Positions 1 to 64,000 of a DNA stretch of 64,000 nucleotides are shown here, in pieces. Location of the stretch: NCBI GenBank assembly GCA_021772775.1, contig JAJFLH010000019.1, forward strand, positions 1-64,000, in the 5' to 3' direction. The notes below the pieces were generated by a model. It was not told the origin of the DNA. It saw only the letters and a list, made by a program, of their open reading frames with translations, and searched no databases. The stretch comes from Mariprofundus sp. GTDB taxonomy: Bacteria; Pseudomonadota; Zetaproteobacteria; Mariprofundales; Mariprofundaceae. The stretch's first letter is position 1. Every line of letters starts with the position of its first letter. The translations under genes and the position numbers were made by a program.

Positions 1-47
1 CTGATACCGTTGCTCTTGGGTAAGCTGCGTGTAGTTCATTCTTTGTC

Positions 48-116
48 CTTTGATAAGTCGTGTTTGAAAAGCGCAAGACTGCTACCGCAGCTTGCTCCTT
101 CAAACCCTTATCAAAG
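48..116. repeat. long imperfect palindrome (extended hairpin)
   Basis: Two arms, 48-77 and 91-116, are imperfect reverse complements. Outer blocks CTTTGATAAG and CTTATCAAAG pair perfectly, then GTTTGAA with TTCAAAC, then GCGCAAG roughly with CTTGCTC. The centre closes with CTGC-TACC-GCAG. The whole folds into one roughly 69-base hairpin with a few bulges. No convincing gene covers 1-236. The shape recalls integron attC sites or a recombination target, but a proper GTTRRRY core at its end was not found, so the function is open. Confidence 0.6.
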
Positions 117-210
117 TTGCACTTACAAGTTGAATCCGCGAGATATTGTGGAGTGCGTTTCCACCTATAGGAGCATAATATGTGGAATAACGATTACTCA
201 TATTATCTTA

Positions 211-909
211 GTTAGGGCTTCGAGGCAGATAAGCAAATGTTAGAAGAGGAAAGATCAGGCATCGTTTATGTTTTAACCAATCCAGCAATGCCTGGAATCG
301 TCAAAATAGGAAAAACATCAAGAGATAGCGTTGATATTCGTTTGAATGAGCTTTACTCCACAGGTGTTCCTGTACCCTTTGAGTGTGAGTTTGCTGGTCG
401 AGTAAAAGATGAATCAAAAGTTGAAAAGGCTTTTCATATGGCTTTTGCTCCCTATCGCCTAAACCCTAAGCGTGAGTTTTTCCAAATTGAGCCTGAGCAA
501 GCAATAGCATTATTAGAGTTGATGGTCATAGATAATATTACTCCTGAACTACAGAAAGAAGCTGATAAGGTTGATATTGATTCAAAGGCCGCTTCTCAAA
601 AATTAAAAGCACAACGCCCTCGGCAAAACTTCATTGAGATGGGAATGGAAATAGGCTCAAAATTAACATTCCTTCAATTTGAAGCCGAGTGTTTTGTCGA
701 GTCAGAATCTAAAGTTCGGTTTGGAGATGAAATACTTTCTCTCACAGCATTAACAAAAAAACTACTGCAAACAGAAAATCCATTAAGACCTGCACCATAT
801 TGGATTTTTCAAGGGCGTAGATTAACAGATATCTATAATGAAACGTATAGAATGCCCTAACCAAAGCATAGAGAGGGACGCTCGTTACGCTCTCGTTCCT
901 CATGCAAGT
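211..909 (+). other. candidate integron-like gene cassette
   Basis: GTTAGGGC at 211-218 lies 18 bases before the GIY-YIG gene, and its exact reverse complement GCCCTAAC sits at 855-862 over that gene's stop codon. This is the arrangement of the leading core site and the R'' box of an integron cassette. Just after it, GCATAGAGAGGGACG and CGTTCCTCATGC form an imperfect stem, as in attC sites that carry an AGAGGGAC block. The closing R' core would fall near 908, but the sequence there (GTCGCTGC) does not fit GTTRRRY. No integrase gene is in the window, so this is a lead rather than a call. Confidence 0.35.
237..860 (+). CDS. GIY-YIG nuclease family protein (T5orf172/MUG113 type)
   Basis: A 207-residue protein. 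Residues 8-95 carry the T5orf172-type GIY-YIG signature: GIVYVLTNPAMPGIVKIGKT, a later R in IRLNELYSTGVP, and an E/F-rich end (KREFF). Residues 125-207 form a second small domain ending APYWIFQGRRLTDIYNETY, like the C-terminal module often found on these nucleases. Such proteins are generally phage- or mobile-element-associated DNA nucleases of unknown target. ATG at 237 follows a GAGG 12 bases upstream. The gene sits between inverted copies of GTTAGGGC, which suggests cassette-like mobility. Family assignment is good; the biological role is unknown. Confidence 0.75.
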   Translation: MLEEERSGIVYVLTNPAMPGIVKIGKTSRDSVDIRLNELYSTGVPVPFECEFAGRVKDESKVEKAFHMAFAPYRLNPKREFFQIEPEQAIALLELMVIDNITPELQKEADKVDIDSKAASQKLKAQRPRQNFIEMGMEIGSKLTFLQFEAECFVESESKVRFGDEILSLTALTKKLLQTENPLRPAPYWIFQGRRLTDIYNETYRMP

Positions 910-1067
910 CGCTGCCTAGCAGGTCGAAAGTAATGGCGATAAATCTCGCTTACATCGCATCGAGAGATGATTTGTATCTCATGACTGATACCGGCAGATG
1001 CTCATTGCAGATTTCATTAGGTTTAGATATTTATGCACACTTTAAAAAAGAGGGCTATGCATGATGG

Positions 1068-1526
1068 GTGATAATAATGTTTAAAATCAGGGGATTTAGT
1101 ATTAACGAGCCATATCATGAGGCCGAAGTTCGGGATAGTTACCAAGCCTTGGTAAAATTCATGATAACTAATATTTCAATAGGGTTTGTGTTTCCAACAA
1201 CATACCTTTTGTTATCCTGGGAGAGATCTCCAGCATGGTTTTCTCTAGTTATTGCGACCTGCATTGTGCTTTATCTCATTAAAACTATGAAATACAGGGA
1301 TGTTTTTGCTCAATATACCCCAGTGGATATTTACGCTAAGAGAATAGGATGCGATTGGGTTCCACCTGATTGTCCAGAAGTTAAAAAATATATTAAGACA
1401 GTGAAGTTGTCAGGTCGTCCTTTATACCTCTATGAATCGATGATGCTTGATCAGCTTAGAGTTAACCTGGATATCATGCATGATCCCACGCATTTATCTG
1501 ATCGCGCCTCTACGGAAGATAAATAA
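1068..1526 (+). CDS. hypothetical membrane protein
   Basis: Not recognised. About 150 residues: a short cytoplasmic start, two probable membrane helices (about residues 28-50 and 56-73), then an 80-residue soluble tail rich in charged residues and containing DWVPPDCPEV. The start is uncertain: GTG at 1068 or ATG at 1077; an AGAGGG at 1049-1054 is rather far from both. It stands alone in the accessory stretch, on the same strand as the GIY-YIG gene. The preceding 861-1067 holds the possible attC-like hairpin and no other gene. It could be a cassette gene or an orphan. Confidence 0.5.
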   Translation: MIIMFKIRGFSINEPYHEAEVRDSYQALVKFMITNISIGFVFPTTYLLLSWERSPAWFSLVIATCIVLYLIKTMKYRDVFAQYTPVDIYAKRIGCDWVPPDCPEVKKYIKTVKLSGRPLYLYESMMLDQLRVNLDIMHDPTHLSDRASTEDK

Positions 1527-1582
1527 TTGTGCAGAAACGGTGCCTAGCCTTGCATTGTGAATGTTTTATCTTGCCTAGCCTC

Positions 1583-1942
1583 TTATTGCTCACATACCTT
1601 CAGGCTGTAGACAGAGATTAGTGAGATGATGATGAAGGCTGAACCAAAGGCGATGAAATATGGGTCGGCTAGGGCAAATGCGACGGCATAACCACCAAAC
1701 AGAATGAGAGATAAAACAGCAATGCGTCTGGAGTTACATGTGATGCATTGATGCTCTTGCCAGTTTTTGAGCATTGGTCCGAACGTGGCATTGCTCATGA
1801 GCCAGTTGTGCCAGCGTTCTGATGATTTTGCAAAACAGGCACCTGCCAATAGAACAAATGGGGTCGTGGGCAGTAGTGGCAAAAAAACACCAATAAGGGC
1901 TAAGCCAAGAAATAGGAATCCCAATACTTTGTATAGCAGCAT
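1583..1942 (-). CDS. DUF454 family inner-membrane protein (YbaN-like)
   Basis: A 119-residue protein with an N-terminal helix, the family signature FLPLLPTTPFVLLAGACFAKSS, an amphipathic WHNWLMSNATFGPMLKNW segment, and two further helices at about residues 75-93 and 95-112. This matches YbaN/DUF454 in length and motif order. Members are small inner-membrane proteins of unknown function. No clear Shine-Dalgarno lies before ATG 1942. It is on the opposite strand to the preceding genes and 60 bases from the DUF1653 gene. Confidence 0.8.
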   Translation of the reverse strand: MLLYKVLGFLFLGLALIGVFLPLLPTTPFVLLAGACFAKSSERWHNWLMSNATFGPMLKNWQEHQCITCNSRRIAVLSLILFGGYAVAFALADPYFIAFGSAFIIISLISVYSLKVCEQ

Positions 1943-2002
1943 GGGGTCAATACTATAGTGTTTTTCTTTATATCCAAGGTCGCCTGCTAGCTGATCAGTG
2001 GC

Positions 2003-2218
2003 TCATTCCCCCATAAACTGAAACCGTGGCACTTCTTTTCCTTCGATCTCCTTCATGTCGAGAAACATATCAAGTGGCCTGACCCATATCGCACCTTCTC
2101 CGTATAACGGGCGATAAACAACTAGTTTTTCCAATGTCTCAGAGTGGTTGGCCACTGCAATAATCTCATACTCACCACCTTTGAAATGTTTGTATTTACC
2201 CAACTTTATTTTAGCCAC
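2003..2218 (-). CDS. DUF1653 domain protein
   Basis: A small protein of about 71 residues with the DUF1653 signature: LGKYKHFKGGEYEIIAVANH, then LVVYRPLYGEGAIWVRPLDM. The fold is small and beta-rich and the function is unknown. An ATG at 2233 is in frame, but the GGAG at 2228-2231 is placed for the GTG at 2218, which also gives the usual family start (MAKIKLGKY). The inactive IS element ends at 2247, less than 30 bases upstream, so the native promoter has probably been cut off. Confidence 0.8.
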   Translation of the reverse strand: MAKIKLGKYKHFKGGEYEIIAVANHSETLEKLVVYRPLYGEGAIWVRPLDMFLDMKEIEGKEVPRFQFMGE

Positions 2219-2254
2219 TTCTATTATCTCCATAGCGTTTTTATGCTGATTGGA

Positions 2255-3108
2255 CTACCTACATTTCAGTAGACGCTTGTTATTTTCTAAAAACCGCTTC
2301 TCATAGTCAACTGGCGAGACGTGGCCAAGATGACTATGGCGACGTTTCCGATTGTAAAAGACTTCGATATAATCAAACACCACTGAACGCACGGCATCGC
2401 GTGTTTTATAGATTGTTTTCCTAATACGTTCTTTCTTTAATGAGCTAAAGAAAGACTCTGCAACAGCATTATCCCAGCAGTTGCCACGACGACTCATGCT
2501 CGCTTTCATATTGTGATCTCTCAGAAAACGATGCCAACCATCACTTCCATACTGAGATCCTTGGCCAGAGTGAATAACGACTTCTGACTTAGGTTTGCGA
2601 CGCCAGAAAGCCATCATCAATGCATCCAGAACAATATCGCGAGCTTGGTTCTCTTTCATTGACCAGCTGATAACCTGTCTAGAAAACAGATCGACGATCA
2701 CAGCTAAATAGAGCCACCCTTGATGTGTTCGAATGTAAGTAATATCTGTTACCCAGATTTGATTTGGAGCATCTGTAGTGAACTGACGATTCAAATGACC
2801 TGTCTTATACCTTGGCTTTTTATAGCCTCTCAATGCTTTGGTTCCATGTTTATTCATTAGCCGCGCAACACGGTTTTCACTGCAAGATCCGCCCATCTCT
2901 TGAAGATCACCGTGGATGCGCCTGCTACCATATATCCCATCACTCGCGCTGTAAGAGACTCGGATCAATCCAAGCAAACGATTGTTTCGTTAGCACGAAG
3001 AGAATCAGGGTTATGCAACCAGGCATAGAAGTCGCTGTGATGCACTCGCATCACACGGCAGATGCTCCTTACCCGAAATTGATCACGATTATCTCTTATG
3101 AACGCATA
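2255..3108 (-). pseudogene. IS3-family transposase orfB (rve integrase), frameshifted and catalytically dead
   Basis: The N-terminal part runs in the -1 frame relative to orfA, as expected for programmed frameshifting (PVRYAFIRDNRDQF, then HHSDFYAWLHNPDSLRANET). It meets a TGA at 2965-2967. The rest of the protein resumes in another frame (LIRVSYSASDGIYGSRRIHG). The first catalytic Asp is present in TDITY and the Glu in NCWDNAVAESFF. The second Asp, normally in HSDxGSQY, is replaced by Gly: the text is HSGQGSQYGS, codon GGC near 2575. So there are a frameshift near 2970 and loss of a catalytic residue. Confidence 0.88.
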
Positions 3109-3110
3109 CC

Positions 3111-3380
3111 TTACTGGGGCTCTCTGGCAAAGTATGCGGCGGCCTTTTTTAGAATATCACGCTCTTCTTCAACCCGTTTTAGTTCTGCTTTCAGACGTGC
3201 AAACTCTGCCTGACTAACGTCCTTATCCCCGCCTGTTTGTTTAGTTTTTCGAATCCACAAATACAAGCTCTTGGTTGAAACACCCAAACGCTCTGAAACA
3301 TCGGCAACTGAATAACCTCGTTCGGTCCCCTGGGTACGACGATAAGAGATAGTTTTGTTGAGAGAACGCAGATGTATCAT
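3111..3380 (-). CDS. IS3-family transposase orfA (helix-turn-helix)
   Basis: An 89-residue protein with a helix-turn-helix (GYSVADVSERLGVSTKSLYL, residues 23-42) followed by a leucine-rich coiled coil ending RDILKKAAAYFAREPQ, typical of IS3 orfA. It binds the element's ends and normally fuses to orfB by -1 frameshifting near its stop. The first 20 residues do not resemble usual orfA starts, so the beginning may be decayed. Since orfB is dead, this copy has no transposition function on its own. Confidence 0.8.
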   Translation of the reverse strand: MIHLRSLNKTISYRRTQGTERGYSVADVSERLGVSTKSLYLWIRKTKQTGGDKDVSQAEFARLKAELKRVEEERDILKKAAAYFAREPQ

Positions 3381-3528
3381 GCGATATTCGACTCTGAATC
3401 ATTAATGAGTGTTGCTCGATTTTATAGAGTGGACCTATCATTGTAAAAACAGTCGGTTGAGAGAGTTTGATTAGCATTGCTTTGAAGTCATATCAACTGA
3501 AATATTCTATAAAATATATTTTGTTTGA

Positions 3529-3563
3529 GTATCCACAGAAGTTGTGGATAACTTTGTGGATAG
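3529..3563. promoter_or_regulatory. three-DnaA-box cluster (DARS-like), copy 1
   Basis: Three near-consensus DnaA boxes: GTATCCACA at 3529-3537 (forward), TGTGGATAA at 3543-3551 (reverse, perfect consensus) and TGTGGATAG at 3555-3563 (reverse). The gaps are 5 and 3 bases. Exactly the same orientations and gaps recur at 55429-55463. Three boxes in this opposed-then-tandem layout resemble the core of E. coli DARS DnaA-reactivating sites as I recall it. Neither dnaA, dnaN nor gidA is nearby, so an oriC is not supported. Confidence 0.65.
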
Positions 3564-4000
3564 AAGCCAAAAATGCATATAAATCAATAGATGCAATGGT
3601 GTGTATGTGTTTTGCCTAAAATTTAGGCGATTAAATTAAGCTTTATAAATCAATGTGTTAAGAGTCCTTTACTTCATCATTTTGAGGTGATAATGGGCAT
3701 AGTGATATCATTCTACTTGATGATGAAAAAAGTGGATAAATCAAATGAATTTCGGTTTGTTACGTCATTAGGGCCATGTTATCAGGGTCTTGCATCGATT
3801 ACTCCACTGTAGTTCATAAACAAAAAATGAAGGCTAGGAACTGTTCATAACTCATGCATAAGAAGGGGGGCGATACCCTAAGTTTAGTCGGTGCTAGTCA
3901 TGGGCCTGTTATGGATAATGCATGGAGCAGTTGCCAAGGTGCGATATCTAGCCCGGATCATTCTTGAATAATCAGAGCTAGCGGTTTCGTACAGAGTTTA

Positions 4001-4030
4001 TGGATTCCGGATCAAGGTCCGGAATGACGG
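4001..4030. repeat. REP-like extragenic hairpin
   Basis: ATTCCGGA (4004-4011) and TCCGGAAT (4018-4025) flank a 6-base loop, within TGGATTCCGG...GGAATGACGG. This matches the widespread class of extragenic elements that read ...CGTCATTCCGG...CCGGAATCCA. Similar but different elements are at 61604-61637 and, decayed, at 24549-24573. It may act as a terminator for the convergent end of selO, but it has no T-run. Confidence 0.6.
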
Positions 4031-4061
4031 CATGCTTTGATTCATTGATCATGGAACTGAT

Positions 4062-5681
4062 TTATGAGCTGCAGGAGAGCATTGAACAACCTGCTCTGTT
4101 TCTGGCCCAGTCAGGGCGTTTGGCGGCATAAGAGTCAAACTCGGGTTGTTCATCATAGGGGTGTTTTAGCAGTTCATGCAGGCGATGAATTTCGTTGTAA
4201 TCACCGGCTTCGGCTTGATCAATGGCAACTTGGGAAAGGTAGTTTCTCAGCACGTATTTTGGGTTGATGCGGTTCATGTTTTCTTTGCGTTCGGTGTTGT
4301 TGACTCCATCTTGTTGAAGGCGCTGAATATAGCTTCGCAACCAGTCAGCCATCTGTTGTTGCAGATCATACGCAATATCTTCTGATTGATAGTATGCATC
4401 AAGTAGAGGCTCTATTAGTTTGTTATTATTAATGTTTTCTAAATTCACTTCTGCGTTTGTATTGGCGAGTTTGCGATAGAATATGGTCATATCTGTTTCA
4501 GTCAGCGTAAGCATATGCTGTAACTCTTCGAGCAGCTTATGGTCTGTTTCTGCTTGAAATGATTTCAAGCCAAGTTTCTCTACCATCATGTTTTGCCACA
4601 GGGTTTTATAGTTCTGTGAATAGGTATTCAGTGCTTCTTGTAGGGGTTCTATGTCACCGATCAAAGGGAGAATAGATTCCGCCAAACGAGCTAAATTCCA
4701 GCCGGCGATGGCAGGTTGCTGACCATAGCTATAGCGCTTGAATTCACGGTCTGTGGTGTTTGGTGTCCAGCTAAGGTCGAACGCTTCCAACCAGCCGTAT
4801 GGGCCGTAATCGATAGTCAGGCCAAGCAGTGACATATTATCGGTATTCATCACGCCGTGTACAAAACCAACACGCATCCAGTGCACGACCAGTTCAGCAG
4901 TGGATTGGCACACTTCGTTAAACCACTCCAGATAGACCTGTTGGCATGGTTCCCCGAGATGCGGGAAGTCGTGGATGATCGTATGATCGAGCAACTGTTT
5001 TAGCGTGGTGGTGTCATCGCGTGAAGCAAAAATCTGCAAACTGCCAAAACGAGTGAAAGACGGGGCTGTGCGACAGACAATGGCACCGGGCTCTAAAGCG
5101 GCCCGTCCATCATAAAACATATCACGCATCACCATTTCACCAGTCAGAATCAGACTTAAAGCGCGGGTAGTGGGCACACCGAGATGATGCATCGCTTCAG
5201 AGCATAAAAATTCACGCACTGAAGATCGCAGCACTGCTAAGCCGTCTGCACTGCGGGAGTAGGGGGTAAGTCCAGCTCCTTTTAGCTGTAGCATCCAGCG
5301 TTCATCATTGGTATTGATCAATTCCCCAAGATTAATCGCACGCCCGTCACCAAGTTGGCCAGCCCAGTTGCCGAACTGATGGCCACCATAACAGATCGCA
5401 TGCGGATCCATGCCGGGTAAGAGCTGATTACCTGAGAATAGTTGTGAGAAGGCATCTGACCGACAGAGTTCATCTGATAAGCCCAATCTGCTGGCGAGAT
5501 CTGAAGCGTGAATGATTAACGATGGTTGAGAAACCTTTGTTGGAGCTACTCTGCTATAACAGGCGCCATAAACCTGACGTGGTTGTTTACCCTCTCCCGA
5601 GTCGCCGGGCAGCAAGCGGGTGAAGCTATTATCGAAGCGTAATGCTTCCAATTCTTGTTGGTATGATTCTCTCTCATGCAT
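4062..5681 (-). CDS. selO: SelO (YdiU) protein adenylyltransferase
   Basis: A 539-residue pseudokinase-fold enzyme that transfers AMP from ATP to Ser/Thr/Tyr of target proteins; in E. coli it is tied to redox homeostasis. Recognisable segments are CYGGHQFGNWAGQLGDGRAI, QLKGAGLTPYSRSADGLAVL, the SSVREFLCSEAMHHLGVPT block, HGVMNTDNMSLLGLTIDYGP with the catalytic and metal-binding N and D, and the C-terminal CSMLSCSS. The penultimate Cys position is where other SelO proteins carry selenocysteine; here it is encoded as Cys. Length and ends match the family. Divergent from purT, with about 120 bp between the start codons. Confidence 0.93.
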   Translation of the reverse strand: MHERESYQQELEALRFDNSFTRLLPGDSGEGKQPRQVYGACYSRVAPTKVSQPSLIIHASDLASRLGLSDELCRSDAFSQLFSGNQLLPGMDPHAICYGGHQFGNWAGQLGDGRAINLGELINTNDERWMLQLKGAGLTPYSRSADGLAVLRSSVREFLCSEAMHHLGVPTTRALSLILTGEMVMRDMFYDGRAALEPGAIVCRTAPSFTRFGSLQIFASRDDTTTLKQLLDHTIIHDFPHLGEPCQQVYLEWFNEVCQSTAELVVHWMRVGFVHGVMNTDNMSLLGLTIDYGPYGWLEAFDLSWTPNTTDREFKRYSYGQQPAIAGWNLARLAESILPLIGDIEPLQEALNTYSQNYKTLWQNMMVEKLGLKSFQAETDHKLLEELQHMLTLTETDMTIFYRKLANTNAEVNLENINNNKLIEPLLDAYYQSEDIAYDLQQQMADWLRSYIQRLQQDGVNNTERKENMNRINPKYVLRNYLSQVAIDQAEAGDYNEIHRLHELLKHPYDEQPEFDSYAAKRPDWARNRAGCSMLSCSS

Positions 5682-5802
5682 GCAGCTAAGCGTGATAGAT
5701 TCTGCTGTTTAGGGCTACCCTTTAAAAGCGAGGGGTTTGCGTTGTGGATTCTTATGTCTGTGCCGATACACTACGTTTGGAATATTATTTAGGGGTTTCA
5801 TC

Positions 5803-6996
5803 ATGACAGATCAAAGCATTCAAATTGGTACACCATTAACGTCCGCTGCAACACGAGTGATGTTGCTTGGTTCAGGTGAATTGGGCAAAGAGGTTGCCAT
5901 TGAGTTGCAACGGCTAGGCGTGGAAGTAATTGCGGTCGATAGTTATGCCAATGCACCTGCCATGCAGGTGGCGCATCGTTCCCATGTGGTGAATATGCTC
6001 GATGGTGATGCGTTGCGTAAGCTGATTGAAACCGAACAGCCCGCTTTGATCGTGCCGGAAGTCGAAGCTATTGCCACCGATACGCTGGCAGATCTGGAAG
6101 GCGAAGGTTTTAATGTTATTCCAACCGCACGTGCTACGCAGTTAACCATGAACAGAGAGGGGATTCGCCGTTTGGCAGCTGAAACACTAGAGCTAGCGAC
6201 ATCACCTTATCAATTCGCCGCGACATCAGAAGAGTTTGAGGCTGCGGTGGCAGCCATCGGTATGCCGTGTGTGGTTAAGCCGATCATGAGTTCATCCGGT
6301 AAAGGTCAGTCGGTGATTCGAACGACTGACGATATCCAGTCAGCTTGGGATTATGCGCAGCAAGGTGGCCGGGCAGGCAAAGGTAAAGTGATTGTCGAAG
6401 GTTTTATTGATTTCGATTATGAGATTACGCTGCTTACGATTCGTCATCGTGATGGCACATCCTTCTGTTTGCCGATTGGTCATCTGCAGGTGGATGGTGA
6501 TTATCGTGAGTCATGGCAACCGCAGCAGATGAGTGGTGCTGCTCTGGCTGCGTCACAACATATCGCATCACAAGTGACCACGTCGCTGGGTGGTTATGGT
6601 CTGTTTGGGGTGGAGCTGTTTATCAAAGGTGATGAGGCGATATTCAGTGAAGTATCACCACGTCCACATGATACTGGCCTGGTGACATTAATTTCACAGG
6701 ATCTGTCCGAATTCGCCCTGCATGCACGTGCCATTTTGGGTTTGCCTATTCCAAATATTCATCATCATGGCGCTGCAGCATCATGTCCGCTGGTTGTGGA
6801 AGGCGACTCCAATCAGGTGGGCTTTGGCAATCTTGAACAGGCTTTGCTTGAACCGAACAGCCAGATTCGTCTGTTTGGTAAGCCGGAAGTGCATGGTAAG
6901 CGACGCATGGCAGTTGCTCTGGCGCGTGGTGAGACTGTGGAAGATGCACGGCAAAAGGCGAAAAATGCAATGCAAAGTATTCATGTTGTGCTGTAA
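5803..6996 (+). CDS. purT: formate-dependent phosphoribosylglycinamide formyltransferase PurT
   Basis: About 397 residues, the usual PurT length. It uses formate and ATP to convert GAR to formyl-GAR in purine synthesis, replacing the folate-dependent PurN step. It starts with a Rossmann-like PreATP-grasp ([20 protein letters not shown]) and continues with an ATP-grasp domain ([42 protein letters not shown]). An in-frame start at 5737 exists, but ATG 5803 has AGGGG at 5791-5795 and gives the normal N-terminus. Divergent from selO. Confidence 0.95.
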
Positions 6997-7036
6997 TTAT
7001 ATAGATCGAATAGGGTGTTGTTGATGGGGAGAGTGT

Positions 7037-7345
7037 ATGGGTAATGAGAGTTATAGAGAGCAAGCTTTAAAACTATATCCATGGGTTTGCGGCCGATGTG
7101 GTCGCGATTTCGCGGGCAAACAGCTGCGTGAACTCACCGTGCATCACAAAGATCATAACCACAGCAATAACCCGCCTGATGGTAGTAATTGGGAGCTACT
7201 CTGTATCTATTGTCATGATAATGAACATCAACGCTACCTAGAAGCTGATGCCCAGGGTGCAGTGAAACCTGATGAGGAAACGCATACAACATTTAAAGGA
7301 CTAGCAGGACTTAAAGCGCTATTGAGTCAAACGAACAACGAGTAA
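7037..7345 (+). CDS. YajD-like HNH nuclease family protein
   Basis: A 102-residue protein with a Cys-pair zinc site (WVCGRCGRDF) and an HNH core (LTVHHKDHNHSNNPPDGSNW, then LLCIYCHDNEHQRY), as in E. coli YajD. HNH proteins of this kind are small metal-dependent nucleases; YajD's physiological target is not known. GGGGAGAG precedes ATG 7037. It follows purT by 40 bp on the same strand and may be cotranscribed. Confidence 0.85.
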   Translation: MGNESYREQALKLYPWVCGRCGRDFAGKQLRELTVHHKDHNHSNNPPDGSNWELLCIYCHDNEHQRYLEADAQGAVKPDEETHTTFKGLAGLKALLSQTNNE

Positions 7346-7599
7346 GTGAGTGCCTGGTTGGAATACAGAGCGACATAAGGGTGAATCTCAATCTATGTTT
7401 ATAGGATGAATGAATTGGCAGATTACCTTGTGATGAGCCACTGAAAGAATTCTTTTTTTGAGATCTGTCTTTCCCCATGAATAGTATCGCGTTAGTATGC
7501 GCGAAATTGATGGGTGAGTCGTGAACTTACCCTTTTTTTGTGTCTAAAACCCTTTTTTATGAAACCGGATTTTTCCGTTTAAGGAGTTGAATTAAACGC

Positions 7600-10815
<3,216 letters not shown>

Positions 10816-10836
10816 CGTAACAGTGAAAGGTGAGAT

Positions 10837-10868
10837 GTAAGGAGTTAGGGCATGCCCTAACTCCTTAC
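10837..10868. terminator. perfect 16-bp palindrome between carB and greA
   Basis: GTAAGGAGTTAGGGCA is followed directly by its exact reverse complement, giving a long stable hairpin 20 bases after the carB stop. Downstream is TGACTGATTTTCATTT, a weak T-tract, so it is a plausible intrinsic terminator or processing hairpin. The sequence repeats an AAGGAG motif, which a fold would hide. Confidence 0.65.
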
Positions 10869-10908
10869 TGACTGATTTTCATTTCTAAACGACCACCAAG
10901 GAGTAACA

Positions 10909-11382
10909 ATGGAACGGGTTCCAATGACAAGACAGGGCGCAGAAGTTTTGAAAAAGACTGTAGCTTATTTAAAAGGTGAAAAGCGCCATAAGATTGTAGC
11001 TACCATTGAAGAGGCGCGGGCGCACGGCGATTTGTCTGAAAATGCTGAATATCATTCGGCCAAAGAAGAGCAGGGCATGAATGAAGCGCGTATCAAAGAC
11101 ATGGAAGATAAATTGGCGCGTGCTCAAATTATTGATCCGGCTTCAATCTCATCCGATAAGGTTGTATTTGGCGCCACAGTTGAACTGCTAGATATGGATG
11201 ATGAAACAGAAATTACTTACCAGATAGTCGGTGTGGATGAAGCTGATATTGAACAGCGTAAAATTTCTATTACATCACCGATGGCACGTGCCATGATCGG
11301 CAAAGAAGAGGGTGATGTGGCAGCAGTACAGGCTCCTGGTGGTGAACGTGAATATGAAATTCAGTCCATTTCGTATGTCTAA
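10909..11382 (+). CDS. greA: transcription elongation factor GreA
   Basis: 157 residues, normal length. GreA enters the RNA polymerase secondary channel and stimulates cleavage of backtracked RNA. The N-terminal coiled coil shows EEARAHGDLSENAEYHSAKE, with the acidic D and E at its tip, and the C-terminal FKBP-like domain ends MARAMIGKEEGDVAAVQAPG. AAGGAG lies 8 bases before the ATG. It heads a co-directional run to 17220 and commonly follows carB in proteobacteria. Confidence 0.96.
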   Translation: MERVPMTRQGAEVLKKTVAYLKGEKRHKIVATIEEARAHGDLSENAEYHSAKEEQGMNEARIKDMEDKLARAQIIDPASISSDKVVFGATVELLDMDDETEITYQIVGVDEADIEQRKISITSPMARAMIGKEEGDVAAVQAPGGEREYEIQSISYV

Positions 11383-11451
11383 TTACGATGCTTTGAATGC
11401 CTTTGTTGTGCTTGTAAAACATGATGTTGGCATTCTTTCTTTAGGTGAACT

Positions 11452-11946
11452 ATGAAGGTTGATTGCATTCGTATTGGTGCCGTGCGTTTGTGTCTGGCAC
11501 TGATGCTCGGTCTGCTGGTGATTCCCGGTTATGTGGTTGCACCTATTCTGTTTGCCAAAGCGGGTTCTGTGTCACTGGCCGGTTCATTGGCCGGTGATAT
11601 CTTTCATATGGCCAATACGGGCATCATCTTTTTGGTCGCGGCAGTGCTGGTCTTCTGGTTTAGAATGCACAAGTCAGGGGCTGAGATAGGGCGCATTCGC
11701 ATTGTGTTTCTGGTACTGCTAGCAGTGCTGGTCGCAGCGAATGAGTTTGGCGTGGCGCCTGTGATTGCTGATCTCAAAGCCCAGATTGGTGCCTTTGATG
11801 CATTGGCTGAGGATGACCCACAACGTAAATTGTTTGGGATCTGGCATGGCGTAAGTGCCTTGATTCATCTGTTCGCTTCAATTACGGCGGCATTGCTTGT
11901 TGCATTCGGCGGTATTCAGCCCGGACTGCGTTCTGAGAGTAGATGA
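11452..11946 (+). CDS. DUF4149 domain membrane protein
   Basis: 164 residues with four predicted membrane helices at about 11-32, 52-72, 83-102 and 135-157. The loop between helices 3 and 4 contains FGIWHGVSALIHLFASI, and the start has VIPGYVVAPILF, both typical of DUF4149/TMEM205-like proteins. Function is unknown. AGGTG precedes the ATG. It overlaps the next gene by 4 bp (ATGA), so the two are translationally coupled. Confidence 0.75.
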   Translation: MKVDCIRIGAVRLCLALMLGLLVIPGYVVAPILFAKAGSVSLAGSLAGDIFHMANTGIIFLVAAVLVFWFRMHKSGAEIGRIRIVFLVLLAVLVAANEFGVAPVIADLKAQIGAFDALAEDDPQRKLFGIWHGVSALIHLFASITAALLVAFGGIQPGLRSESR

Positions 11947-13022
11947 TAGTTCTTACTGATTGGTTGCGTAAACGATTAGCAGATACCGAGCTGGTGATGC
12001 TGTTGTCATCATTGCTGGTCATTTTCATTCTGTTAATTTTTATTGGTCCGATTTTAGCGCCTGTATTGTTGGCAATTGCGCTGGCTTATGTGCTTGATGG
12101 TGTGGTTGATCTGTTGGGACGTTGTAAATTACCTCGCATGTTTGCCATCGCTGTAGCTGGTGGCGGTGCAATGTTAGTAATGCTGTTTACCGTATTGGCC
12201 ATATTACCTTTGCTGACTGAACAGGTCGGCAGATTGGTTTCTCAGGCGCCTGAATATGTTCAATCCATGCGTGAGATGATGCAGCAGTTGCAGACCAATC
12301 GGGCTGAATGGATCAACCCGATTTATATTCAGAAACTTATTGCAGCAGTGGCCGCGCAGCTGCAGGAGTGGGGCGGGGCGTTGCTTACACTCTCCATCGC
12401 TTCTATTCCTGGTATGATTACCTTGCTTGTCTATGCGGTGCTGGTGCCGGTGATGGTGTTCTTTTTCCTCAAGGATAAAGAGGTCATTATTGACTGGGCA
12501 CAGCAGTTTTTACCATTAGACCGCTCTTTATTACAGCGTGTATGGTCAGAATTGGACACCCAGATTGGTAACTATATCCGTGGTAAATTCTGGGAAGCCT
12601 TTATCGTTACCGTCGCCATGTGGTTAGTGTTTTGGTGGATGGGTCATGAGTACGCACTTTTATTGGCTGTTTTGACCGGTATCTCAGTTTGGATTCCATT
12701 TGTAGGTGCGGCAGTCGTCACCTTTCCGGTGATTTTACTATCATTTTTTCAGTGGGGTTGGACGGATACCATGGCGTATGCTGTATTGGCTTATGCGATT
12801 GTGCAGACCATTGATGCCAATGTTGTGGTGCCGTGGTTGTTTTCTGAGATCGTTGATTTGCATCCGGTAGCTATTATTGTGGCAATTCTGATGTTTGGTA
12901 GTTTATGGGGTATTGTTGGTGTGATCATTGCGATTCCCATGGCAGCGTTGGTGAAAAGTGTGGTTTCTATTATTTTGGAACGGCGTTCAGAAACGGTATT
13001 GGTCAAAACAGACTTAGATTGA
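11943..13022 (+). CDS. AI-2E family transporter (PerM-like permease)
   Basis: 359 residues with paired N-terminal helices (about 16-58), a large soluble segment, and a C-terminal bundle of helices containing the family's VFFFLKDKE and GHEYALLLAVLTGISVWIPF stretches. Members include TqsA and PerM; proposed substrates range from AI-2 to ions and are usually unproven. The start overlaps the DUF4149 stop (ATGA). A G-rich 78-bp gap separates it from the yfgM-like gene. Confidence 0.85.
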   Translation: MIVLTDWLRKRLADTELVMLLSSLLVIFILLIFIGPILAPVLLAIALAYVLDGVVDLLGRCKLPRMFAIAVAGGGAMLVMLFTVLAILPLLTEQVGRLVSQAPEYVQSMREMMQQLQTNRAEWINPIYIQKLIAAVAAQLQEWGGALLTLSIASIPGMITLLVYAVLVPVMVFFFLKDKEVIIDWAQQFLPLDRSLLQRVWSELDTQIGNYIRGKFWEAFIVTVAMWLVFWWMGHEYALLLAVLTGISVWIPFVGAAVVTFPVILLSFFQWGWTDTMAYAVLAYAIVQTIDANVVVPWLFSEIVDLHPVAIIVAILMFGSLWGIVGVIIAIPMAALVKSVVSIILERRSETVLVKTDLD

Positions 13023-13100
13023 CAGTGGCGGGGGGGCTTTTAGCTTGCGGCCACAAATATTTAGCCAGTTTCATTGTAATTGTAAAAAGAGGATAACAGC

Positions 13101-13763
13101 ATGAGTGATAAAACATCTGAAAAGGTCGTTGTAAAACCGGAAGAGAACTCACCATTGAAAGAAGAGATGGATGAACTCAAGCGTGAAATGCGTTCGGCCA
13201 AATGGTTTGATTGGGTAGAATCCCATCAGAAACAGATTATTGGTGCTGTTGCTGGTCTTATACTTGTATTGATCGTCAGTGGTTTGTGGATTGAGAAAGA
13301 TCGTGCAGTAAGTGAATCTGCTGCAACACTTTATCAGCAGGCGATCAATGAAACTGATAACGGCAAGAAACAAGCCCTGCTTGAAAGTGTTATCACCCAG
13401 TTTGCTTCAAACAGCTATGCTGCTTTGGCCCTGATGCAATTAGCTCAAGTTGATCAGGCTAATGCTGAAATGCATTTACAAAATCTGATTAAAACTGACG
13501 GTGTGATGGACGAGTGGGTTTGGCAAGCGCGTCTGGATTTGGCTGAAATAAAAATTGCCAAGGGTGATAAAGCTGCCGCTCAAGTGCTGTTGGATAAAAT
13601 CGTAGGTAAACAATATCAGCAGCTGCGTTATTATCTGCTGGCGACACTAACCGATGATGCGGCTGAAAAAGAGAAACTTTTACAGAAGGCTTTTGATGCA
13701 CAGTCCAATGATGATACGCTAAAACAGAAGATCAAAACCTTGCTTCCACAGCAAGCAGCTTGA
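13101..13763 (+). CDS. YfgM-like TPR protein (SecYEG ancillary chaperone subunit)
   Basis: 220 residues: an acidic cytosolic start, one membrane helix at about residues 48-67 (IIGAVAGLILVLIVSGLWI), and a periplasmic TPR-like domain with ALLESVITQFASNSYAALAL. YfgM partners PpiD at the Sec translocon and passes on secreted proteins. Its place directly upstream of bamB and der is the classical yfgM-bamB-der order, which supports the assignment. GAGGATAA precedes the ATG. Confidence 0.85.
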   Translation: MSDKTSEKVVVKPEENSPLKEEMDELKREMRSAKWFDWVESHQKQIIGAVAGLILVLIVSGLWIEKDRAVSESAATLYQQAINETDNGKKQALLESVITQFASNSYAALALMQLAQVDQANAEMHLQNLIKTDGVMDEWVWQARLDLAEIKIAKGDKAAAQVLLDKIVGKQYQQLRYYLLATLTDDAAEKEKLLQKAFDAQSNDDTLKQKIKTLLPQQAA

Positions 13764-13779
13764 TTCAGGTCACCCTTTA

Positions 13780-15003
13780 ATGCACTTGCCTATGCGTACT
13801 ATCTTCCTCGTTTCATCATTGATGAGCCTGTCGGCCTGTTCAACGCTGTCAGCGTTGTGGCCAGCTCAGGAAGAGGTGAAAACAACAACCGAGCAAGGCA
13901 GTAACAGGCCTAGTGTCCAGCCCATCCGTGATGCTGCTCAAAGCCTGGCTACTGGACCGATTCAAATCCTCTGGAGTAAGAATGTAGATCAGCGTATTCC
14001 TGGCTCTCCTATGGGCTTTAGTTTGCCTACCTCCGCAACAACAGCTCAGGGTGAGCGTGTTGTCATCGGTGGGCAGGATAAACGTGTCCGTATTTATGAT
14101 AACAATGGTAGTGAAATTAGTCGCGTTGCTTTGAGTGATTCCTGTGAATCGGGTGGTTTGCAGCTGTCGAATGGTTTAGTGGTTGTTGGTGATTTAAGTG
14201 GTGTGATTTATGGCCTTGATGTTCAGCACTCGAAGGTGGTTTGGCGCTTTGATTTGCCTTCAGCTCTGATTGGTCAGCCTGTTGTCTATGGCGATGGTTT
14301 TATTATTCAGACATCAAACAATCAGCTCTATCGTTTTAGCAATAAAGGTAAAAAGATCTGGAGTTACTCCGATGGACTGGGCGGCCTGAGTATGCATCTG
14401 TCACCTTCACCTGTTGTGCATAATCAACGTGTGTATGCAGCACTGAGTAATGGTGATGTGATTGCCTTGAAAGCTGACAGCGGAAGTTTTATCTGGAAAC
14501 GACAGCTGTTATTGAGTAATAAAGCATCGGTCATGAGTCAGCTGAAAGTACCTGTAGCCATGCCGTTACTGATCACTGCGGCGCAATCTGGTCGTGATGA
14601 AGATATGTTGTTGGTGCCTGTTTTTCAGGGTGAACTCTCATTCCTCTCCCTACAGGATGGTAGTACATTAAGCCGTCGCAAACTATCACTGAAGTCATCA
14701 CCAATATTGATTGATCGACTGGTGTATGTTGCCGATAGCTCTGGTGCTTTGAGTGCTTTGAATGCCGCAGATGGTGAAACGGTGTGGAAGCAGCAACTCT
14801 CTGATGGTGAATTAACAGGGCCTGTTTTGTGGAAAGGTAGTTTATGGGTGGCTGATGACAAAGCTACAGTTTATCGCTTGAGTCAGACTGGAGAGCTAAT
14901 GGCCAGTACTGATCTGAATGGCCGAATTGACCGTGCTCCTGTAGCCGGCAATCAAGGCATATTGGTGCGCAATAATCTTGGCACCCTGTACATGCTGCGC
15001 TAA
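13780..15003 (+). CDS. bamB: outer-membrane assembly lipoprotein BamB
   Basis: 407 residues. A signal peptide ends in the lipobox LSAC (Cys at about residue 20), followed by PQQ-like beta-propeller repeats: VVIGGQDKRVRIYDNNG, VVGDLSGVIYGLDVQHSK, VYAALSNGDVIALKADSG, VYVADSSGALSALNAADGE. BamB is the periplasmic scaffold of the BAM complex. Two in-frame ATGs (13780, 13792) are possible starts. It is 16 bp behind the yfgM-like gene and 29 bp before der. Confidence 0.93.
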   Translation: MHLPMRTIFLVSSLMSLSACSTLSALWPAQEEVKTTTEQGSNRPSVQPIRDAAQSLATGPIQILWSKNVDQRIPGSPMGFSLPTSATTAQGERVVIGGQDKRVRIYDNNGSEISRVALSDSCESGGLQLSNGLVVVGDLSGVIYGLDVQHSKVVWRFDLPSALIGQPVVYGDGFIIQTSNNQLYRFSNKGKKIWSYSDGLGGLSMHLSPSPVVHNQRVYAALSNGDVIALKADSGSFIWKRQLLLSNKASVMSQLKVPVAMPLLITAAQSGRDEDMLLVPVFQGELSFLSLQDGSTLSRRKLSLKSSPILIDRLVYVADSSGALSALNAADGETVWKQQLSDGELTGPVLWKGSLWVADDKATVYRLSQTGELMASTDLNGRIDRAPVAGNQGILVRNNLGTLYMLR

Positions 15004-15032
15004 ATAGTGGCAGCACTTCGAAGGTATTCCCA

Positions 15033-16460
15033 TTGACTGAACAGATGAATGAAAAAGTGACTCAAGCGTTTGGTGAACAGAGGGTCGCCCGATTACCCGT
15101 AGTTGCCATCGTAGGCCGTCCGAATGTTGGTAAATCCACGCTGTTTAATCGCTTGGTCGGTAATCGCAAAGCGATTGTAGGTGATCGCCCCGGTGTGACT
15201 GTGGATCGACTGGAGTCGGAATGCACCTTTGGAGATCGCAAAGTAGTCTTGGTTGATACCGGTGGTATTGGTGAAGGCACACATGATGTGATGCAGCCTG
15301 CCATTGACGCGCAGGTAGAAGCTGCTTTGGAGATCGCTGAAATAGTTCTGTTTGTAGTCGATGCGCAAATGGGTTCGACACCTGTTGATGATGCGATTGC
15401 AAATAAACTGCGTCGTCAGAACATGCCTGTTTTACTGGTTGCCAACAAAGCAGAAAAGCCGGGTAGTGAGATTGAGTTTTTCAGACTTGGTATGGGTGAT
15501 CCGATTGCTGTTTCAGCCTCGCATGGCGAAGGCATACGTGACTTTGTTTACGCTATAGAAAAGGTGATCCCCGCTTTTAATGAAGATTATTTGAGTCAAG
15601 CAGAAAGTAATCAGCTCGCATCAGTGGCTGTTATTGGACGTCCGAATGTGGGCAAATCTACCTTAATCAATGCATGGTTAGGGCGTGACCGCATGGTGGT
15701 TAGTGATATTGCCGGCACTACACGTGATGCTATTGATAGTACATTGCCCTATGCCGATGGCGTGGTGCGGCTGGTAGATACTGCCGGACAACGTAAACAC
15801 GGGCGTATCAGCGACATCATTGAGTTTGTTGCCCGTGTGAAAGCGGTGCAGGCATTTAAACGTGCCGATGTGGCTGTGATGCTGCTTGATGGTGGTGAGG
15901 GCATTGTAGAGCAGGATATGCGACTTATGCAGTTGGCTCAGGATGAAGGCTGTGCTTTGATTGTTGCGGTGAATAAACTGGATCTACTGACCAATGAAGA
16001 GTGGAAATATTATGCCGAGCGTCTGGATTTCAGGATGCGTGGTTTGGCAGATATTCCAGTTTTTCGAATCACGGCAAGTCGTCGTAAAGGTGTAAAACGT
16101 CTGCTTGATGAGGCGGTAAAAGCGGCAACACGGAATAATTTTGAACTGGGAACAGGCCCTCTGAATCGCTGGCTTACAGAAGCTCAGGAAACTCAACATC
16201 CACCGAGTGATGGTGGTTCGCTGGTGCGTCTGAAATATGCTTCCCAAACGGGAACTTGCCCACCAAGCATTAAAGTTTTTTGTAATCGTCCTAATGGCTT
16301 GAAAACCAGCTACAAACGTTACCTCGAACAGTCATTTAGAAAGGCCTTTGACCTGGTTGGTGTGCCTGTTCGTCTCTCATATTCAGCCAGTAAAAACCCT
16401 TATAAAACGGATAAAAGGCCTAGTCTTAAAAAGAGCAATCAATCTGGAAAAAGGCATTAA
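15033..16460 (+). CDS. der: ribosome-assembly GTPase Der (EngA)
   Basis: 475 residues with two tandem GTPase domains. G1 motifs are GRPNVGKSTLFN and GRPNVGKSTLIN, G3 motifs are DTGGI and DTAGQ, G4 motifs NKAEK and NKLD. A C-terminal KH-like domain has GTCPPSIKVFCNRP. Der acts in 50S subunit maturation. The start is taken as TTG 15033 because AAGG at 15021-15024 is 8 bases away; ATG 15045 is in frame but poorly spaced. Confidence 0.96.
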   Translation: MTEQMNEKVTQAFGEQRVARLPVVAIVGRPNVGKSTLFNRLVGNRKAIVGDRPGVTVDRLESECTFGDRKVVLVDTGGIGEGTHDVMQPAIDAQVEAALEIAEIVLFVVDAQMGSTPVDDAIANKLRRQNMPVLLVANKAEKPGSEIEFFRLGMGDPIAVSASHGEGIRDFVYAIEKVIPAFNEDYLSQAESNQLASVAVIGRPNVGKSTLINAWLGRDRMVVSDIAGTTRDAIDSTLPYADGVVRLVDTAGQRKHGRISDIIEFVARVKAVQAFKRADVAVMLLDGGEGIVEQDMRLMQLAQDEGCALIVAVNKLDLLTNEEWKYYAERLDFRMRGLADIPVFRITASRRKGVKRLLDEAVKAATRNNFELGTGPLNRWLTEAQETQHPPSDGGSLVRLKYASQTGTCPPSIKVFCNRPNGLKTSYKRYLEQSFRKAFDLVGVPVRLSYSASKNPYKTDKRPSLKKSNQSGKRH

Positions 16461-16465
16461 GAGTC

Positions 16466-16912
16466 TTGCGCAGCTTTGAAGAAACCCGACAGGTAAACTG
16501 TTCTGTCCAGGATATGTTCAATATCGTGTTGGATATTGATGCCTATCCGCTTTTTCTACCCTGGGTTGCGGATGCGACCGTATTAACAAAAGAGTCAGGT
16601 GAATTAACCGCAGAATTGATTGCTGATCTGGCCGGTTCCCGTCACAGCTTTAAAACTATTGATCGCTATGTGGCTAATAAACTGATTGAAATCCGCTTAC
16701 TTGAAGGACCGTTCAGGTTTTTGGAAAGCGTGTGGACCTTTGATGCGCAGGATGATGGTACATGTAAAGTTCATTTTTCGATTGAATTTGAATTTCGCAG
16801 CATGATGTTGGACTTGGTTGCCAGTCCTATTTTTTCAACCGCATGTAAATCGATGGTGCAAGCATTTGAACGGCGAGCCATAGAGCTCAATGCCACGGCC
16901 AGGAACAGCTAA
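16466..16912 (+). CDS. ratA: RatA / Coq10-type START domain protein
   Basis: 148 residues with the Coq10/RatA polyketide-cyclase-like fold: CSVQDMFNIVLDIDAYPLFL near the start, and a C-terminal helix LVASPIFSTACKSMVQAFERR. Homologues bind hydrophobic ligands such as ubiquinone; in E. coli RatA was reported to affect 70S association. The start appears to be TTG 16466, with AAAAAGG upstream. It overlaps rnfH by one base in the usual ratA-rnfH pair. Confidence 0.85.
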   Translation: MRSFEETRQVNCSVQDMFNIVLDIDAYPLFLPWVADATVLTKESGELTAELIADLAGSRHSFKTIDRYVANKLIEIRLLEGPFRFLESVWTFDAQDDGTCKVHFSIEFEFRSMMLDLVASPIFSTACKSMVQAFERRAIELNATARNS

Positions 16913-17220
16913 TGCACGTCTCGATAGTCTATGCATTGCCTCAAGAGCAGTTTATCGAAGAGCTGGATGTAGCTGAAGGCACAACCGCTGAAGAAGCCGT
17001 GCACATGTCCGGCTTGCAAGATAAGCACCCTGAGATTGATCTAGCGGTCAATAAGCTGGGCATCTTTGCCAAGTTGATCAAAGGCAGCCTGGTATTAAAG
17101 GCAGGCGATCGGGTTGAAATTTACCGCGCGCTACCCAGAAAACCACGCAGTGCGCATGGCACAGATGACAAAAAAGAGCGCATCCGCGCCAGAAAAGCCT
17201 CCCGAGCCAGTACCGAATAA
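16912..17220 (+). CDS. rnfH: RnfH family ubiquitin-like protein
   Basis: 102 residues with a beta-grasp fold like MoaD/ThiS but no C-terminal Gly-Gly. Motifs are VSIVYALPQEQFIEELDV, HPEIDLAVNKLGIFAKL and LKAGDRVEIYRALPRKPR. Also called RatB; function is unsettled, although rnfH can neighbour rnf electron-transport genes elsewhere. The stop of ratA and this ATG share bases (TAATG), showing coupling. The end of the run that begins at greA. Confidence 0.88.
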   Translation: MHVSIVYALPQEQFIEELDVAEGTTAEEAVHMSGLQDKHPEIDLAVNKLGIFAKLIKGSLVLKAGDRVEIYRALPRKPRSAHGTDDKKERIRARKASRASTE

Positions 17221-17379
17221 AAGTCCTGCCAGTTGAGAATTGTCGACAATGGATGGAGTAATTCAACGGCATCTGATATCAAAATAGGTAGATGCATCAG
17301 TTGATCAGCTACGGAATTAAAATAGTCTTGTTACCGCCATGTTTGTGTAAGATCCGCCTTATGATGGGGGATGCTAATC

Positions 17380-17640
17380 ATGAGTGAGCAGAACATTCGC
17401 TGGATTCATCGTTTTAATGATTATACGAAAGCATTGGCACTTCTTACCAAGTTTATGGAGCGTGAAACGTTAAATGAACTTGAAGGGAAAGGCTTGGTAA
17501 AGTCATTTGAATGCACCTATGGACTGCCCCTCTCTTATTTGTTTGATCTCTCTTTTTTTAACAATATTACTAACCCCGACCTGGTTAATCATATTGAACG
17601 CGTAGGCGCGCTGTTTTATCAAAAGCAACAGGCGAGTTGA
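17380..17640 (+). pseudogene. in-frame fusion remnant of a HEPN/MNT (HI0074/HI0073-type) pair
   Basis: An open frame of about 86 residues that looks like two proteins joined by a deletion. Residues 1-45 (IRWIHRFNDYTKALALLTKF, then GLVKSFECTY) match the start of HI0074-type HEPN proteins. The rest (LPLSYLFDLSFFNNITNPDL, then NHIERVGALFYQ) matches the end of MNT nucleotidyltransferases. These two genes normally lie in that order as a toxin-antitoxin pair. ATG 17380 has GGGGG at 17366-17370. The joined product lacks the HEPN active site and the nucleotidyltransferase core, so it is probably non-functional. Confidence 0.7.
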
Positions 17641-17670
17641 TGCTTACCAAACTGGATAAATCAAAAGCCC

Positions 17671-19161
17671 ATGATTAAAAGGATCGTTTCCGGCGGTCAA
17701 ACTGATGGACTGGTGGAAAAGGAAGAGTGTCACTGGTCTGTTTGTCCGGAATGTCAGGGGCGTGGCAAGAAAAGTAAAAGGCTCCGCAAAAAAGTGAGGC
17801 TCCGCTACCAGAGGGCGCTGGCTCAATTTGAACATATGAATAGCGAAGGTGTCGCCCCGGTTCGTCCCAGGGGTCACCTAGATTCATGCAAGGACTGTAA
17901 AGGCTCCGGCCTGGTTCATACTGCTATCCCTCCCGTAGTGGACAGAGAAAATTACCCTCATATTGCGATCATTGGTGCTGGCATAGGTGGGGTAGCTCTC
18001 GCCGTAGCTTGTTTGCACCGTGGCATTCCCTTTACACTATATGAACGCGATAGTGGCTTTGATGTACGATCTCAGGGTTATGGACTCACGCTGCAACAAG
18101 CGAGTAGTGCGATGAAAGGACTGGGCATTCTCTCGCTTGAAGAGGGGCTGGTTTCAACCAGACATCTAGTTCATACCAGCGATGGAAAAGTGATTGCTGA
18201 ATGGGGAATCAGTAAGTGCGGATGGTCAGATGGGAAACCGTCACCAAGGCGCACGAATGTGCATATTGCCAGGCAGTCGTTGCGCTTGGCGCTGCTTGAA
18301 CAGCTGGGTGGGGACGATGCAGTGCAGTGGGGGCACCAGCTGGTAGGTTTTAAAGAGGGTGAAGGTGTGGATTTGAGCTTTCTAGTAGAAGGTGAGATCA
18401 AGCGCGCCCATGCCGATCTTGTGGTGGGCGCAGATGGCATCCGTAGTACGGTGCGCAGCTTGTTGATTGGTGAAGATGCCTCTCCATTATCCTATCTGGG
18501 TTGTATTGTGACCTTGGGGATCACTCCTTTGGCAGATATTGAAGATGTTGACCGCTCTTTGCTGGACTCGGCCACTGTATTTCAAACGGCCAATGGCAAT
18601 GAACGGATTTACATCATGCCTTATGACTCAGACTCGGTGATGTGGCAGCTTAGTTTTCCAATGTCAGAACAAGAGGCCAAGGCATTGAGTGCGCAAGGCG
18701 CTCAAGCACTCAAACAAGAGGCGTCTCGACGGTGTCAGTGGCACGATCCCATCCCTCAGATTTTAGCGGCGACGCAGGAAGCTCTGGTTTCTGGTTATCC
18801 TGTCTATGACCGGGCACCACTTAAGCCAGAACTGTTGCAGAAAGGGGCACACCTAACCCTGATTGGAGATGCTGCTCACCCTATGAGTCCATTCAAAGGG
18901 CAGGGCGCAAATCAAGCGCTGCTGGATGCGCTGGCGCTGGCTCGGGGAATTAAAAAAGCATGTCACCCCTTATCGGGGTGGAGAGAAGCAGGTGTGAGAA
19001 GCCGTCTGTTAACTGAATTTGAATCAGAAATGTTGCAACGCAGCGCTAGCAAAGTGAAAGATTCAGCAGAGGCTGCACAGTTCCTGCATTCAGAGGTCGT
19101 GCTCCATGAGAGCAATGAACCGAGAGGCCGCTGCCTAAAGCGAAAAGAAGAAAGTATCTGA
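17671..19161 (+). CDS. FAD-dependent monooxygenase with N-terminal Cys-rich (DnaJ-like) motifs
   Basis: 496 residues. Residues about 25-80 hold two CxxCxGxG motifs (CPECQGRGKK and CKDCKGSGLV), probably one zinc site. From about 95 on it is a group A flavin monooxygenase: IAIIGAGIGGVALAVA (FAD), VVGADGIRSTVR (DG motif), LIGDAAHPMSPFKGQGANQA (GD motif). Substrate is unknown; relatives hydroxylate or epoxidise aromatic or isoprenoid compounds. The first 11 residues, MIKRIVSGGQT, resemble the start of putative molybdenum-carrier/YpsA-like proteins and could be a fusion scar; a GTG near 17713 could be the true start. Confidence 0.8.
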   Translation: MIKRIVSGGQTDGLVEKEECHWSVCPECQGRGKKSKRLRKKVRLRYQRALAQFEHMNSEGVAPVRPRGHLDSCKDCKGSGLVHTAIPPVVDRENYPHIAIIGAGIGGVALAVACLHRGIPFTLYERDSGFDVRSQGYGLTLQQASSAMKGLGILSLEEGLVSTRHLVHTSDGKVIAEWGISKCGWSDGKPSPRRTNVHIARQSLRLALLEQLGGDDAVQWGHQLVGFKEGEGVDLSFLVEGEIKRAHADLVVGADGIRSTVRSLLIGEDASPLSYLGCIVTLGITPLADIEDVDRSLLDSATVFQTANGNERIYIMPYDSDSVMWQLSFPMSEQEAKALSAQGAQALKQEASRRCQWHDPIPQILAATQEALVSGYPVYDRAPLKPELLQKGAHLTLIGDAAHPMSPFKGQGANQALLDALALARGIKKACHPLSGWREAGVRSRLLTEFESEMLQRSASKVKDSAEAAQFLHSEVVLHESNEPRGRCLKRKEESI

Positions 19162-19383
19162 CCCTGCCCTATGCCCCTGACCCCTCGCTACAATTACCCT
19201 AAGTCCGACAGCCTCTTAGTCTCGGATAATTTGTCGAAGATAAGTGTTTATAAGGTTTAATACGTGTTTGAAAATCACGCTGCCTGGCTTCTGTATTAAA
19301 GATCAAGGGAAATGGATTGTGTTGGATAAAATCTATCCCATGATATCTTCACTAAAGTATAAAAGGACAAAGGACCCCCTACA

Positions 19384-20316
19384 ATGAGTGAAGGCTTTGA
19401 AATTCAAATTTTTAACCGTCATGAAAACAGAATGGACATTGAAAAAGTTTATGGTGATGGGGCAGTAAAATTTGCCTATGGCAACCCCATAGGGCGGCTC
19501 TTAGGTCCTGTGATTGCAAGTAAAATGCTCAGTCAGATGTATGGGAAATCACAAGACAGTTTAAAGTCAGGGCAAAAAGTCGCACCGTTTCTCAAAAACT
19601 TTAATATTAACATTGATCAGTATCAAAAGGGCTCGTTCAAAGAGAATCCTATTGAAACATCCTATAAGTCATTCAATGAGTTCTTTATCCGGGAATTTCA
19701 TGAAGGGCAGAGAGAGTTTACAACAAAAGATCATGAAATGGGTGCGTTTGCTGAGGCGCGATACTTTGGCCATGAGAGCATGACCGATGATCTCAATATT
19801 CCCGTTAAAGGATCGATGTTACGTGCTGTTGATCTCATTGGTGATTCTGAATTAGCCAAAGACTTTATCGGTGGACCGCTGATGATCGCAAGGTTATGCC
19901 CTGTTGATTATCATCGTTACCATTATCCAGATCATGGCTTAACCCTTAAGGCATTCACCGTTCCCGGTGATCTGCATTCAGTTAATCCATTGGCGCTGAA
20001 ATATAGGCAGGATATTTTCATCAAAAATGAGAGACGTGTCTCGATCCTGGAGACTGAACATTTTGGTAAACTTGCCTATATTGAAGTTGGCGCCACCTGC
20101 GTGGGTAAAATCGTGCAATCCTTTGATGAATCTAAAGCGTTTAAAAAGGGCGATGAAAAAGGCTACTTTCTCTTTGGCGGAAGCACCGTTGTTCTATGTG
20201 GAGAAAAAGGCAAGTGGGTTCCCTCTGAAGATATGTTAAAAAACACCAAGGCAGGCATTGAGACCTATATCCAACTCGGTGATGCCGTTGCTCAGATCAG
20301 TGAGGGTTCGGCTTGA
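19384..20316 (+). CDS. psd: phosphatidylserine decarboxylase
   Basis: 310 residues. It makes phosphatidylethanolamine from phosphatidylserine, using a pyruvoyl group formed by self-cleavage. The cleavage motif is FGGST (Ser near residue 267), giving the small alpha chain. Upstream are SFNEFFIREF, the CPVDYHRYHYPDHG segment with catalytic His, and HSVNPLAL. This pattern is of the type II/archaeal-like long form. It stands alone after a 222-bp gap with no recognised gene; no pssA is nearby. GGACC-rich sequence, not a clear Shine-Dalgarno, precedes the ATG. Confidence 0.9.
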   Translation: MSEGFEIQIFNRHENRMDIEKVYGDGAVKFAYGNPIGRLLGPVIASKMLSQMYGKSQDSLKSGQKVAPFLKNFNINIDQYQKGSFKENPIETSYKSFNEFFIREFHEGQREFTTKDHEMGAFAEARYFGHESMTDDLNIPVKGSMLRAVDLIGDSELAKDFIGGPLMIARLCPVDYHRYHYPDHGLTLKAFTVPGDLHSVNPLALKYRQDIFIKNERRVSILETEHFGKLAYIEVGATCVGKIVQSFDESKAFKKGDEKGYFLFGGSTVVLCGEKGKWVPSEDMLKNTKAGIETYIQLGDAVAQISEGSA

Positions 20317-20642
20317 GACTTATGCATTAAATAACCAAGAGGTTCTGTGCCTACTCTCAAATGTAGAATTCACTATATCACTTAATAAATTCAACGGCAC
20401 TGTGCGCCAATGGCTGCGGAAAAGAGATAACCAGTCTGTGAACATATAGAAGGAACAGTAATCAGCTTGCATGGAAGCTGAATACTCGCTCACGAATAGT
20501 TTGAACTTCAGATAGCCCGCTGAGATATTCATGCCTGAGTCATTCGACTTTAAAGAACATTTTAGTCATGTTGCACTTGGAAGCTGAAACCGCCAAACTA
20601 TAGGGAGGGTAGCCAGTATCTATTTTGTGGGGGAGGTGGGCG
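20317..20642. other. 326-bp intergenic region
   Basis: No convincing gene or RNA seen between psd and the histidine kinase. It ends in GGGAGG (20631-20636), the ribosome binding site that selects ATG 20643 for the kinase. An upstream TAGGGAGGG at 20602 is similar but precedes no good start. Confidence 0.4.
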
Positions 20643-22976
20643 ATGAAACTGCAGCAGAAAGCTTCGATGACTATGATTCTGTTCAGTATCACGCTATTGG
20701 TGCTGGTTGCCTATGGCTATAACCACCTGAACTATCAGTCAGCTACCAGCTATCAGCTGTCCAAACTTGAAGGCATTGCCAAAGAGCTTGCCCTGCACCT
20801 GGAAAGTCATCTTGAAGAAAGGTCAGCGATAACGATTACGCTGGCATCGACACCATTAATTGAGAAGGGCTTGCTAGAGAGTAATAAGAAACTATCCCTA
20901 TTTTCTGAAAGTGATCGTGTGAAAAAGATAGACCAGATGAACAGGCGCTGGATGCATGTGGAGGAGGGTGCCCCCTTTGTACAAAGCTATCTGAATAATC
21001 CAATTGCTGAATTTCTGAAGCGACAACAAGCTCTCTTTTCCGATATGTACGGAGAGATTTTTCTTACCAACCGCTATGGCTCTATTATTGCGACAACAGG
21101 TAAGCTGACGACGCTGGCTCATAGCCATAAATATTGGTGGAAAGCATCATGGAATGATGGCAAAGGAAAAGTCTTTATTGATGACCGGGGATATGATGCC
21201 AGCGTCAAGGGATACGTGATTGGAATCGTAGTACCAGTGATGAAAAATGGTGAAGTTATCGGTTTTCTGAAGAGTAATATCAAAATTCTTGGCGTGATCA
21301 GTGACCTGATTCAAAACGTCAGCGAAAGGTATCCGGTTGTGGCCAGATTGGTGCGATCTCAGGGGCTGATTGTATATCAATCGGGCACTGTTCCGCTCAG
21401 CAGTCAGATTAATGAGGGGCTTAAAGCTTGTCTGGGCAAGGTGGAGACAATCTCGCTGGTGAGTGATGGTGAGAAAGAAAAAGTATTGAGTGCTTGCTCG
21501 ATTGTCGGCATTACTACGGGATCGGAATCCTATGGTTTTGGTGGCAAAACTGAATCCATTGATCAGCTCAAGGGAAACAGGGGCGAGAGTTGGTCAGTAG
21601 TCGTTTCGATGCAGGAGCAGGATGCCATGCTGTTTGCTCAGCAGATGACACATACGCTGATTATTTCAGGCTTGATCATTATTCTGCTGGCATCCCTATT
21701 GGCCTGGTGGTTGGCGCACAGAGCGGCACGGCCAATTGTAGGGCTTGCTAAATTGGCCGGTCGAATCGGTCAGGGTGATCTGGATGCAAAAGCTGTGGTT
21801 GAGTCCAACGATGAGATTGGCGCACTGGCGGGATCGATTAATCAGATGTTGGAGAATCTAAAAACAACACTGGCTTCGCGAGATGAACTGGCCCATCAAA
21901 TTGAGTTGCGTAAGCAGGTTGAAGAGGCTCTGCGCAGCTCTTATAAGATGTCATACGACCTTATCAATAATATGTGTACAGGCATCTATATTTACCATTA
22001 TGAAGAACCTGATCGCCTGACTCTTATCGATGCAAATCGGGCCGCTGAAGAGATGACAGGTATTAAACTGAATGCGTGGAAAGGAGAGGAGTTTAATGAT
22101 ATTTGGCCTGCAGCCAGAGAGCTTGGATTAACAGATGTTTGGCTGAACGTGGCGCGCACCGGCATTGCTTATGAGACAGAGGATTTAAGCTATGAGGATG
22201 AGAGATTGATGCGAGCATATCAACTACGGATATTTACCTTGCCGGGAAACAGGTTGGCGGTCTCCTTCTCCGATATCACCGAGCGTAAAGTGTTGGAGGT
22301 CAGACTGAGAAATCTGTCAGACAAGAGCCGCCGCCTTTCTCGTCGACTGATTGTTTCCAGTGAGGATGAACGGCGTTATTTAGCTCGCGAATTGCATGAT
22401 GAGTTGGGGCAGCATCTGGCAGCGATTAATACTATTGCTTCAGTGATCTGTAGAAAGTCTGAAAATGAACAGTCGATTGGCTGGGCCAATGATATTCGTG
22501 ACATCGTTAAAAAGATGTTTGGGGATGTCCGTAGTATGCTGGTTCGTATCAATCCGGATATGCTCGAGGCATTGGGACTGTTCAACGGCATAAGTAAAAC
22601 CATTGATTACTGGCACAAAAATAGTGATGTGGAGATAGCGTTTGAGCATTCAGATGAGCAGGATGATTTTCCTGATGAGATCAATACGGCGATTTATCGT
22701 GTGGTGCAGGAGTGCCTCTCTAATGTGGCGAAACATGCCAGTGCAAGCAGGGTGGTGCTTAAGCTTTCGGTAAATCGGGATAAAGATGGGCAACAGATCA
22801 TTGGTCTAGATGCGCAGGATAATGGTATAGGTGCCGATATGGACAGGGCTAATATGATGGGCTTGGGTATGATTGGCATGCAGGAGCGCGTTCATGCGCT
22901 CAATGGCAGCTGTGATTTCATCAGTTCACCGGGCAACGGAATGCATATCGTTATTGCGATTCCATTACCCTCTTAA
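20643..22976 (+). CDS. NarL-type sensor histidine kinase (Cache-HAMP-PAS-HisKA_3)
   Basis: About 777 residues. One helix near 10-28, a large periplasmic Cache-like sensor domain, a second helix near 335-360 (LIISGLIIILLASLLAWWL), HAMP (ARPIVGLAKLAGRIGQGDLD), a PAS domain (about 435-550, ending in FSDITERK), then HisKA_3 with the phosphorylated His in ARELHDELGQHLAAI and a HATPase_c (ECLSNVAKHASASRV, GLGMIGMQERVHAL). Such kinases pair with LuxR/NarL-type regulators, but none is adjacent. An in-frame GTG at 20625 exists; ATG 20643 is better placed behind GGGAGG. Confidence 0.88.
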   Translation: MKLQQKASMTMILFSITLLVLVAYGYNHLNYQSATSYQLSKLEGIAKELALHLESHLEERSAITITLASTPLIEKGLLESNKKLSLFSESDRVKKIDQMNRRWMHVEEGAPFVQSYLNNPIAEFLKRQQALFSDMYGEIFLTNRYGSIIATTGKLTTLAHSHKYWWKASWNDGKGKVFIDDRGYDASVKGYVIGIVVPVMKNGEVIGFLKSNIKILGVISDLIQNVSERYPVVARLVRSQGLIVYQSGTVPLSSQINEGLKACLGKVETISLVSDGEKEKVLSACSIVGITTGSESYGFGGKTESIDQLKGNRGESWSVVVSMQEQDAMLFAQQMTHTLIISGLIIILLASLLAWWLAHRAARPIVGLAKLAGRIGQGDLDAKAVVESNDEIGALAGSINQMLENLKTTLASRDELAHQIELRKQVEEALRSSYKMSYDLINNMCTGIYIYHYEEPDRLTLIDANRAAEEMTGIKLNAWKGEEFNDIWPAARELGLTDVWLNVARTGIAYETEDLSYEDERLMRAYQLRIFTLPGNRLAVSFSDITERKVLEVRLRNLSDKSRRLSRRLIVSSEDERRYLARELHDELGQHLAAINTIASVICRKSENEQSIGWANDIRDIVKKMFGDVRSMLVRINPDMLEALGLFNGISKTIDYWHKNSDVEIAFEHSDEQDDFPDEINTAIYRVVQECLSNVAKHASASRVVLKLSVNRDKDGQQIIGLDAQDNGIGADMDRANMMGLGMIGMQERVHALNGSCDFISSPGNGMHIVIAIPLPS

Positions 22977-23028
22977 CTGAAAATCAAAGGGGTAGCAGTA
23001 GGCTCAGCCCTTTTCTCTCGAAAGCGTA

Positions 23029-23241
23029 TTAGCCATCATAGAGTGGCGCGCTGGCGTGCAAGTCTCGCCAAAAGGCCATACCGAATGTTCGATCTTTATC
23101 TGCGTAAGAAGGTATGTGTAAGAGTTGTTCTCTTAGTCGCACTGCTGCCCGCTCAAATCTGTCTCGCTCCATAGTTGAAGCGTCAGGTCTATTGGCAGTC
23201 TGCAGTTGTTCCGTCGCTGAATGATTGTCTTTCGAAGCCAT
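23029..23241 (-). CDS. small hypothetical protein
   Basis: 70 residues, not recognised. Charged and soluble, with ERDRFERAAVRLREQLLHI as a likely helix and an aromatic C-terminus (FGMAFWRDLHASAPLYDG). GAGAGG sits about 9 bases before ATG 23241, supporting translation. Lies convergent to the histidine kinase with about 50 bp between. Confidence 0.45.
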   Translation of the reverse strand: MASKDNHSATEQLQTANRPDASTMERDRFERAAVRLREQLLHIPSYADKDRTFGMAFWRDLHASAPLYDG

Positions 23242-23600
23242 TGTAGGTCACCTCTCGTTCAGGAATCGGACTGAAGATATTCTAATGACGCTTTTGAAGC
23301 AATCTCACATTAAAACAACGCGACGTTAAATATGAAGTTTTCGGGGGAGCTCTGTATTTCAGCCTTCTAAAATCTAGTTTATTCTCCCGATGGGACTATA
23401 CACAAAGTTTAATAATAAAAGTCAGGAACTTGGCTGTTCTCAGGTGGCTGAGATCACGCACTATGCGAGACTAGGCAGAGCGGCGGTAATAGCAGATAGC
23501 GACAAAACACGATTGGCAGTTAAGGAGCGGGGAGTTTAGCTATGTTCAGTAGTCAGTTCGCTGATTTACTTGGCTTTCAGTCCCCTTTACCCATCAATGC
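23242..23600. other. 359-bp intergenic region with two possible tiny ORFs
   Basis: No recognised gene. A 49-codon plus-strand frame runs from ATG 23390 to TAG 23537-23539 (start MGLYTKFNNKSQEL, end RLAVKERGV) but has no Shine-Dalgarno. Its end contains AAGGAGCGGGGAG, which would serve a 20-codon frame from ATG 23542 to TAA 23602-23604 that runs into the end of the convergent gene. Both are weak candidates. Confidence 0.25.
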
Positions 23601-24107
23601 TTAAAATGAATAAGTATCTTTTTCGATGTCGTGCTCATACTTTTTACCCGTTTCAGTTATCGAATAAAATGTGCCGATAGGGGCAAGAGGTCCCACCTGA
23701 ATCAACCCCTTCCTTTCTAACTGATCAATGGCATTGGTGATTTCCAGTCGACTGTATATGAGTGAAACAACCATATCTTCTGAACAGAAACTTGAGATGC
23801 CTGAGTTGATACAGGTGGATAAAACTGCCGTTTCCACTTCAGAGAGTCGACTTTGGGATGCTGATAATTGCATGGCGGAAACTTGTGATTGAAGTTGATT
23901 TACCGTTTTACGCAATGCCTTGTTCTCGTCCATACTAATTGCCATTTTACCTCTGAAATCCGAGACGTTTTTCTGAAGAGAGATATTGTCTTCTTTCAAA
24001 TGGTCTATCTCATTGTGTTGTGCATCAAATATCTTTGTAATCAATTGCATGAGTGCATCATCAAGCTCTTTACCTTTAAAGGTATTAAGGGTTGCCATGA
24101 TATTCAT
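23601..24107 (-). CDS. hypothetical coiled-coil/winged-helix protein
   Basis: 168 residues, not recognised. Residues about 30-95 form a heptad-rich coiled coil (EDNISLQKNVSDFRGKM, ENKALRKTVNQLQSQVSAMQ). Residues 100-165 resemble a winged helix: MVVSLIYSRLEITNAIDQLE, KKGLIQ-like turn, then TFYSITETGKKYEHD. This would suit a dimeric DNA-binding or adaptor protein. GGAGG precedes ATG 24107 closely; a second in-frame ATG is three codons on. No operon partner. Confidence 0.5.
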   Translation of the reverse strand: MNIMATLNTFKGKELDDALMQLITKIFDAQHNEIDHLKEDNISLQKNVSDFRGKMAISMDENKALRKTVNQLQSQVSAMQLSASQSRLSEVETAVLSTCINSGISSFCSEDMVVSLIYSRLEITNAIDQLERKGLIQVGPLAPIGTFYSITETGKKYEHDIEKDTYSF

Positions 24108-24316
24108 ACGTCCTCCAGTGAATCAGCTTAGTTTATGAAATCTAGTGAACTTATTATAAGTTTTTGAGCATAAAAAACCATAGCTTAATCATGGGGTAGT
24201 GGTGAATAAGGCCAGCGCACTGTGTCAAAACAGTGCAAACTGAAGCTATGTGATATCGCTTACATTTTAGCTGTTGTAAGAAAATAATATTGTTTCTGAA
24301 TGAAAGGAGATAGATC

Positions 24317-24454
24317 ATGATAAACACCCATATTGAAGATAAACCTAAAATTATGCTGAGTTACGCAACCCGAAAAAAGCTGGCTATGGCCTGTTTTGCT
24401 CTGGCTGGCATTTTATCCATCAAGGTGATGATTGATTTGAGTGCAATGATATAG
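24317..24454 (+). CDS. small single-helix membrane peptide (45 aa)
   Basis: A 45-codon frame, ATG 24317 to TAG 24452-24454, behind AAAGGAGA at 24303-24310 with 6-bp spacing, a strong ribosome binding site. Product: a polar start (MINTHIEDKPKIM), a Lys/Arg cluster (TRKK), then a hydrophobic helix (LAMACFALAGILSIKVMIDL). Not recognised. A GCACTG...CAGTGC inverted repeat lies upstream at 24217-24236 and might be regulatory. Confidence 0.5.
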   Translation: MINTHIEDKPKIMLSYATRKKLAMACFALAGILSIKVMIDLSAMI

Positions 24455-24548
24455 CGCCAGAGAGAAACTTTAGATCAATGAATGTTGGGGCGGATATACT
24501 GCCGTCCTTACAAAGAATGGTTAATATGGATGTGTCGATAAAAAGCAT

Positions 24549-24573
24549 GGATTCCCGCATGCGCAGCATGACG
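24549..24573. repeat. decayed REP-like element
   Basis: GGATTCCCGC (24549-24558) followed by GCGCAGCATGACG looks like a degenerate copy of the GGATTCCCGC...GCGGGAATGACG class of extragenic hairpins. Pairing is now partial. Confidence 0.35.
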
Positions 24574-24710
24574 CTCTCAGTTAAATGCGATTGCCCTGTA
24601 TATGATCCCACAAAAGCGATGTGATTTTTTTCATATGGTTCTATAATGGTAGCTATAAGTTTTTTAGTCCACGATATCCTACGCGATAGTTTTTTATTTG
24701 GAGGCAGTTT

Positions 24711-25104
24711 ATGGCCGAACATCATATTCGTATTGCTACTCACCGATCACCTTTGGCACAGATGTACTCCAAAAAAGTCGCTGCTGAAATTGAGATTATT
24801 CATCCACATATAAACATAGAATTGGTGCATATCGATACCAAAGGGGATCAATTCTACTTTGAACCGTTACCGGAGCTGGGGGGGGGAGTGCCTCTATATC
24901 AAGGATGTTGATCAAGCACTGCGGGATGGTAGGGCAGAGCTAGCGGCACATGTGATCGAGGAGAGGGCTAACACAAGCTCATACTGGCCTAGAGGATGGC
25001 TATGCGCGCAATCGCAGATCGAAGGTGACAGCAGCCTCCTTTTTATCACTGAACTAAAGCGGTTGCCGGAATACCTCTTTCCTCCCAAATATCAAAATCC
25101 ATAA
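24711..25104 (+). pseudogene. hemC (hydroxymethylbilane synthase) N-terminal fragment, frameshifted
   Basis: The first 58 residues match the start of HemC domain 1: IRIATHRSPLAQMYSKKVAA, then ELVHIDTKGDQ. A run of nine G (24878-24886) shifts the frame; with eight G it would continue as LGGECLYIKDVDQALRDGRA, the next HemC block. After AELAAHVIEER the similarity ends: the KDVP motif, catalytic Asp region and domains 2-3 are missing, and the frame stops at 25104. GGAGG is present upstream. It is a truncated, decaying paralogue or remnant; a full-length hemC should exist elsewhere. Confidence 0.75.
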
Positions 25105-25118
25105 AAGGAGAGGGGTGT

Positions 25119-26000
25119 ATGAAGCTGATTAAGCTATCCCTTACTCTTATGGTTGCGCTCTACCCATTCATCTGTGGAGCCGGCACAAATATTATTGAAA
25201 CAACATCATTTGCCCATATTTCAAACGTTATTTCAGCGAAGCATCAAGACTATGGTGCTGAAAACGTGCTGATTGTGCTTGATATTGATAACACGCTGTT
25301 AACCAGTGATATCGATCTTGGCGGAGATATTTGGTATCAGTGGCAGATTGGAAAGTTGCACCTCAAACCAAGCGAGAGCCAAAAGGTGGATTGTCTGTAT
25401 GAAGATGCCATCGGAATGCTCTATGAACTGGGTACAATGCATTTGACCGAAGAGTTGATTCCAGCATTGATTCGCAAATGGCAGAAGAGTGGACATACAG
25501 TTATAGCACTCACGTCTCGTGCGCCAAAGTACCGGACAGCAACGCAGAGAGAGCTATGGAGAAGAGAGATTCATTTCAGTGATTCTGCACTTGTAAGTCA
25601 GGGTGAAAAAACACCGATTTATCGTTATACGTTAAAATGGAAGATGAGTTACATCAAAGGGATCATGATGACGTCAGGCATGAATAAAGGAGCAATGTTG
25701 TTGCATATGCTTGAGAAAACAGGACGTCATTATGATGCCATTATCTTTGTTGATGATGCAGAGAAAAATATTATCAACATGGATATGAGTTTTAAGAACA
25801 GGGAAAAAATGGATATGACGATATTCCATTATCAGCGTATTGCGAAGGAGAGAGCGAAAACATACGGCCAACTGCTTACAGAAAGTCAGGTCACTAAAAT
25901 GGTCGCTGATTGGAATAAACTTCAGACCACCTTGAATGATATTTTTCCTGATCGAAATGTAAGTGGCAGCTGTTTAACCGCTGTGATGGAGAGGAACTGA
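25119..26000 (+). CDS. secreted HAD-superfamily protein (DUF2608-like)
   Basis: 293 residues. A signal peptide (MKLIKLSLTLMVALYPFICG) precedes a HAD-like domain: motif I VLDIDNTLL, motif II ALTSRAPKYR, motif III region KGAMLLHML, motif IV FVDDAEKN. The pattern fits DUF2608, described mostly in Legionella and chlamydiae, and predicts a periplasmic phosphatase of unknown substrate. GGAGAGG precedes the ATG. It follows the hemC fragment by 14 bp. Confidence 0.7.
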   Translation: MKLIKLSLTLMVALYPFICGAGTNIIETTSFAHISNVISAKHQDYGAENVLIVLDIDNTLLTSDIDLGGDIWYQWQIGKLHLKPSESQKVDCLYEDAIGMLYELGTMHLTEELIPALIRKWQKSGHTVIALTSRAPKYRTATQRELWRREIHFSDSALVSQGEKTPIYRYTLKWKMSYIKGIMMTSGMNKGAMLLHMLEKTGRHYDAIIFVDDAEKNIINMDMSFKNREKMDMTIFHYQRIAKERAKTYGQLLTESQVTKMVADWNKLQTTLNDIFPDRNVSGSCLTAVMERN

Positions 26001-26174
26001 TGAGGAGAGCTGGTTTGCTGTGAATGGTGCAGGGGCTGAGTCAGGATAATTAATTATAATTTTTTTGTTTATGCGATAGATCATGTTTGCTTTATAACTA
26101 TTTAAAATAAAGTGGCTATTTCTATTCTTTTGAGTTGTTTTGTTGTGCTTATGTTTATTTAACGGAGAAAGTTA

Positions 26175-26546
26175 ATGACTGTACTGATCATTATATTTGG
26201 CGCTCTGACTCTATTGGCGGGACTTATCATGGTGATAAATCCCGAGCTTATATTTGCCTTTCTACGTGCTAAATTAGATAAATTGGAACTACATATCCTG
26301 GCTGTTGTTGTAAGATTGATACTGGGTGTGATTCTCATATATCACTCCGGGTTCTCTAAATTCCCCTTTGCCATTGAGCTGATTGGCTGGCTATCGATTC
26401 TTGCCGCCATATCTCTGTCCATCATCGGGCGTCGTAATTTTAAGGGCTTGATGTCGTGGGCATTGTCTCTGATTAAACCTGCAGCACGTATTGGTGGAAT
26501 CATCGCAGCAGCATTCGGTGGATTTCTGATTTATGCGTTTGTTTAG
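26175..26546 (+). CDS. small integral membrane protein
   Basis: 123 residues, not recognised beyond its topology: four probable helices at about 3-22, 41-58, 65-85 and 100-121. It has GALTLLAGLIMVINPELIF at the start and IYHSGFSKFPF between helices. Preceded by ACGGAGAAAG. A 174-bp AT-rich gap separates it from the HAD gene. Possibly cotranscribed with the DUF1232 gene 20 bp downstream. Confidence 0.5.
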   Translation: MTVLIIIFGALTLLAGLIMVINPELIFAFLRAKLDKLELHILAVVVRLILGVILIYHSGFSKFPFAIELIGWLSILAAISLSIIGRRNFKGLMSWALSLIKPAARIGGIIAAAFGGFLIYAFV

Positions 26547-26565
26547 AAACCAGGATAGTTGCTGA

Positions 26566-26994
26566 ATGATTGATATCATCAAGAGATGGGCAAAACCTCT
26601 GCTCAATAATATCTACGCTCTCTACCTGGCATCAAAAGATGCCAGAGTTCCTGTGATAGTAAAAATCATCACTGCTGTAGTCGTGGCCTACGCTGTGAGT
26701 CCCATCGATTTGATTCCTGATTTTATTCCAATCATTGGTTATCTGAATGGTCACAATTGTTGCACTGCTACTGTGGCTGATGCCTTTCGTTTATCCTTGC
26801 TAAGGATATTGATTTGTAGGTATTCAAATTTATTCACATCTTATAAAATGTTTAGAGGAAACTCTTGGATTCAGTGTCAATTTCCTGACGAACATCGATG
26901 GCTAAATCAGTTTCTTTCGCTTGAAGCTCAAGGTATCGTCATAATCCCAACAACATTGTGGTTATTTTGGCGATTTAGATATATCTCGTATTAA
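26566..26994 (+). pseudogene. DUF1232 (YkvA-like) membrane protein, probably disrupted
   Basis: Residues 1-62 match DUF1232 well (ASKDARVPVIVKIITAVVVA, SPIDLIPDFIPIIGYLN). The expected next stretch (a second hydrophobic helix after LDD) is missing in this frame. In the +1 frame from about 26745 one reads VTIVALLLWLMPFVYPC and a stop. In the original frame a similar helix, IVIIPTTLWLFWRFRYIS, appears only near the end, about 180 bp later. Either a frameshift or an insertion/duplication has broken the gene. The 142-residue open frame is therefore unlikely to be a normal product. Confidence 0.5.
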
Positions 26995-27245
26995 ACAGGC
27001 AGATTATTTTGAAGTCACTGATAAACATGTCTCCATCATACTTTGACTCTAATTAAACGGTGAATTTGACCCCAGTGAGGAGGTAGGAGCTTTGTTAGTG
27101 CCTCTATTCACCCATTCTGCTCAAAATGGGAACTGGGTAATGAACTGTTAAAGAGGATCATCTGATTTAATACCCATGATAAACACAATATTTGAATACA
27201 AAGAATTGGAATGATTGGCATATCTCTTGTGTGGGTAGCATCGGG

Positions 27246-27264
27246 ATGACATAAATGATGTCAT
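27246..27264. promoter_or_regulatory. inverted repeat just before the chemoreceptor start
   Basis: ATGACAT (27246-27252) and ATGTCAT (27258-27264) flank 5 bases. The right arm ends where the ribosome binding site GGGAGA (27265-27270) begins. It could be a repressor site or a translational hairpin for the chemoreceptor gene. Confidence 0.35.
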
Positions 27265-27277
27265 GGGAGAACGCAAT

Positions 27278-29890
27278 ATGGACACCTTACGCCAATGGAT
27301 TTCAAATCTATCAATACGCAACAAGCTACTGTTTCTTCTCTCTTTGCCGATGTCCATGTTGCTCATATTAAGTATCAATTTGGTGCTTGATGAACAGAAC
27401 GTAAATCATAAGCTGCAGGATATTCGTCTCGGTAGTCACTTTTTTGGTATTGCTGGTGGACTAGCCCATCAACTTCAGAGAGAGCGGGGTATGTCGGCGG
27501 GTTTTATTGGTAGTAAGGGTGAAAAATTCAAGCAGGAGCTCTCTGCACAACAACAGGCAACAGAGAAAGCGATTAAGGAATACAAAGAGATGATCATGAG
27601 CATGAAGCAGGATTATAATGCATATGATCATATTGAAGGCAGTGTAAAACTTACGCTGGATAACTTGATACAATTAACGCAAACACGTAATTCTGTTGAT
27701 GATTTAAGACTGTCAGTTGCTGACGCAGTTACATACTATTCAGCAGTTAATGCATCTCTCTTTGATACCATCGCAGTGATTATTCAACTGGGCTATAATC
27801 TTGATCATAGCGAAAGTGTGGATCTTTCGCTCATGCAGTCCTCCCTCTATGCCTTTTTTCAGATGAAAGAACGAGCCGGTATTGAACGTGCCGTTTTGAC
27901 CGCCACTTTTGCCAAAGATCAATTTTCAAACAGCTCATTGCAAAAAGTCATTCGATTGATCGCTGAACAGAATATCTATAAAGATATGTTTCTTAAAACG
28001 GCTGAAGGTGATTACCGTAAATTAATGCTGACTTTTCTCGATAGCGAACAGGTGCAACAGGTTGAAACGCTGAGAACTGTTGCCTTGAATCATGCGCAGG
28101 ATGGTCATTTTGGTGTGGAGCCAAGCGACTGGTTTGCAACTATTTCAAAGAAAATTGGGTTGCTCAGACAGATGGAAATAGAGCTGCTTGGGGATCTGCA
28201 GTCTGAAACTGATGCGCTTGCCAATAGTGCCATGCAAAAGCTGATTGCAGTTGCATTCACGTGTCTACTCATCATCATTCTCTCTCTTTTGTTCGCGCGG
28301 CTGGTCACCACGGGACTTTCAAGTTCCATTCGTGAGGCTGTTCGTATTTCACAGGCCATTGCCAAGGGGGATATGAACTGTGTATCTCACCTTGCTGAGA
28401 GTGAGGATGAAGCGGGCCAGCTGATGGATGCGCTGGAGGAGATGCGAACAGTTTTGTTTGCCAATATTATAAAAGAGAAAAATGAGTCGGATCGACTAAA
28501 AGTTGCGTTGGATCAAATCTCGGTGCCAGTTCAGATCGCTGATATAGATTATAATGTTTTCTATATGAATGATGCCGCGCATAAAATGTTCCAGCATTAT
28601 AGTAAAGAGTTTAGTCAAGACGTGCCCAACTTTGATGCCAATAATCTAATGGGCTCAAACATCGATCGTTACCATAAAAAACCATCACATCAACGAGGGC
28701 TGATGGATAAGCTCACTAGCCCGTTAAATTCTGGTGATCTCGCGTTTGGTGATAAACTCATTGTACAGGTAACCGCCAGCCCTGTATTAAATGAAACAGG
28801 TGAACGCCTTGGAACAGTCGTTGAATGGCTGGACAGGTCTGCTGAGGCAGAGGTTGAGAAGGAAGTGGAAGCGATCATTGCTGCTGCACAAGTAGGTGAT
28901 TTGAATCATCGTCTTTCGATGGATGGTAAAAAAGGTTTCTTTGCCGATCTGAGTGAAGGCATGAATACCCTGATTGAGGTTACCGAAAAGGTCGTTGATG
29001 ATACCGTCAAAGGTTTGCAGGCACTGGAACGCGGTGATTTAAGCTATCGTATTGATAATGACTACAATGGTTCGTTTGATGCCATAAAACAGGCCAATAA
29101 TAATACAGCTGCGAAATTGGCTGAAATTATAGGTAATGTAAATGCCGCGGCTACAGAAGTAGAGTCCGGTTCGGGTGAGATATCTGAGGGCAACAACACC
29201 CTTAGCAATCGTACTCAGGAGCAGGCTGCAGCTTTGGAAGAGACCGCCGCCAGTATTGAAGAGATCACCGGCACGGTGCAGCACACAGCTGATAATTCAC
29301 GTCAGGCCAATCAGCTGGCTGTAGAGGCGCGTGATCAGGCCGAGAAAGGTGGCAAAGTCGCCGAACAAGCGGTGCTAGCGATGGCAGAGATCAATGGCAG
29401 CAGTCGTAAGATAGCTGATATTATTGGTGTGATTGATGAAATCGCATTCCAAACCAATCTGTTGGCACTTAATGCCGCAGTGGAGGCAGCTCGTGCTGGA
29501 GAACAGGGACGAGGTTTTGCTGTAGTTGCAAGTGAGGTGCGTACATTGGCACAGCGCTCTGCTGAGGCTGCTAAAGAGATTAAGACCTTGATTAACAATA
29601 GCGTGGTGAGTGTTGATGCAGGCAGTAAATTGGTGGATGAATCTGGAGAAGTGCTTAATGAGATCGTTGTTGCTGTTGCCAAAGTTGGAGACATTATTGC
29701 TGAGATAGCAGCTGCCAGTGTTGAACAGACCAGCGGCATTGATCAAATTAACAAAGCCATCGCCCAGCTTGATGCAGGCACTCAACAGAATACAGCGCTG
29801 GTGGAAGAGTCAGCAGCGGCCAGTCAGCGACTTAATGATCAAGCTTTAGAGCTGCATGATCAGGTTGCCATATTTCAGCTTGATCAGTAA
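27278..29890 (+). CDS. methyl-accepting chemotaxis protein with NIT sensor domain
   Basis: About 870 residues. A helix at 15-33 leads into a periplasmic NIT domain, the nitrate/nitrite-type sensor ([18 protein letters not shown] and the four-helix region to about 305). A second helix follows near 315-335, then HAMP, a PAS-like stretch (about 400-520), a second HAMP-like region, and a methyl-accepting domain whose hairpin tip is [20 protein letters not shown]. No CheR-binding pentapeptide at the end. ATG 27278 follows GGGAGA by 7 bases; the upstream in-frame ATG 27263 overlaps that site. No che genes are nearby. Confidence 0.9.
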
Positions 29891-30179
29891 CAGCGCTGTG
29901 ATGAATAGAGGTTTGAAAAGGCTTGTGATGAAGCCGTGGCATCTCAATGGCTCTATCTATGAACCGCATGGATAAGAATTATTATTGTGTCTGTTTTGGG
30001 GTGCATTACAAGGGATAAACTCGGGAAAAAAGAAGTATTGAAGCACAAGTGATAATGAAAGCCTCAGGCAGTTTTACGTATATGCACGTGTCATATTGAA
30101 TATAACAATGTATACATCGGCATCTGGCGTTGAATTTGCTAACTCTTATATTTATTAATATATACTGGGAGAGGGTATC

Positions 30180-31181
30180 ATGAAATCAGGCATATCAATG
30201 AAGTTTTTGATCGTAATGATGTTTACTGGCGTGTTTCTTTCTGCTTGCAGCGGTGAAAGTGATCACGATAAAACAGCGCTTCAAGCTAAATCTGAAGTTA
30301 AAATTGGACGGCTTATTTGTGGTGGACATCTCTCTTTAGCTGTTGTTGAAAACCTGTATCAGGACGATTTAAGCACATTTAAGCTGAAAACCATTCAAAA
30401 CCATGATTGGCATGATGTAATCAATGATATGAAAAGTGGAAAAATGGCTGGGACTTTTGTGTTATCTCCACTGGCTATGAATATGATTCGAGAAGGTCTG
30501 CCAGCCAAAATTGTTTTGATGGCTGATCGTAATGGCAATGGGTTTGTACTGGCCAAAAAATACAGAAGTATTGCCGAGCTAAAAGATCAGGAGGTGGTGC
30601 TGGCAGTACCACATATGTATTCCCAGCATCATGTATTGCTCTATCTGGCCTTAAAACAACATGGTGTGCCGTATGAGGGTGTCAAAGTAGTGGGTATGCC
30701 ACCACGCGATATGATCACATCGCTGAAACGCGGTGAAATTGATGGCTTTGTAGTTGGGGAGCCGGAAGGAAATAAATCTATCTCGCTAGGTATTGGCTGG
30801 ATGGCATCGATCTCTCCAAAAATATGGAAAGATCACTTGGATCATGTCTTTCTTGCTTCCAATACTTTTATTGAACAACACCCGGATCAGGTGCAGGAGC
30901 TGATCATGGCACTGAAAAAAGGCGGCATGTTTATTGAAAATAATCCGCATGAGGCTGCTGTGATGGGGGAGGATTATACCGGCTCCAGTGCGGCTGTATT
31001 TGAGCAGGTGTTGACCGATCCTCCTGACTGGATTGATTACAGTGATATGACACCAAGTGATGAGCGTGTGCGCGCTATGGCTGATGTTATGGTTGAAATG
31101 GGCTTGTGGAAAGATATGCCCAAGAATTTATCGGCATACACAGACCAATCTTTTATTCTCAAGGCCTCAAAATCACAGTAA
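30180..31181 (+). CDS. NrtA/NMT1-like solute-binding lipoprotein
   Basis: 333 residues. A signal peptide ends in the lipobox LSAC (Cys near 22). The body is a type II periplasmic binding protein of the NrtA/TauA/NMT1 kind: KIGRLICGGHLSLAVVENLY, MKSGKMAGTFVLSPLAMNMI, KRGEIDGFVVGEPEGNKS. Ligand unknown; relatives bind nitrate, bicarbonate, sulfonates or pyrimidine precursors. GGGAGAGGG precedes the ATG. No permease or ATPase follows; the next gene, 15 bp on, is a histidine kinase, so it may serve as a sensor rather than a transporter. Confidence 0.82.
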   Translation: MKSGISMKFLIVMMFTGVFLSACSGESDHDKTALQAKSEVKIGRLICGGHLSLAVVENLYQDDLSTFKLKTIQNHDWHDVINDMKSGKMAGTFVLSPLAMNMIREGLPAKIVLMADRNGNGFVLAKKYRSIAELKDQEVVLAVPHMYSQHHVLLYLALKQHGVPYEGVKVVGMPPRDMITSLKRGEIDGFVVGEPEGNKSISLGIGWMASISPKIWKDHLDHVFLASNTFIEQHPDQVQELIMALKKGGMFIENNPHEAAVMGEDYTGSSAAVFEQVLTDPPDWIDYSDMTPSDERVRAMADVMVEMGLWKDMPKNLSAYTDQSFILKASKSQ

Positions 31182-31196
31182 TAAGCTAGTAATAAA

Positions 31197-33782
31197 ATGA
31201 ATATATTGAAGAAAATGCCCCTACGGCGGGCATGGTATGGTTTGATTATTCTGGCTTCGTTGTTGCCTGCGATTGCGCTTTCGCCATGGTTATCACAACA
31301 GGCGCATCAGTTGCTGCTTGATCATGCCCTTTTAAATGAGGAGATGTTTCATAAAGAGATTGAAATACACCTTCACCTTGAAACCAACCGCCTGATTTCT
31401 GTATTGCAAAATAAATCAGATCCCATTGCTTACTTTTTGAGACATGAACGAAATATTGAAGCTATTCGTGATTTTATTGAAAAGATCAGTCAACGCGAAT
31501 CGATGGTTAATACATCGACGATATACGATCAAGATGCGAATATTATTGTAACATCACAGCTGGCTGAACATACAACTGCTCATATCAGCAAGGATGATCC
31601 TGCGTTTGTTATTCCGATGCTCAAACGGGTCTATATTGGTTCGCCCAGGCTGTTATCGGATAATCACTTCGAATTTATTATAGCTGTTCCGATTATATCC
31701 GAAAATAGATCCATGGGTGTGATTGTGAGTACCATTAACATTGATGAGTACTGGCAGAATATCAGAGCTAAAACATCTGAACATGATTCAAATGTTTATA
31801 TTGTGGATGGTCGGGGATCTCTGCTGACGCATATGGCGGAGACAAAGCTCAAACAGGGGGATCTATTATCCGATAAAGAGATTGTTCGTACACTGTTAGC
31901 TGGTAAAGACTGGCATGAAACCGATGCTTATGAAGGTTTTGAAGGTAAGCAGGTGTTTGGGATTGCTACACTGGTTAGAGGTTTGCAGTGGGGTTTGATT
32001 TCTGAAATTGAATCGGAAGAGATTACATCACCGATTCTTTCTGCACTAATTATGCTGACCGTTATTGTTGTGTTATTGCATGCGATTTTTGGGTTACTCA
32101 GCTTGATGTTTACCAAGCGTCTACTTAATCCGATATCGGATCTTGCGGCGGTGGTAAAACGTGCCACAGAGGGAGATTATTCATATGAGGTCAGCCCATC
32201 ACCCTATATAGAAATTGATGATTTGGGCAGATCGTTCAATATCATGATTCGGGAAATTGAAAATCGTGAATCTTCACTCAGAAAGTTATCCGAAGCTATT
32301 GAGCAGGGTGGTGAATCCGTTGTCATTACTGATAAACAAGGCATTATTGAATATGTGAATCCAGCGTTCACACAGATAACAGGTTATAGCTCAGATGAGG
32401 TGGTTGGAAAAAACCCAAGACTTCTGAATAGTGGAAACCAAGCGCCGGAATATTACGAAAAGCTTTGGAAGACCATTTCGAGTGGAAAGGTTTGGTACTC
32501 TCCTGTTGTCGACCGTCGCAAAGATGGTTCTGACTTTCCTGCTTTAATGACAATTTCACCGATCATCGATGCTAAGGGTGAAATCACCCATTACGTAGCG
32601 ATTCAACAGGATATGAGTTCACATGAAATTTTAGAAAATAAGTTTCGCCAAGCTCAAAAGATGGAAGCGCTCGGTACTCTGGTGGGTGGAATTGCGCATG
32701 ACTTCAACAATATGCTTGCGGGTATGACGGGTAATCTCTATCTCGCCAAAAGAAAAACGAACGACCTTGATGTCATTAAAAAGTTGTCGGCCGTTGAAAA
32801 TTTGAGTTTTCGTGCTTCAGAGATGATTCAGCAACTGTTGATTTTTGCGCGCAAAGGACATGTTCAAATGAAGTCGTTTGGATTGACTACATTTATAAAA
32901 GAAGTGGTGAAATTGTGTGAAACAGCGGTTCCCGAGAATATTTTATTCAAGAAGGAGCTATGCAGTGAAAACCTGCTTATTCATGGGGATGCAACGCAGT
33001 TACAACAGGTTTTAATCAATTTGGTGAACAATGCCAGAGACGCTTTAACTGGCGTCGCTGAACCGGTTATTACGCTCAAACTGGAAAATATTGAGGTGGA
33101 TGAAAGTTTCATCAAAAGACACCCAGATATGAAGGTTTCCCAGTTTGCCCGGATGACGGTACAGGATAATGGCATTGGAATTGATGCAAAAGATTTGGAA
33201 CACATTTTTGAACCATTCTTTACCACCAAAGAAGCAGGACAGGGAACAGGACTCGGACTCGCTATGAGTTATGGCTCAATTCAAAACCATGGTGGTATTA
33301 TTGAGATAGAGTCTAGCCTCAATCAGGGTGCTACATTCCAGGTCTATCTGCCCCTGTTACAGGAAGCCCATATCATTACACCGGAATTGCCGTTTGAAGA
33401 TACTGTAAAAGGTTATGGTGAAACTATTCTTCTCGTCGATGACAATGTTGATATGCGGACATCCAGTAAAGAAGTTCTGGAAAGCCTTAATTACAAGGTG
33501 CTTGAAGCGGGGGATGGGCTAGAGGCTGTTGATATGTTCGCCTCGCATCAGGCTGATATTTCACTGATTGTTATGGATGTGGTGATGCCTCGATTGGGTG
33601 GAGTAGAGGCGGTGAAGAGAATTAGTGCGGTTAAACCTGATGTGAAAGTGATTTATTGCACTGGATATGACAGAGGTGAAATGGTGAAAAATGCCTCATT
33701 GTTGGATGGGGAAAGTATGATCTCCAAACCTTATAAAATACCGGCATTTAGCAGGGCAGTTAGGAATAAAATTGATTCCTAA
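31197..33782 (+). CDS. hybrid sensor histidine kinase (Cache-HAMP-PAS-HisKA-HATPase-REC)
   Basis: 861 residues. Helix at about 13-30, periplasmic double-Cache sensor, helix near 283-305, HAMP ([20 protein letters not shown]), PAS ([20 protein letters not shown]), HisKA with the phosphorylated His in [18 protein letters not shown], HATPase_c ([29 protein letters not shown]), and a C-terminal receiver ([11 protein letters not shown], Asp in VMDVVMP, Lys in SKPY). Partner of the solute-binding lipoprotein immediately upstream. No output regulator is encoded next to it. Confidence 0.92.
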
Positions 33783-33799
33783 CTGCCACCAAACTCTGC

Positions 33800-34708
33800 T
33801 TATTTGACGAACTGAATGTCTAACGTACGTAGGTAGGTGTGAAGCCCTGCATCCTGTACGGGGAATACGTAGGCGTTCTGATCAGATTCATTGTGGTGTG
33901 AGTGCCACCAGCCCGGAGGCGTGACAAACACGGTATTGGTCTCCCACATGGCTTTTACAGGGTTGATAATGTCACCATTTTCATCCACTTTTTTACCGAT
34001 CAATGTATAGGTGTCGGGGCCTGAGAATACGGCCAGATCAAGTGCGACTGATTGATGCCTGTGTGGGCGTTGTACAGCACCTTTGGGTAACAGGTTGAAC
34101 AACGACCACATGGTATGCGTCATTGTCTTGGTTTTTTCACTATCGGTATTACCCAGGATGATGCCGACACGATTACGGTTTTCACGAATGGCTATTTCAC
34201 GGATACGTTCAACTTCATCAGACATATATGCCTTGCTGTAAAAAGCGGCTTTGAAACGTGGTGCTGTTGGTGCTACCCCCAAATATTCCAGCAGAGGCGC
34301 ATCATGGGTCCAGTAGAGAGCACTGTCTTCATCAGCAAAGTGAGTGATGCCGCTGTTCGTTGGTAGAGTGAATGCATCGCCTTGTTGCCAGACTATTGTG
34401 CCGTTTTCTGTTTCAGTGCGCCCAGAGCCACGCATTACAAAAAATACTTCAGAAGTTGAGCTCACATTAGTGCTGATCTGTTCATTGGCACAAATACGCA
34501 CATAGTTGGCGAGCAGACCAGGTGACGTTGCGAGATAAGGCGTTTCCAGAACCGCAGAGAGGTCGAGTGCAATCACACGAGTTTCGCCCTGCTCATGCAG
34601 AGAGGCTGGAAAAGGTTGAATAGGCACTTCGTTTAAATCAGGTGTCGCAGCAGCCGAATACTCCCAACTGATCACTTGCTGAGCTAAGCTGTTGTTAATG
34701 TTATCCAT
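33800..34708 (-). CDS. bicupin protein, gentisate dioxygenase-like
   Basis: 302 residues with two cupin domains. The first, about 60-150, has VFFVMRGSGRTETENG and WQQGDAFTLP. The second, about 200-290, has RPHRHQSVALDLAVFSG and WVTPPGWWHSH-like text (FVTPPGWWHSHHNES), giving three plausible metal His. It resembles gentisate 1,2-dioxygenase-type ring-cleavage enzymes, but the substrate is unknown. AAAGGAA precedes ATG 34708. Convergent with the hybrid kinase, 17 bp between. Confidence 0.75.
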   Translation of the reverse strand: MDNINNSLAQQVISWEYSAAATPDLNEVPIQPFPASLHEQGETRVIALDLSAVLETPYLATSPGLLANYVRICANEQISTNVSSTSEVFFVMRGSGRTETENGTIVWQQGDAFTLPTNSGITHFADEDSALYWTHDAPLLEYLGVAPTAPRFKAAFYSKAYMSDEVERIREIAIRENRNRVGIILGNTDSEKTKTMTHTMWSLFNLLPKGAVQRPHRHQSVALDLAVFSGPDTYTLIGKKVDENGDIINPVKAMWETNTVFVTPPGWWHSHHNESDQNAYVFPVQDAGLHTYLRTLDIQFVK

Positions 34709-34739
34709 ATATAATTCCTTTATAGCGTTGATGGCTTAT

Positions 34740-36914
34740 TTATTTTTTTATCTTCACACGATAATTACGTAATACTTTCTTACCATTACCCAAGCTGCCA
34801 CTCTTTGAAACCAGCTTATCATCAATTTTGATGCTTAAAGCAGGAGCATTACCAGCTGTGATCCACACAGAATCAGATGTTACCTTGAGAGTAATATGAT
34901 GTCCGGGTTTGAGCAAAACCTCTTTTAATAGCTTGCCTTTGGCGGTTCCTCTTTTGTTAGGCGCAGAAACTTGTAGCCATACTTCTGACTTGATCGCTTG
35001 GAATCTCACATTATGACGGACTATTGCTTTAGCTGTTTTGTTGGCGACAGCGGCCTGTTTGGCTTTTGGGTTTGAAGCTACATTAATGATCTTAGCTGCC
35101 TGCTTGGTACTGCTATTAGTAATTTTATTGGCGCTCTTATTATACCATGCATCAATACCGTGATACTCTTTTACAAACTTTTTAAAGGCTGCAGCTTTTC
35201 TTTCCGTTGCAAAACCACTCACCAGCACATGGTACCAAACCTTACCTTTGGAAATCGTACGGACGTATTTTGCATTAATTTTTTTACCTCGAAATTGACG
35301 AGCTTCACGTTCAGCTGATTCCTGCGATGCTGAGGAGAAGAGATACACCACCCAACCTTGAACTGAGCCAGGTTCAGCTGCATAAGGTGATGATAGGGGC
35401 GTCAATTTCACTGCGGCTTTTGAGATAGATTTAATAGCAGCTGTTTTTGGCGCTGTGGTTACAGCTTGTTTCGGTGCGACTTTTTTCACCGCTTCCGGGC
35501 TGACAGTGGGCGCTATCTTATTTACTACGGTTTTTTTAACTACTTTTTTTGCAGCCTCTGCCGCTTTAAGCTCTTCTTTTACAGGCTCTGCTTCTGTAGC
35601 GGTTTTTAAAGCAGGTTTCTCTATTGCATTTTGCCACTGCTCCGTCTGTTTGTTGGATATGACATTGGTTAATATTTTCAACTGTTGCTGCAGGTTCTCG
35701 ATTTGTTGTTGAAGTAGAATCGTCTGTTTTTCCTGATGCTTCTCCATCTGTTCTACTTGCTCTTGTTGTTTGAGGTGTGCCGATGCGAGATTCGCAGCCT
35801 GTTGAGATGTATCGAGACTCAACCAGATTGCCAATGCTGCTATAATGATAGAGATCAAGCCAAAACTAAGTAGAACACTATTGGCTGCACCAAAAGCCCC
35901 TTTTTTGTTTTCTTTTTCTGTTACTACGGGCTCTTCTTTAGTTTTTACTGGCTCTTCTGGGGCAACAGGAACTTCTGGGGCCTTAGCTGGTGTTTGAAGA
36001 TGAGTCGTTTCATTGGTAGTTATAGCGGGGATCTCATCTACCGAGTCATCCCAGTCTGCCAATTCGCTGAGCTCCTCTTCGAGTGAAGAGAGCGTCTCTA
36101 ACGCACTATCGTGAATCTCATCATTCAAGTCATCATCCAGATCATCATCCAAATTCATATCCATAAAGTTTTCAGATCCGTCCATTGCCCCCATTTTCGC
36201 TGACTCTTCTTTAGCTTTAGCCTCTGCTTCTGCCTTGGCTTTAGCCTCTGCTTCTGCCTTGGCTTTAGCCTCTGCTTCTGCCTTAGCTTTAGCCTCTGCT
36301 TCTGCCTTGGCTTTAGCCTCTGCTTCTGCCTTAGCTTTAGCCTCTGATTCAGCCTTGGCTTTAGCCTCTGCTTCTGCCCTGGCTTTAGCCTCTGCTTCTG
36401 CCTTGGCTTTAGCCTCTGCTTCTGCCCTGGCTTTAGCCTCTGCTTCTGCCTTGGCTTTAGCCTCTGCTTCTGCCTTAGCTTTAGCCTCTGATTCAGCCTT
36501 GGCTTTAGCTTCGGCTTGCATGGCTGCTTTGGCTTGTTCTGCTGCTTTGGTTTGCGCTACAGCTTGAGCTTTCGCCGCAGCTTGTGCTTGTTTTGCAGCT
36601 TCCTCAGCAGCTAAGGCAGCAGCCATAGCCTCTTCAGCAGCTGCCTTAGCACTCTTTGCAGCTTCTGCTTCACTAACGGCTTTGGCTTCTGCCTCTTGAG
36701 CTGACTTTGTAGCCAATTCTGCTGCTTGTTGAGCTGCTTCTGTTGCGGAGTGTTCCGGCATATCTTCTAAAGCATCGCTCAGAGAATCATCCACCAGACC
36801 TTCATCAGGGGGATTCAGATCATCAAGGGCCATATCTAAATCAAGCAGCTCATCTGAATCCAGAATATCGGTATCTTTCCCAGTTGCTTTGCTATCATCA
36901 TTTTGATTGGCCAT
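34740..36914 (-). CDS. SPOR-domain membrane protein with Ala/Lys/Glu repeat region
   Basis: 724 residues. Acidic N-terminus (DILDSDELLDLDMALDDL), then a long Ala-Lys-Glu tract (about 60-245), a second acidic patch, one membrane helix near residue 350 (VLLSFGLISIIIAALAIWL), a coiled coil (QEQVEQMEKHQEKQTILLQQ), and a periplasmic part with a SPOR-like domain (GWVVYLFSSASQESAEREA, YHVLVSGFATERKAAAFKKF) and a RodZ-like beta-sheet C-terminus (EVWLQVSA, VTSDSVWITAG). SPOR domains bind denuded peptidoglycan at division sites, which suggests a cell-envelope role. AGGAGAACA precedes the ATG. Confidence 0.7.
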   Translation of the reverse strand: MANQNDDSKATGKDTDILDSDELLDLDMALDDLNPPDEGLVDDSLSDALEDMPEHSATEAAQQAAELATKSAQEAEAKAVSEAEAAKSAKAAAEEAMAAALAAEEAAKQAQAAAKAQAVAQTKAAEQAKAAMQAEAKAKAESEAKAKAEAEAKAKAEAEAKARAEAEAKAKAEAEAKARAEAEAKAKAESEAKAKAEAEAKAKAEAEAKAKAEAEAKAKAEAEAKAKAEAEAKAKEESAKMGAMDGSENFMDMNLDDDLDDDLNDEIHDSALETLSSLEEELSELADWDDSVDEIPAITTNETTHLQTPAKAPEVPVAPEEPVKTKEEPVVTEKENKKGAFGAANSVLLSFGLISIIIAALAIWLSLDTSQQAANLASAHLKQQEQVEQMEKHQEKQTILLQQQIENLQQQLKILTNVISNKQTEQWQNAIEKPALKTATEAEPVKEELKAAEAAKKVVKKTVVNKIAPTVSPEAVKKVAPKQAVTTAPKTAAIKSISKAAVKLTPLSSPYAAEPGSVQGWVVYLFSSASQESAEREARQFRGKKINAKYVRTISKGKVWYHVLVSGFATERKAAAFKKFVKEYHGIDAWYNKSANKITNSSTKQAAKIINVASNPKAKQAAVANKTAKAIVRHNVRFQAIKSEVWLQVSAPNKRGTAKGKLLKEVLLKPGHHITLKVTSDSVWITAGNAPALSIKIDDKLVSKSGSLGNGKKVLRNYRVKIKK
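36223..36510. repeat. 24-bp tandem repeat, about 12 units
   Basis: Units of 24 bp encode the octapeptide KAEAEAKA on the minus strand within the SPOR-domain gene. Units differ by single bases (ccttgg/ccttag/ccctgg), and two carry gattca in place of gcttct at equal positions six units apart, which suggests one past duplication of a six-unit block. Length variation by slippage is likely. Confidence 0.85.
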
Positions 36915-37278
36915 GTGTTCTCCTGTACATATTCAAGCTAGATTATATTTAACCATAAAGCCTAAAGAGCGGAGCAGTGTACTACAACCTGTTTTTCGTT
37001 GCAGAATCAGTGAATTAGCGCATTTCATGTGAATCCAACCATGTTTGCCCACCCATTGGGTGAGGGGAGTTAAAAGATGAAATGGTTTCTGATCATATAT
37101 TAGTATTATCTCTTATCGCTTTTTTGATTTATCTCATCATGGCGATTCAGTCACAAAAGGAGCCTGAAACGCTTGGTCTATATCAAGATATGCTACGCCC
37201 TTAGCTTGATTCACCCAATTGTATCTGCAGTGAAATGGCTTTCCAGAGCAGTGTGGCGCATGCAATCTCCGATTAAAG
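36915..37278. other. 364-bp region with little content
   Basis: Apart from the possible 40-codon ORF at 37082-37204 and upstream sequence of the SPOR gene, nothing is recognised here. It is the only upstream space for the minus-strand SPOR gene and so should contain its promoter. Confidence 0.4.
37082..37204 (+). CDS. possible 40-aa single-helix peptide
   Basis: ATG 37082 to TAG 37202-37204. The product has a hydrophobic helix (HILVLSLIAFLIYLIM) then AIQSQKEPETLGLYQDML. GAGGGGAGT ends 11 bases upstream. No homology recognised; coding status uncertain. Confidence 0.3.
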   Translation: MVSDHILVLSLIAFLIYLIMAIQSQKEPETLGLYQDMLRP

Positions 37279-37641
37279 ATGAAAGAAGAGAGATGGGCGC
37301 AGTTAAAGCACATAGTCATAGAGCAGGGAGGGTTAATTCAACAGGATGATGCTTATTATCTGCATGCCATGTTTGCATCAGTGATCTTTTCTTATGTCGA
37401 TGATTTTGAATTATGCCGAAATATCGACCATCACTTGATTCATTTGCATTCAGCGTCATGGATGGGACGTTCTGATTTCGGCGTGAACCGTAAACGTGTG
37501 AAGCAGTTGATTCATCATTTGAAACATAATGCTGAGTTTCTTGATTTAAAGCTGCAGAAGTTTACAGCTTATAAGAATGGATGTAGTGAGACCCACGCTC
37601 AGGGTAATTTATGCAGGCAATCTAGGGCAGCGAGTTTGTAA
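37279..37641 (+). CDS. hypothetical protein
   Basis: 120 residues, not recognised. Soluble, with DDAYYLHAMFASVIFSYVDD and a basic HLHSASWMGRSDFGVNRKRV stretch. The last 43 bases overlap the 3' end of the convergent transhydrogenase gene, so its C-terminus may be incidental. No clear Shine-Dalgarno. Codon pattern and amino-acid mix look protein-like, but confidence is modest. Confidence 0.4.
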   Translation: MKEERWAQLKHIVIEQGGLIQQDDAYYLHAMFASVIFSYVDDFELCRNIDHHLIHLHSASWMGRSDFGVNRKRVKQLIHHLKHNAEFLDLKLQKFTAYKNGCSETHAQGNLCRQSRAASL

Positions 37642-38984
37642 CACTCCGCCAGGGTAGGGTAGTTGAATACATTGGCTACCAGATCATGCACTGTACCATT
37701 AAAATGCATCAGTAATTGCCCTGTATGAATCAATTCACTGGCATGTTCTCCGGCGATATGTACACCAATCAGTTTATGCGTTTGGGTATCGACAATGAGC
37801 TTTACCAGCCCATTGGAATCACCGATAATTTGACCACGGGCAGACTCTTTGTAGAAACCACGTCCAACCACATAGCTGAGTTTTTCTCGTATTGCTTCTT
37901 TTTCCGTTTTACCTACCCATGAAATTTCGGGGATAGCATAAATCGCCATCGGAAGATTAGCTGGCATGGCTTGGGAGGTTTCACCAAATGCGTGTGCAAC
38001 AGCTGTTCGACCCTGTTCCATACCGGTTGATGCCAAGGCAGGGCGACCAATCAGGTCACCGACAGCATAAATATGTGGAACGCTGGATTGAAAATGTTTG
38101 TTGACGCTAATCCAGCCATTATCTAATTCGATGCCAGCATTCGGGGTATGCAGGCTCAATGCATTGGGTGTACGCCCCATGGCATATAACACAGCCTCAG
38201 TATGCATTTTTTTTCCGGATTCGAGCAAGGTGAGTACACCTGCATCTTCTTTACGGATAGCCACCACACGCTCTTTCATATGCAGCTGCACACCCATGTT
38301 TTCAAATGAATCTGCTAACACACCAACAACATCATCACTCAGATAAGCGAGCAGTTGGTCATGTGAATCGACCACACTGACTTCAACTCCGAGGGCTGCG
38401 AAGATCGAGACAAATTCACAGGCGATCACACCGCCGCCCACAACCAGCAAGCTGCGTGGCAGTTTTTTCAGCTTTAGAATGGATGTGGAGTCGAGTACTG
38501 TCTCTTTATCGAAGGGAATATCGGATGGACGCCGAGGACGTGAGCCAGTGGCAAGCAGAATAACTTCGGCTGAAAGACGGCGGCTTGCCCCATTATTGTC
38601 AGTTACTTCCAGTGTATGCTCATCAACAAAGGCGGCCTCACCGGGAATGAGTGCAACACCTGATTTAAGCAGGCGTTTAAGAATCACTGATTCCTGTTGC
38701 GCAATCACCATATCTTTGCGGCGAACCGCATCAGCCATCACGCCATGGCGTGCATGATGCGTTGCTTCGCGCATGCCTTGTCCGGTGCGTGAAGCAAGGT
38801 AAGCAGCTTCACGCAGTGCTTTACTGGGAATCGTTCCCGTTTGTAGTCCTGCACCACCAATACTTGGTTTACGCTCGATGATCGCAGCCTTTTTTCCCAT
38901 ATGGGCAGCCTGCCATGCAGCATGTTGACCGGCTGGGCCTGATCCTATGATCAGGATATCGTAATCCATCATGATAGTGTTCAT
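37599..38984 (-). CDS. sthA: SthA-like soluble NAD(P) transhydrogenase
   Basis: 461 residues of the pyridine nucleotide-disulfide oxidoreductase fold. FAD site ILIIGSGPAGQHAAW, NAD(P) site LLVVGGGVIACEF, second FAD motif HIYAVGDLIGRPALAS, and dimer domain ending FNYPTLAECYKLAALDCL. The usual redox Cys pair is absent: the region reads GLQTGTIPSKALREA, the pattern of SthA rather than dihydrolipoamide dehydrogenase. It interconverts NADPH and NADH pools. It starts 10 bp after the nifJ stop, so it is probably in one operon with nifJ. Confidence 0.88.
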   Translation of the reverse strand: MNTIMMDYDILIIGSGPAGQHAAWQAAHMGKKAAIIERKPSIGGAGLQTGTIPSKALREAAYLASRTGQGMREATHHARHGVMADAVRRKDMVIAQQESVILKRLLKSGVALIPGEAAFVDEHTLEVTDNNGASRRLSAEVILLATGSRPRRPSDIPFDKETVLDSTSILKLKKLPRSLLVVGGGVIACEFVSIFAALGVEVSVVDSHDQLLAYLSDDVVGVLADSFENMGVQLHMKERVVAIRKEDAGVLTLLESGKKMHTEAVLYAMGRTPNALSLHTPNAGIELDNGWISVNKHFQSSVPHIYAVGDLIGRPALASTGMEQGRTAVAHAFGETSQAMPANLPMAIYAIPEISWVGKTEKEAIREKLSYVVGRGFYKESARGQIIGDSNGLVKLIVDTQTHKLIGVHIAGEHASELIHTGQLLMHFNGTVHDLVANVFNYPTLAECYKLAALDCLHKLP

Positions 38985-38994
38985 ATTTTTCAGC

Positions 38995-41900
38995 TTATTT
39001 CATCGGCTGAAATTCAGATGGATCTTGCTCTGCCATATGTTCATAGGTAGCCCAGCGTAGATCAACCGATTCCTGAGCCAGTTTCATCAGACGCTCTGAC
39101 TCTTCAGGATCATTTTTCTGTAGTAATTTATAACGCATCTCAGTGTAGGCATAATCCTTAACCTTCATGCTCGGTGTTGGCGAATCGAGTACAAATGGTC
39201 TCTTGCCTGCCTGACGCAACATCGGGTTATAACGAATCAATGGCCAGTAACCGGATCGTACGGCCATATCCTGCTGATTCAGTCCCTGAGTCATATCAAT
39301 ACCGTGCGCAATACAGTGGCTGTAAGCCAGGATAATGGATGGGCCCGGATAATCTTCTGCTTCGCGCATCGCTAATAGCGTTTGCTGAGGGTTTGCGCCC
39401 ATCGCAACACGAGCCACATAGACATTACCATAGGAGATTGCCTGTAGCGCCAGATCTTTTTTACCAACTGGTTTACCGCCTGAGGCAAATTTAGCTACAG
39501 CACCAATCGGTGTGGATTTAGAAGCCTGACCACCAGTATTGGAGTAGACCTCGGTATCAAGCACAAGCACATTTATATTTCGACCACTGGCCAGAGCATG
39601 ATCGAGTCCACCGGAACCAATATCATATGCCCAGCCATCACCACCAACCAGCCAGACACTGCGACGCACCAAGTGGTTGACGACAGTAAGCAGGTTTTTA
39701 GCACGCGGATCATTCATACCTTCAAGTACAAGTTTCAGCTTCTCAACGCGTTCGAGCTGCTGTGTGACACCATAACCAATACTCTGGTCTGCATTGATCA
39801 GCGTATCGACAAATTGATCATCGAGTTGATCGCGCATGGCATCGAGTTCCTGTTTGGCCAGTTTTGTATGCTGATCAGCAGCGATACGCATACCGAGCCC
39901 AAACTCGGCATTATCTTCAAACAGCGAGTTGGACCATGCCGGTCCGCGCCCCTCTTTGTTCACTGTCCACGGTGTGGCAGGCAAATTGCCACCATAAATA
40001 GATGAACAACCGGTTGCATTGGCAACAAGCAGGCGAGGACCGAACAACTGTGTTAACAGGCGCACATAAGGAGTTTCACCACAACCTGAGCATGCTCCGG
40101 AGAATTCAAACAGGGGTTCAAGGAACTGGGCTCCACGTACTGATGAGTAGTCGATGCTGGAGCGATCATTGTAAGGTATAGATTCAAAGAATTCGACATC
40201 TTTGAGTCCCTGTTCCATCAATGGTGCTTTATCCGTCATATTGATGGCTTTTTTCGTGTTCGTCGCATCAGCTGGATCATAAGCGGGGCATGCATTCACA
40301 CACATTTCACAGCCGGTACAATCTTCCTGATAAATTTCCAGTGTATAACGTGTTTCCGGGAAACCACGCGCAGAGACTGGTGCTGATGGGAAGCCTTCTG
40401 GCGCATTGTCGAGATGATCTTCGTGATAGAATTTGGCACGAATCACGCTGTGCGGACATACAAATGAGCAGTTACCGCATTGAATACAGACATCCGATTC
40501 CCATTTGGGTACAAAATCGGAGATGTTGCGCTTTTCCCACTGTGCGGTGCCGGAAGGATAGGTGCCATCCACCGGTACCATAGAGACGGGCAGGTCATCA
40601 CCCTTACCGGCTAGCATAGGTGCTGTGACTTGCTGTACAAAATTAGGTGCATGCAGCGGCACCATCAGATCCATTTTGCGTTCACTGCTAGCAGCGGCTG
40701 GCACATCGACTTTGTGAAGATGATCAAGGGCTGCATCGACCGCTTTAAAGTTCTGTGCAACGACATCCATACCTTTTTTAGCATAGGTTTTTTCAATCGC
40801 TTTTTTAATTTGATCGATCGCCTCTTCACGTGGCAAAACACCGGAGAGTGCGAAGAAACAAGTCTGCATGATGGTGTTAATGCGACGGCCCATGCCCGCA
40901 TTACGTGCTACGGTTGATGCATCAATAACATAGAAGTCGATGTTCTTATCAATGATGGCCTGCTGCACAGGCTCAGGCAGCTCTGCCCAGACCTGATCAG
41001 CAGCTGTAGGGCTATTGAGCAGAAATACGCTGTTTTGTGCCGCTTTATCGAGCATCTCAACCTGCGAAATAAATGATGCTTTGTGACAGGCGATAAAGTT
41101 GGCTGAATCGACCAGATAGGGTGCTCTGATCTCATCCGGGCCAAAGCGCAGATGGGATACGGTTTGTGAGCCGGCTTTTTTGGAGTCATATACAAAATAA
41201 CCCTGGCAGTGCAGTGGGGTGTTTTCACCAATAATCTTGATGCTGTTTTTATTGGCAGAAACCGTGCCATCAGAGCCAAGCCCGAAGAAGAGCGCGCGTG
41301 TGACATTGTCCGGCTCAATAATAAAACTGTGATCAACCTCCAGACTGGTAAAGGTGACATCATCATTGATACCGATGGTAAAATTACGTTTGGGCTGTTC
41401 TTTGTTCAGTTCATCAAAGATTGTTTTAACCATGGCTGGCGTAAACTCTTTGGATGAGAGGCCGTAACGACCACCAGTTACAAGTGGCAAGGTCGCTAAA
41501 TCACCGACCATAACCGATTCAGACAGCGAGGCCATCACATCCTGATAGAGCGGTTCACCGCAAGCGCCCAGCTCCTTGGTGCGGTCAAGCACAGCAATCT
41601 TCTTGACCGTAACAGGTAGCGCTGCAAGCAGATGCTTGCGGCTGAATGGGCGGAACAGGCGTACGGTAATCACACCGAGTTTGGCACCTTGAGCGTTAAG
41701 TACCTTAACGGTCTCTTCAATGGTTTGAGCACCAGAGCCCATCACAATGATGACACGATCAGCATCATCAGCGCCAAAATAATCAAACAGATGATATTGA
41801 CGGCCGGTCAGTTCGGCCAGCTGATCCATCGTGCCCTGCACAATTTCGGGTACTTTGTCATAAAACTGGTTGGCCGACTCACGGCCCTGGAAATAGACGT

Positions 41901-42579
41901 CAGGGTTCTGGGCCGTACCACGGATAAATGGATTATCCGGATTAAGGGCACGATGGCGATGCTCATGAATCAGATCGTTATCAATCATGGCACGAATATC
42001 ATCATCGGAGATCAGGGTAACTTTATTGATTTCATGTGAGGTGCGGAAACCATCAAAGAAGTTCATGAATGGAATACGTGCTTTGAGTGTGGCCGCATGG
42101 GTAATCAGGGCGGAATCATGAGCCTCCTGTACGGAGGCAGATGACAGCATAGCAAAACCGGTGGAGCGGGCTGCCATCACATCTTGATGATCACCAAAAA
42201 TAGAGAGCCCCTGTGTGGCCAGGGAACGGGCAGCAACATGGAACACCGTGGCTGTAAGCTCGCCAGCAATTTTGTACATGTTCGGGATCATCAACAGCAG
42301 ACCCTGCGAAGAGGTGAAGGTGGTTGTCAGTGCACCGGTTTGCAATGCACCATGAGCAGTACCGGCAGCGCCGCCTTCAGATTGCAGTTCGATTACTTCC
42401 GGCACCATTCCCCAGACGTTTGTTTTGCCCTGTGCCGACCATTGGTCGCAGAGCTCGGACATATCGGAGGAGGGGGTGATCGGGTAGATTGAACAGATCT
42501 CATTGACCCGATAAGCAATATGGGCGACACCGGTGCCGCCATCAAAGGTGATTTGTTTGGCTTTTTTAATATCAGTCAT
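38995..42579 (-). CDS. nifJ: pyruvate:ferredoxin (flavodoxin) oxidoreductase
   Basis: 1194 residues, the single-chain form. It interconverts pyruvate + CoA and acetyl-CoA + CO2 with ferredoxin or flavodoxin. Domains: pyrimidine-binding N-terminus (AYRVNEICSIYPITPSSDMS), core, gamma domain (VIIVMGSGAQTIEETVKVL), EKR region, two 4Fe-4S motifs (CIQCGNCSFVCP, CTGCEMCVNACP) near 690-755, and the TPP domain (GCGETPYVRLL, GGDGWAYDIG, SNTGGQASKSTP). AAGGG precedes the ATG. 11 bp downstream of the GltD-like gene and 10 bp before sthA. Confidence 0.95.
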   Translation of the reverse strand: MTDIKKAKQITFDGGTGVAHIAYRVNEICSIYPITPSSDMSELCDQWSAQGKTNVWGMVPEVIELQSEGGAAGTAHGALQTGALTTTFTSSQGLLLMIPNMYKIAGELTATVFHVAARSLATQGLSIFGDHQDVMAARSTGFAMLSSASVQEAHDSALITHAATLKARIPFMNFFDGFRTSHEINKVTLISDDDIRAMIDNDLIHEHRHRALNPDNPFIRGTAQNPDVYFQGRESANQFYDKVPEIVQGTMDQLAELTGRQYHLFDYFGADDADRVIIVMGSGAQTIEETVKVLNAQGAKLGVITVRLFRPFSRKHLLAALPVTVKKIAVLDRTKELGACGEPLYQDVMASLSESVMVGDLATLPLVTGGRYGLSSKEFTPAMVKTIFDELNKEQPKRNFTIGINDDVTFTSLEVDHSFIIEPDNVTRALFFGLGSDGTVSANKNSIKIIGENTPLHCQGYFVYDSKKAGSQTVSHLRFGPDEIRAPYLVDSANFIACHKASFISQVEMLDKAAQNSVFLLNSPTAADQVWAELPEPVQQAIIDKNIDFYVIDASTVARNAGMGRRINTIMQTCFFALSGVLPREEAIDQIKKAIEKTYAKKGMDVVAQNFKAVDAALDHLHKVDVPAAASSERKMDLMVPLHAPNFVQQVTAPMLAGKGDDLPVSMVPVDGTYPSGTAQWEKRNISDFVPKWESDVCIQCGNCSFVCPHSVIRAKFYHEDHLDNAPEGFPSAPVSARGFPETRYTLEIYQEDCTGCEMCVNACPAYDPADATNTKKAINMTDKAPLMEQGLKDVEFFESIPYNDRSSIDYSSVRGAQFLEPLFEFSGACSGCGETPYVRLLTQLFGPRLLVANATGCSSIYGGNLPATPWTVNKEGRGPAWSNSLFEDNAEFGLGMRIAADQHTKLAKQELDAMRDQLDDQFVDTLINADQSIGYGVTQQLERVEKLKLVLEGMNDPRAKNLLTVVNHLVRRSVWLVGGDGWAYDIGSGGLDHALASGRNINVLVLDTEVYSNTGGQASKSTPIGAVAKFASGGKPVGKKDLALQAISYGNVYVARVAMGANPQQTLLAMREAEDYPGPSIILAYSHCIAHGIDMTQGLNQQDMAVRSGYWPLIRYNPMLRQAGKRPFVLDSPTPSMKVKDYAYTEMRYKLLQKNDPEESERLMKLAQESVDLRWATYEHMAEQDPSEFQPMK

Positions 42580-42590
42580 GATGATTACCC

Positions 42591-44240
42591 TTATGCCTTA
42601 ACTGGGGTGACGGCGTCTTCAGAGACCATCTCAATGGCGTGGCACGGGCACTGTTCAAAGCAGGAAGCGCAACCGGTGCATTTGTCGTAGTCATATAAGT
42701 AACGTTTACCTTTACCCAGCTTGATAATGGCGTCTTCAGGGCAAGAGCCGTAACAGCCATCACACTCGAAACAGTTGCCGCATGAGAGACAGCGGCGGGC
42801 TTCAAACAGTGCCTCTTTTTCATTATAACCCTGCAGGATCTCTTCAAAACCACCGAGGCGAGCGCTTGGAGAGAGTTCACCCTGCGCTCGTTTGGGTGCT
42901 TCGGTGCTGTACCAGAGCTGCAGTTTATCATGTTCAACAATGGGATGTTTGGCAGCCGGTTCATAGACATCATCACGCAACCAGGCATTAATATAACGGG
43001 CTGCTTTTTTACCGTGACCAGTAGCGATGGTGACCGAGCGCTCACTTGGCACCATATCACCGCCAGCGAATACACCTGTGGCACCGGTCATCATGTTTGG
43101 GCCAACAATTACTGTGCCATCCCAGTTGAATTCGATGCCTTTAACTTTTTTCAGGAAACCGGTATCTGTTTCCTGACCGACGGCCATAATCAGGGCATCG
43201 GTTTCCAGTGTTTCGGTTCTGCCTGTCGGTTGTGGACGGCCATTCTCATCGAGCTCCATCACCTCAACCGTCATGGTAGTGCAGTCGATCTCTTTGATCG
43301 TGCGTAGCCAGTTGATTTTTACACCCTCTTCAATGGCTTCTTCTGCTTCAAAGTCATGGGCAGGCATGCTGGCACGATCACGCCGATAGATAATCACCGC
43401 TTCTTCAGCACCCAAACGTTTGGCAGTGCGAGCCGCATCCATGGCTGTGTTACCGCCTCCATAAATAGCTACACGACGTCCCAATTGCAGATCTTCACCA
43501 TTCTCTACACTTTTCAGGAAGCCGACTGCATCAAGCATCTTGCGAGCATCACGGCTTGGGATCTCAATGTTCTTGCTCAGGTGGGCACCGACAGCGACAA
43601 ATACGGCATCAAAGCTACCTTCAGACTTGGCTGCTTCAATATCATCTACACGGCAGTCGAGAACGATCTTGACCCCCATATCTACGACACGCTGGATTTC
43701 ACGGTTCAACTCATCGCGTGGCATGCGGTAGGCGGGAATACCGAAATGGATCATGCCGCCGGCAAACGGACCTGCTTCGCGGATCTCTACTTCATGACCA
43801 AGGCGAATAAGATGATAGGCAGCGGAGAGGCCAGATGGACCTGCACCAACAATCAATACGCGTTTACCACCAGCCGGTGCAGTGAATTGAGGTTTCCAGC
43901 CTTTCTCCATAGCCAGATCACCGAGGAAGCGTTCAACAGCATGAATGCTGACTTCCTGATCGGTATGGGCACGATTACAGGATGTTTCACACGGATGATA
44001 ACAGACACGACCATGGATGGCTGGGAAAGGGTTGTCTTCAATTAATTTCTGCCAGGCCGCTTCAAACTCACCATTCTGGGCCAGTGCCAACCAGGCTTGA
44101 ATATCTTCTCCGGCAGGGCAGGCATGATTACAAGGTGGTAAAAAGTCCATGTACACAGGTTTGCGCTGACGATGTGCGCCAGTACCTGTATCATGTTTGG
44201 TAAGGTCCAGGTTGCCAGTCATATATTTCTTCGACGTCAT
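42591..44240 (-). CDS. GltD-like FAD/NAD(P) oxidoreductase with 4Fe-4S C-terminus
   Basis: 549 residues. Fer4_20-type N-terminus (CNHACPAGEDIQAWLAL, CYHPCETSCNR), FAD domain (VLIVGAGPSGLSAAYHLIRL), NAD(P) domain (RVAIYGGGNTAMDAARTAKR), GGDMVPSERSVTIATGHGK, and a C-terminal ferredoxin module (CLSCGNCFECDGCYGSCPED, CTGCASCFEQCP). Related to the glutamate synthase small subunit and NfnB. No GltB lies beside it; with nifJ and sthA it probably moves electrons between NAD(P)H and the ferredoxin used by NifJ. That role is inferred from context. Confidence 0.85.
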   Translation of the reverse strand: MTSKKYMTGNLDLTKHDTGTGAHRQRKPVYMDFLPPCNHACPAGEDIQAWLALAQNGEFEAAWQKLIEDNPFPAIHGRVCYHPCETSCNRAHTDQEVSIHAVERFLGDLAMEKGWKPQFTAPAGGKRVLIVGAGPSGLSAAYHLIRLGHEVEIREAGPFAGGMIHFGIPAYRMPRDELNREIQRVVDMGVKIVLDCRVDDIEAAKSEGSFDAVFVAVGAHLSKNIEIPSRDARKMLDAVGFLKSVENGEDLQLGRRVAIYGGGNTAMDAARTAKRLGAEEAVIIYRRDRASMPAHDFEAEEAIEEGVKINWLRTIKEIDCTTMTVEVMELDENGRPQPTGRTETLETDALIMAVGQETDTGFLKKVKGIEFNWDGTVIVGPNMMTGATGVFAGGDMVPSERSVTIATGHGKKAARYINAWLRDDVYEPAAKHPIVEHDKLQLWYSTEAPKRAQGELSPSARLGGFEEILQGYNEKEALFEARRCLSCGNCFECDGCYGSCPEDAIIKLGKGKRYLYDYDKCTGCASCFEQCPCHAIEMVSEDAVTPVKA

Positions 44241-44469
44241 AAGTTCACTCTCTCAGTCAATATAATATTTGTGCAGTCAAAACGAACTATAAGGTAAAAA
44301 ATATCGAAAGCGATAAAACAATTGTGGGTACTCTGCATTGCATTGTGAATAAGAAAGCAGCTATGCCTGTAAGCTTGATAAATTGATGTGATGAACTGTT
44401 ACGGGGATAAGAGCAGCCAATGTGAACGTTGTGATGATATCGCCGACAACCGTGTTGTGATTGAGCTGA

Positions 44470-45243
44470 TTATTGCAGGGGATGAAAACGAATGCGATTG
44501 ACGCGGAAAAACTCAAACTGTTGGCGGGGAAGCTCAAATGGTGCAGCAGCTTTAATAGCGCGAATAAGCGATGCATCCATGGCATCATTACTGGAGCTTT
44601 CAAGTATGCGTACTGATTCGATGGCTCCAGTTGGCAACAGTTTCATTTCGACCAGCGGGGTCGTAAATTTATAGGCACTGGCAGCAACTTTCCAATGCCG
44701 CTGCACAGCCGCCTGCATAAGGGCGATATAACGCTCTTTTTCATTTTTAGATAACTGTTTACCCGCAAGATCTGCTAATTCGGGCCGGGAGGTCGTAGCC
44801 TTTTTGAGTGGTGCTGTTTTATCACTGCTTGAAGCTATCGGGGCAAAAGGATCAAAATTATCATCGACTTTAGCAGCAGGTGTTTTGGCAATAGATTTTT
44901 TTACCGCTTTTGCTTTCGCGACTGGTTTAGGCATTGCTTTTTTAGGTTTAGGTTTAGCTGCGGGCTTTTTTTTCTTCTTTGGTCTCGGTTTTACTTTAAC
45001 CTTTTTACGTTTGACAGGCTTGGGTTTTGCCTGTTGTTCAAGCTTGGCCAGATCTTTGGCGGAAATCATCATCACTTCGATGCGTTTCAGCGGTTCAGAT
45101 TTATGTTGCTGTTGCCAGAATGCAATGATGGCAATGATGGTGAGCACCAGCAAATGCAGTAGCACGGCATAGAGCAGATCCAGTGACTTTAGATCTGCAC
45201 CATGTTGACTGCTGCTTCGTTTAACGGCGAGGCTCTGTGACAA
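44470..45243 (-). CDS. tolA: TolA-like energy-transducing protein
   Basis: About 257 residues. A membrane helix near 28-45 (AVLLHLLVLTIIAIIAFW), a Lys/Pro/Ala-rich periplasmic stalk, and a TolA/TonB-type C-terminal domain (RYIALMQAAVQRHWKVAA, then MKLLPTGAIESVRILESSS). It links the TolQR motor to the outer membrane during division. TTG 45243 is preferred to TTG 45249 because AGAAGG is 6 bases before it and directly abuts the other. It overlaps tolR by 23 bp. tolB and pal, the usual next genes, are absent. Confidence 0.85.
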   Translation of the reverse strand: MSQSLAVKRSSSQHGADLKSLDLLYAVLLHLLVLTIIAIIAFWQQQHKSEPLKRIEVMMISAKDLAKLEQQAKPKPVKRKKVKVKPRPKKKKKPAAKPKPKKAMPKPVAKAKAVKKSIAKTPAAKVDDNFDPFAPIASSSDKTAPLKKATTSRPELADLAGKQLSKNEKERYIALMQAAVQRHWKVAASAYKFTTPLVEMKLLPTGAIESVRILESSSNDAMDASLIRAIKAAAPFELPRQQFEFFRVNRIRFHPLQ

Positions 45244-45637
45244 GACCAACCTTCTTAATACCAGAGCTTTCCAAGCGACTCATCACTGCTGCGACACGTC
45301 CATAGGGGGTTTTAGCATCGCCACGAATAAATACAGGAAGATTAGGCTTTTGCTCTCGCATCGCCTTAATTCTTGGCGCTAACTGATCTATTATAATGAT
45401 GTTTTTTTGCAGATAGATTTCACCATTGGCGCGAATGCTGATAACCAGTGGTTCAATATCCTGCTGCAATGCGGATGACTCGGTTTCTGGTAGATCGACG
45501 TTTACGCCTTGGGTGAGCAGAGGTGCAGTGATCATGAAAATAATCAGTAGTACCAACATGACATCGACCAGCGGTGTGACATTGATCTCGCCCATCGGTT
45601 CGGTATCCTGACTCCATTTGCTCTTACCAGCCCACAT
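45221..45637 (-). CDS. tolR: TolR-type biopolymer transport protein
   Basis: 138 residues. INVTPLVDVMLVLLIIFMIT is the family's membrane helix with the proton-relay Asp (VDVML). The periplasmic domain includes LPVFIRGDAKTPYGRVAAVM. It works with TolQ as the proton-driven motor for TolA. ATG 45637 gives the normal start (MWAGKSKWSQD...EINVTPL) 4 bp after tolQ; a longer in-frame extension exists but overlaps tolQ. Confidence 0.92.
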   Translation of the reverse strand: MWAGKSKWSQDTEPMGEINVTPLVDVMLVLLIIFMITAPLLTQGVNVDLPETESSALQQDIEPLVISIRANGEIYLQKNIIIIDQLAPRIKAMREQKPNLPVFIRGDAKTPYGRVAAVMSRLESSGIKKVGLVTEPRR

Positions 45638-45641
45638 AAGT

Positions 45642-46328
45642 TTAGCCTTTGATGTGGCGCGAAATAATATTAAGGAATTCGGAGCTGAACTGTTCCATAT
45701 TTGCGCCTGTGCGTTTGAGGTCAGAGGTGAATTTGTTATATGCCACAACTGCAGGGATGGCGGCAATTAGACCGAATGCAGTCGCAACCAGTGCTTCTGC
45801 GATGCCGGGGGCGACAGCAATTAACGATGTGTTCTTGGTCAGTGCAATGCTTTGAAACGCATTAACAATACCCCATACCGTCCCAAACAGGCCGATAAAT
45901 GGGGCGGTCGAACCAACCGTAGCCAGAAAAGCCAGATGACGGGAAAGCTTTTCCATCTCTCTGGAAAAAGCTGCATCTAAAGCTCTGCGAATACCATCAA
46001 TGCCGCCAGCGGCAGTAATCTTACTACTTTCTGTGCGGGTAGCCTGACGAGTGCGTATAAATTCACGATAGCCAGCTTGAAATATATTGGGTAGTGGCGA
46101 GTCAGGGTACTGCTGAGGTATACTGGCTAAAATGGAATCCATATCCGAGCCGCTCCAGAAGGCCTGAGAAAAAGCCTCAGCTTCGCTACGTGCTTTGCGG
46201 TAGAGTTTCCATTTATTGAAAATAATTGCCCAGCTCATCATTGATAACAGTATTAGCAAAACCAGTACGCTTTGCACAATGATGCCTGCATTCAGGATAA
46301 GGTGGAGTATGGACAGGTCCTGACTCAT
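45642..46328 (-). CDS. tolQ: TolQ-type proton channel protein
   Basis: 228 residues with three membrane helices (about 14-36, 128-150, 170-192). Family text: FLATVGSTAPFIGLFGTVWG, then APGIAEALVATAFGLIAAIP, both lining the proton path. It forms the TolQ5R2 motor. Overlaps ybgC by 4 bp, as usual for ybgC-tolQ. Confidence 0.94.
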   Translation of the reverse strand: MSQDLSILHLILNAGIIVQSVLVLLILLSMMSWAIIFNKWKLYRKARSEAEAFSQAFWSGSDMDSILASIPQQYPDSPLPNIFQAGYREFIRTRQATRTESSKITAAGGIDGIRRALDAAFSREMEKLSRHLAFLATVGSTAPFIGLFGTVWGIVNAFQSIALTKNTSLIAVAPGIAEALVATAFGLIAAIPAVVAYNKFTSDLKRTGANMEQFSSEFLNIISRHIKG

Positions 46329-46786
46329 GAAGATGACTCCTCTTTTTTGGATAGATGATCTTGTAATACTTTCACAATGGACTTGGGAATACGACTGACA
46401 CTGCCATCGCGATTGATGCAGGCTAGATGAATATCGGCTTCGGTTAACAGCGCATGATCAGATTGGCGATAGATATGCTGCTTGAAAGCAATGCGTGCAC
46501 CACGCATATCAACCAGAGTACTCTGAACCGATAACATTTCATTGAAACGGGCAGGGGCGTGATAGGAGACATTGGCCTGGCGTACAGCAAACATCACACC
46601 GAACTGCTGTTCAATGGAGTCCAGCTGCAAGCCGACTTCACGTAAAAATTCACTACGGGCTCGCTCCATGAATTTAAGGTAATTGGCATAATAAACCACA
46701 CCACCATGGTCGGTATCTTCATAATAGACACGGATGGGCCAGCTTTTAAGGCGACTGTCATCGTTTCTGTTTAGCGCTCTTTTCAC
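46325..46786 (-). CDS. ybgC: YbgC-type acyl-CoA thioesterase
   Basis: 153 residues of the hot-dog fold: [20 protein letters not shown] with the catalytic Asp, and [14 protein letters not shown]. Tol-Pal-associated thioesterase acting on short acyl-CoA or lipid-linked substrates. Overlaps ruvB by 4 bp and tolQ by 4 bp. Confidence 0.92.
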
Positions 46787-47817
46787 AACAGCAGGGCCTG
46801 TTTGCCATCATTGGGTAGGTCGCGTTTCATATGGGCATAGGCTAAAGGTGTAGCAGTACGTCCACGCGGGGTGCGGGCAATCAATCCTTCTTGCATTAAG
46901 AAGGGCTCCAGCACATCTTCAATGGTATCACGCTCTTCTGAAATGGAGGCGGCAATGGTATCCAGACCGACAGGTCCACCGTTATATTTATCAATGATAA
47001 CAGATAGCAGACGACGATCCTGATGATCCAAGCCTAAATGATCCACTTCAAGGCGCTTTAATGATGAGTCGGCAACCAACTGACTGATGGCACCATCATG
47101 CTCAACTTGAGCAAAATCACGTACACGGCGCAGCAAGCGATTGGCAATACGTGGGGTGCCACGTGAGCGTTGGGCAATCTCTAACGAACCTGAATTTTCA
47201 GTATCAATATTCAATAGTTGTGCAGATCGGCTGACAATTCGAGTAAGCTCTTCATGGGAATAAAATTCGAGCCGTTCAATGACCCCAAAGCGATCGCGTA
47301 GAGGATTGGTTAACAGACCGGCACGGGTAGTAGCTCCAATCAGAGTGAAGCGGGGGATATCCATTTTGATGGAACGTGCAGCAGGCCCCTGACCAATCAC
47401 AATATCGAGCTGAAAATCTTCCATGGCGGGATATAAAATCTCTTCAACCTGTGGGCTCAAGCGGTGAATTTCATCAATGAAAAGCACATCGCCCTCTTCA
47501 ATGTTGGTTAACATGGCAGCCAGATCACCGGGGCGCTCGATCACAGGACCTGAGGTGCTGCGAATATTCACACCCATCTCTGTGGCGATGATGTTGGCCA
47601 GTGTTGTTTTACCTAGGCCGGGAGGGCCATAGAGCAGCACATGATCGAGTGATTCATCACGTTTGCGAGCAGCCTGGATATATATTTTTAGATTGGCTCT
47701 TATCTTTTCCTGTCCGACATATTCATCGAGTTGTTTAGGGCGCAGCGCAGCATCCCAGTTATCGTGACCTGATGCATTGCCATCAATAAGGCGATCTTCG
47801 TCAAAACTGTTATCCAT
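46783..47817 (-). CDS. ruvB: Holliday junction branch-migration ATPase RuvB
   Basis: 344 residues. Walker [16 protein letters not shown], Walker [11 protein letters not shown], sensor [20 protein letters not shown], arginine finger region RDFAQVEHD, and the winged-helix C-terminus [13 protein letters not shown]. Hexameric motor that drives branch migration with RuvA. The stop overlaps ybgC; the start immediately follows ruvA's stop. Confidence 0.97.
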
Positions 47818-48387
47818 TTAAGCCAGCGCCTTTAATGCCGCACGGAACATGGTTTCAAAATCAGCCGGTGCGATTTTCTTCAGTGTTGCATCCAGCTGAG
47901 CCGGTTTATAACCTAAATTGGTCAATGCGGAGCGCACTTCACTCAAGTGATTGGTAGCGCCAGTGCTAGAAGTAGAGCCGGCAATTGCATCGAGTTTGCC
48001 CTGCAGCTCTAAAATCAACCGTTGAGCACTCTTTTTACCAATCCCCGGTGTGCGAGCAAGAGCCAGATCATCAGCGCTTTCAATGGCATGAACCAGTTCA
48101 TCAGCAGGCATACCCGACATGAGGTTTAGCGCCATACGCGCACCGATACCGGAAACCGAGGTTAATTTCCGAAACATGCTACGCTCAGAGCTGTTGGCAA
48201 AACCGAACAGGGTGATCTGATCTTCACGTACATAGGTGTGAATCGATAACTCGCCGCGGTCGCCCTGTTTGAGTTTGCACAAGGTTTGCAGGCTGACTGA
48301 AACTTCATAACCAATACCAGCTGTTTCGATGATCACGATGCCTGCCGGATCAATATCTCGCACTGTGCCACTCAACCAACCAATCAT
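47818..48387 (-). CDS. ruvA: Holliday junction-binding protein RuvA
   Basis: 189 residues. OB-fold N-terminus (MIGWLSGTVRDIDPAGIVI), two helix-hairpin-helix motifs (VSGIGARMALNLMSG, TPGIGKKSAQRLILEL), acidic pin between them, and a C-terminal RuvB-contacting domain (EVRSALTNLGYKPAQLDAT). Overlaps ruvC by 4 bp. Confidence 0.96.
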   Translation of the reverse strand: MIGWLSGTVRDIDPAGIVIIETAGIGYEVSVSLQTLCKLKQGDRGELSIHTYVREDQITLFGFANSSERSMFRKLTSVSGIGARMALNLMSGMPADELVHAIESADDLALARTPGIGKKSAQRLILELQGKLDAIAGSTSSTGATNHLSEVRSALTNLGYKPAQLDATLKKIAPADFETMFRAALKALA

Positions 48388-48875
48388 GTTTTTCTCGCTA
48401 AATTTTTCATCGGTGCATGATGCGCATGGCAGATGGCTACGGCAAGTGCATCAGCAGCATCTTCGGGAACAGGTTCCGGTGGGTGCAGCAGCATACGAAC
48501 CATATGACCGACCTGATCTTTTTCTGCGCGACCAAATCCAACCACGGCCTGTTTTACTTTGGTTGGGGAGTAGGGGCTTACGCGCAAGCCATTTGCACCA
48601 CAGGCGGCAATCAATGCACCACGTGCCTGTCCCAATTTCAAAGCGGAAGCGATATTTTTTGAGACAAAAACATCTTCTATAGCCGCGTCATCAGGGTGAT
48701 ACTGTTTAATAATCTCAGATAGCTCCGTGAACAGAACATTCAAACGCTCATCAAATTCACCCTTGCCGGTACGAATCACCGAGTGAAAGACATGACGAAT
48801 ATGGTTGCCTTTTACATCAATAATACCAACACCTGTTTTTATGGAGCCCGGATCAACACCAAGAAGTCTCATCAT
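48384..48875 (-). CDS. ruvC: Holliday junction resolvase RuvC
   Basis: 163 residues. Catalytic acidic residues are in LLGVDPGSIKTG (Asp), AIEDVFVSKN (Glu), and EDAADALAVAICHAHH (Asp pair). Cuts Holliday junctions symmetrically, in concert with RuvAB. 16 bp after yebC. Confidence 0.96.
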   Translation of the reverse strand: MMRLLGVDPGSIKTGVGIIDVKGNHIRHVFHSVIRTGKGEFDERLNVLFTELSEIIKQYHPDDAAIEDVFVSKNIASALKLGQARGALIAACGANGLRVSPYSPTKVKQAVVGFGRAEKDQVGHMVRMLLHPPEPVPEDAADALAVAICHAHHAPMKNLARKT

Positions 48876-48891
48876 TTTAAATATCGACGCT

Positions 48892-49647
48892 TCAGCTGTG
48901 GATGCGTTTCATTTCCGCATCGGAAATAGCGTAATTGGCATAAATATTTTGAACATCATCAATATCTTCCAGTCGTTCAATCAGGGCCAATAGCTTTTCA
49001 GCCGCATCGCCTTCTACTGTTATACTATTTTCAGGGATCCACGATATTTCAGCCATTTGGGCTATCAAATCTGCATCTTCAAGCGCTTGTTGCAGGGGGG
49101 CAAAATCAGCCGGTGCAGAGTATACAATCGAGCAGCCATCATCAGGGTGTTCTTCAATATCATCGGCACCCGCTTCAAGCGCCACATCCATCAGTGTCCC
49201 TTCATCTACACTCTCTGTCTCAAATATAAATTGACCCTTTTGATGAAACATCCACGCCACGCAACCGGATTCGCCCATGTTGCCGCCACCTTTATTAAAG
49301 GCTGAACGTACATCTGCGACTGTGCGTTTGCGATTGTCGGTCATGCAATCGACCAGGATAGCAACACCGGCTTGGCCATAACCTTCGTAGCGAATTTCAT
49401 CAATATGGACACCATCATCAGTGCCGGCACCACGGTGAATGGCTCGCTCGATATTGTCCTTGGGCATATTCACGCTTTTAGCGGCACTGATAGCCACACG
49501 CAGGCGGGGATTACAATCCGGATCTTCGCCACCAGTTCGTGCTGCAATGGTGATTTCACGAATATAACGGGTAAAAACTTTACCGCGTTTGGCGTCGGTA
49601 GCAGCTTTTTTGTGCTTGATCGTAGACCATTTACTGTGCCCTGACAT
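48892..49647 (-). CDS. yebC: YebC/PmpR family protein
   Basis: 251 residues. Starts MSGHSKWSTIKHKKAATDAK, with family motifs FTRYIREITIAAR, MPKDNIERAIHRGAG, and YEGYGQAGVAILVDCMTDNR. Members act as transcription regulators and, as shown for some, help ribosomes through proline stalls. The start ATG 49647 has GGGGAG at 49653-49658; an in-frame extension to 49686 is unlikely. Head of the ruv-tol run. Confidence 0.96.
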   Translation of the reverse strand: MSGHSKWSTIKHKKAATDAKRGKVFTRYIREITIAARTGGEDPDCNPRLRVAISAAKSVNMPKDNIERAIHRGAGTDDGVHIDEIRYEGYGQAGVAILVDCMTDNRKRTVADVRSAFNKGGGNMGESGCVAWMFHQKGQFIFETESVDEGTLMDVALEAGADDIEEHPDDGCSIVYSAPADFAPLQQALEDADLIAQMAEISWIPENSITVEGDAAEKLLALIERLEDIDDVQNIYANYAISDAEMKRIHS

Positions 49648-49971
49648 GCTCACTCCCCGGATTAAAATCAGCCCGGAGCATAACACTGCGTTATGAGTGA
49701 GTCATGTGTGTGAGGCAGACAAAAGCAGCTGAGGTGAGCTATATTATATTCGAAAAAAAAGAAGCAGGGCGGTAATAGGGGAGGTTTAACTTGTTATAAA
49801 GTGTTTAGAAAAAACTCATCCATACTACTTACAAGAAGAGAATTCTTGCAATCCCACAATAATAGTGTTTGATTTCCCGCCTGAATTTTTTACGTTGTCA
49901 AAGTTGTTTATGTTTAACATCAGTGGATATAGTATTACATTTCACTACTCAGGGAAGAGGGGACTATTTAA
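49648..49971. other. 324-bp divergent promoter region
   Basis: No gene. It separates minus-strand yebC from the plus-strand Roadblock-like gene and must hold both promoters. An inverted repeat CAAGAA-GAGAA-TTCTTG lies at 49832-49848. No certain -35/-10 pair was picked. GGGAAGAGGGG at 49951-49962 is the ribosome binding site for 49972. Confidence 0.45.
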
Positions 49972-50367
49972 ATGCAGAAATTGGAAACACTGGTTACTGA
50001 AGTTGAGGGCGGCCTTGCAGCGGCGGTCGTTGATTTGAATAATGGTTTGATTGTTGATGCATATCACAATGTTCCCTATTTTACGCAATCCTATATTGAT
50101 GCTGTAGGGGTGGCTGCTGTCGACATGTTCCGTGGCAAAACCATTACCGCAGTAGAAACGATGATGGCTGCTCAGCGCGGTGGCGAAATCAGCTACCATG
50201 TCAAAGAGATTCAGATGACAACAGACGGCACTTACCACTTCATGGCAGTGCTGCCAGATAAACCCGACTATTTACTTATTTTAGTTACTCGCACCACCAC
50301 TAGCTTAGGCGCTGGATGGATGGCAACCAGAAATGTTATGCAAGAGGTTGCTGAATTCTGCCCATGA
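49972..50367 (+). CDS. Roadblock/LC7-like protein 1
   Basis: 131 residues. The fold pattern is Roadblock/longin-like: VEGGLAAAVVDLNNGLIVDA at the start, two central helices (SYIDAVGVAAVDMFRG), and paired strands near the end (HFMAVLPDKPDYLLILVTRT). Such proteins usually dimerise and act on Ras/MglA-type GTPases or as adaptors. No GTPase gene is near. Followed by a hairpin at 50414-50443 and convergent with the kinase-phosphatase gene. Confidence 0.6.
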   Translation: MQKLETLVTEVEGGLAAAVVDLNNGLIVDAYHNVPYFTQSYIDAVGVAAVDMFRGKTITAVETMMAAQRGGEISYHVKEIQMTTDGTYHFMAVLPDKPDYLLILVTRTTTSLGAGWMATRNVMQEVAEFCP

Positions 50368-50413
50368 TGATCTAAGAAAATGCTGATTATATCATCCAGG
50401 TAATAAGCAGCAT

Positions 50414-50443
50414 GCACAGGCAAAAAGGTGGCTTTGCCTGTGC
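50414..50443. terminator. hairpin between convergent genes
   Basis: GCACAGGCAAA and TTTGCCTGTGC pair perfectly (11 bp) around an 8-base loop. It is 46 bases after the Roadblock gene's stop and 78 bases past the convergent gene's stop. No T-tract, so intrinsic termination is uncertain. Confidence 0.55.
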
Positions 50444-50521
50444 TTACAAATCAGTCTCTAGGGGCTTGGTTTGCAGACTATACGAGGTCTGCGCGGAAGT
50501 GCTGAATAAACAATCACTTTC

Positions 50522-52054
50522 TTAACGCCCCTCGCGCAATCGTTTGATCAGTTGTTCCGGGAATTTTTGTTTCTCCATGTCTGCAATGACCCGTGTTATA
50601 TCATAGGGTGTGCTTAGCATCTTCACTTTGTTTTCTTCTGGGTAGAATATAGCCACCTCAGCGATCACTTCAACTTCGCCGCCTCGGGGTTGTCCCACAG
50701 AACCCGGACACACCAATGCCGCTTCAAACCCTCGCAGATTAATATCACCCTTTGTTTTATCAAAAGCCAGATATTGTCCCGCTTGAAGTGCATAGACACC
50801 TTGAATATGAGAGTGTCCGTGTAGACAGAGAGATACTCCGATCTTTTTAAGATGATCTAAATTACGCTCTGATGTCATATTGTAGACATAGCCATTGAAA
50901 AAACTTTTATCAACGGGAGAGCCGTGAATGGCCATCCAACCGTTCATCTGATGGCGTACCGGCAGCGCACCCAGCCACATTTTTTCGTCATCATGCAGCT
51001 GGCCAAGAGTCCAGTCGGCCGTCCATTTTGCCATCTTACCCATAGCCACTCTGACATCACCATTATGCGCAACATAATGATCGTGGTTGCCACGTATGCA
51101 GAACATGTTTCGTTGTCTGATTAACTGAATACACTCATTTGGGTTCGGCCCATAACCGACTATATCCCCCAGCATCAAATATTGACGTACGCCATGGCTA
51201 TCGAGTTCTTTCAAAATAGCCTCAAATGCCGGTAGGTTAGCATGTACATCGGCAATGAGGGCAATTGGTTCCGAAGTCAGAAACTCACCTTTGGCTTGTT
51301 GAGTCATGGTGAATTTATATACAGGTCGTAGAGCGGTTAGAAACTCCATCTTTAATGTTTCTTGCTGACCTACGATCTGATCAATAATACCTTCACGAAC
51401 CATGTCTTCGGCATCAGAGGAGTGGGCTCGCAATAGCGGTTGCAGGAGTTCGCCCAGTTTTTTCCATGTATCTGCATCCATCGCTAAAACATCTGACTTT
51501 CGCACCCAGTTGCCGAGCATGGCGGAGAGAGAAGAAAAATTATCCCAAGGGTAGATATCATCATCGAGATAACAGACATGACCATCCAAAATGCCAAAGT
51601 TCGATAGACCTTCATCCAGACGTAGTCCGAACTCAGATGTGAAGTTCATATATATTTTTAGTACTTCAAGTAACCGGCGTGTACGCTCATTGATATCCAA
51701 AGAGTGAAAATCCACCGTGTGCAAGGCCTGCATGCGGGGGGTGATATTGGCAACCATCCACTGCTCATTCATGGCAAATACCAGCCACGTACGCTGGGAG
51801 TGATAAACACCATAGCCTTTCTCTTTTTCGATTTGTAAGGAGCACCATTTTTCAGCTACCGACAGCGAGGGGAAACCATTGCTTCGACTGATTTTTAACA
51901 CCCATTGTTCATTAATATAGATAGAGGTGTCAGGTTTACCTGTAAAGTCACCATTGTATTTCAAGGCGACTTTTTCACTATTCAATAAGCCTTCAATTGC
52001 CTGTTTATCAACCGGGCTGCTGCCGCAAAGGCTTCCTATAATACTTATGTTCAT
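50522..52054 (-). CDS. fusion: kinase-like domain + calcineurin-type metallophosphatase
   Basis: 510 residues. Residues about 30-190 look like a protein-kinase fold: VLKI (candidate Lys), a catalytic-loop pattern with Asp and Asn five apart (RLDEGLSNFG), and a DFG-like Asp in VCYLDDDIYPWD. Residues about 265-500 are a YfcE/MJ0936-type phosphatase with full metal motifs: ALIADVHANLPAF, LMLGDIVGYGPNP, CIRGNHDHYV, MAIHGSP and CLHGHSHIQG. Divergent from the Roadblock-ODP operon (210 bp between), suggesting a shared signalling role. The kinase part is inferred by motif only. Confidence 0.65.
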   Translation of the reverse strand: MNISIIGSLCGSSPVDKQAIEGLLNSEKVALKYNGDFTGKPDTSIYINEQWVLKISRSNGFPSLSVAEKWCSLQIEKEKGYGVYHSQRTWLVFAMNEQWMVANITPRMQALHTVDFHSLDINERTRRLLEVLKIYMNFTSEFGLRLDEGLSNFGILDGHVCYLDDDIYPWDNFSSLSAMLGNWVRKSDVLAMDADTWKKLGELLQPLLRAHSSDAEDMVREGIIDQIVGQQETLKMEFLTALRPVYKFTMTQQAKGEFLTSEPIALIADVHANLPAFEAILKELDSHGVRQYLMLGDIVGYGPNPNECIQLIRQRNMFCIRGNHDHYVAHNGDVRVAMGKMAKWTADWTLGQLHDDEKMWLGALPVRHQMNGWMAIHGSPVDKSFFNGYVYNMTSERNLDHLKKIGVSLCLHGHSHIQGVYALQAGQYLAFDKTKGDINLRGFEAALVCPGSVGQPRGGEVEVIAEVAIFYPEENKVKMLSTPYDITRVIADMEKQKFPEQLIKRLREGR

Positions 52055-52263
52055 TGCATCAGGAAGGTGAGAGGGGGTTGGGATAACATCATAGAGCTAG
52101 AGCTACGATATTTTAGTGCATGCGTCAAATTAATCAGTCAGAGTGTGGAAATACAGACAGTCTTAAACTGAGTCTTTATTCAGAAAAAAAACTGTTGCAA
52201 AGTTTTTAGTGGAAACCCTCTTATATTTAGGGTTAAATTACAGCTTGCTTGGAGGGATTAGAA

Positions 52264-52644
52264 TTGAAAGTCACATTGGATCAACATTTACAACTCATTC
52301 TTGAGGAAGTGCGTCAACAGCATAAAATGCATTCGCTGCTGCTTGCTGACCACCATGGTTTGGCGGTTAGTCATGCCGGAGAGATAGCGCATGCTGGCAT
52401 GTCTGCGATTGCACCTGAGCTTCTCAGAGTTGGTGAACATGCTAAACGTTTGGGAGAATACGATAGCATTACTTGTGTTGCCCTTGTGCTTGAAGACTCT
52501 CATTTGATGGTCATCAAAGACCTTGATGTGGGGGGCGAGCCTTTTGTACTGGTCATGGATACCGCAGCGGTTCCAAAGGGAATGATAAAAATGCTAGCTA
52601 ATCTGGGTGAACGGATTGCTGATGCTATGGCTCTGGACAGGTAA
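52264..52644 (+). CDS. Roadblock/LC7 domain protein 2
   Basis: About 126 residues with a Roadblock/LC7 pattern: SLLLADHHGLAVSHAGEI, HAGMSAIAPELLRVGEHAKR, HLMVIKDLDVGGEPFVLVMD. The start is taken as TTG 52264 because GGAGGGA (52251-52257) is 6 bases before it; TTG 52249 overlaps that site. Probable dimeric regulator of a small GTPase. First gene of a run with the diiron protein (44 bp) and Roadblock protein 3. Confidence 0.72.
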   Translation: MKVTLDQHLQLILEEVRQQHKMHSLLLADHHGLAVSHAGEIAHAGMSAIAPELLRVGEHAKRLGEYDSITCVALVLEDSHLMVIKDLDVGGEPFVLVMDTAAVPKGMIKMLANLGERIADAMALDR

Positions 52645-52688
52645 TCTTAATAGCAAAAATAAAATGATATCGAGGGGTTAATCATATT

Positions 52689-53438
52689 ATGGCAGATATA
52701 CTGTTTGAAAATGAAAATCATAAATGTGTGTTTTTTGAAGACTTTACTGAAGGTGAAATGATATCTGCGAATCAGCATTTAATTATTCATAATGGTAAAG
52801 GAATGTTGTTAGATCCGGGTGGGCACAAGGTTTATGCAAAACTTTTCTCAGCTCTGCCTGATCACCTGCCACCAGCTTCTTTGGAATATCTATTTTTATC
52901 TCATCAGGACCCGGATATTGTTGCATCAGTTAATGGCTGGTTAATGATTACTGATGCTGATGCCTATATGTCTGCAATCTGGCGTCGTTTTGTGGCTCAT
53001 TTTGGCGTTGATGGCAGCGTAATGGATCGTATGAAAGAGATCCCAGATGGTGGTATGAAGCTTGACCTTCAAGGTTGCGAGCTGCAGTTGATTCCTGCTC
53101 ACTTTTTACACTCTGCCGGCAACTTCCATGTTTATGATCCTATTTCAAAGGTTCTTTATACTGGTGACCTTGGTGCTGCCATCGTTAATTACCGTTTTGT
53201 TGAAGATTTTGATGCTCATGCGGCGGAAATGATCGGTTTCCATAATCGTTATATGGCGAGTAAAACAGCATGCCAGCTGTGGGCAAAAATGGTGCGTGAA
53301 CTGGATATTGAAATCATTGCTCCGCAACATGGTGCTATGTTCAAAGGTAAAGAGATGTGCACACGTTTTATTGATTGGGTGGAAGTTCTTGAGCCTGGTG
53401 CTGATGCGATGAAGGATAGCTATAAATTACCTGCATAA
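52689..53438 (+). CDS. oxygen-binding di-iron (ODP-like) MBL-fold protein
   Basis: 249 residues of the metallo-beta-lactamase fold in its flavodiiron/ODP form. Metal-site text includes YLFLSHQDPDIVASV (with DPD instead of the HxEHxD of flavodiiron proteins), AHFLHSAGNFHVYD, VLYTGDLGAA and IIAPQHGAMFKG. ODPs, known from Treponema and Thermotoga, bind O2 at a diiron centre and in chemotaxis systems act as oxygen sensors. No flavodoxin domain follows. It lies between two Roadblock genes, which points to O2 signalling. AGGGGTTA precedes the ATG. Confidence 0.78.
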   Translation: MADILFENENHKCVFFEDFTEGEMISANQHLIIHNGKGMLLDPGGHKVYAKLFSALPDHLPPASLEYLFLSHQDPDIVASVNGWLMITDADAYMSAIWRRFVAHFGVDGSVMDRMKEIPDGGMKLDLQGCELQLIPAHFLHSAGNFHVYDPISKVLYTGDLGAAIVNYRFVEDFDAHAAEMIGFHNRYMASKTACQLWAKMVRELDIEIIAPQHGAMFKGKEMCTRFIDWVEVLEPGADAMKDSYKLPA

Positions 53439-53488
53439 ATGAATTGTAATAGTGATAAAAAATAAATATGTTAAAACGGGAGATGTAA

Positions 53489-53854
53489 ATGGCAACGAAA
53501 CAGGAAAAAATCAATGCAATTCTAAATGAGTTGAAAATGGCGACATCTGACATCAAAGGTGCAGGTGTTATCAGTCCGGACGGCATGATGATTGCTGATC
53601 AGTTGGGTGGAAACCAGGGCGATGCTGCGGCAGCCATGGGTGCTGCACTTGGTAGTTTGGCTAAACGTGTTACAGACACATTGAAAGTGGGTGACTTCCA
53701 GGAAGTTAACATCCGTGGTGCAAATGCTGGTATTTTGTTGTTCGATATTGAGCACAGAGCATCATTGATTGTGATTGTTAATCAAGGTGCAAACCTTGGC
53801 CTAGTCCTACTTGAAGCCAGACAGGCGCAATCTCAACTCGGTCAGATGATCTAA
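53489..53854 (+). CDS. Roadblock/LC7 domain protein 3 (MglB-like)
   Basis: 121 residues, the clearest Roadblock protein of the three: INAILNELKMATSDIKGAGV, VISPDGMMIADQL, AAAMGAALGSLAKRVTDTLK, NAGILLFDIEHRASLIVIVN. MglB proteins of this type are GTPase-activating partners of MglA in polarity systems. No mglA in the window. GGGAG precedes the ATG; 50 bp after the ODP gene; followed by a terminator at 53884. Confidence 0.82.
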   Translation: MATKQEKINAILNELKMATSDIKGAGVISPDGMMIADQLGGNQGDAAAAMGAALGSLAKRVTDTLKVGDFQEVNIRGANAGILLFDIEHRASLIVIVNQGANLGLVLLEARQAQSQLGQMI

Positions 53855-53883
53855 TAGAAGACTGTTAAAGATTAACTATTAAA

Positions 53884-53917
53884 GCGGCGGAACCATTCTG
53901 GTTTCGCCGTTTTTATT
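53884..53917 (+). terminator. intrinsic terminator after the Roadblock-ODP run
   Basis: GGCGGAACCA and TGGTTTCGCC form a near-perfect stem around a 4-base loop, followed by GTTTTTATTC. It separates the Roadblock-ODP-Roadblock run from the globin gene. Confidence 0.8.
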
Positions 53918-54058
53918 CTATAAGTAATAATTGTAAACGGAATAAGCAGGCATTTATCGGTAACAGATCTTTAAGAGCAGAATGACACAGTGGTTTAAGT
54001 GTGCTTAGGATGCTGAAGCTTGTTTATTATTAATGGAAAAATATTGGAGAATATAGCA

Positions 54059-54577
54059 ATGTCAGAAACTACAAAAAATAATTTCAATAGAGCAAAAGCA
54101 TTTTGCAATTTTGATGCTGTATATGCACCACTGTTGCCTACGATTAAAGATGTGGTGATGAAACACGGTGATGAAATCACCAATACATTTTATGCGGAAC
54201 TGGCTAATGATGAGGTCGCTGCTGCAATTGTGAGTGGCCGAGTTGAGCAACTAAAGGTCACTCATAAGCAATGGATGGAAGAGTTGTTCAATGGTGAATA
54301 TGGCGATGCTTATTTTGCGCAGCGTTATAAAATCGGTGAAACACACGTTAGGGCCAAGATTGAACCATATTTCGTGGAAGTTATTACCTCCTTCCTGCGC
54401 CGTAAGTTTGCAGAAGTATTAAGTGATAATCCCAAGGCTCTTGAAGCCGCTTTGACTATATTGGATCTCGATGCAATTATTATCATTGGTGCTTATCACG
54501 AAGATCGTATGAAGCGTATGTCTGAAGTTACTGGTATGAATCAGGCGCTGCTTGAAAGGCTGATGAGTTTTGGTTAA
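54059..54577 (+). CDS. stand-alone protoglobin / sensor globin
   Basis: About 172 residues of the protoglobin/globin-coupled-sensor family: FCNFDAVYAPLLPTIKDVVM, HKQWMEELFNGEYGDAYFAQ, and the likely proximal His in KIGETHVRAKIEPYF. It should bind haem and O2, NO or CO. No output domain follows, unlike globin-coupled sensors. ATG 54059 has GGAG at 54046-54049; upstream in-frame starts are unlikely. Its own terminator is at 54603. Confidence 0.85.
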   Translation: MSETTKNNFNRAKAFCNFDAVYAPLLPTIKDVVMKHGDEITNTFYAELANDEVAAAIVSGRVEQLKVTHKQWMEELFNGEYGDAYFAQRYKIGETHVRAKIEPYFVEVITSFLRRKFAEVLSDNPKALEAALTILDLDAIIIIGAYHEDRMKRMSEVTGMNQALLERLMSFG

Positions 54578-54602
54578 GTAGTTAGTTATCTGTTTGTTTC
54601 AT

Positions 54603-54639
54603 GGGCTTTCCTGCTGGGAACAGTAGGGGAGCCTTTTTT
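54603..54639 (+). terminator. intrinsic terminator after the globin gene
   Basis: GGGCTTTCCTGCTG pairs imperfectly with CAGTAGGGGAGCC around GGAA, followed by TTTTTTC. The T-run makes this a convincing rho-independent terminator. The convergent coq7 gene ends about 55 bp further on. Confidence 0.78.
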
Positions 54640-54693
54640 CTTTCTGTCGGTTTTTTGGAACAATAAGGTTTCTTAAGCAGCTAAGCCTAGCTG

Positions 54694-55359
54694 TTATACC
54701 TTTTCAGCAACTGAAGTCATCACCTTTGATGTTAATTTCATCATCTGTTTGATCGGTTGCGGAAGATCTGCTGCTCCCAAGTGTTCTGCTAATTCGGCAT
54801 GACCTTGTTCATCTATTTTCATCTGCTCCACAATAGCGCGACTGCGATCATCTTCTTCAGGTAGACGATCCAGGTGATCATCCAAATGGCGTACAACCTG
54901 ATGTTCAGTCTCAGCGAGAAAGCCAAGATTCCAGCGATCACCAGCGATGCCTGCAGCCATGCCAATGGCGAAAGAGCCGGTATACCAAAATGGATCAAAC
55001 AGGGAAGGGCGCTCATCCAACTCTTCAAGGCGTTTGCGACACCAGTTGAGATGGTCCGCCTCTTCCAGCGATGCATTTTTTAGTTTGTCGACCAATTTGG
55101 GGTCTCGAGCTGTCAGGCTTTGGCCTTGATACAGAGCCTGAGCAGCCATCTCACCAGAGTGATTTACGCGCATAAGAGCTGCAGCGTGTTTTTTCTGTGC
55201 ATTTGAAAGCGTTGATGTATCAGGATCTTTAGCATCTGCCGGATAAGGACGTGAGCTGGTTTGCCTGCAAAAAATATTATTTAGAGCGCGATCAAACTCG
55301 CCAATAAGCTTATCAGTGATAGTCGATTGTCTAAAGTTAGATTTCATGTGACTAATCAT
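54694..55359 (-). CDS. coq7: Coq7-type demethoxyubiquinone hydroxylase
   Basis: 221 residues. Diiron ligands sit in VNHSGEMAAQALYQGQ, SLEEADHLNWC, LAETEHQVVRHL and KIDEQGHAELAEH, the typical E/ExxH pattern of Coq7. It makes the last hydroxylation in ubiquinone synthesis, using O2. Start ATG 55359 or the internal ATG four codons on; neither has a clear Shine-Dalgarno. The DnaA-box cluster 70-104 bp upstream may influence its promoter. Confidence 0.93.
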   Translation of the reverse strand: MISHMKSNFRQSTITDKLIGEFDRALNNIFCRQTSSRPYPADAKDPDTSTLSNAQKKHAAALMRVNHSGEMAAQALYQGQSLTARDPKLVDKLKNASLEEADHLNWCRKRLEELDERPSLFDPFWYTGSFAIGMAAGIAGDRWNLGFLAETEHQVVRHLDDHLDRLPEEDDRSRAIVEQMKIDEQGHAELAEHLGAADLPQPIKQMMKLTSKVMTSVAEKV

Positions 55360-55428
55360 AAAACGAGTTGGCTACAGCGCAATAGTGGGTTTGGAGTATG
55401 AACCATTTTTTTTCAATGGCTTTTTTAT

Positions 55429-55463
55429 CTATCCACACAGGTTGTGGATAACTATGTGGATGA
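55429..55463. promoter_or_regulatory. three-DnaA-box cluster (DARS-like), copy 2
   Basis: CTATCCACA at 55429-55437 (forward), TGTGGATAA at 55443-55451 (reverse) and TGTGGATGA at 55455-55463 (reverse). Gaps of 5 and 3 bases are identical to copy 1 at 3529-3563, and the 11 bases TTGTGGATAAC are identical. The site lies between the divergent side of coq7 and the 3' end of hpnE. Either a DnaA-regulatory locus or a DnaA-controlled coq7 promoter. Confidence 0.65.
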
Positions 55464-55642
55464 ATCCCTTCTAACACCTGTGATTTATTAGGATAAGAGA
55501 GGGTTGAATGTGGTGGTTAAATATTATGCAATGATTTTATTTCATATATTTCAGTATGTTATGATCTTAAGTTAAAGTACCTTTGTAAAGGTGGAGAATG
55601 AAGAGTAGGGGCCCTGACATATCAATGTCAGGAGTGGATAAT

Positions 55643-56935
55643 TTACCTTTTGAGTCTATCCAAGCAGGAATTTGCTGCATTTTCACCACGTTGAACGGCC
55701 CATTCAATCGTCGCAGGCAGATCCCCCGGTTTTGAGCGCTCTGAGGCGTCGATAACAGCCTGTGGAAGAACTTGCTCGTCATGATCATGGCGCACCAGAA
55801 CAGTGGCTCGTTTTTCCCTGACAATGCGGTAATGGACAGGCGTTAATGCATACAGAGATGTGATTGCCCTGATTTCATCCCTGATGATTTGCACCAGTGT
55901 TAAATCATCCAGCTTACTCTGATCAGCGCTGATGACAGCGCACAAATGTCGCAATTTGCTTTGATCATGCATTTGCGACGAGACATCAAAAAACCATTGC
56001 CCGGTAGTACCTAGACTGCCAATCAGTAGAGATGGAAGATGAACCTCCTGTTCAAACCAGAGGTGAATATTACAAATAGCTCGGGTTTCGCATGAAGTTG
56101 GGCGATTGAGTAAGCGGTCAGTAGCATAGGCTGGCAAAGCAAGGATAACATGTTGAAATGATTGCCCTGCGATTTGGATAGAGTCCTCAATCTCCTGCAG
56201 TGACCGAACGCATGTCCGGGTATGCAGTTTCACGCCTAGTTGTTGTGCGCGTTCACAGAGCGGGTCTATCAGTGCTTGATCCAATGGTTTTGTAAACCAA
56301 CCAAGGCGAGCCTGTTTGTGGCTGGAGAAGCTTTCATGCAACACGCGCCGAAATGATGATGCGCAGGCGGTATCCATACTTTCGTTCATGGCGCCGAGAC
56401 ATAATGGTTCGATAAGGTCGTGAATAAGTTGATTGGGCATAGAGAGTTGCTGCATCCACTCTTGCACTGTGCAGCTATCATCCATATCAGATTTCAATGT
56501 GGTAGCCAGTTTTACCATCGCCAGTGGGGATGTTTGATCATGGCCGGGCAGTTCGCCGACTGCTTTGAGTAGGGCCAGATTAAAAGGTAGCCAAGTTGTG
56601 GGTTTAAAAGAAAAACTACCACGCTGTGACTCCCAAAGCGGCAAATGCAGGCTGGATTGCCAATGAATATGATGTGAGATACCACAATCCTGCATGAGTT
56701 TTTGTGTGGTCTGGTAGGCTCCAACAAGTAGATGTGGGCCGTTATCACAAAGGCAATCTACCTTGCCTTCATAAAAGGATCGGGTTCTTCCACCCGCTTT
56801 AGGCGCAGCTTCAAACAGATGAACATCAATACCCTGTTCAGCCAAACGGATAGCAGCAGTTAAGCCGGTTAAGCCTGCACCGACAATGGCAACTGGTTTG
56901 TCTGGCTGTTGATCTGAAAGTCTCGACTTTGAAAT
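55643..56935 (-). CDS. hpnE: hydroxysqualene dehydroxylase HpnE
   Basis: About 430 residues if it starts at ATT 56935. It is an FAD-dependent amine-oxidase-fold enzyme that converts hydroxysqualene to squalene after HpnD and HpnC. The FAD motif VAIVGAGLTGLTAAI lies upstream of the first ordinary start (TTG 56845), so the gene must begin earlier. In that stretch there is no ATG, GTG or TTG; the only good candidate is ATT 56935, preceded by GGAG at 56943-56946 with a 7-base gap and just after hpnD's stop. Downstream motifs: EAAPKAGGRTRSF, DNGPHLLVGAY. Confidence 0.85.
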   Translation of the reverse strand: MSKSRLSDQQPDKPVAIVGAGLTGLTAAIRLAEQGIDVHLFEAAPKAGGRTRSFYEGKVDCLCDNGPHLLVGAYQTTQKLMQDCGISHHIHWQSSLHLPLWESQRGSFSFKPTTWLPFNLALLKAVGELPGHDQTSPLAMVKLATTLKSDMDDSCTVQEWMQQLSMPNQLIHDLIEPLCLGAMNESMDTACASSFRRVLHESFSSHKQARLGWFTKPLDQALIDPLCERAQQLGVKLHTRTCVRSLQEIEDSIQIAGQSFQHVILALPAYATDRLLNRPTSCETRAICNIHLWFEQEVHLPSLLIGSLGTTGQWFFDVSSQMHDQSKLRHLCAVISADQSKLDDLTLVQIIRDEIRAITSLYALTPVHYRIVREKRATVLVRHDHDEQVLPQAVIDASERSKPGDLPATIEWAVQRGENAANSCLDRLKR

Positions 56936-56936
56936 A

Positions 56937-57821
56937 TCAGAACTCCAGCTTCAATGGTAGATTCTTTTTGATAGCTTTGGACTCATAACGCCAGCTGCGC
57001 CAGGCAATCCAGATTTTTCTTAGCGGTAGGGTGTGAACCGGGTGCTTCCAGACATCAAACTTCACATCTCTGAGCTCTTTCATATAAGCATAATAGATAG
57101 TCGCCATCACAATGGAGGGGCGGAGGCTCTCTCTATCTTCATCCGGCAGACAGGAGAGTGCCTGTCTGTAGGCGGCTTCGGCTTTATCGGCATATTCACC
57201 CAATAGCTGTTGCATTGCTTCATTGCACTCACCATCTTTGAAATCCTGATCGCTGATGCGGTAACGAATTCTATCTTCCTGAGGAATATAAATTCGGCCA
57301 ATGCGCATATCTTCAGCAACATCACGCAGAATATTGGTCAGCTGTAGCGCTTCTCCCAGTGAAGTAGCAAAATCACGTGATTTACGATTTTTGTAACCGA
57401 ACACTTCGATACTCAACAGGCCAACTACGCCGGCTACACGGTAAATATACAAGGATAGATCAGATGCTTTGAGTATCGGTTTACGCATCACATCCATCAG
57501 CATACCATCAAGAATTTCAGCCAATAACTCTTCATCAATAGCGAAATGTTGTTTGGTCCAGTGTAACTCCTGGCCTACGGGGTGGCTTGGTTTGTCTGCG
57601 AAAACACGGGATAGCTCTTCACGCCAAAATGCCAGTTTGGGGAGTGCGACCTCCTGCTCTTTAATTTCATCAGCAATATCATCTACCTCTCGGCAAAAGG
57701 CATACAGTGCCATAATAGCACGGCGCTGATCTTCAGGTAAAAAGAGAAAGGCATAGAAAAAGGAGGAGCCGGAGCCTCTGGTTTTATCGCGACAATACTG
57801 TTCAGGAGTCATAGGAACCAT
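56937..57821 (-). CDS. hpnD: presqualene diphosphate synthase HpnD
   Basis: 294 residues of the squalene/phytoene synthase family. Two Asp-rich motifs: YAFCREVDDIADE and LTNILRDVAEDMRIGRIYIP. It joins two farnesyl diphosphates to presqualene diphosphate. Start ATG 57821, or the ATG three codons later. It ends inside the ribosome-binding region for hpnE and starts 28 bp after hpnC. Confidence 0.93.
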   Translation of the reverse strand: MVPMTPEQYCRDKTRGSGSSFFYAFLFLPEDQRRAIMALYAFCREVDDIADEIKEQEVALPKLAFWREELSRVFADKPSHPVGQELHWTKQHFAIDEELLAEILDGMLMDVMRKPILKASDLSLYIYRVAGVVGLLSIEVFGYKNRKSRDFATSLGEALQLTNILRDVAEDMRIGRIYIPQEDRIRYRISDQDFKDGECNEAMQQLLGEYADKAEAAYRQALSCLPDEDRESLRPSIVMATIYYAYMKELRDVKFDVWKHPVHTLPLRKIWIAWRSWRYESKAIKKNLPLKLEF

Positions 57822-57849
57822 TCTATAGTCATAGAATTCTGTGCTGTAT

Positions 57850-58758
57850 TCATGATGTTTTATTTATTCCTTTAGGTGGGAGCATAGTGTCTTTTAATAT
57901 GGGTAGAGCGAGAATCTTCCAATCGGATTTACTCACGGTAACGCGTTCATTTAATGGGTCTTCTAACTGTCCAATTCTCTTTAACATCAGGCGGCCGGCA
58001 TGAATGGTCGCAGCAATTTGCAGGCGCAGACGAAAAGGAATCATGCTAAGCAGGGGCACACCAGCCTCAAGAATATTCGCTGTTTCAAGGATGGCTTTTG
58101 ATAAAGCGGGTTGCAGTTTTTTTGAATCAATCTCGCCATCGAGAAGCTGCTGACCGGAAATTCCGAACTCCTGCAGCCAGCTTTCAGGCAGATAGCAGCG
58201 GCCCTTGGGCACGTCGACACTCAAATCCTGCCAGAAATTAATCAGTTGCAGTGCTGAACATATTTTATCCGAGCATTGAATCGCATCTCTTTCACGAATG
58301 CCGTGCAGCTGCAGCATTAAACGCCCAACCGGGTTGGCTGAGTGTTTACAATAAAACAGTAACTCATCCAGTGAGGAGTAGGCATGGATCGTGACATCCA
58401 TTCGAAAGGCGATGAGTAGATTATTTAACTCTTCAATATCGAGGTCGAATGACTGTATGCTATCTCTTAAAGCTATAAATATGGGTTGATCAACGAGCTC
58501 ACCATGCTCGCAGCGCTCCAATAGTGTTTCCCAGGCATCAAGCTGTTTGAGCCGTGTTTCAGGCAAGGCATCACCTTCATCTGCCAGATCATCAGCATGA
58601 CGGGCAAATGCATAAATGGCTGCAACGGCAGGGCGTAAGTCAGAGCGCAACAGCTTGGATGCGGTAGGGAAATTCTCATAGTGACTTCGTGCGATATCCA
58701 GGCAATGTTGATAAGCTTGCGCTAACGGTATTGGCTGTTGTTGTGTCAAATTAGGCAT
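57850..58758 (-). CDS. hpnC: hydroxysqualene synthase HpnC
   Basis: About 302 residues, also squalene/phytoene synthase family: IYAFARHADDLADEGD, then LQLINFWQDLSVDVPKGRCY. It converts presqualene diphosphate to hydroxysqualene. ATG 58758 (MPNLTQQQ) gives a normal length; an in-frame ATG at 58806 would leave only 17 bp to the divergent thiO start, so the shorter form is preferred. Neither has a clear Shine-Dalgarno. No squalene-hopene cyclase is near, so products beyond squalene are not shown by this window. Confidence 0.9.
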   Translation of the reverse strand: MPNLTQQQPIPLAQAYQHCLDIARSHYENFPTASKLLRSDLRPAVAAIYAFARHADDLADEGDALPETRLKQLDAWETLLERCEHGELVDQPIFIALRDSIQSFDLDIEELNNLLIAFRMDVTIHAYSSLDELLFYCKHSANPVGRLMLQLHGIRERDAIQCSDKICSALQLINFWQDLSVDVPKGRCYLPESWLQEFGISGQQLLDGEIDSKKLQPALSKAILETANILEAGVPLLSMIPFRLRLQIAATIHAGRLMLKRIGQLEDPLNERVTVSKSDWKILALPILKDTMLPPKGINKTS

Positions 58759-58823
58759 GGCTGCATGGTGGCAATGCAGCAGAGTTTCCGCAAGCGCATA
58801 AAACATTTTCTAAGGAGAGTAAG

Positions 58824-59996
58824 GTGTCTAATTTTAAACAGGCTGAAGGCAAACGTGTTGCGGTCATTGGTGGCGGCGTGGTCGGTTGCCTGACTGCACT
58901 CTATCTGCATGAGCTTGGTGCCAAACCTATCGTACTTGAAAAAGGGATGACTGGTCAGCAATCATCCTGGGCTGGTGCCGGCATTCTCTGTCCCATTCAT
59001 CCATGGCTCTATCCTGATAGTTTCACCCATCTGATTGATCGCAGTCTGGCCATGTATCCTGCTATGAATGAGATGCTGCTGGATAAAACAGGCCTCTCCA
59101 TGCAGTGGCATAAAAGTGGATTATTGATTCCCTTGTTTGAAGATGATCGCATTCATCACCGTGAAGAAGCGCTGGCCTGGTCTAGGCGTTTTACATGGAA
59201 GGTGGAAGAGCTTGATGCTGCTCAAACTCAAGCGCATGAGAAGACTATTTCTGAGCAGGTGAGTGGTTCACTGCTATGGCCTGAAGTCGGGCAGATTCGA
59301 AATCCACGGCTGCTTGCAGCAGTCAAAAAAGCATTGGAGCTCTGTCATATTCCAGTTCGCGAGCATGCTGAAGTCGTGGCTTTAGGAGAAGACAGTCAGG
59401 GTGATATCAATGCTGTAATACTTGCCAATGGTGAAGTGGTGCCAGCTGATGCGGCATTGCTCGCTGCCGGTAGTTGGAGTGGTGAGCTGGCCAAGCAGAT
59501 CGGCTTGGAGCTACCAGTAGAGCCTGTGAAAGGGCAAATCGTGCTGCTCAAAGATGAACCGGGCAAGATAAATCATATTATCAAACATGATGATGTCTAT
59601 ATGGTACCGCGCTCTGATGGTCATATTCTGGTCGGCGCAAGCATGGAGCGGGTTGGTTTTGAAGAGGGGACTACGGAGAAGGTGATTGATTCACTATTAG
59701 ATGCAACATATCGTATTACACCAGGCCTTAAATCGGCCAAGGTGGTGAATCAATGGATGGGCTTTCGCCCCGGCAGTCCCGACGGTATGCCTTATCTTGG
59801 CCCCGTCGAAGGTCGCCAGGGTTTATGGGTCGCCAGTGGTCATTATCGCAATGGCGTGGCTTTGGCACCAGGAACTGCTGATCTCATGAGTCGCTGGATC
59901 ATGGGAGAAAAACCGGCCATGGATCTTGCTGATTTTAGAGTAGATCGGCCTGTAGTTGAACTCAGTAAGATAGGCTTACCAGCGCGAAGCAAATAG
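58824..59996 (+). CDS. thiO: ThiO-type FAD-dependent glycine oxidase
   Basis: 390 residues of the D-amino-acid oxidase fold. FAD motif VAVIGGGVVGCLTALYL, SSWAGAGILCP, mid-protein EPVKGQIVLLK, DDVYMVPRSDGHILVGASME, and C-terminal GSPDGMPYLGPVEGRQGLW, ASGHYRNGVALAPGTADL. Oxidises glycine to iminoglycine for thiazole synthesis in thiamine formation. GTG start at 58824 with AGGAG at 58813-58817. Divergent from hpnC; other thi genes are not in the window. Confidence 0.9.
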   Translation: MSNFKQAEGKRVAVIGGGVVGCLTALYLHELGAKPIVLEKGMTGQQSSWAGAGILCPIHPWLYPDSFTHLIDRSLAMYPAMNEMLLDKTGLSMQWHKSGLLIPLFEDDRIHHREEALAWSRRFTWKVEELDAAQTQAHEKTISEQVSGSLLWPEVGQIRNPRLLAAVKKALELCHIPVREHAEVVALGEDSQGDINAVILANGEVVPADAALLAAGSWSGELAKQIGLELPVEPVKGQIVLLKDEPGKINHIIKHDDVYMVPRSDGHILVGASMERVGFEEGTTEKVIDSLLDATYRITPGLKSAKVVNQWMGFRPGSPDGMPYLGPVEGRQGLWVASGHYRNGVALAPGTADLMSRWIMGEKPAMDLADFRVDRPVVELSKIGLPARSK

Positions 59997-60140
59997 ACAG
60001 TTGGTACAACCAGGGGAATGGGAGTCTGCTCTGCAATTGCAAAACTTTGGCACCGTTCTTTCTCTACAGTGCAAAGCTGTTTAGTATTCCATTATGGTGA
60101 TAATCGTGCCAGATGATCAGATTAGAGAGGAAGAGTAGTC

Positions 60141-61559
60141 ATGCCAGACCATGAAAAAGCAACTATTCTCATCGTTGATGATACGCCTACGAATATCAGT
60201 CTGATGGAGATCATGCTGAACCCCAAGTACATCGTAAAAGCGGCACGCGATGGTGAAAGTGCCCTGAAAATCTGTTTTTCAAATAGTCCGCCAGACCTTG
60301 TGCTGCTCGATATTATGATGCCGGGCATGAATGGTTATGATGTCTGTCGTCAATTAAAGGCGAATGTTCTTAGTAAAGATATTCCGGTGATTTTTGTTTC
60401 CTCAATGAATCGACACTTTAATGAAGTGCTCGGTTTTGAAGTGGGGGCTGTTGATTATATCAGTGAGCCGATTGTGCCCTCAATTTTGCATGTCAGGATA
60501 AAAAATCAGCTTGAGCTGCGTACGGCGAACAAAAAACTGCAATCTGCCTATCGCTTTATTCGCGATACCTTTGGCCGTTACACCTCCGAAGAGGTGGTTG
60601 ATAGCCTGGTTGATACTCCGGATGGATTGCAACTCGGTGGTGAAAAGCGGCATATATCTGTGTTGATGGCAGATCTCAGGGGTTTTACTTCGCTTTCAGA
60701 GCGGGTATCAGCTGAAGTTGTTGTTGATATCATCAATATTTATCTCGGTGAGATGACGCCGGTGATTCAGAAACATATGGGTACGATCAATGAGTTTATC
60801 GGTGACGCTATCCTGGTTATTTTTGGTGCACCTGTTCAACGCGATGATGATGCCATGCGCGCAGTGCGTTGTGCCGTTGAGATGCAGCTGACCATGGACA
60901 GAGTGAATCGTCGGTTTCAGGACGTCGGTTATCCGCAAGTGAAGATGGGTATTGGTATCAATACAGGCTCTGCGATTGTCGGCAATATAGGCTGTCATAA
61001 ACGCAGTAAATATGGCGTTGTCGGAATGTTGGTGAATACGGCATCGAGAATTGAGTCCTATACTGTAGGTGGCCAGATCCTGATCTCGGAAGCTACGCAT
61101 GATGCATGTGACACCCCGTTGCGTATTGATGATGAAATTAAAGTGATGCCAAAAGGTGTCAGTAAAGAGATGACGATTTTTGATGTTGGTGGCGTTTACG
61201 ATGCGCCTGCACTGTTATTGCCAGAGAAGAACAGCGAGCCTTTGATGCAATTGAGTTTACCTCTAGATGTGCAAATTTCACCCATAGAAGGAAAGTTTTC
61301 TCGTGAAACATTTGGCGGCAAGGTGCTTCGATTGAATGGTTCACTGTTCGAAATGCAGATGGATCAGGACTGTTCTACCTTGAGTAGTTTGAAGCTCGTT
61401 TTAGATGGCACATTTAAGCTCTATGTTAAAGTGGTGCATGCAATTTCAAGTGAACCCATTGTAGCCCAGGTGAGTGTCACTTATATGCCAGAAGAGGTTG
61501 AAACATTCATTGCCAAACTCATGCATGAAGAGAGCTCACGGCAAGAGCATGCGAAATAA
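60141..61559 (+). CDS. response regulator-nucleotide cyclase (REC + class III cyclase)
   Basis: 472 residues. Receiver domain (1-125): ILIVDDTPTN, phosphoacceptor Asp in LLDIMMPGMNG; the conserved Lys of receivers is Glu (DYISEPI). Class III cyclase at about 165-340: metal Asp in MADLRGFTSL, EFIGDAILVIFGAP, and VVGMLVNTASRIES with the Asn and Arg. The ATP-type Lys is replaced by Glu and the usual GD before VN is GM, so ATP versus GTP use cannot be told. The C-terminal 110 residues resemble a PilZ-like beta domain. AGAGAGGAAGAG precedes the ATG. Standalone. Confidence 0.85.
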   Translation: MPDHEKATILIVDDTPTNISLMEIMLNPKYIVKAARDGESALKICFSNSPPDLVLLDIMMPGMNGYDVCRQLKANVLSKDIPVIFVSSMNRHFNEVLGFEVGAVDYISEPIVPSILHVRIKNQLELRTANKKLQSAYRFIRDTFGRYTSEEVVDSLVDTPDGLQLGGEKRHISVLMADLRGFTSLSERVSAEVVVDIINIYLGEMTPVIQKHMGTINEFIGDAILVIFGAPVQRDDDAMRAVRCAVEMQLTMDRVNRRFQDVGYPQVKMGIGINTGSAIVGNIGCHKRSKYGVVGMLVNTASRIESYTVGGQILISEATHDACDTPLRIDDEIKVMPKGVSKEMTIFDVGGVYDAPALLLPEKNSEPLMQLSLPLDVQISPIEGKFSRETFGGKVLRLNGSLFEMQMDQDCSTLSSLKLVLDGTFKLYVKVVHAISSEPIVAQVSVTYMPEEVETFIAKLMHEESSRQEHAK

Positions 61560-61603
61560 GTAGAAGTGCTCTGGCTAATGGTCGCTGGCTGCGCCATTCA
61601 CTT

Positions 61604-61637
61604 CGTCATACCCGACCTGATCGTGATCGGGTATCCA
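61604..61637. repeat. REP-like extragenic hairpin
   Basis: CGTCATACCCGACC...GATCGGGTATCCAG, with perfect arms ATACCCGA (61608-61615) and TCGGGTAT (61627-61634). Same class of CGTCAT...ATCCA extragenic elements as at 4001. The rest of 61560-61858 holds no gene; a G10 run lies at 61779-61788. Confidence 0.6.
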
Positions 61638-61858
61638 GAAAAAATTGAGTGAGTGGATTGATTGGGTGCTTTGCCTCTCACCCTACGGGCGACTTTTATT
61701 CGTCCAAACGACTTCGTCTTTTTGTCTCGCCTGCGCGGGAAGAAGGTGAATGCTGCTTACAACAGAGAAGCGACCCATGGGGGGGGGGCGCGTATTGATT
61801 AACTGCTGTCATGCCCAATTAGGTCGGAAAAAATATTAATAAGACCCTGATTTCATGT

Positions 61859-62272
61859 TCATGAAAAGTAGCGCAGTTGATGCAAGAGTCGTATTTTTAA
61901 ACTTTCACCCAGCAGTCTACTGGCGATATATGCGTGTAGTTTCTTATAATCTTTACGTTCTAAGCGTTCAAATTCAGCCCCGAAAAAACTGTCACGTATG
62001 TGCACAATTCTTACTGTTGCAGAGATAGTATAAGAGACAGGTATAGGTAAAAGAATTAAAATCTCAATCTTGTCAGCCAGATTATATCCTTCAAAACCAT
62101 GGGCAACATCAATACCTACCCCTCGTAATGAGATATCAGTGGCTATGTTAACTTCAATGAAGTTTTTACCCATAAGGTCAATCCGTATCGGATGCCCTTC
62201 TTCAGGAAGTAGACGGATTAACCGTCTTTTGCTCGATTGATTATCAGCCCTGAGCGTAAAATTATCGGGCAT
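61859..62272 (-). CDS. PilZ domain protein
   Basis: 137 residues. PilZ signature: SSKRRLIRLLP near the start and ATDISLRGVGI (D/NxSxxG), followed by beta strands (RIVHIRDSFFGAEFERL). Should bind cyclic di-GMP and act on motility, adhesion or envelope targets. Lies 80 bp from the repeat lipoprotein gene on the same strand, possibly cotranscribed with it. No diguanylate cyclase is in the window. Confidence 0.8.
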   Translation of the reverse strand: MPDNFTLRADNQSSKRRLIRLLPEEGHPIRIDLMGKNFIEVNIATDISLRGVGIDVAHGFEGYNLADKIEILILLPIPVSYTISATVRIVHIRDSFFGAEFERLERKDYKKLHAYIASRLLGESLKIRLLHQLRYFS

Positions 62273-62351
62273 AGCTTCACCTCACAGCGCATCCTGCAAG
62301 TCATTGTCAGGCGGCTTTTTATGAAAGCAAAAAGGGAGCCAATTCAACGGT

Positions 62352-63719
62352 CTATCTATATTTCGCTCGCCAATCACCAAAGTCATCACGAAACAGGCGG
62401 AAGTCCACTACGGTATCAAATGCAACCACCTGCTCATTTACTTTGTCGATCTCCAGATCACATGTGCCAATCAGACGTATTCTATAAGGCCAGAATTCAC
62501 GACGTTGATTGAAGTGTCCGCGTTTTATCACCCTGATGCTGTTAACTACCACATCTTCAGTATATCCACGGTGCACATCATGCAACCAGCTTAGCGGTAT
62601 ACCATTGCTCACACTCTGCTGAACCAATGCCTTGAGTTGATGAGAATCCGGTGGAATAAACGATCTGGCTCGTTTGGCCATCTCTGTGGCATCACGAAAG
62701 CCCGGCAGAAATGCATTGGCCTGGTCAAATTCAGTTGCTGCCTGAGAGAACTTATACTGATCCATATGGTGCATGGCCTGTTGATAATGTTTGAGTGCAT
62801 CGGCTCTGTTGGCCAGATCAGTGTAGTGGGGGATCAATCTATGGACATCCCGAAAGTCAGCCACAAATGAGCGCGAGACTTCAAACTCTTTCACCGCACT
62901 CCTGTAGTCCTGATTGGCCGCTAGTTGTTCTCCTTTAACATAATGGGTTAGCGCATCTTCCTGGTCGGCAATATTTTTGTATTTGATTGCTAGAAGATGT
63001 GCATTCTTAAAGCCGTGAATAAACTCATCGGCTTTAGCAAATGCTATGGAAGCAGCGCGATGTTGATGGTTTTGAACATCCTGAACGCCGTAACCATAAT
63101 AGAGTTTTGCATCCGCCAGATCAGCCAGATGTTTGGACTTTGATGCCAGACTTAATGCATTTTTATATGGGTTAATAAACGATAGGGCCTTATTGAATTC
63201 ACTGCTGGCCTGCCGATGAGTCTGAGCTGCTGCATAGCGTTGACCACTAAGATAATGAGCTTCGGCAGCTTTTTCATAAGCTACACTGCGCGCTTCATTC
63301 ACATGCCGAGGCTGTAGCTGTAAAAGTCGATCCATAGCCTTTAGATTCGTATTGGATACTCGGTTTTTTTCAATGTATAGCTTGAGTGACAGCTGAATCT
63401 TCTGAACCGTTTTGTTTAGAGCAATGATGCGGTCATAGGCGTAGGCCGCTCTGTCCCAATCAGCTATAGCTTTAGCCTGTTCGATTTCAGCTAGTTTCTG
63501 TCTATATGCACCTTCCGAAACTTCAGAAAATAGAGCCAGTGCTTTTTGATTTGCTATCTCTGCTTGTAGTGAAAGTGCCGTATGGTCGAAAGCCTGATTA
63601 TATGCTCCTCTCTCCACACTCTGCTGCGCTAACTTGAGCTTCTGTTCAGAAACAGTTGCGCAAGCCCCAAGCAGGGCAAGTAAGCCAATGACTATAACGA
63701 CCTTCTTGAACAGATTCAT
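62352..63719 (-). CDS. TPR-like repeat lipoprotein
   Basis: 455 residues. Signal peptide with lipobox LLGAC (Cys near 20). The body has four or more helical repeats of about 40-45 residues with KALSFINPYKNALSLASKSK, ADEFIHGFKNAHLLAIKYKN, SRSFVADFRDVHRLIPHYTD and ANAFLPGFRDATEMAKRARS. A beta-rich C-terminus (SIRVIKRGHFNQRREFWPYR) follows. Function unknown; probably an outer-membrane or periplasmic scaffold. No partner identified except the nearby PilZ gene. Confidence 0.7.
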   Translation of the reverse strand: MNLFKKVVIVIGLLALLGACATVSEQKLKLAQQSVERGAYNQAFDHTALSLQAEIANQKALALFSEVSEGAYRQKLAEIEQAKAIADWDRAAYAYDRIIALNKTVQKIQLSLKLYIEKNRVSNTNLKAMDRLLQLQPRHVNEARSVAYEKAAEAHYLSGQRYAAAQTHRQASSEFNKALSFINPYKNALSLASKSKHLADLADAKLYYGYGVQDVQNHQHRAASIAFAKADEFIHGFKNAHLLAIKYKNIADQEDALTHYVKGEQLAANQDYRSAVKEFEVSRSFVADFRDVHRLIPHYTDLANRADALKHYQQAMHHMDQYKFSQAATEFDQANAFLPGFRDATEMAKRARSFIPPDSHQLKALVQQSVSNGIPLSWLHDVHRGYTEDVVVNSIRVIKRGHFNQRREFWPYRIRLIGTCDLEIDKVNEQVVAFDTVVDFRLFRDDFGDWRAKYR

Positions 63720-64000
63720 CTTTCCACCTCCAAGCTACAGCGCTTAGCTTAACCACTTAAAATATATCGGCAGTAAGTATGTATGCACTACTAGGGGATA
63801 TTTGTGCGCTAGAGGAGAAAAGTAGGAGGACGGGTTTATGGTTTGATAGAATTCCATGCAGAGAGACATTGTGCAGATTCAAATTGATGATCAATGCCAG
63901 ACAGAGGATCTGTGAAAGAGAGGTTTTTGGCCAACAGTTGCAACGGCTTGGAGTAATCCACTTTGACAGATTCAGGCACTAGCTCGGGGTAGAATCTATC
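63720..64000. other. 281-bp terminal region, no gene recognised
   Basis: Upstream side of the repeat lipoprotein gene, so its promoter should lie in the first part; GGAGGTGG before ATG 63719 is the ribosome binding site. A 67-codon plus-strand open frame here has no family resemblance and is probably incidental. The window edge cuts what follows. Confidence 0.4.

Follow-up and report, generated by a model that had tools for sequence, protein, structure and literature searches.

A conserved Roadblock-ODP-Roadblock gene unit in Mariprofundus and other Zetaproteobacteria as a candidate oxygen input to a GTPase module

The conservon of actinobacteria brings together a histidine kinase (CvnA), a Roadblock protein (CvnB), CvnC, and the GTPase CvnD. 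To our knowledge, an environmental input has been assigned to few bacterial Roadblock-GTPase modules. In the MglA-MglB systems of Myxococcus and Thermus, Roadblock proteins are clustered with an MglA-family GTPase, and their role in regulating MglA-type GTPases is well established (PMC4316618). Oxygen-binding diiron proteins (ODPs), in turn, have been described in Treponema denticola and Thermotoga together with a cytoplasmic chemoreceptor (structures 6qnm and 6qrq), and in Treponema the ODP is described as sensing O2 for chemotaxis (PMC7666581). Each of the three components, ODP, Roadblock protein, and MglA-type GTPase, is already known singly. A conserved unit that joins all three was not found in the literature searched, which covered few subscription journals, and the same search returned no relevant paper pairing a Roadblock protein with an ODP (or a metallo-beta-lactamase) or with a protoglobin.

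Here, we analyzed a 64,000-nucleotide stretch of a Mariprofundus sp. genome (contig JAJFLH010000019.1; hereafter, the window). The nearest named relatives of the window place it in Mariprofundus, a marine iron oxidizer of the Zetaproteobacteria. An initial annotation had described an island in it with three Roadblock proteins, an ODP, a protoglobin, and a divergent kinase-phosphatase fusion (KP), and all of these genes were recovered in place (Table 1). Gene calls and Pfam searches revealed no MCP in the island, which carries Roadblock genes instead, and no close copy was seen among plasmid records. The start codon of RbB is a TTG preceded by GGAGGG (positions 52251-52256), and that of the protoglobin gene is an ATG. 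Given the gaps of 44 bases between RbB and ODP and of 50 bases between ODP and RbC, and the hairpin that follows RbC, RbB-ODP-RbC has the appearance of a single operon, and the protoglobin gene that of a separate unit. The hairpin is weak evidence alone, since sites of this type are no more common in the region than in shuffled sequences.

Table 1. Features of the island, with positions in the window
Feature	Position	Strand	Basis or remark
RbA, Roadblock-fold protein, 131 aa	49972..50367	+	AF2 topology; best PDB match MglB
KP, kinase-like N-domain and calcineurin-like phosphoesterase C-domain	50522..52054	-	Metallophos; divergently transcribed
RbB, Roadblock-fold protein, 126 aa	52264..52644	+	AF2, Foldseek; sub-threshold LAMTOR5
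ODP, oxygen-binding diiron protein, metallo-beta-lactamase fold, 249 aa	52689..53438	+	PF19583
RbC, Roadblock/LC7 protein, 121 aa	53489..53854	+	PF03259
Terminator-like hairpin with T-rich tail, closing the RbB-ODP-RbC unit	53881..53913	+	15 pairs
Stand-alone protoglobin, 172 aa, optional member	54059..54577	+	PF11563

The protein encoded between RbB and RbC matches the Pfam ODP family (E 1.6e-71), as its initial description had it, and aligns end to end with solved ODPs, namely 6qrq (E 1.6e-64, residues 3-246) and 6qnm (E 1.5e-55). An alignment of 19 ODP homologues from Zetaproteobacteria, Myxococcota, and others revealed that H72, D74, D76, H141, D160, and H214 are invariant, and these six diiron-ligand positions hold the same residues in solved ODPs. 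Judged from its sequence, the window protein is a true member of the ODP family with all six ligand positions in place, so the doubt raised beforehand that it might lack diiron ligands was not borne out. Reversible O2 binding at the diiron site is predicted. It shares with the Treponema and Thermotoga ODPs both the ligand set (HQDPD...H...D...H) and its nature as a stand-alone protein in a signaling gene cluster. The partners differ: an MCP/CheA array for the Treponema-type ODP, and Roadblock proteins, together with a small GTPase in sister species, for that of Mariprofundus.

The three Roadblock assignments also stood, by different routes. RbC has a match to Robl_LC7 (PF03259) above the cut-off (E 2.5e-10, 40.4 bits), the only Pfam match of RbB is to LAMTOR5 below threshold (E 1.6e-4), and Pfam and NCBIfam returned nothing for RbA, nor for RbF, P210 (an undescribed protein discussed below), or the kinase-like half of KP. 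The AlphaFold models of RbA and RbB both display the order alpha-beta-beta-alpha-beta-beta-beta-alpha (H-EE-H(H)-EEE-H in RbA), and the best PDB matches of both are Roadblock proteins, more specifically MglB of Thermus (1j3w; E 5.3e-6 for RbA and 3.1e-6 for RbB, the latter in a Foldseek search). The models were built from shallow alignments, have a mean pLDDT of 72 (RbA) and 73 (RbB), and are weak in the region of the middle helix, so we assign the Roadblock fold to both proteins with moderate confidence; neither models as another fold, an outcome that would have spoken against the original call. No signal came from comparing the RbA and RbB profiles, and their kinship therefore rests on the fold. 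RbA is retained in Mariprofundus as well as in further Zetaproteobacterial lineages.

Among the Zetaproteobacteria, 18 genomes encode an ODP that is 67% or more identical, and the neighbors could be read in 17 of them. All 17 have an RbC-type gene immediately downstream of the ODP, and 16 have RbB immediately upstream; the exception (G005) keeps ODP-RbC, with a divergent RbC (38% identity), and has no RbB. The conserved Roadblock-ODP-Roadblock synteny that the initial annotation had proposed as a check is indeed kept across genera, and its concern that the neighbors might not be conserved in related genomes does not apply to these three genes. RbB-ODP-RbC is, on this comparative evidence, a real conserved unit.

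The pairing extends to a second phylum. A related ODP was found in 27 of 284 Myxococcota-phylum genomes, and most of the close Myxococcota ODPs directly adjoin a Roadblock gene. We built a tree from 75 ODPs, 71 of them distinct: one clade of 47 (SH-aLRT 86) contains all 36 that adjoin a Roadblock gene, the other 28 include none, and the adjacency label requires 9 changes as compared with a mean of 25 after shuffling. Some of the negative labels within the clade reflect contig ends (L136 and L149) or an intervening histidine kinase (L130), and ODPs outside it adjoin an MCP-type protein (L048) or a histidine kinase (L052). The tree thereby identifies one ODP clade that is tied to Roadblock genes. 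Since the association recurs across genera and in another phylum, chance adjacency is excluded, and the reading that the genes merely adjoin without a functional tie is very improbable: it can point to the separation of the window locus from the GTPase locus described below, and to RbA, KP, and the often absent protoglobin looking like separate units, but it has to contend with the constant RbB-ODP-RbC order, the ODP-Roadblock pairing in Myxococcota, and the clade-wide association.

The initial annotation had also advised looking for an mglA-like gene elsewhere in the genome, and an MglA/CvnD-like GTPase was found on contig C16. The cluster GTPase gives matches to ATP_bind_1 (E 9.2e-16) and to models of Arf, Roc, and Ras, has solved MglA proteins among its best PDB relatives, though these are only distantly similar (about 28-35 bits), and carries the motif LFGTPGQ, which resembles that of CvnD. 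Such a GTPase lies on the same contig as the ODP, at a distance of 1.2-4.0 kb, in 8 of the 13 Mariprofundus-group ODP genomes (G001, G002, G003, G007, G010, G015, G016, and G020). Where the cluster could be read through (M. micogutta, Mariprofundus sp. KV, CG1_02_53_45, G001, G002, G003, and G010), its order is RbD-RbE-RbA-(KP, reverse)-RbB-ODP-RbC-(protoglobin)-P210-GTPase, followed in most cases by genes for a lytic transglycosylase and a peptide-binding protein. In the window genome, this cluster is split: RbA, KP, RbB, ODP, RbC, and protoglobin are in the window, away from RbD, RbE, P210, and the GTPase, which are found on C16 with the usual flanking genes, so that here the GTPase gene is beside RbD/RbE and not the ODP. 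We propose that C16 represents the ancestral site of these four genes.

Other genomes separate the two parts further. The ODP and the GTPase are on different contigs in G009 and G011, and three Mariprofundus genomes have the GTPase and no orthologous ODP. The set RbD-RbE-RbA-KP-P210-GTPase occurs without an orthologous ODP in G028 and G037, and in G023 it occupies one contig and RbB-ODP-RbC another. Given this distribution, from which we infer the direction of the change, an older Roadblock-GTPase module seems to have gained the ODP cassette. The suggested link to a GTPase is supported directly by gene location, in that eight sister genomes encode both in the same cluster, and it is limited by several genomes in which RbB-ODP-RbC is present and this GTPase is absent.

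As in MglA-MglB, the Mariprofundus cluster combines Roadblock genes with an MglA-family GTPase, and MglB is the best match of the RbA and RbB models. It differs in the number of its distinct Roadblock-like genes, which is six, in encoding also an ODP, the fusion of a kinase-like domain with a phosphatase, and P210, and in the remoteness of its GTPase from solved MglA. The conservon likewise joins a Roadblock protein to a CvnD-like GTPase as a signaling unit, whereas neither a CvnA-like histidine kinase nor a CvnC-type protein was recognized in the Mariprofundus clusters read, and the candidate sensor there is the ODP.

We consider it somewhat probable that RbB-ODP-RbC is an O2-sensing (or Fe/O2-sensing) cassette that signals through its Roadblock adaptors to a GTPase module. 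This reading draws on what the sequences display, i.e., the protein families, the diiron-ligand positions, the conserved co-location, the Roadblock-tied ODP clade, and the co-location with the GTPase in sister species; from these, we infer a physical contact between ODP and Roadblock proteins, the direction of the signal, and an effect on the GTPase. The diiron ODP would change state upon binding O2, and the Roadblock adaptors, taking the place that the cytoplasmic chemoreceptor has for the Treponema ODP, would pass this state to partners. The chain would thus run from the O2/Fe state of the ODP through RbB/RbC to the nucleotide state of the GTPase, on which the Roadblock set may act as a GAP, a GEF, or a scaffold. 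KP could add a phosphorylation/dephosphorylation step, and the protoglobin, where present, might act as a second gas sensor or as a buffer. The target of the adaptors may vary by lineage, being an MglA/CvnD-like GTPase in Mariprofundus and a two-component system in Myxococcota. A plausible guess for the output is positioning in the oxygen gradient (polarity, stalk, or motility).

A more far-reaching version of this reading, which we put forward tentatively and rate below the cassette itself, is a directly oxygen-gated G-protein pathway in which an ODP held by two Roadblock proteins sets the nucleotide state of the GTPase and so orients a microaerophilic iron oxidizer in its O2/Fe gradient, the ODP-Roadblock pair being reused with two-component systems in Myxococcota. 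The arrangement points to a way, not described so far, in which oxygen could control a bacterial G protein. Beyond chemotaxis, it would give ODPs a second signaling role, and it ties a sensor of known ligand type to a Roadblock-GTPase module through conserved gene order, so that the input of the GTPase becomes testable with purified proteins. In addition, it suggests how iron oxidizers of O2 gradients may sense their own position.

The strongest competitor, which we regard as unlikely, is that ODP and Roadblock proteins make up an O2 input that usually feeds a histidine kinase/response regulator pair or another NTPase, and that the neighboring GTPase in Mariprofundus is not the target. Indeed, the order in Myxococcota is often PAS histidine kinase-Roadblock-ODP-Rec (receiver-domain) regulator, with another Roadblock-type gene after the regulator at several loci, and a second ODP of the window genome adjoins a PAS histidine kinase. 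An NTPase of another type is suggested by the complete Pseudomonadota genome G411, in which the ODP adjoins an AAA-ATPase that carries a Roadblock domain at its C-terminus and no PF00025 GTPase scored above threshold. Cassettes are also kept, whole or in part, without the cluster GTPase: four genomes of genus g9 (56-93% complete) retain RbB-ODP-RbC, truncated past the ODP in one, and mostly yielded no orthologue of that GTPase, only another Ras/Arf-type GTPase being present, and the cluster GTPase was not found in G005 either. In the Mariprofundus cluster, however, there is no two-component kinase or regulator gene, the cassette sits inside the Roadblock-GTPase cluster in eight genomes, and Roadblock proteins are known to regulate MglA-type GTPases (PMC4316618). 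We favor signaling to the GTPase module in this group.

Gas chemistry at the locus could have a different meaning, with the ODP acting as a flavodiiron-like catalyst that removes O2 or NO, the protoglobin assisting, and the Roadblock genes serving something else. The ODP does share a metallo-beta-lactamase diiron core with flavodiiron proteins (weak matches to 1vme and 4dik), and a heme globin is encoded nearby. Nevertheless, no flavodoxin domain is found in its 249 residues and no reductase was seen in the cluster, and the solved structures nearest to it bear the name oxygen-binding diiron protein, the studied one being an O2 sensor (PMC7666581). Moreover, it is the Roadblock pairing that is conserved and not the globin. 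We deem such catalysis improbable.

The globin itself belongs to the protoglobin family (PF11563, E 2.4e-20), as initially assigned, and its proximal-histidine motif KIGETHVR aligned to the globins 8h17 and 2w31; heme and O2 binding are predicted. It shares this family and motif with single-domain protoglobins and globin-coupled sensors and differs in being a stand-alone protein and an optional member of its locus. The synteny does not regularly include the protoglobin, as only 4 of 13 Mariprofundus-group islands contain it (the window genome, G002, G003, and G010), with the RbC-protoglobin unit doubled in G002. Since it is absent from most islands and lies behind its own terminator-like hairpin, we set it aside as a core part, and, going by its distribution, it is an optional extra.

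As for the proposed kinase-phosphatase fusion, the phosphatase half of KP was confirmed by a Metallophos match (E 1.8e-14), with 3rqz as the best solved relative and metal-binding residues that are invariant in nine orthologues. The kinase half has no family match, and when KP was compared by profile with solved structures, the phosphatase half alone was matched. Yet K54, D147, N152, and D164-D166 of the N-domain are invariant across the nine orthologues (39-68% identity), a pattern expected of a kinase-like core, which makes the kinase identity likely. In the genomes that retain KP, it is flanked by RbA and RbB or lies next to RbA and P210-GTPase.

The genome of the window carries a second oxygen-binding diiron protein (ODP) gene that shares the HQDPD motif with the ODP of the island and is directly followed by a gene for a PAS-PAS histidine kinase, and together the two form a putative O2-sensing two-component input separate from the island. 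In G002, another Mariprofundus-group genome with the island, the unit of RbC (a Roadblock-fold protein) and protoglobin is doubled, suggesting that these two genes travel jointly in this genome.

Features located in the window and in the loci read
Feature	Location	Remarks
Second ODP gene, window genome	contig C5, L052:6445-7251 (-)	HQDPD motif present
Doubled RbC-protoglobin unit, G002	L058:5828-8537	
P210 gene	L051:9017-9652, plus relatives in other loci	conserved
RbF, sixth small Roadblock-like gene	L051:13381-13752	
AAA ATPase with C-terminal Roadblock domain	L150:3-1346	upstream of ODP, complete Pseudomonadota genome
Ras-type GTPase locus, window genome	contig C38, L068:5020-9196	PF00071 E 2e-29 for GTPase
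coq7 and putative squalene-forming genes	window 54694-58806	3' of island

In most loci read, P210, which ends in a basic RIRGL-type C-terminal tail and found no family match in Pfam or NCBIfam, is encoded directly 5' of the MglA/CvnD-like GTPase gene. RbF, located downstream of lytic transglycosylase and peptide-binding genes, gave 0 Pfam matches. The genome with the AAA-Roadblock fusion yielded no PF00025 GTPase above threshold.

The Ras-type GTPase gene is preceded by one for an 887-aa protein whose OmpA domain is C-terminal, and is followed by one whose product resembles an adenylate/guanylate cyclase. Three genes after the island look like a squalene-forming set of the hpnC, hpnD, and hpnE type; they and coq7 bear no relation to the island.
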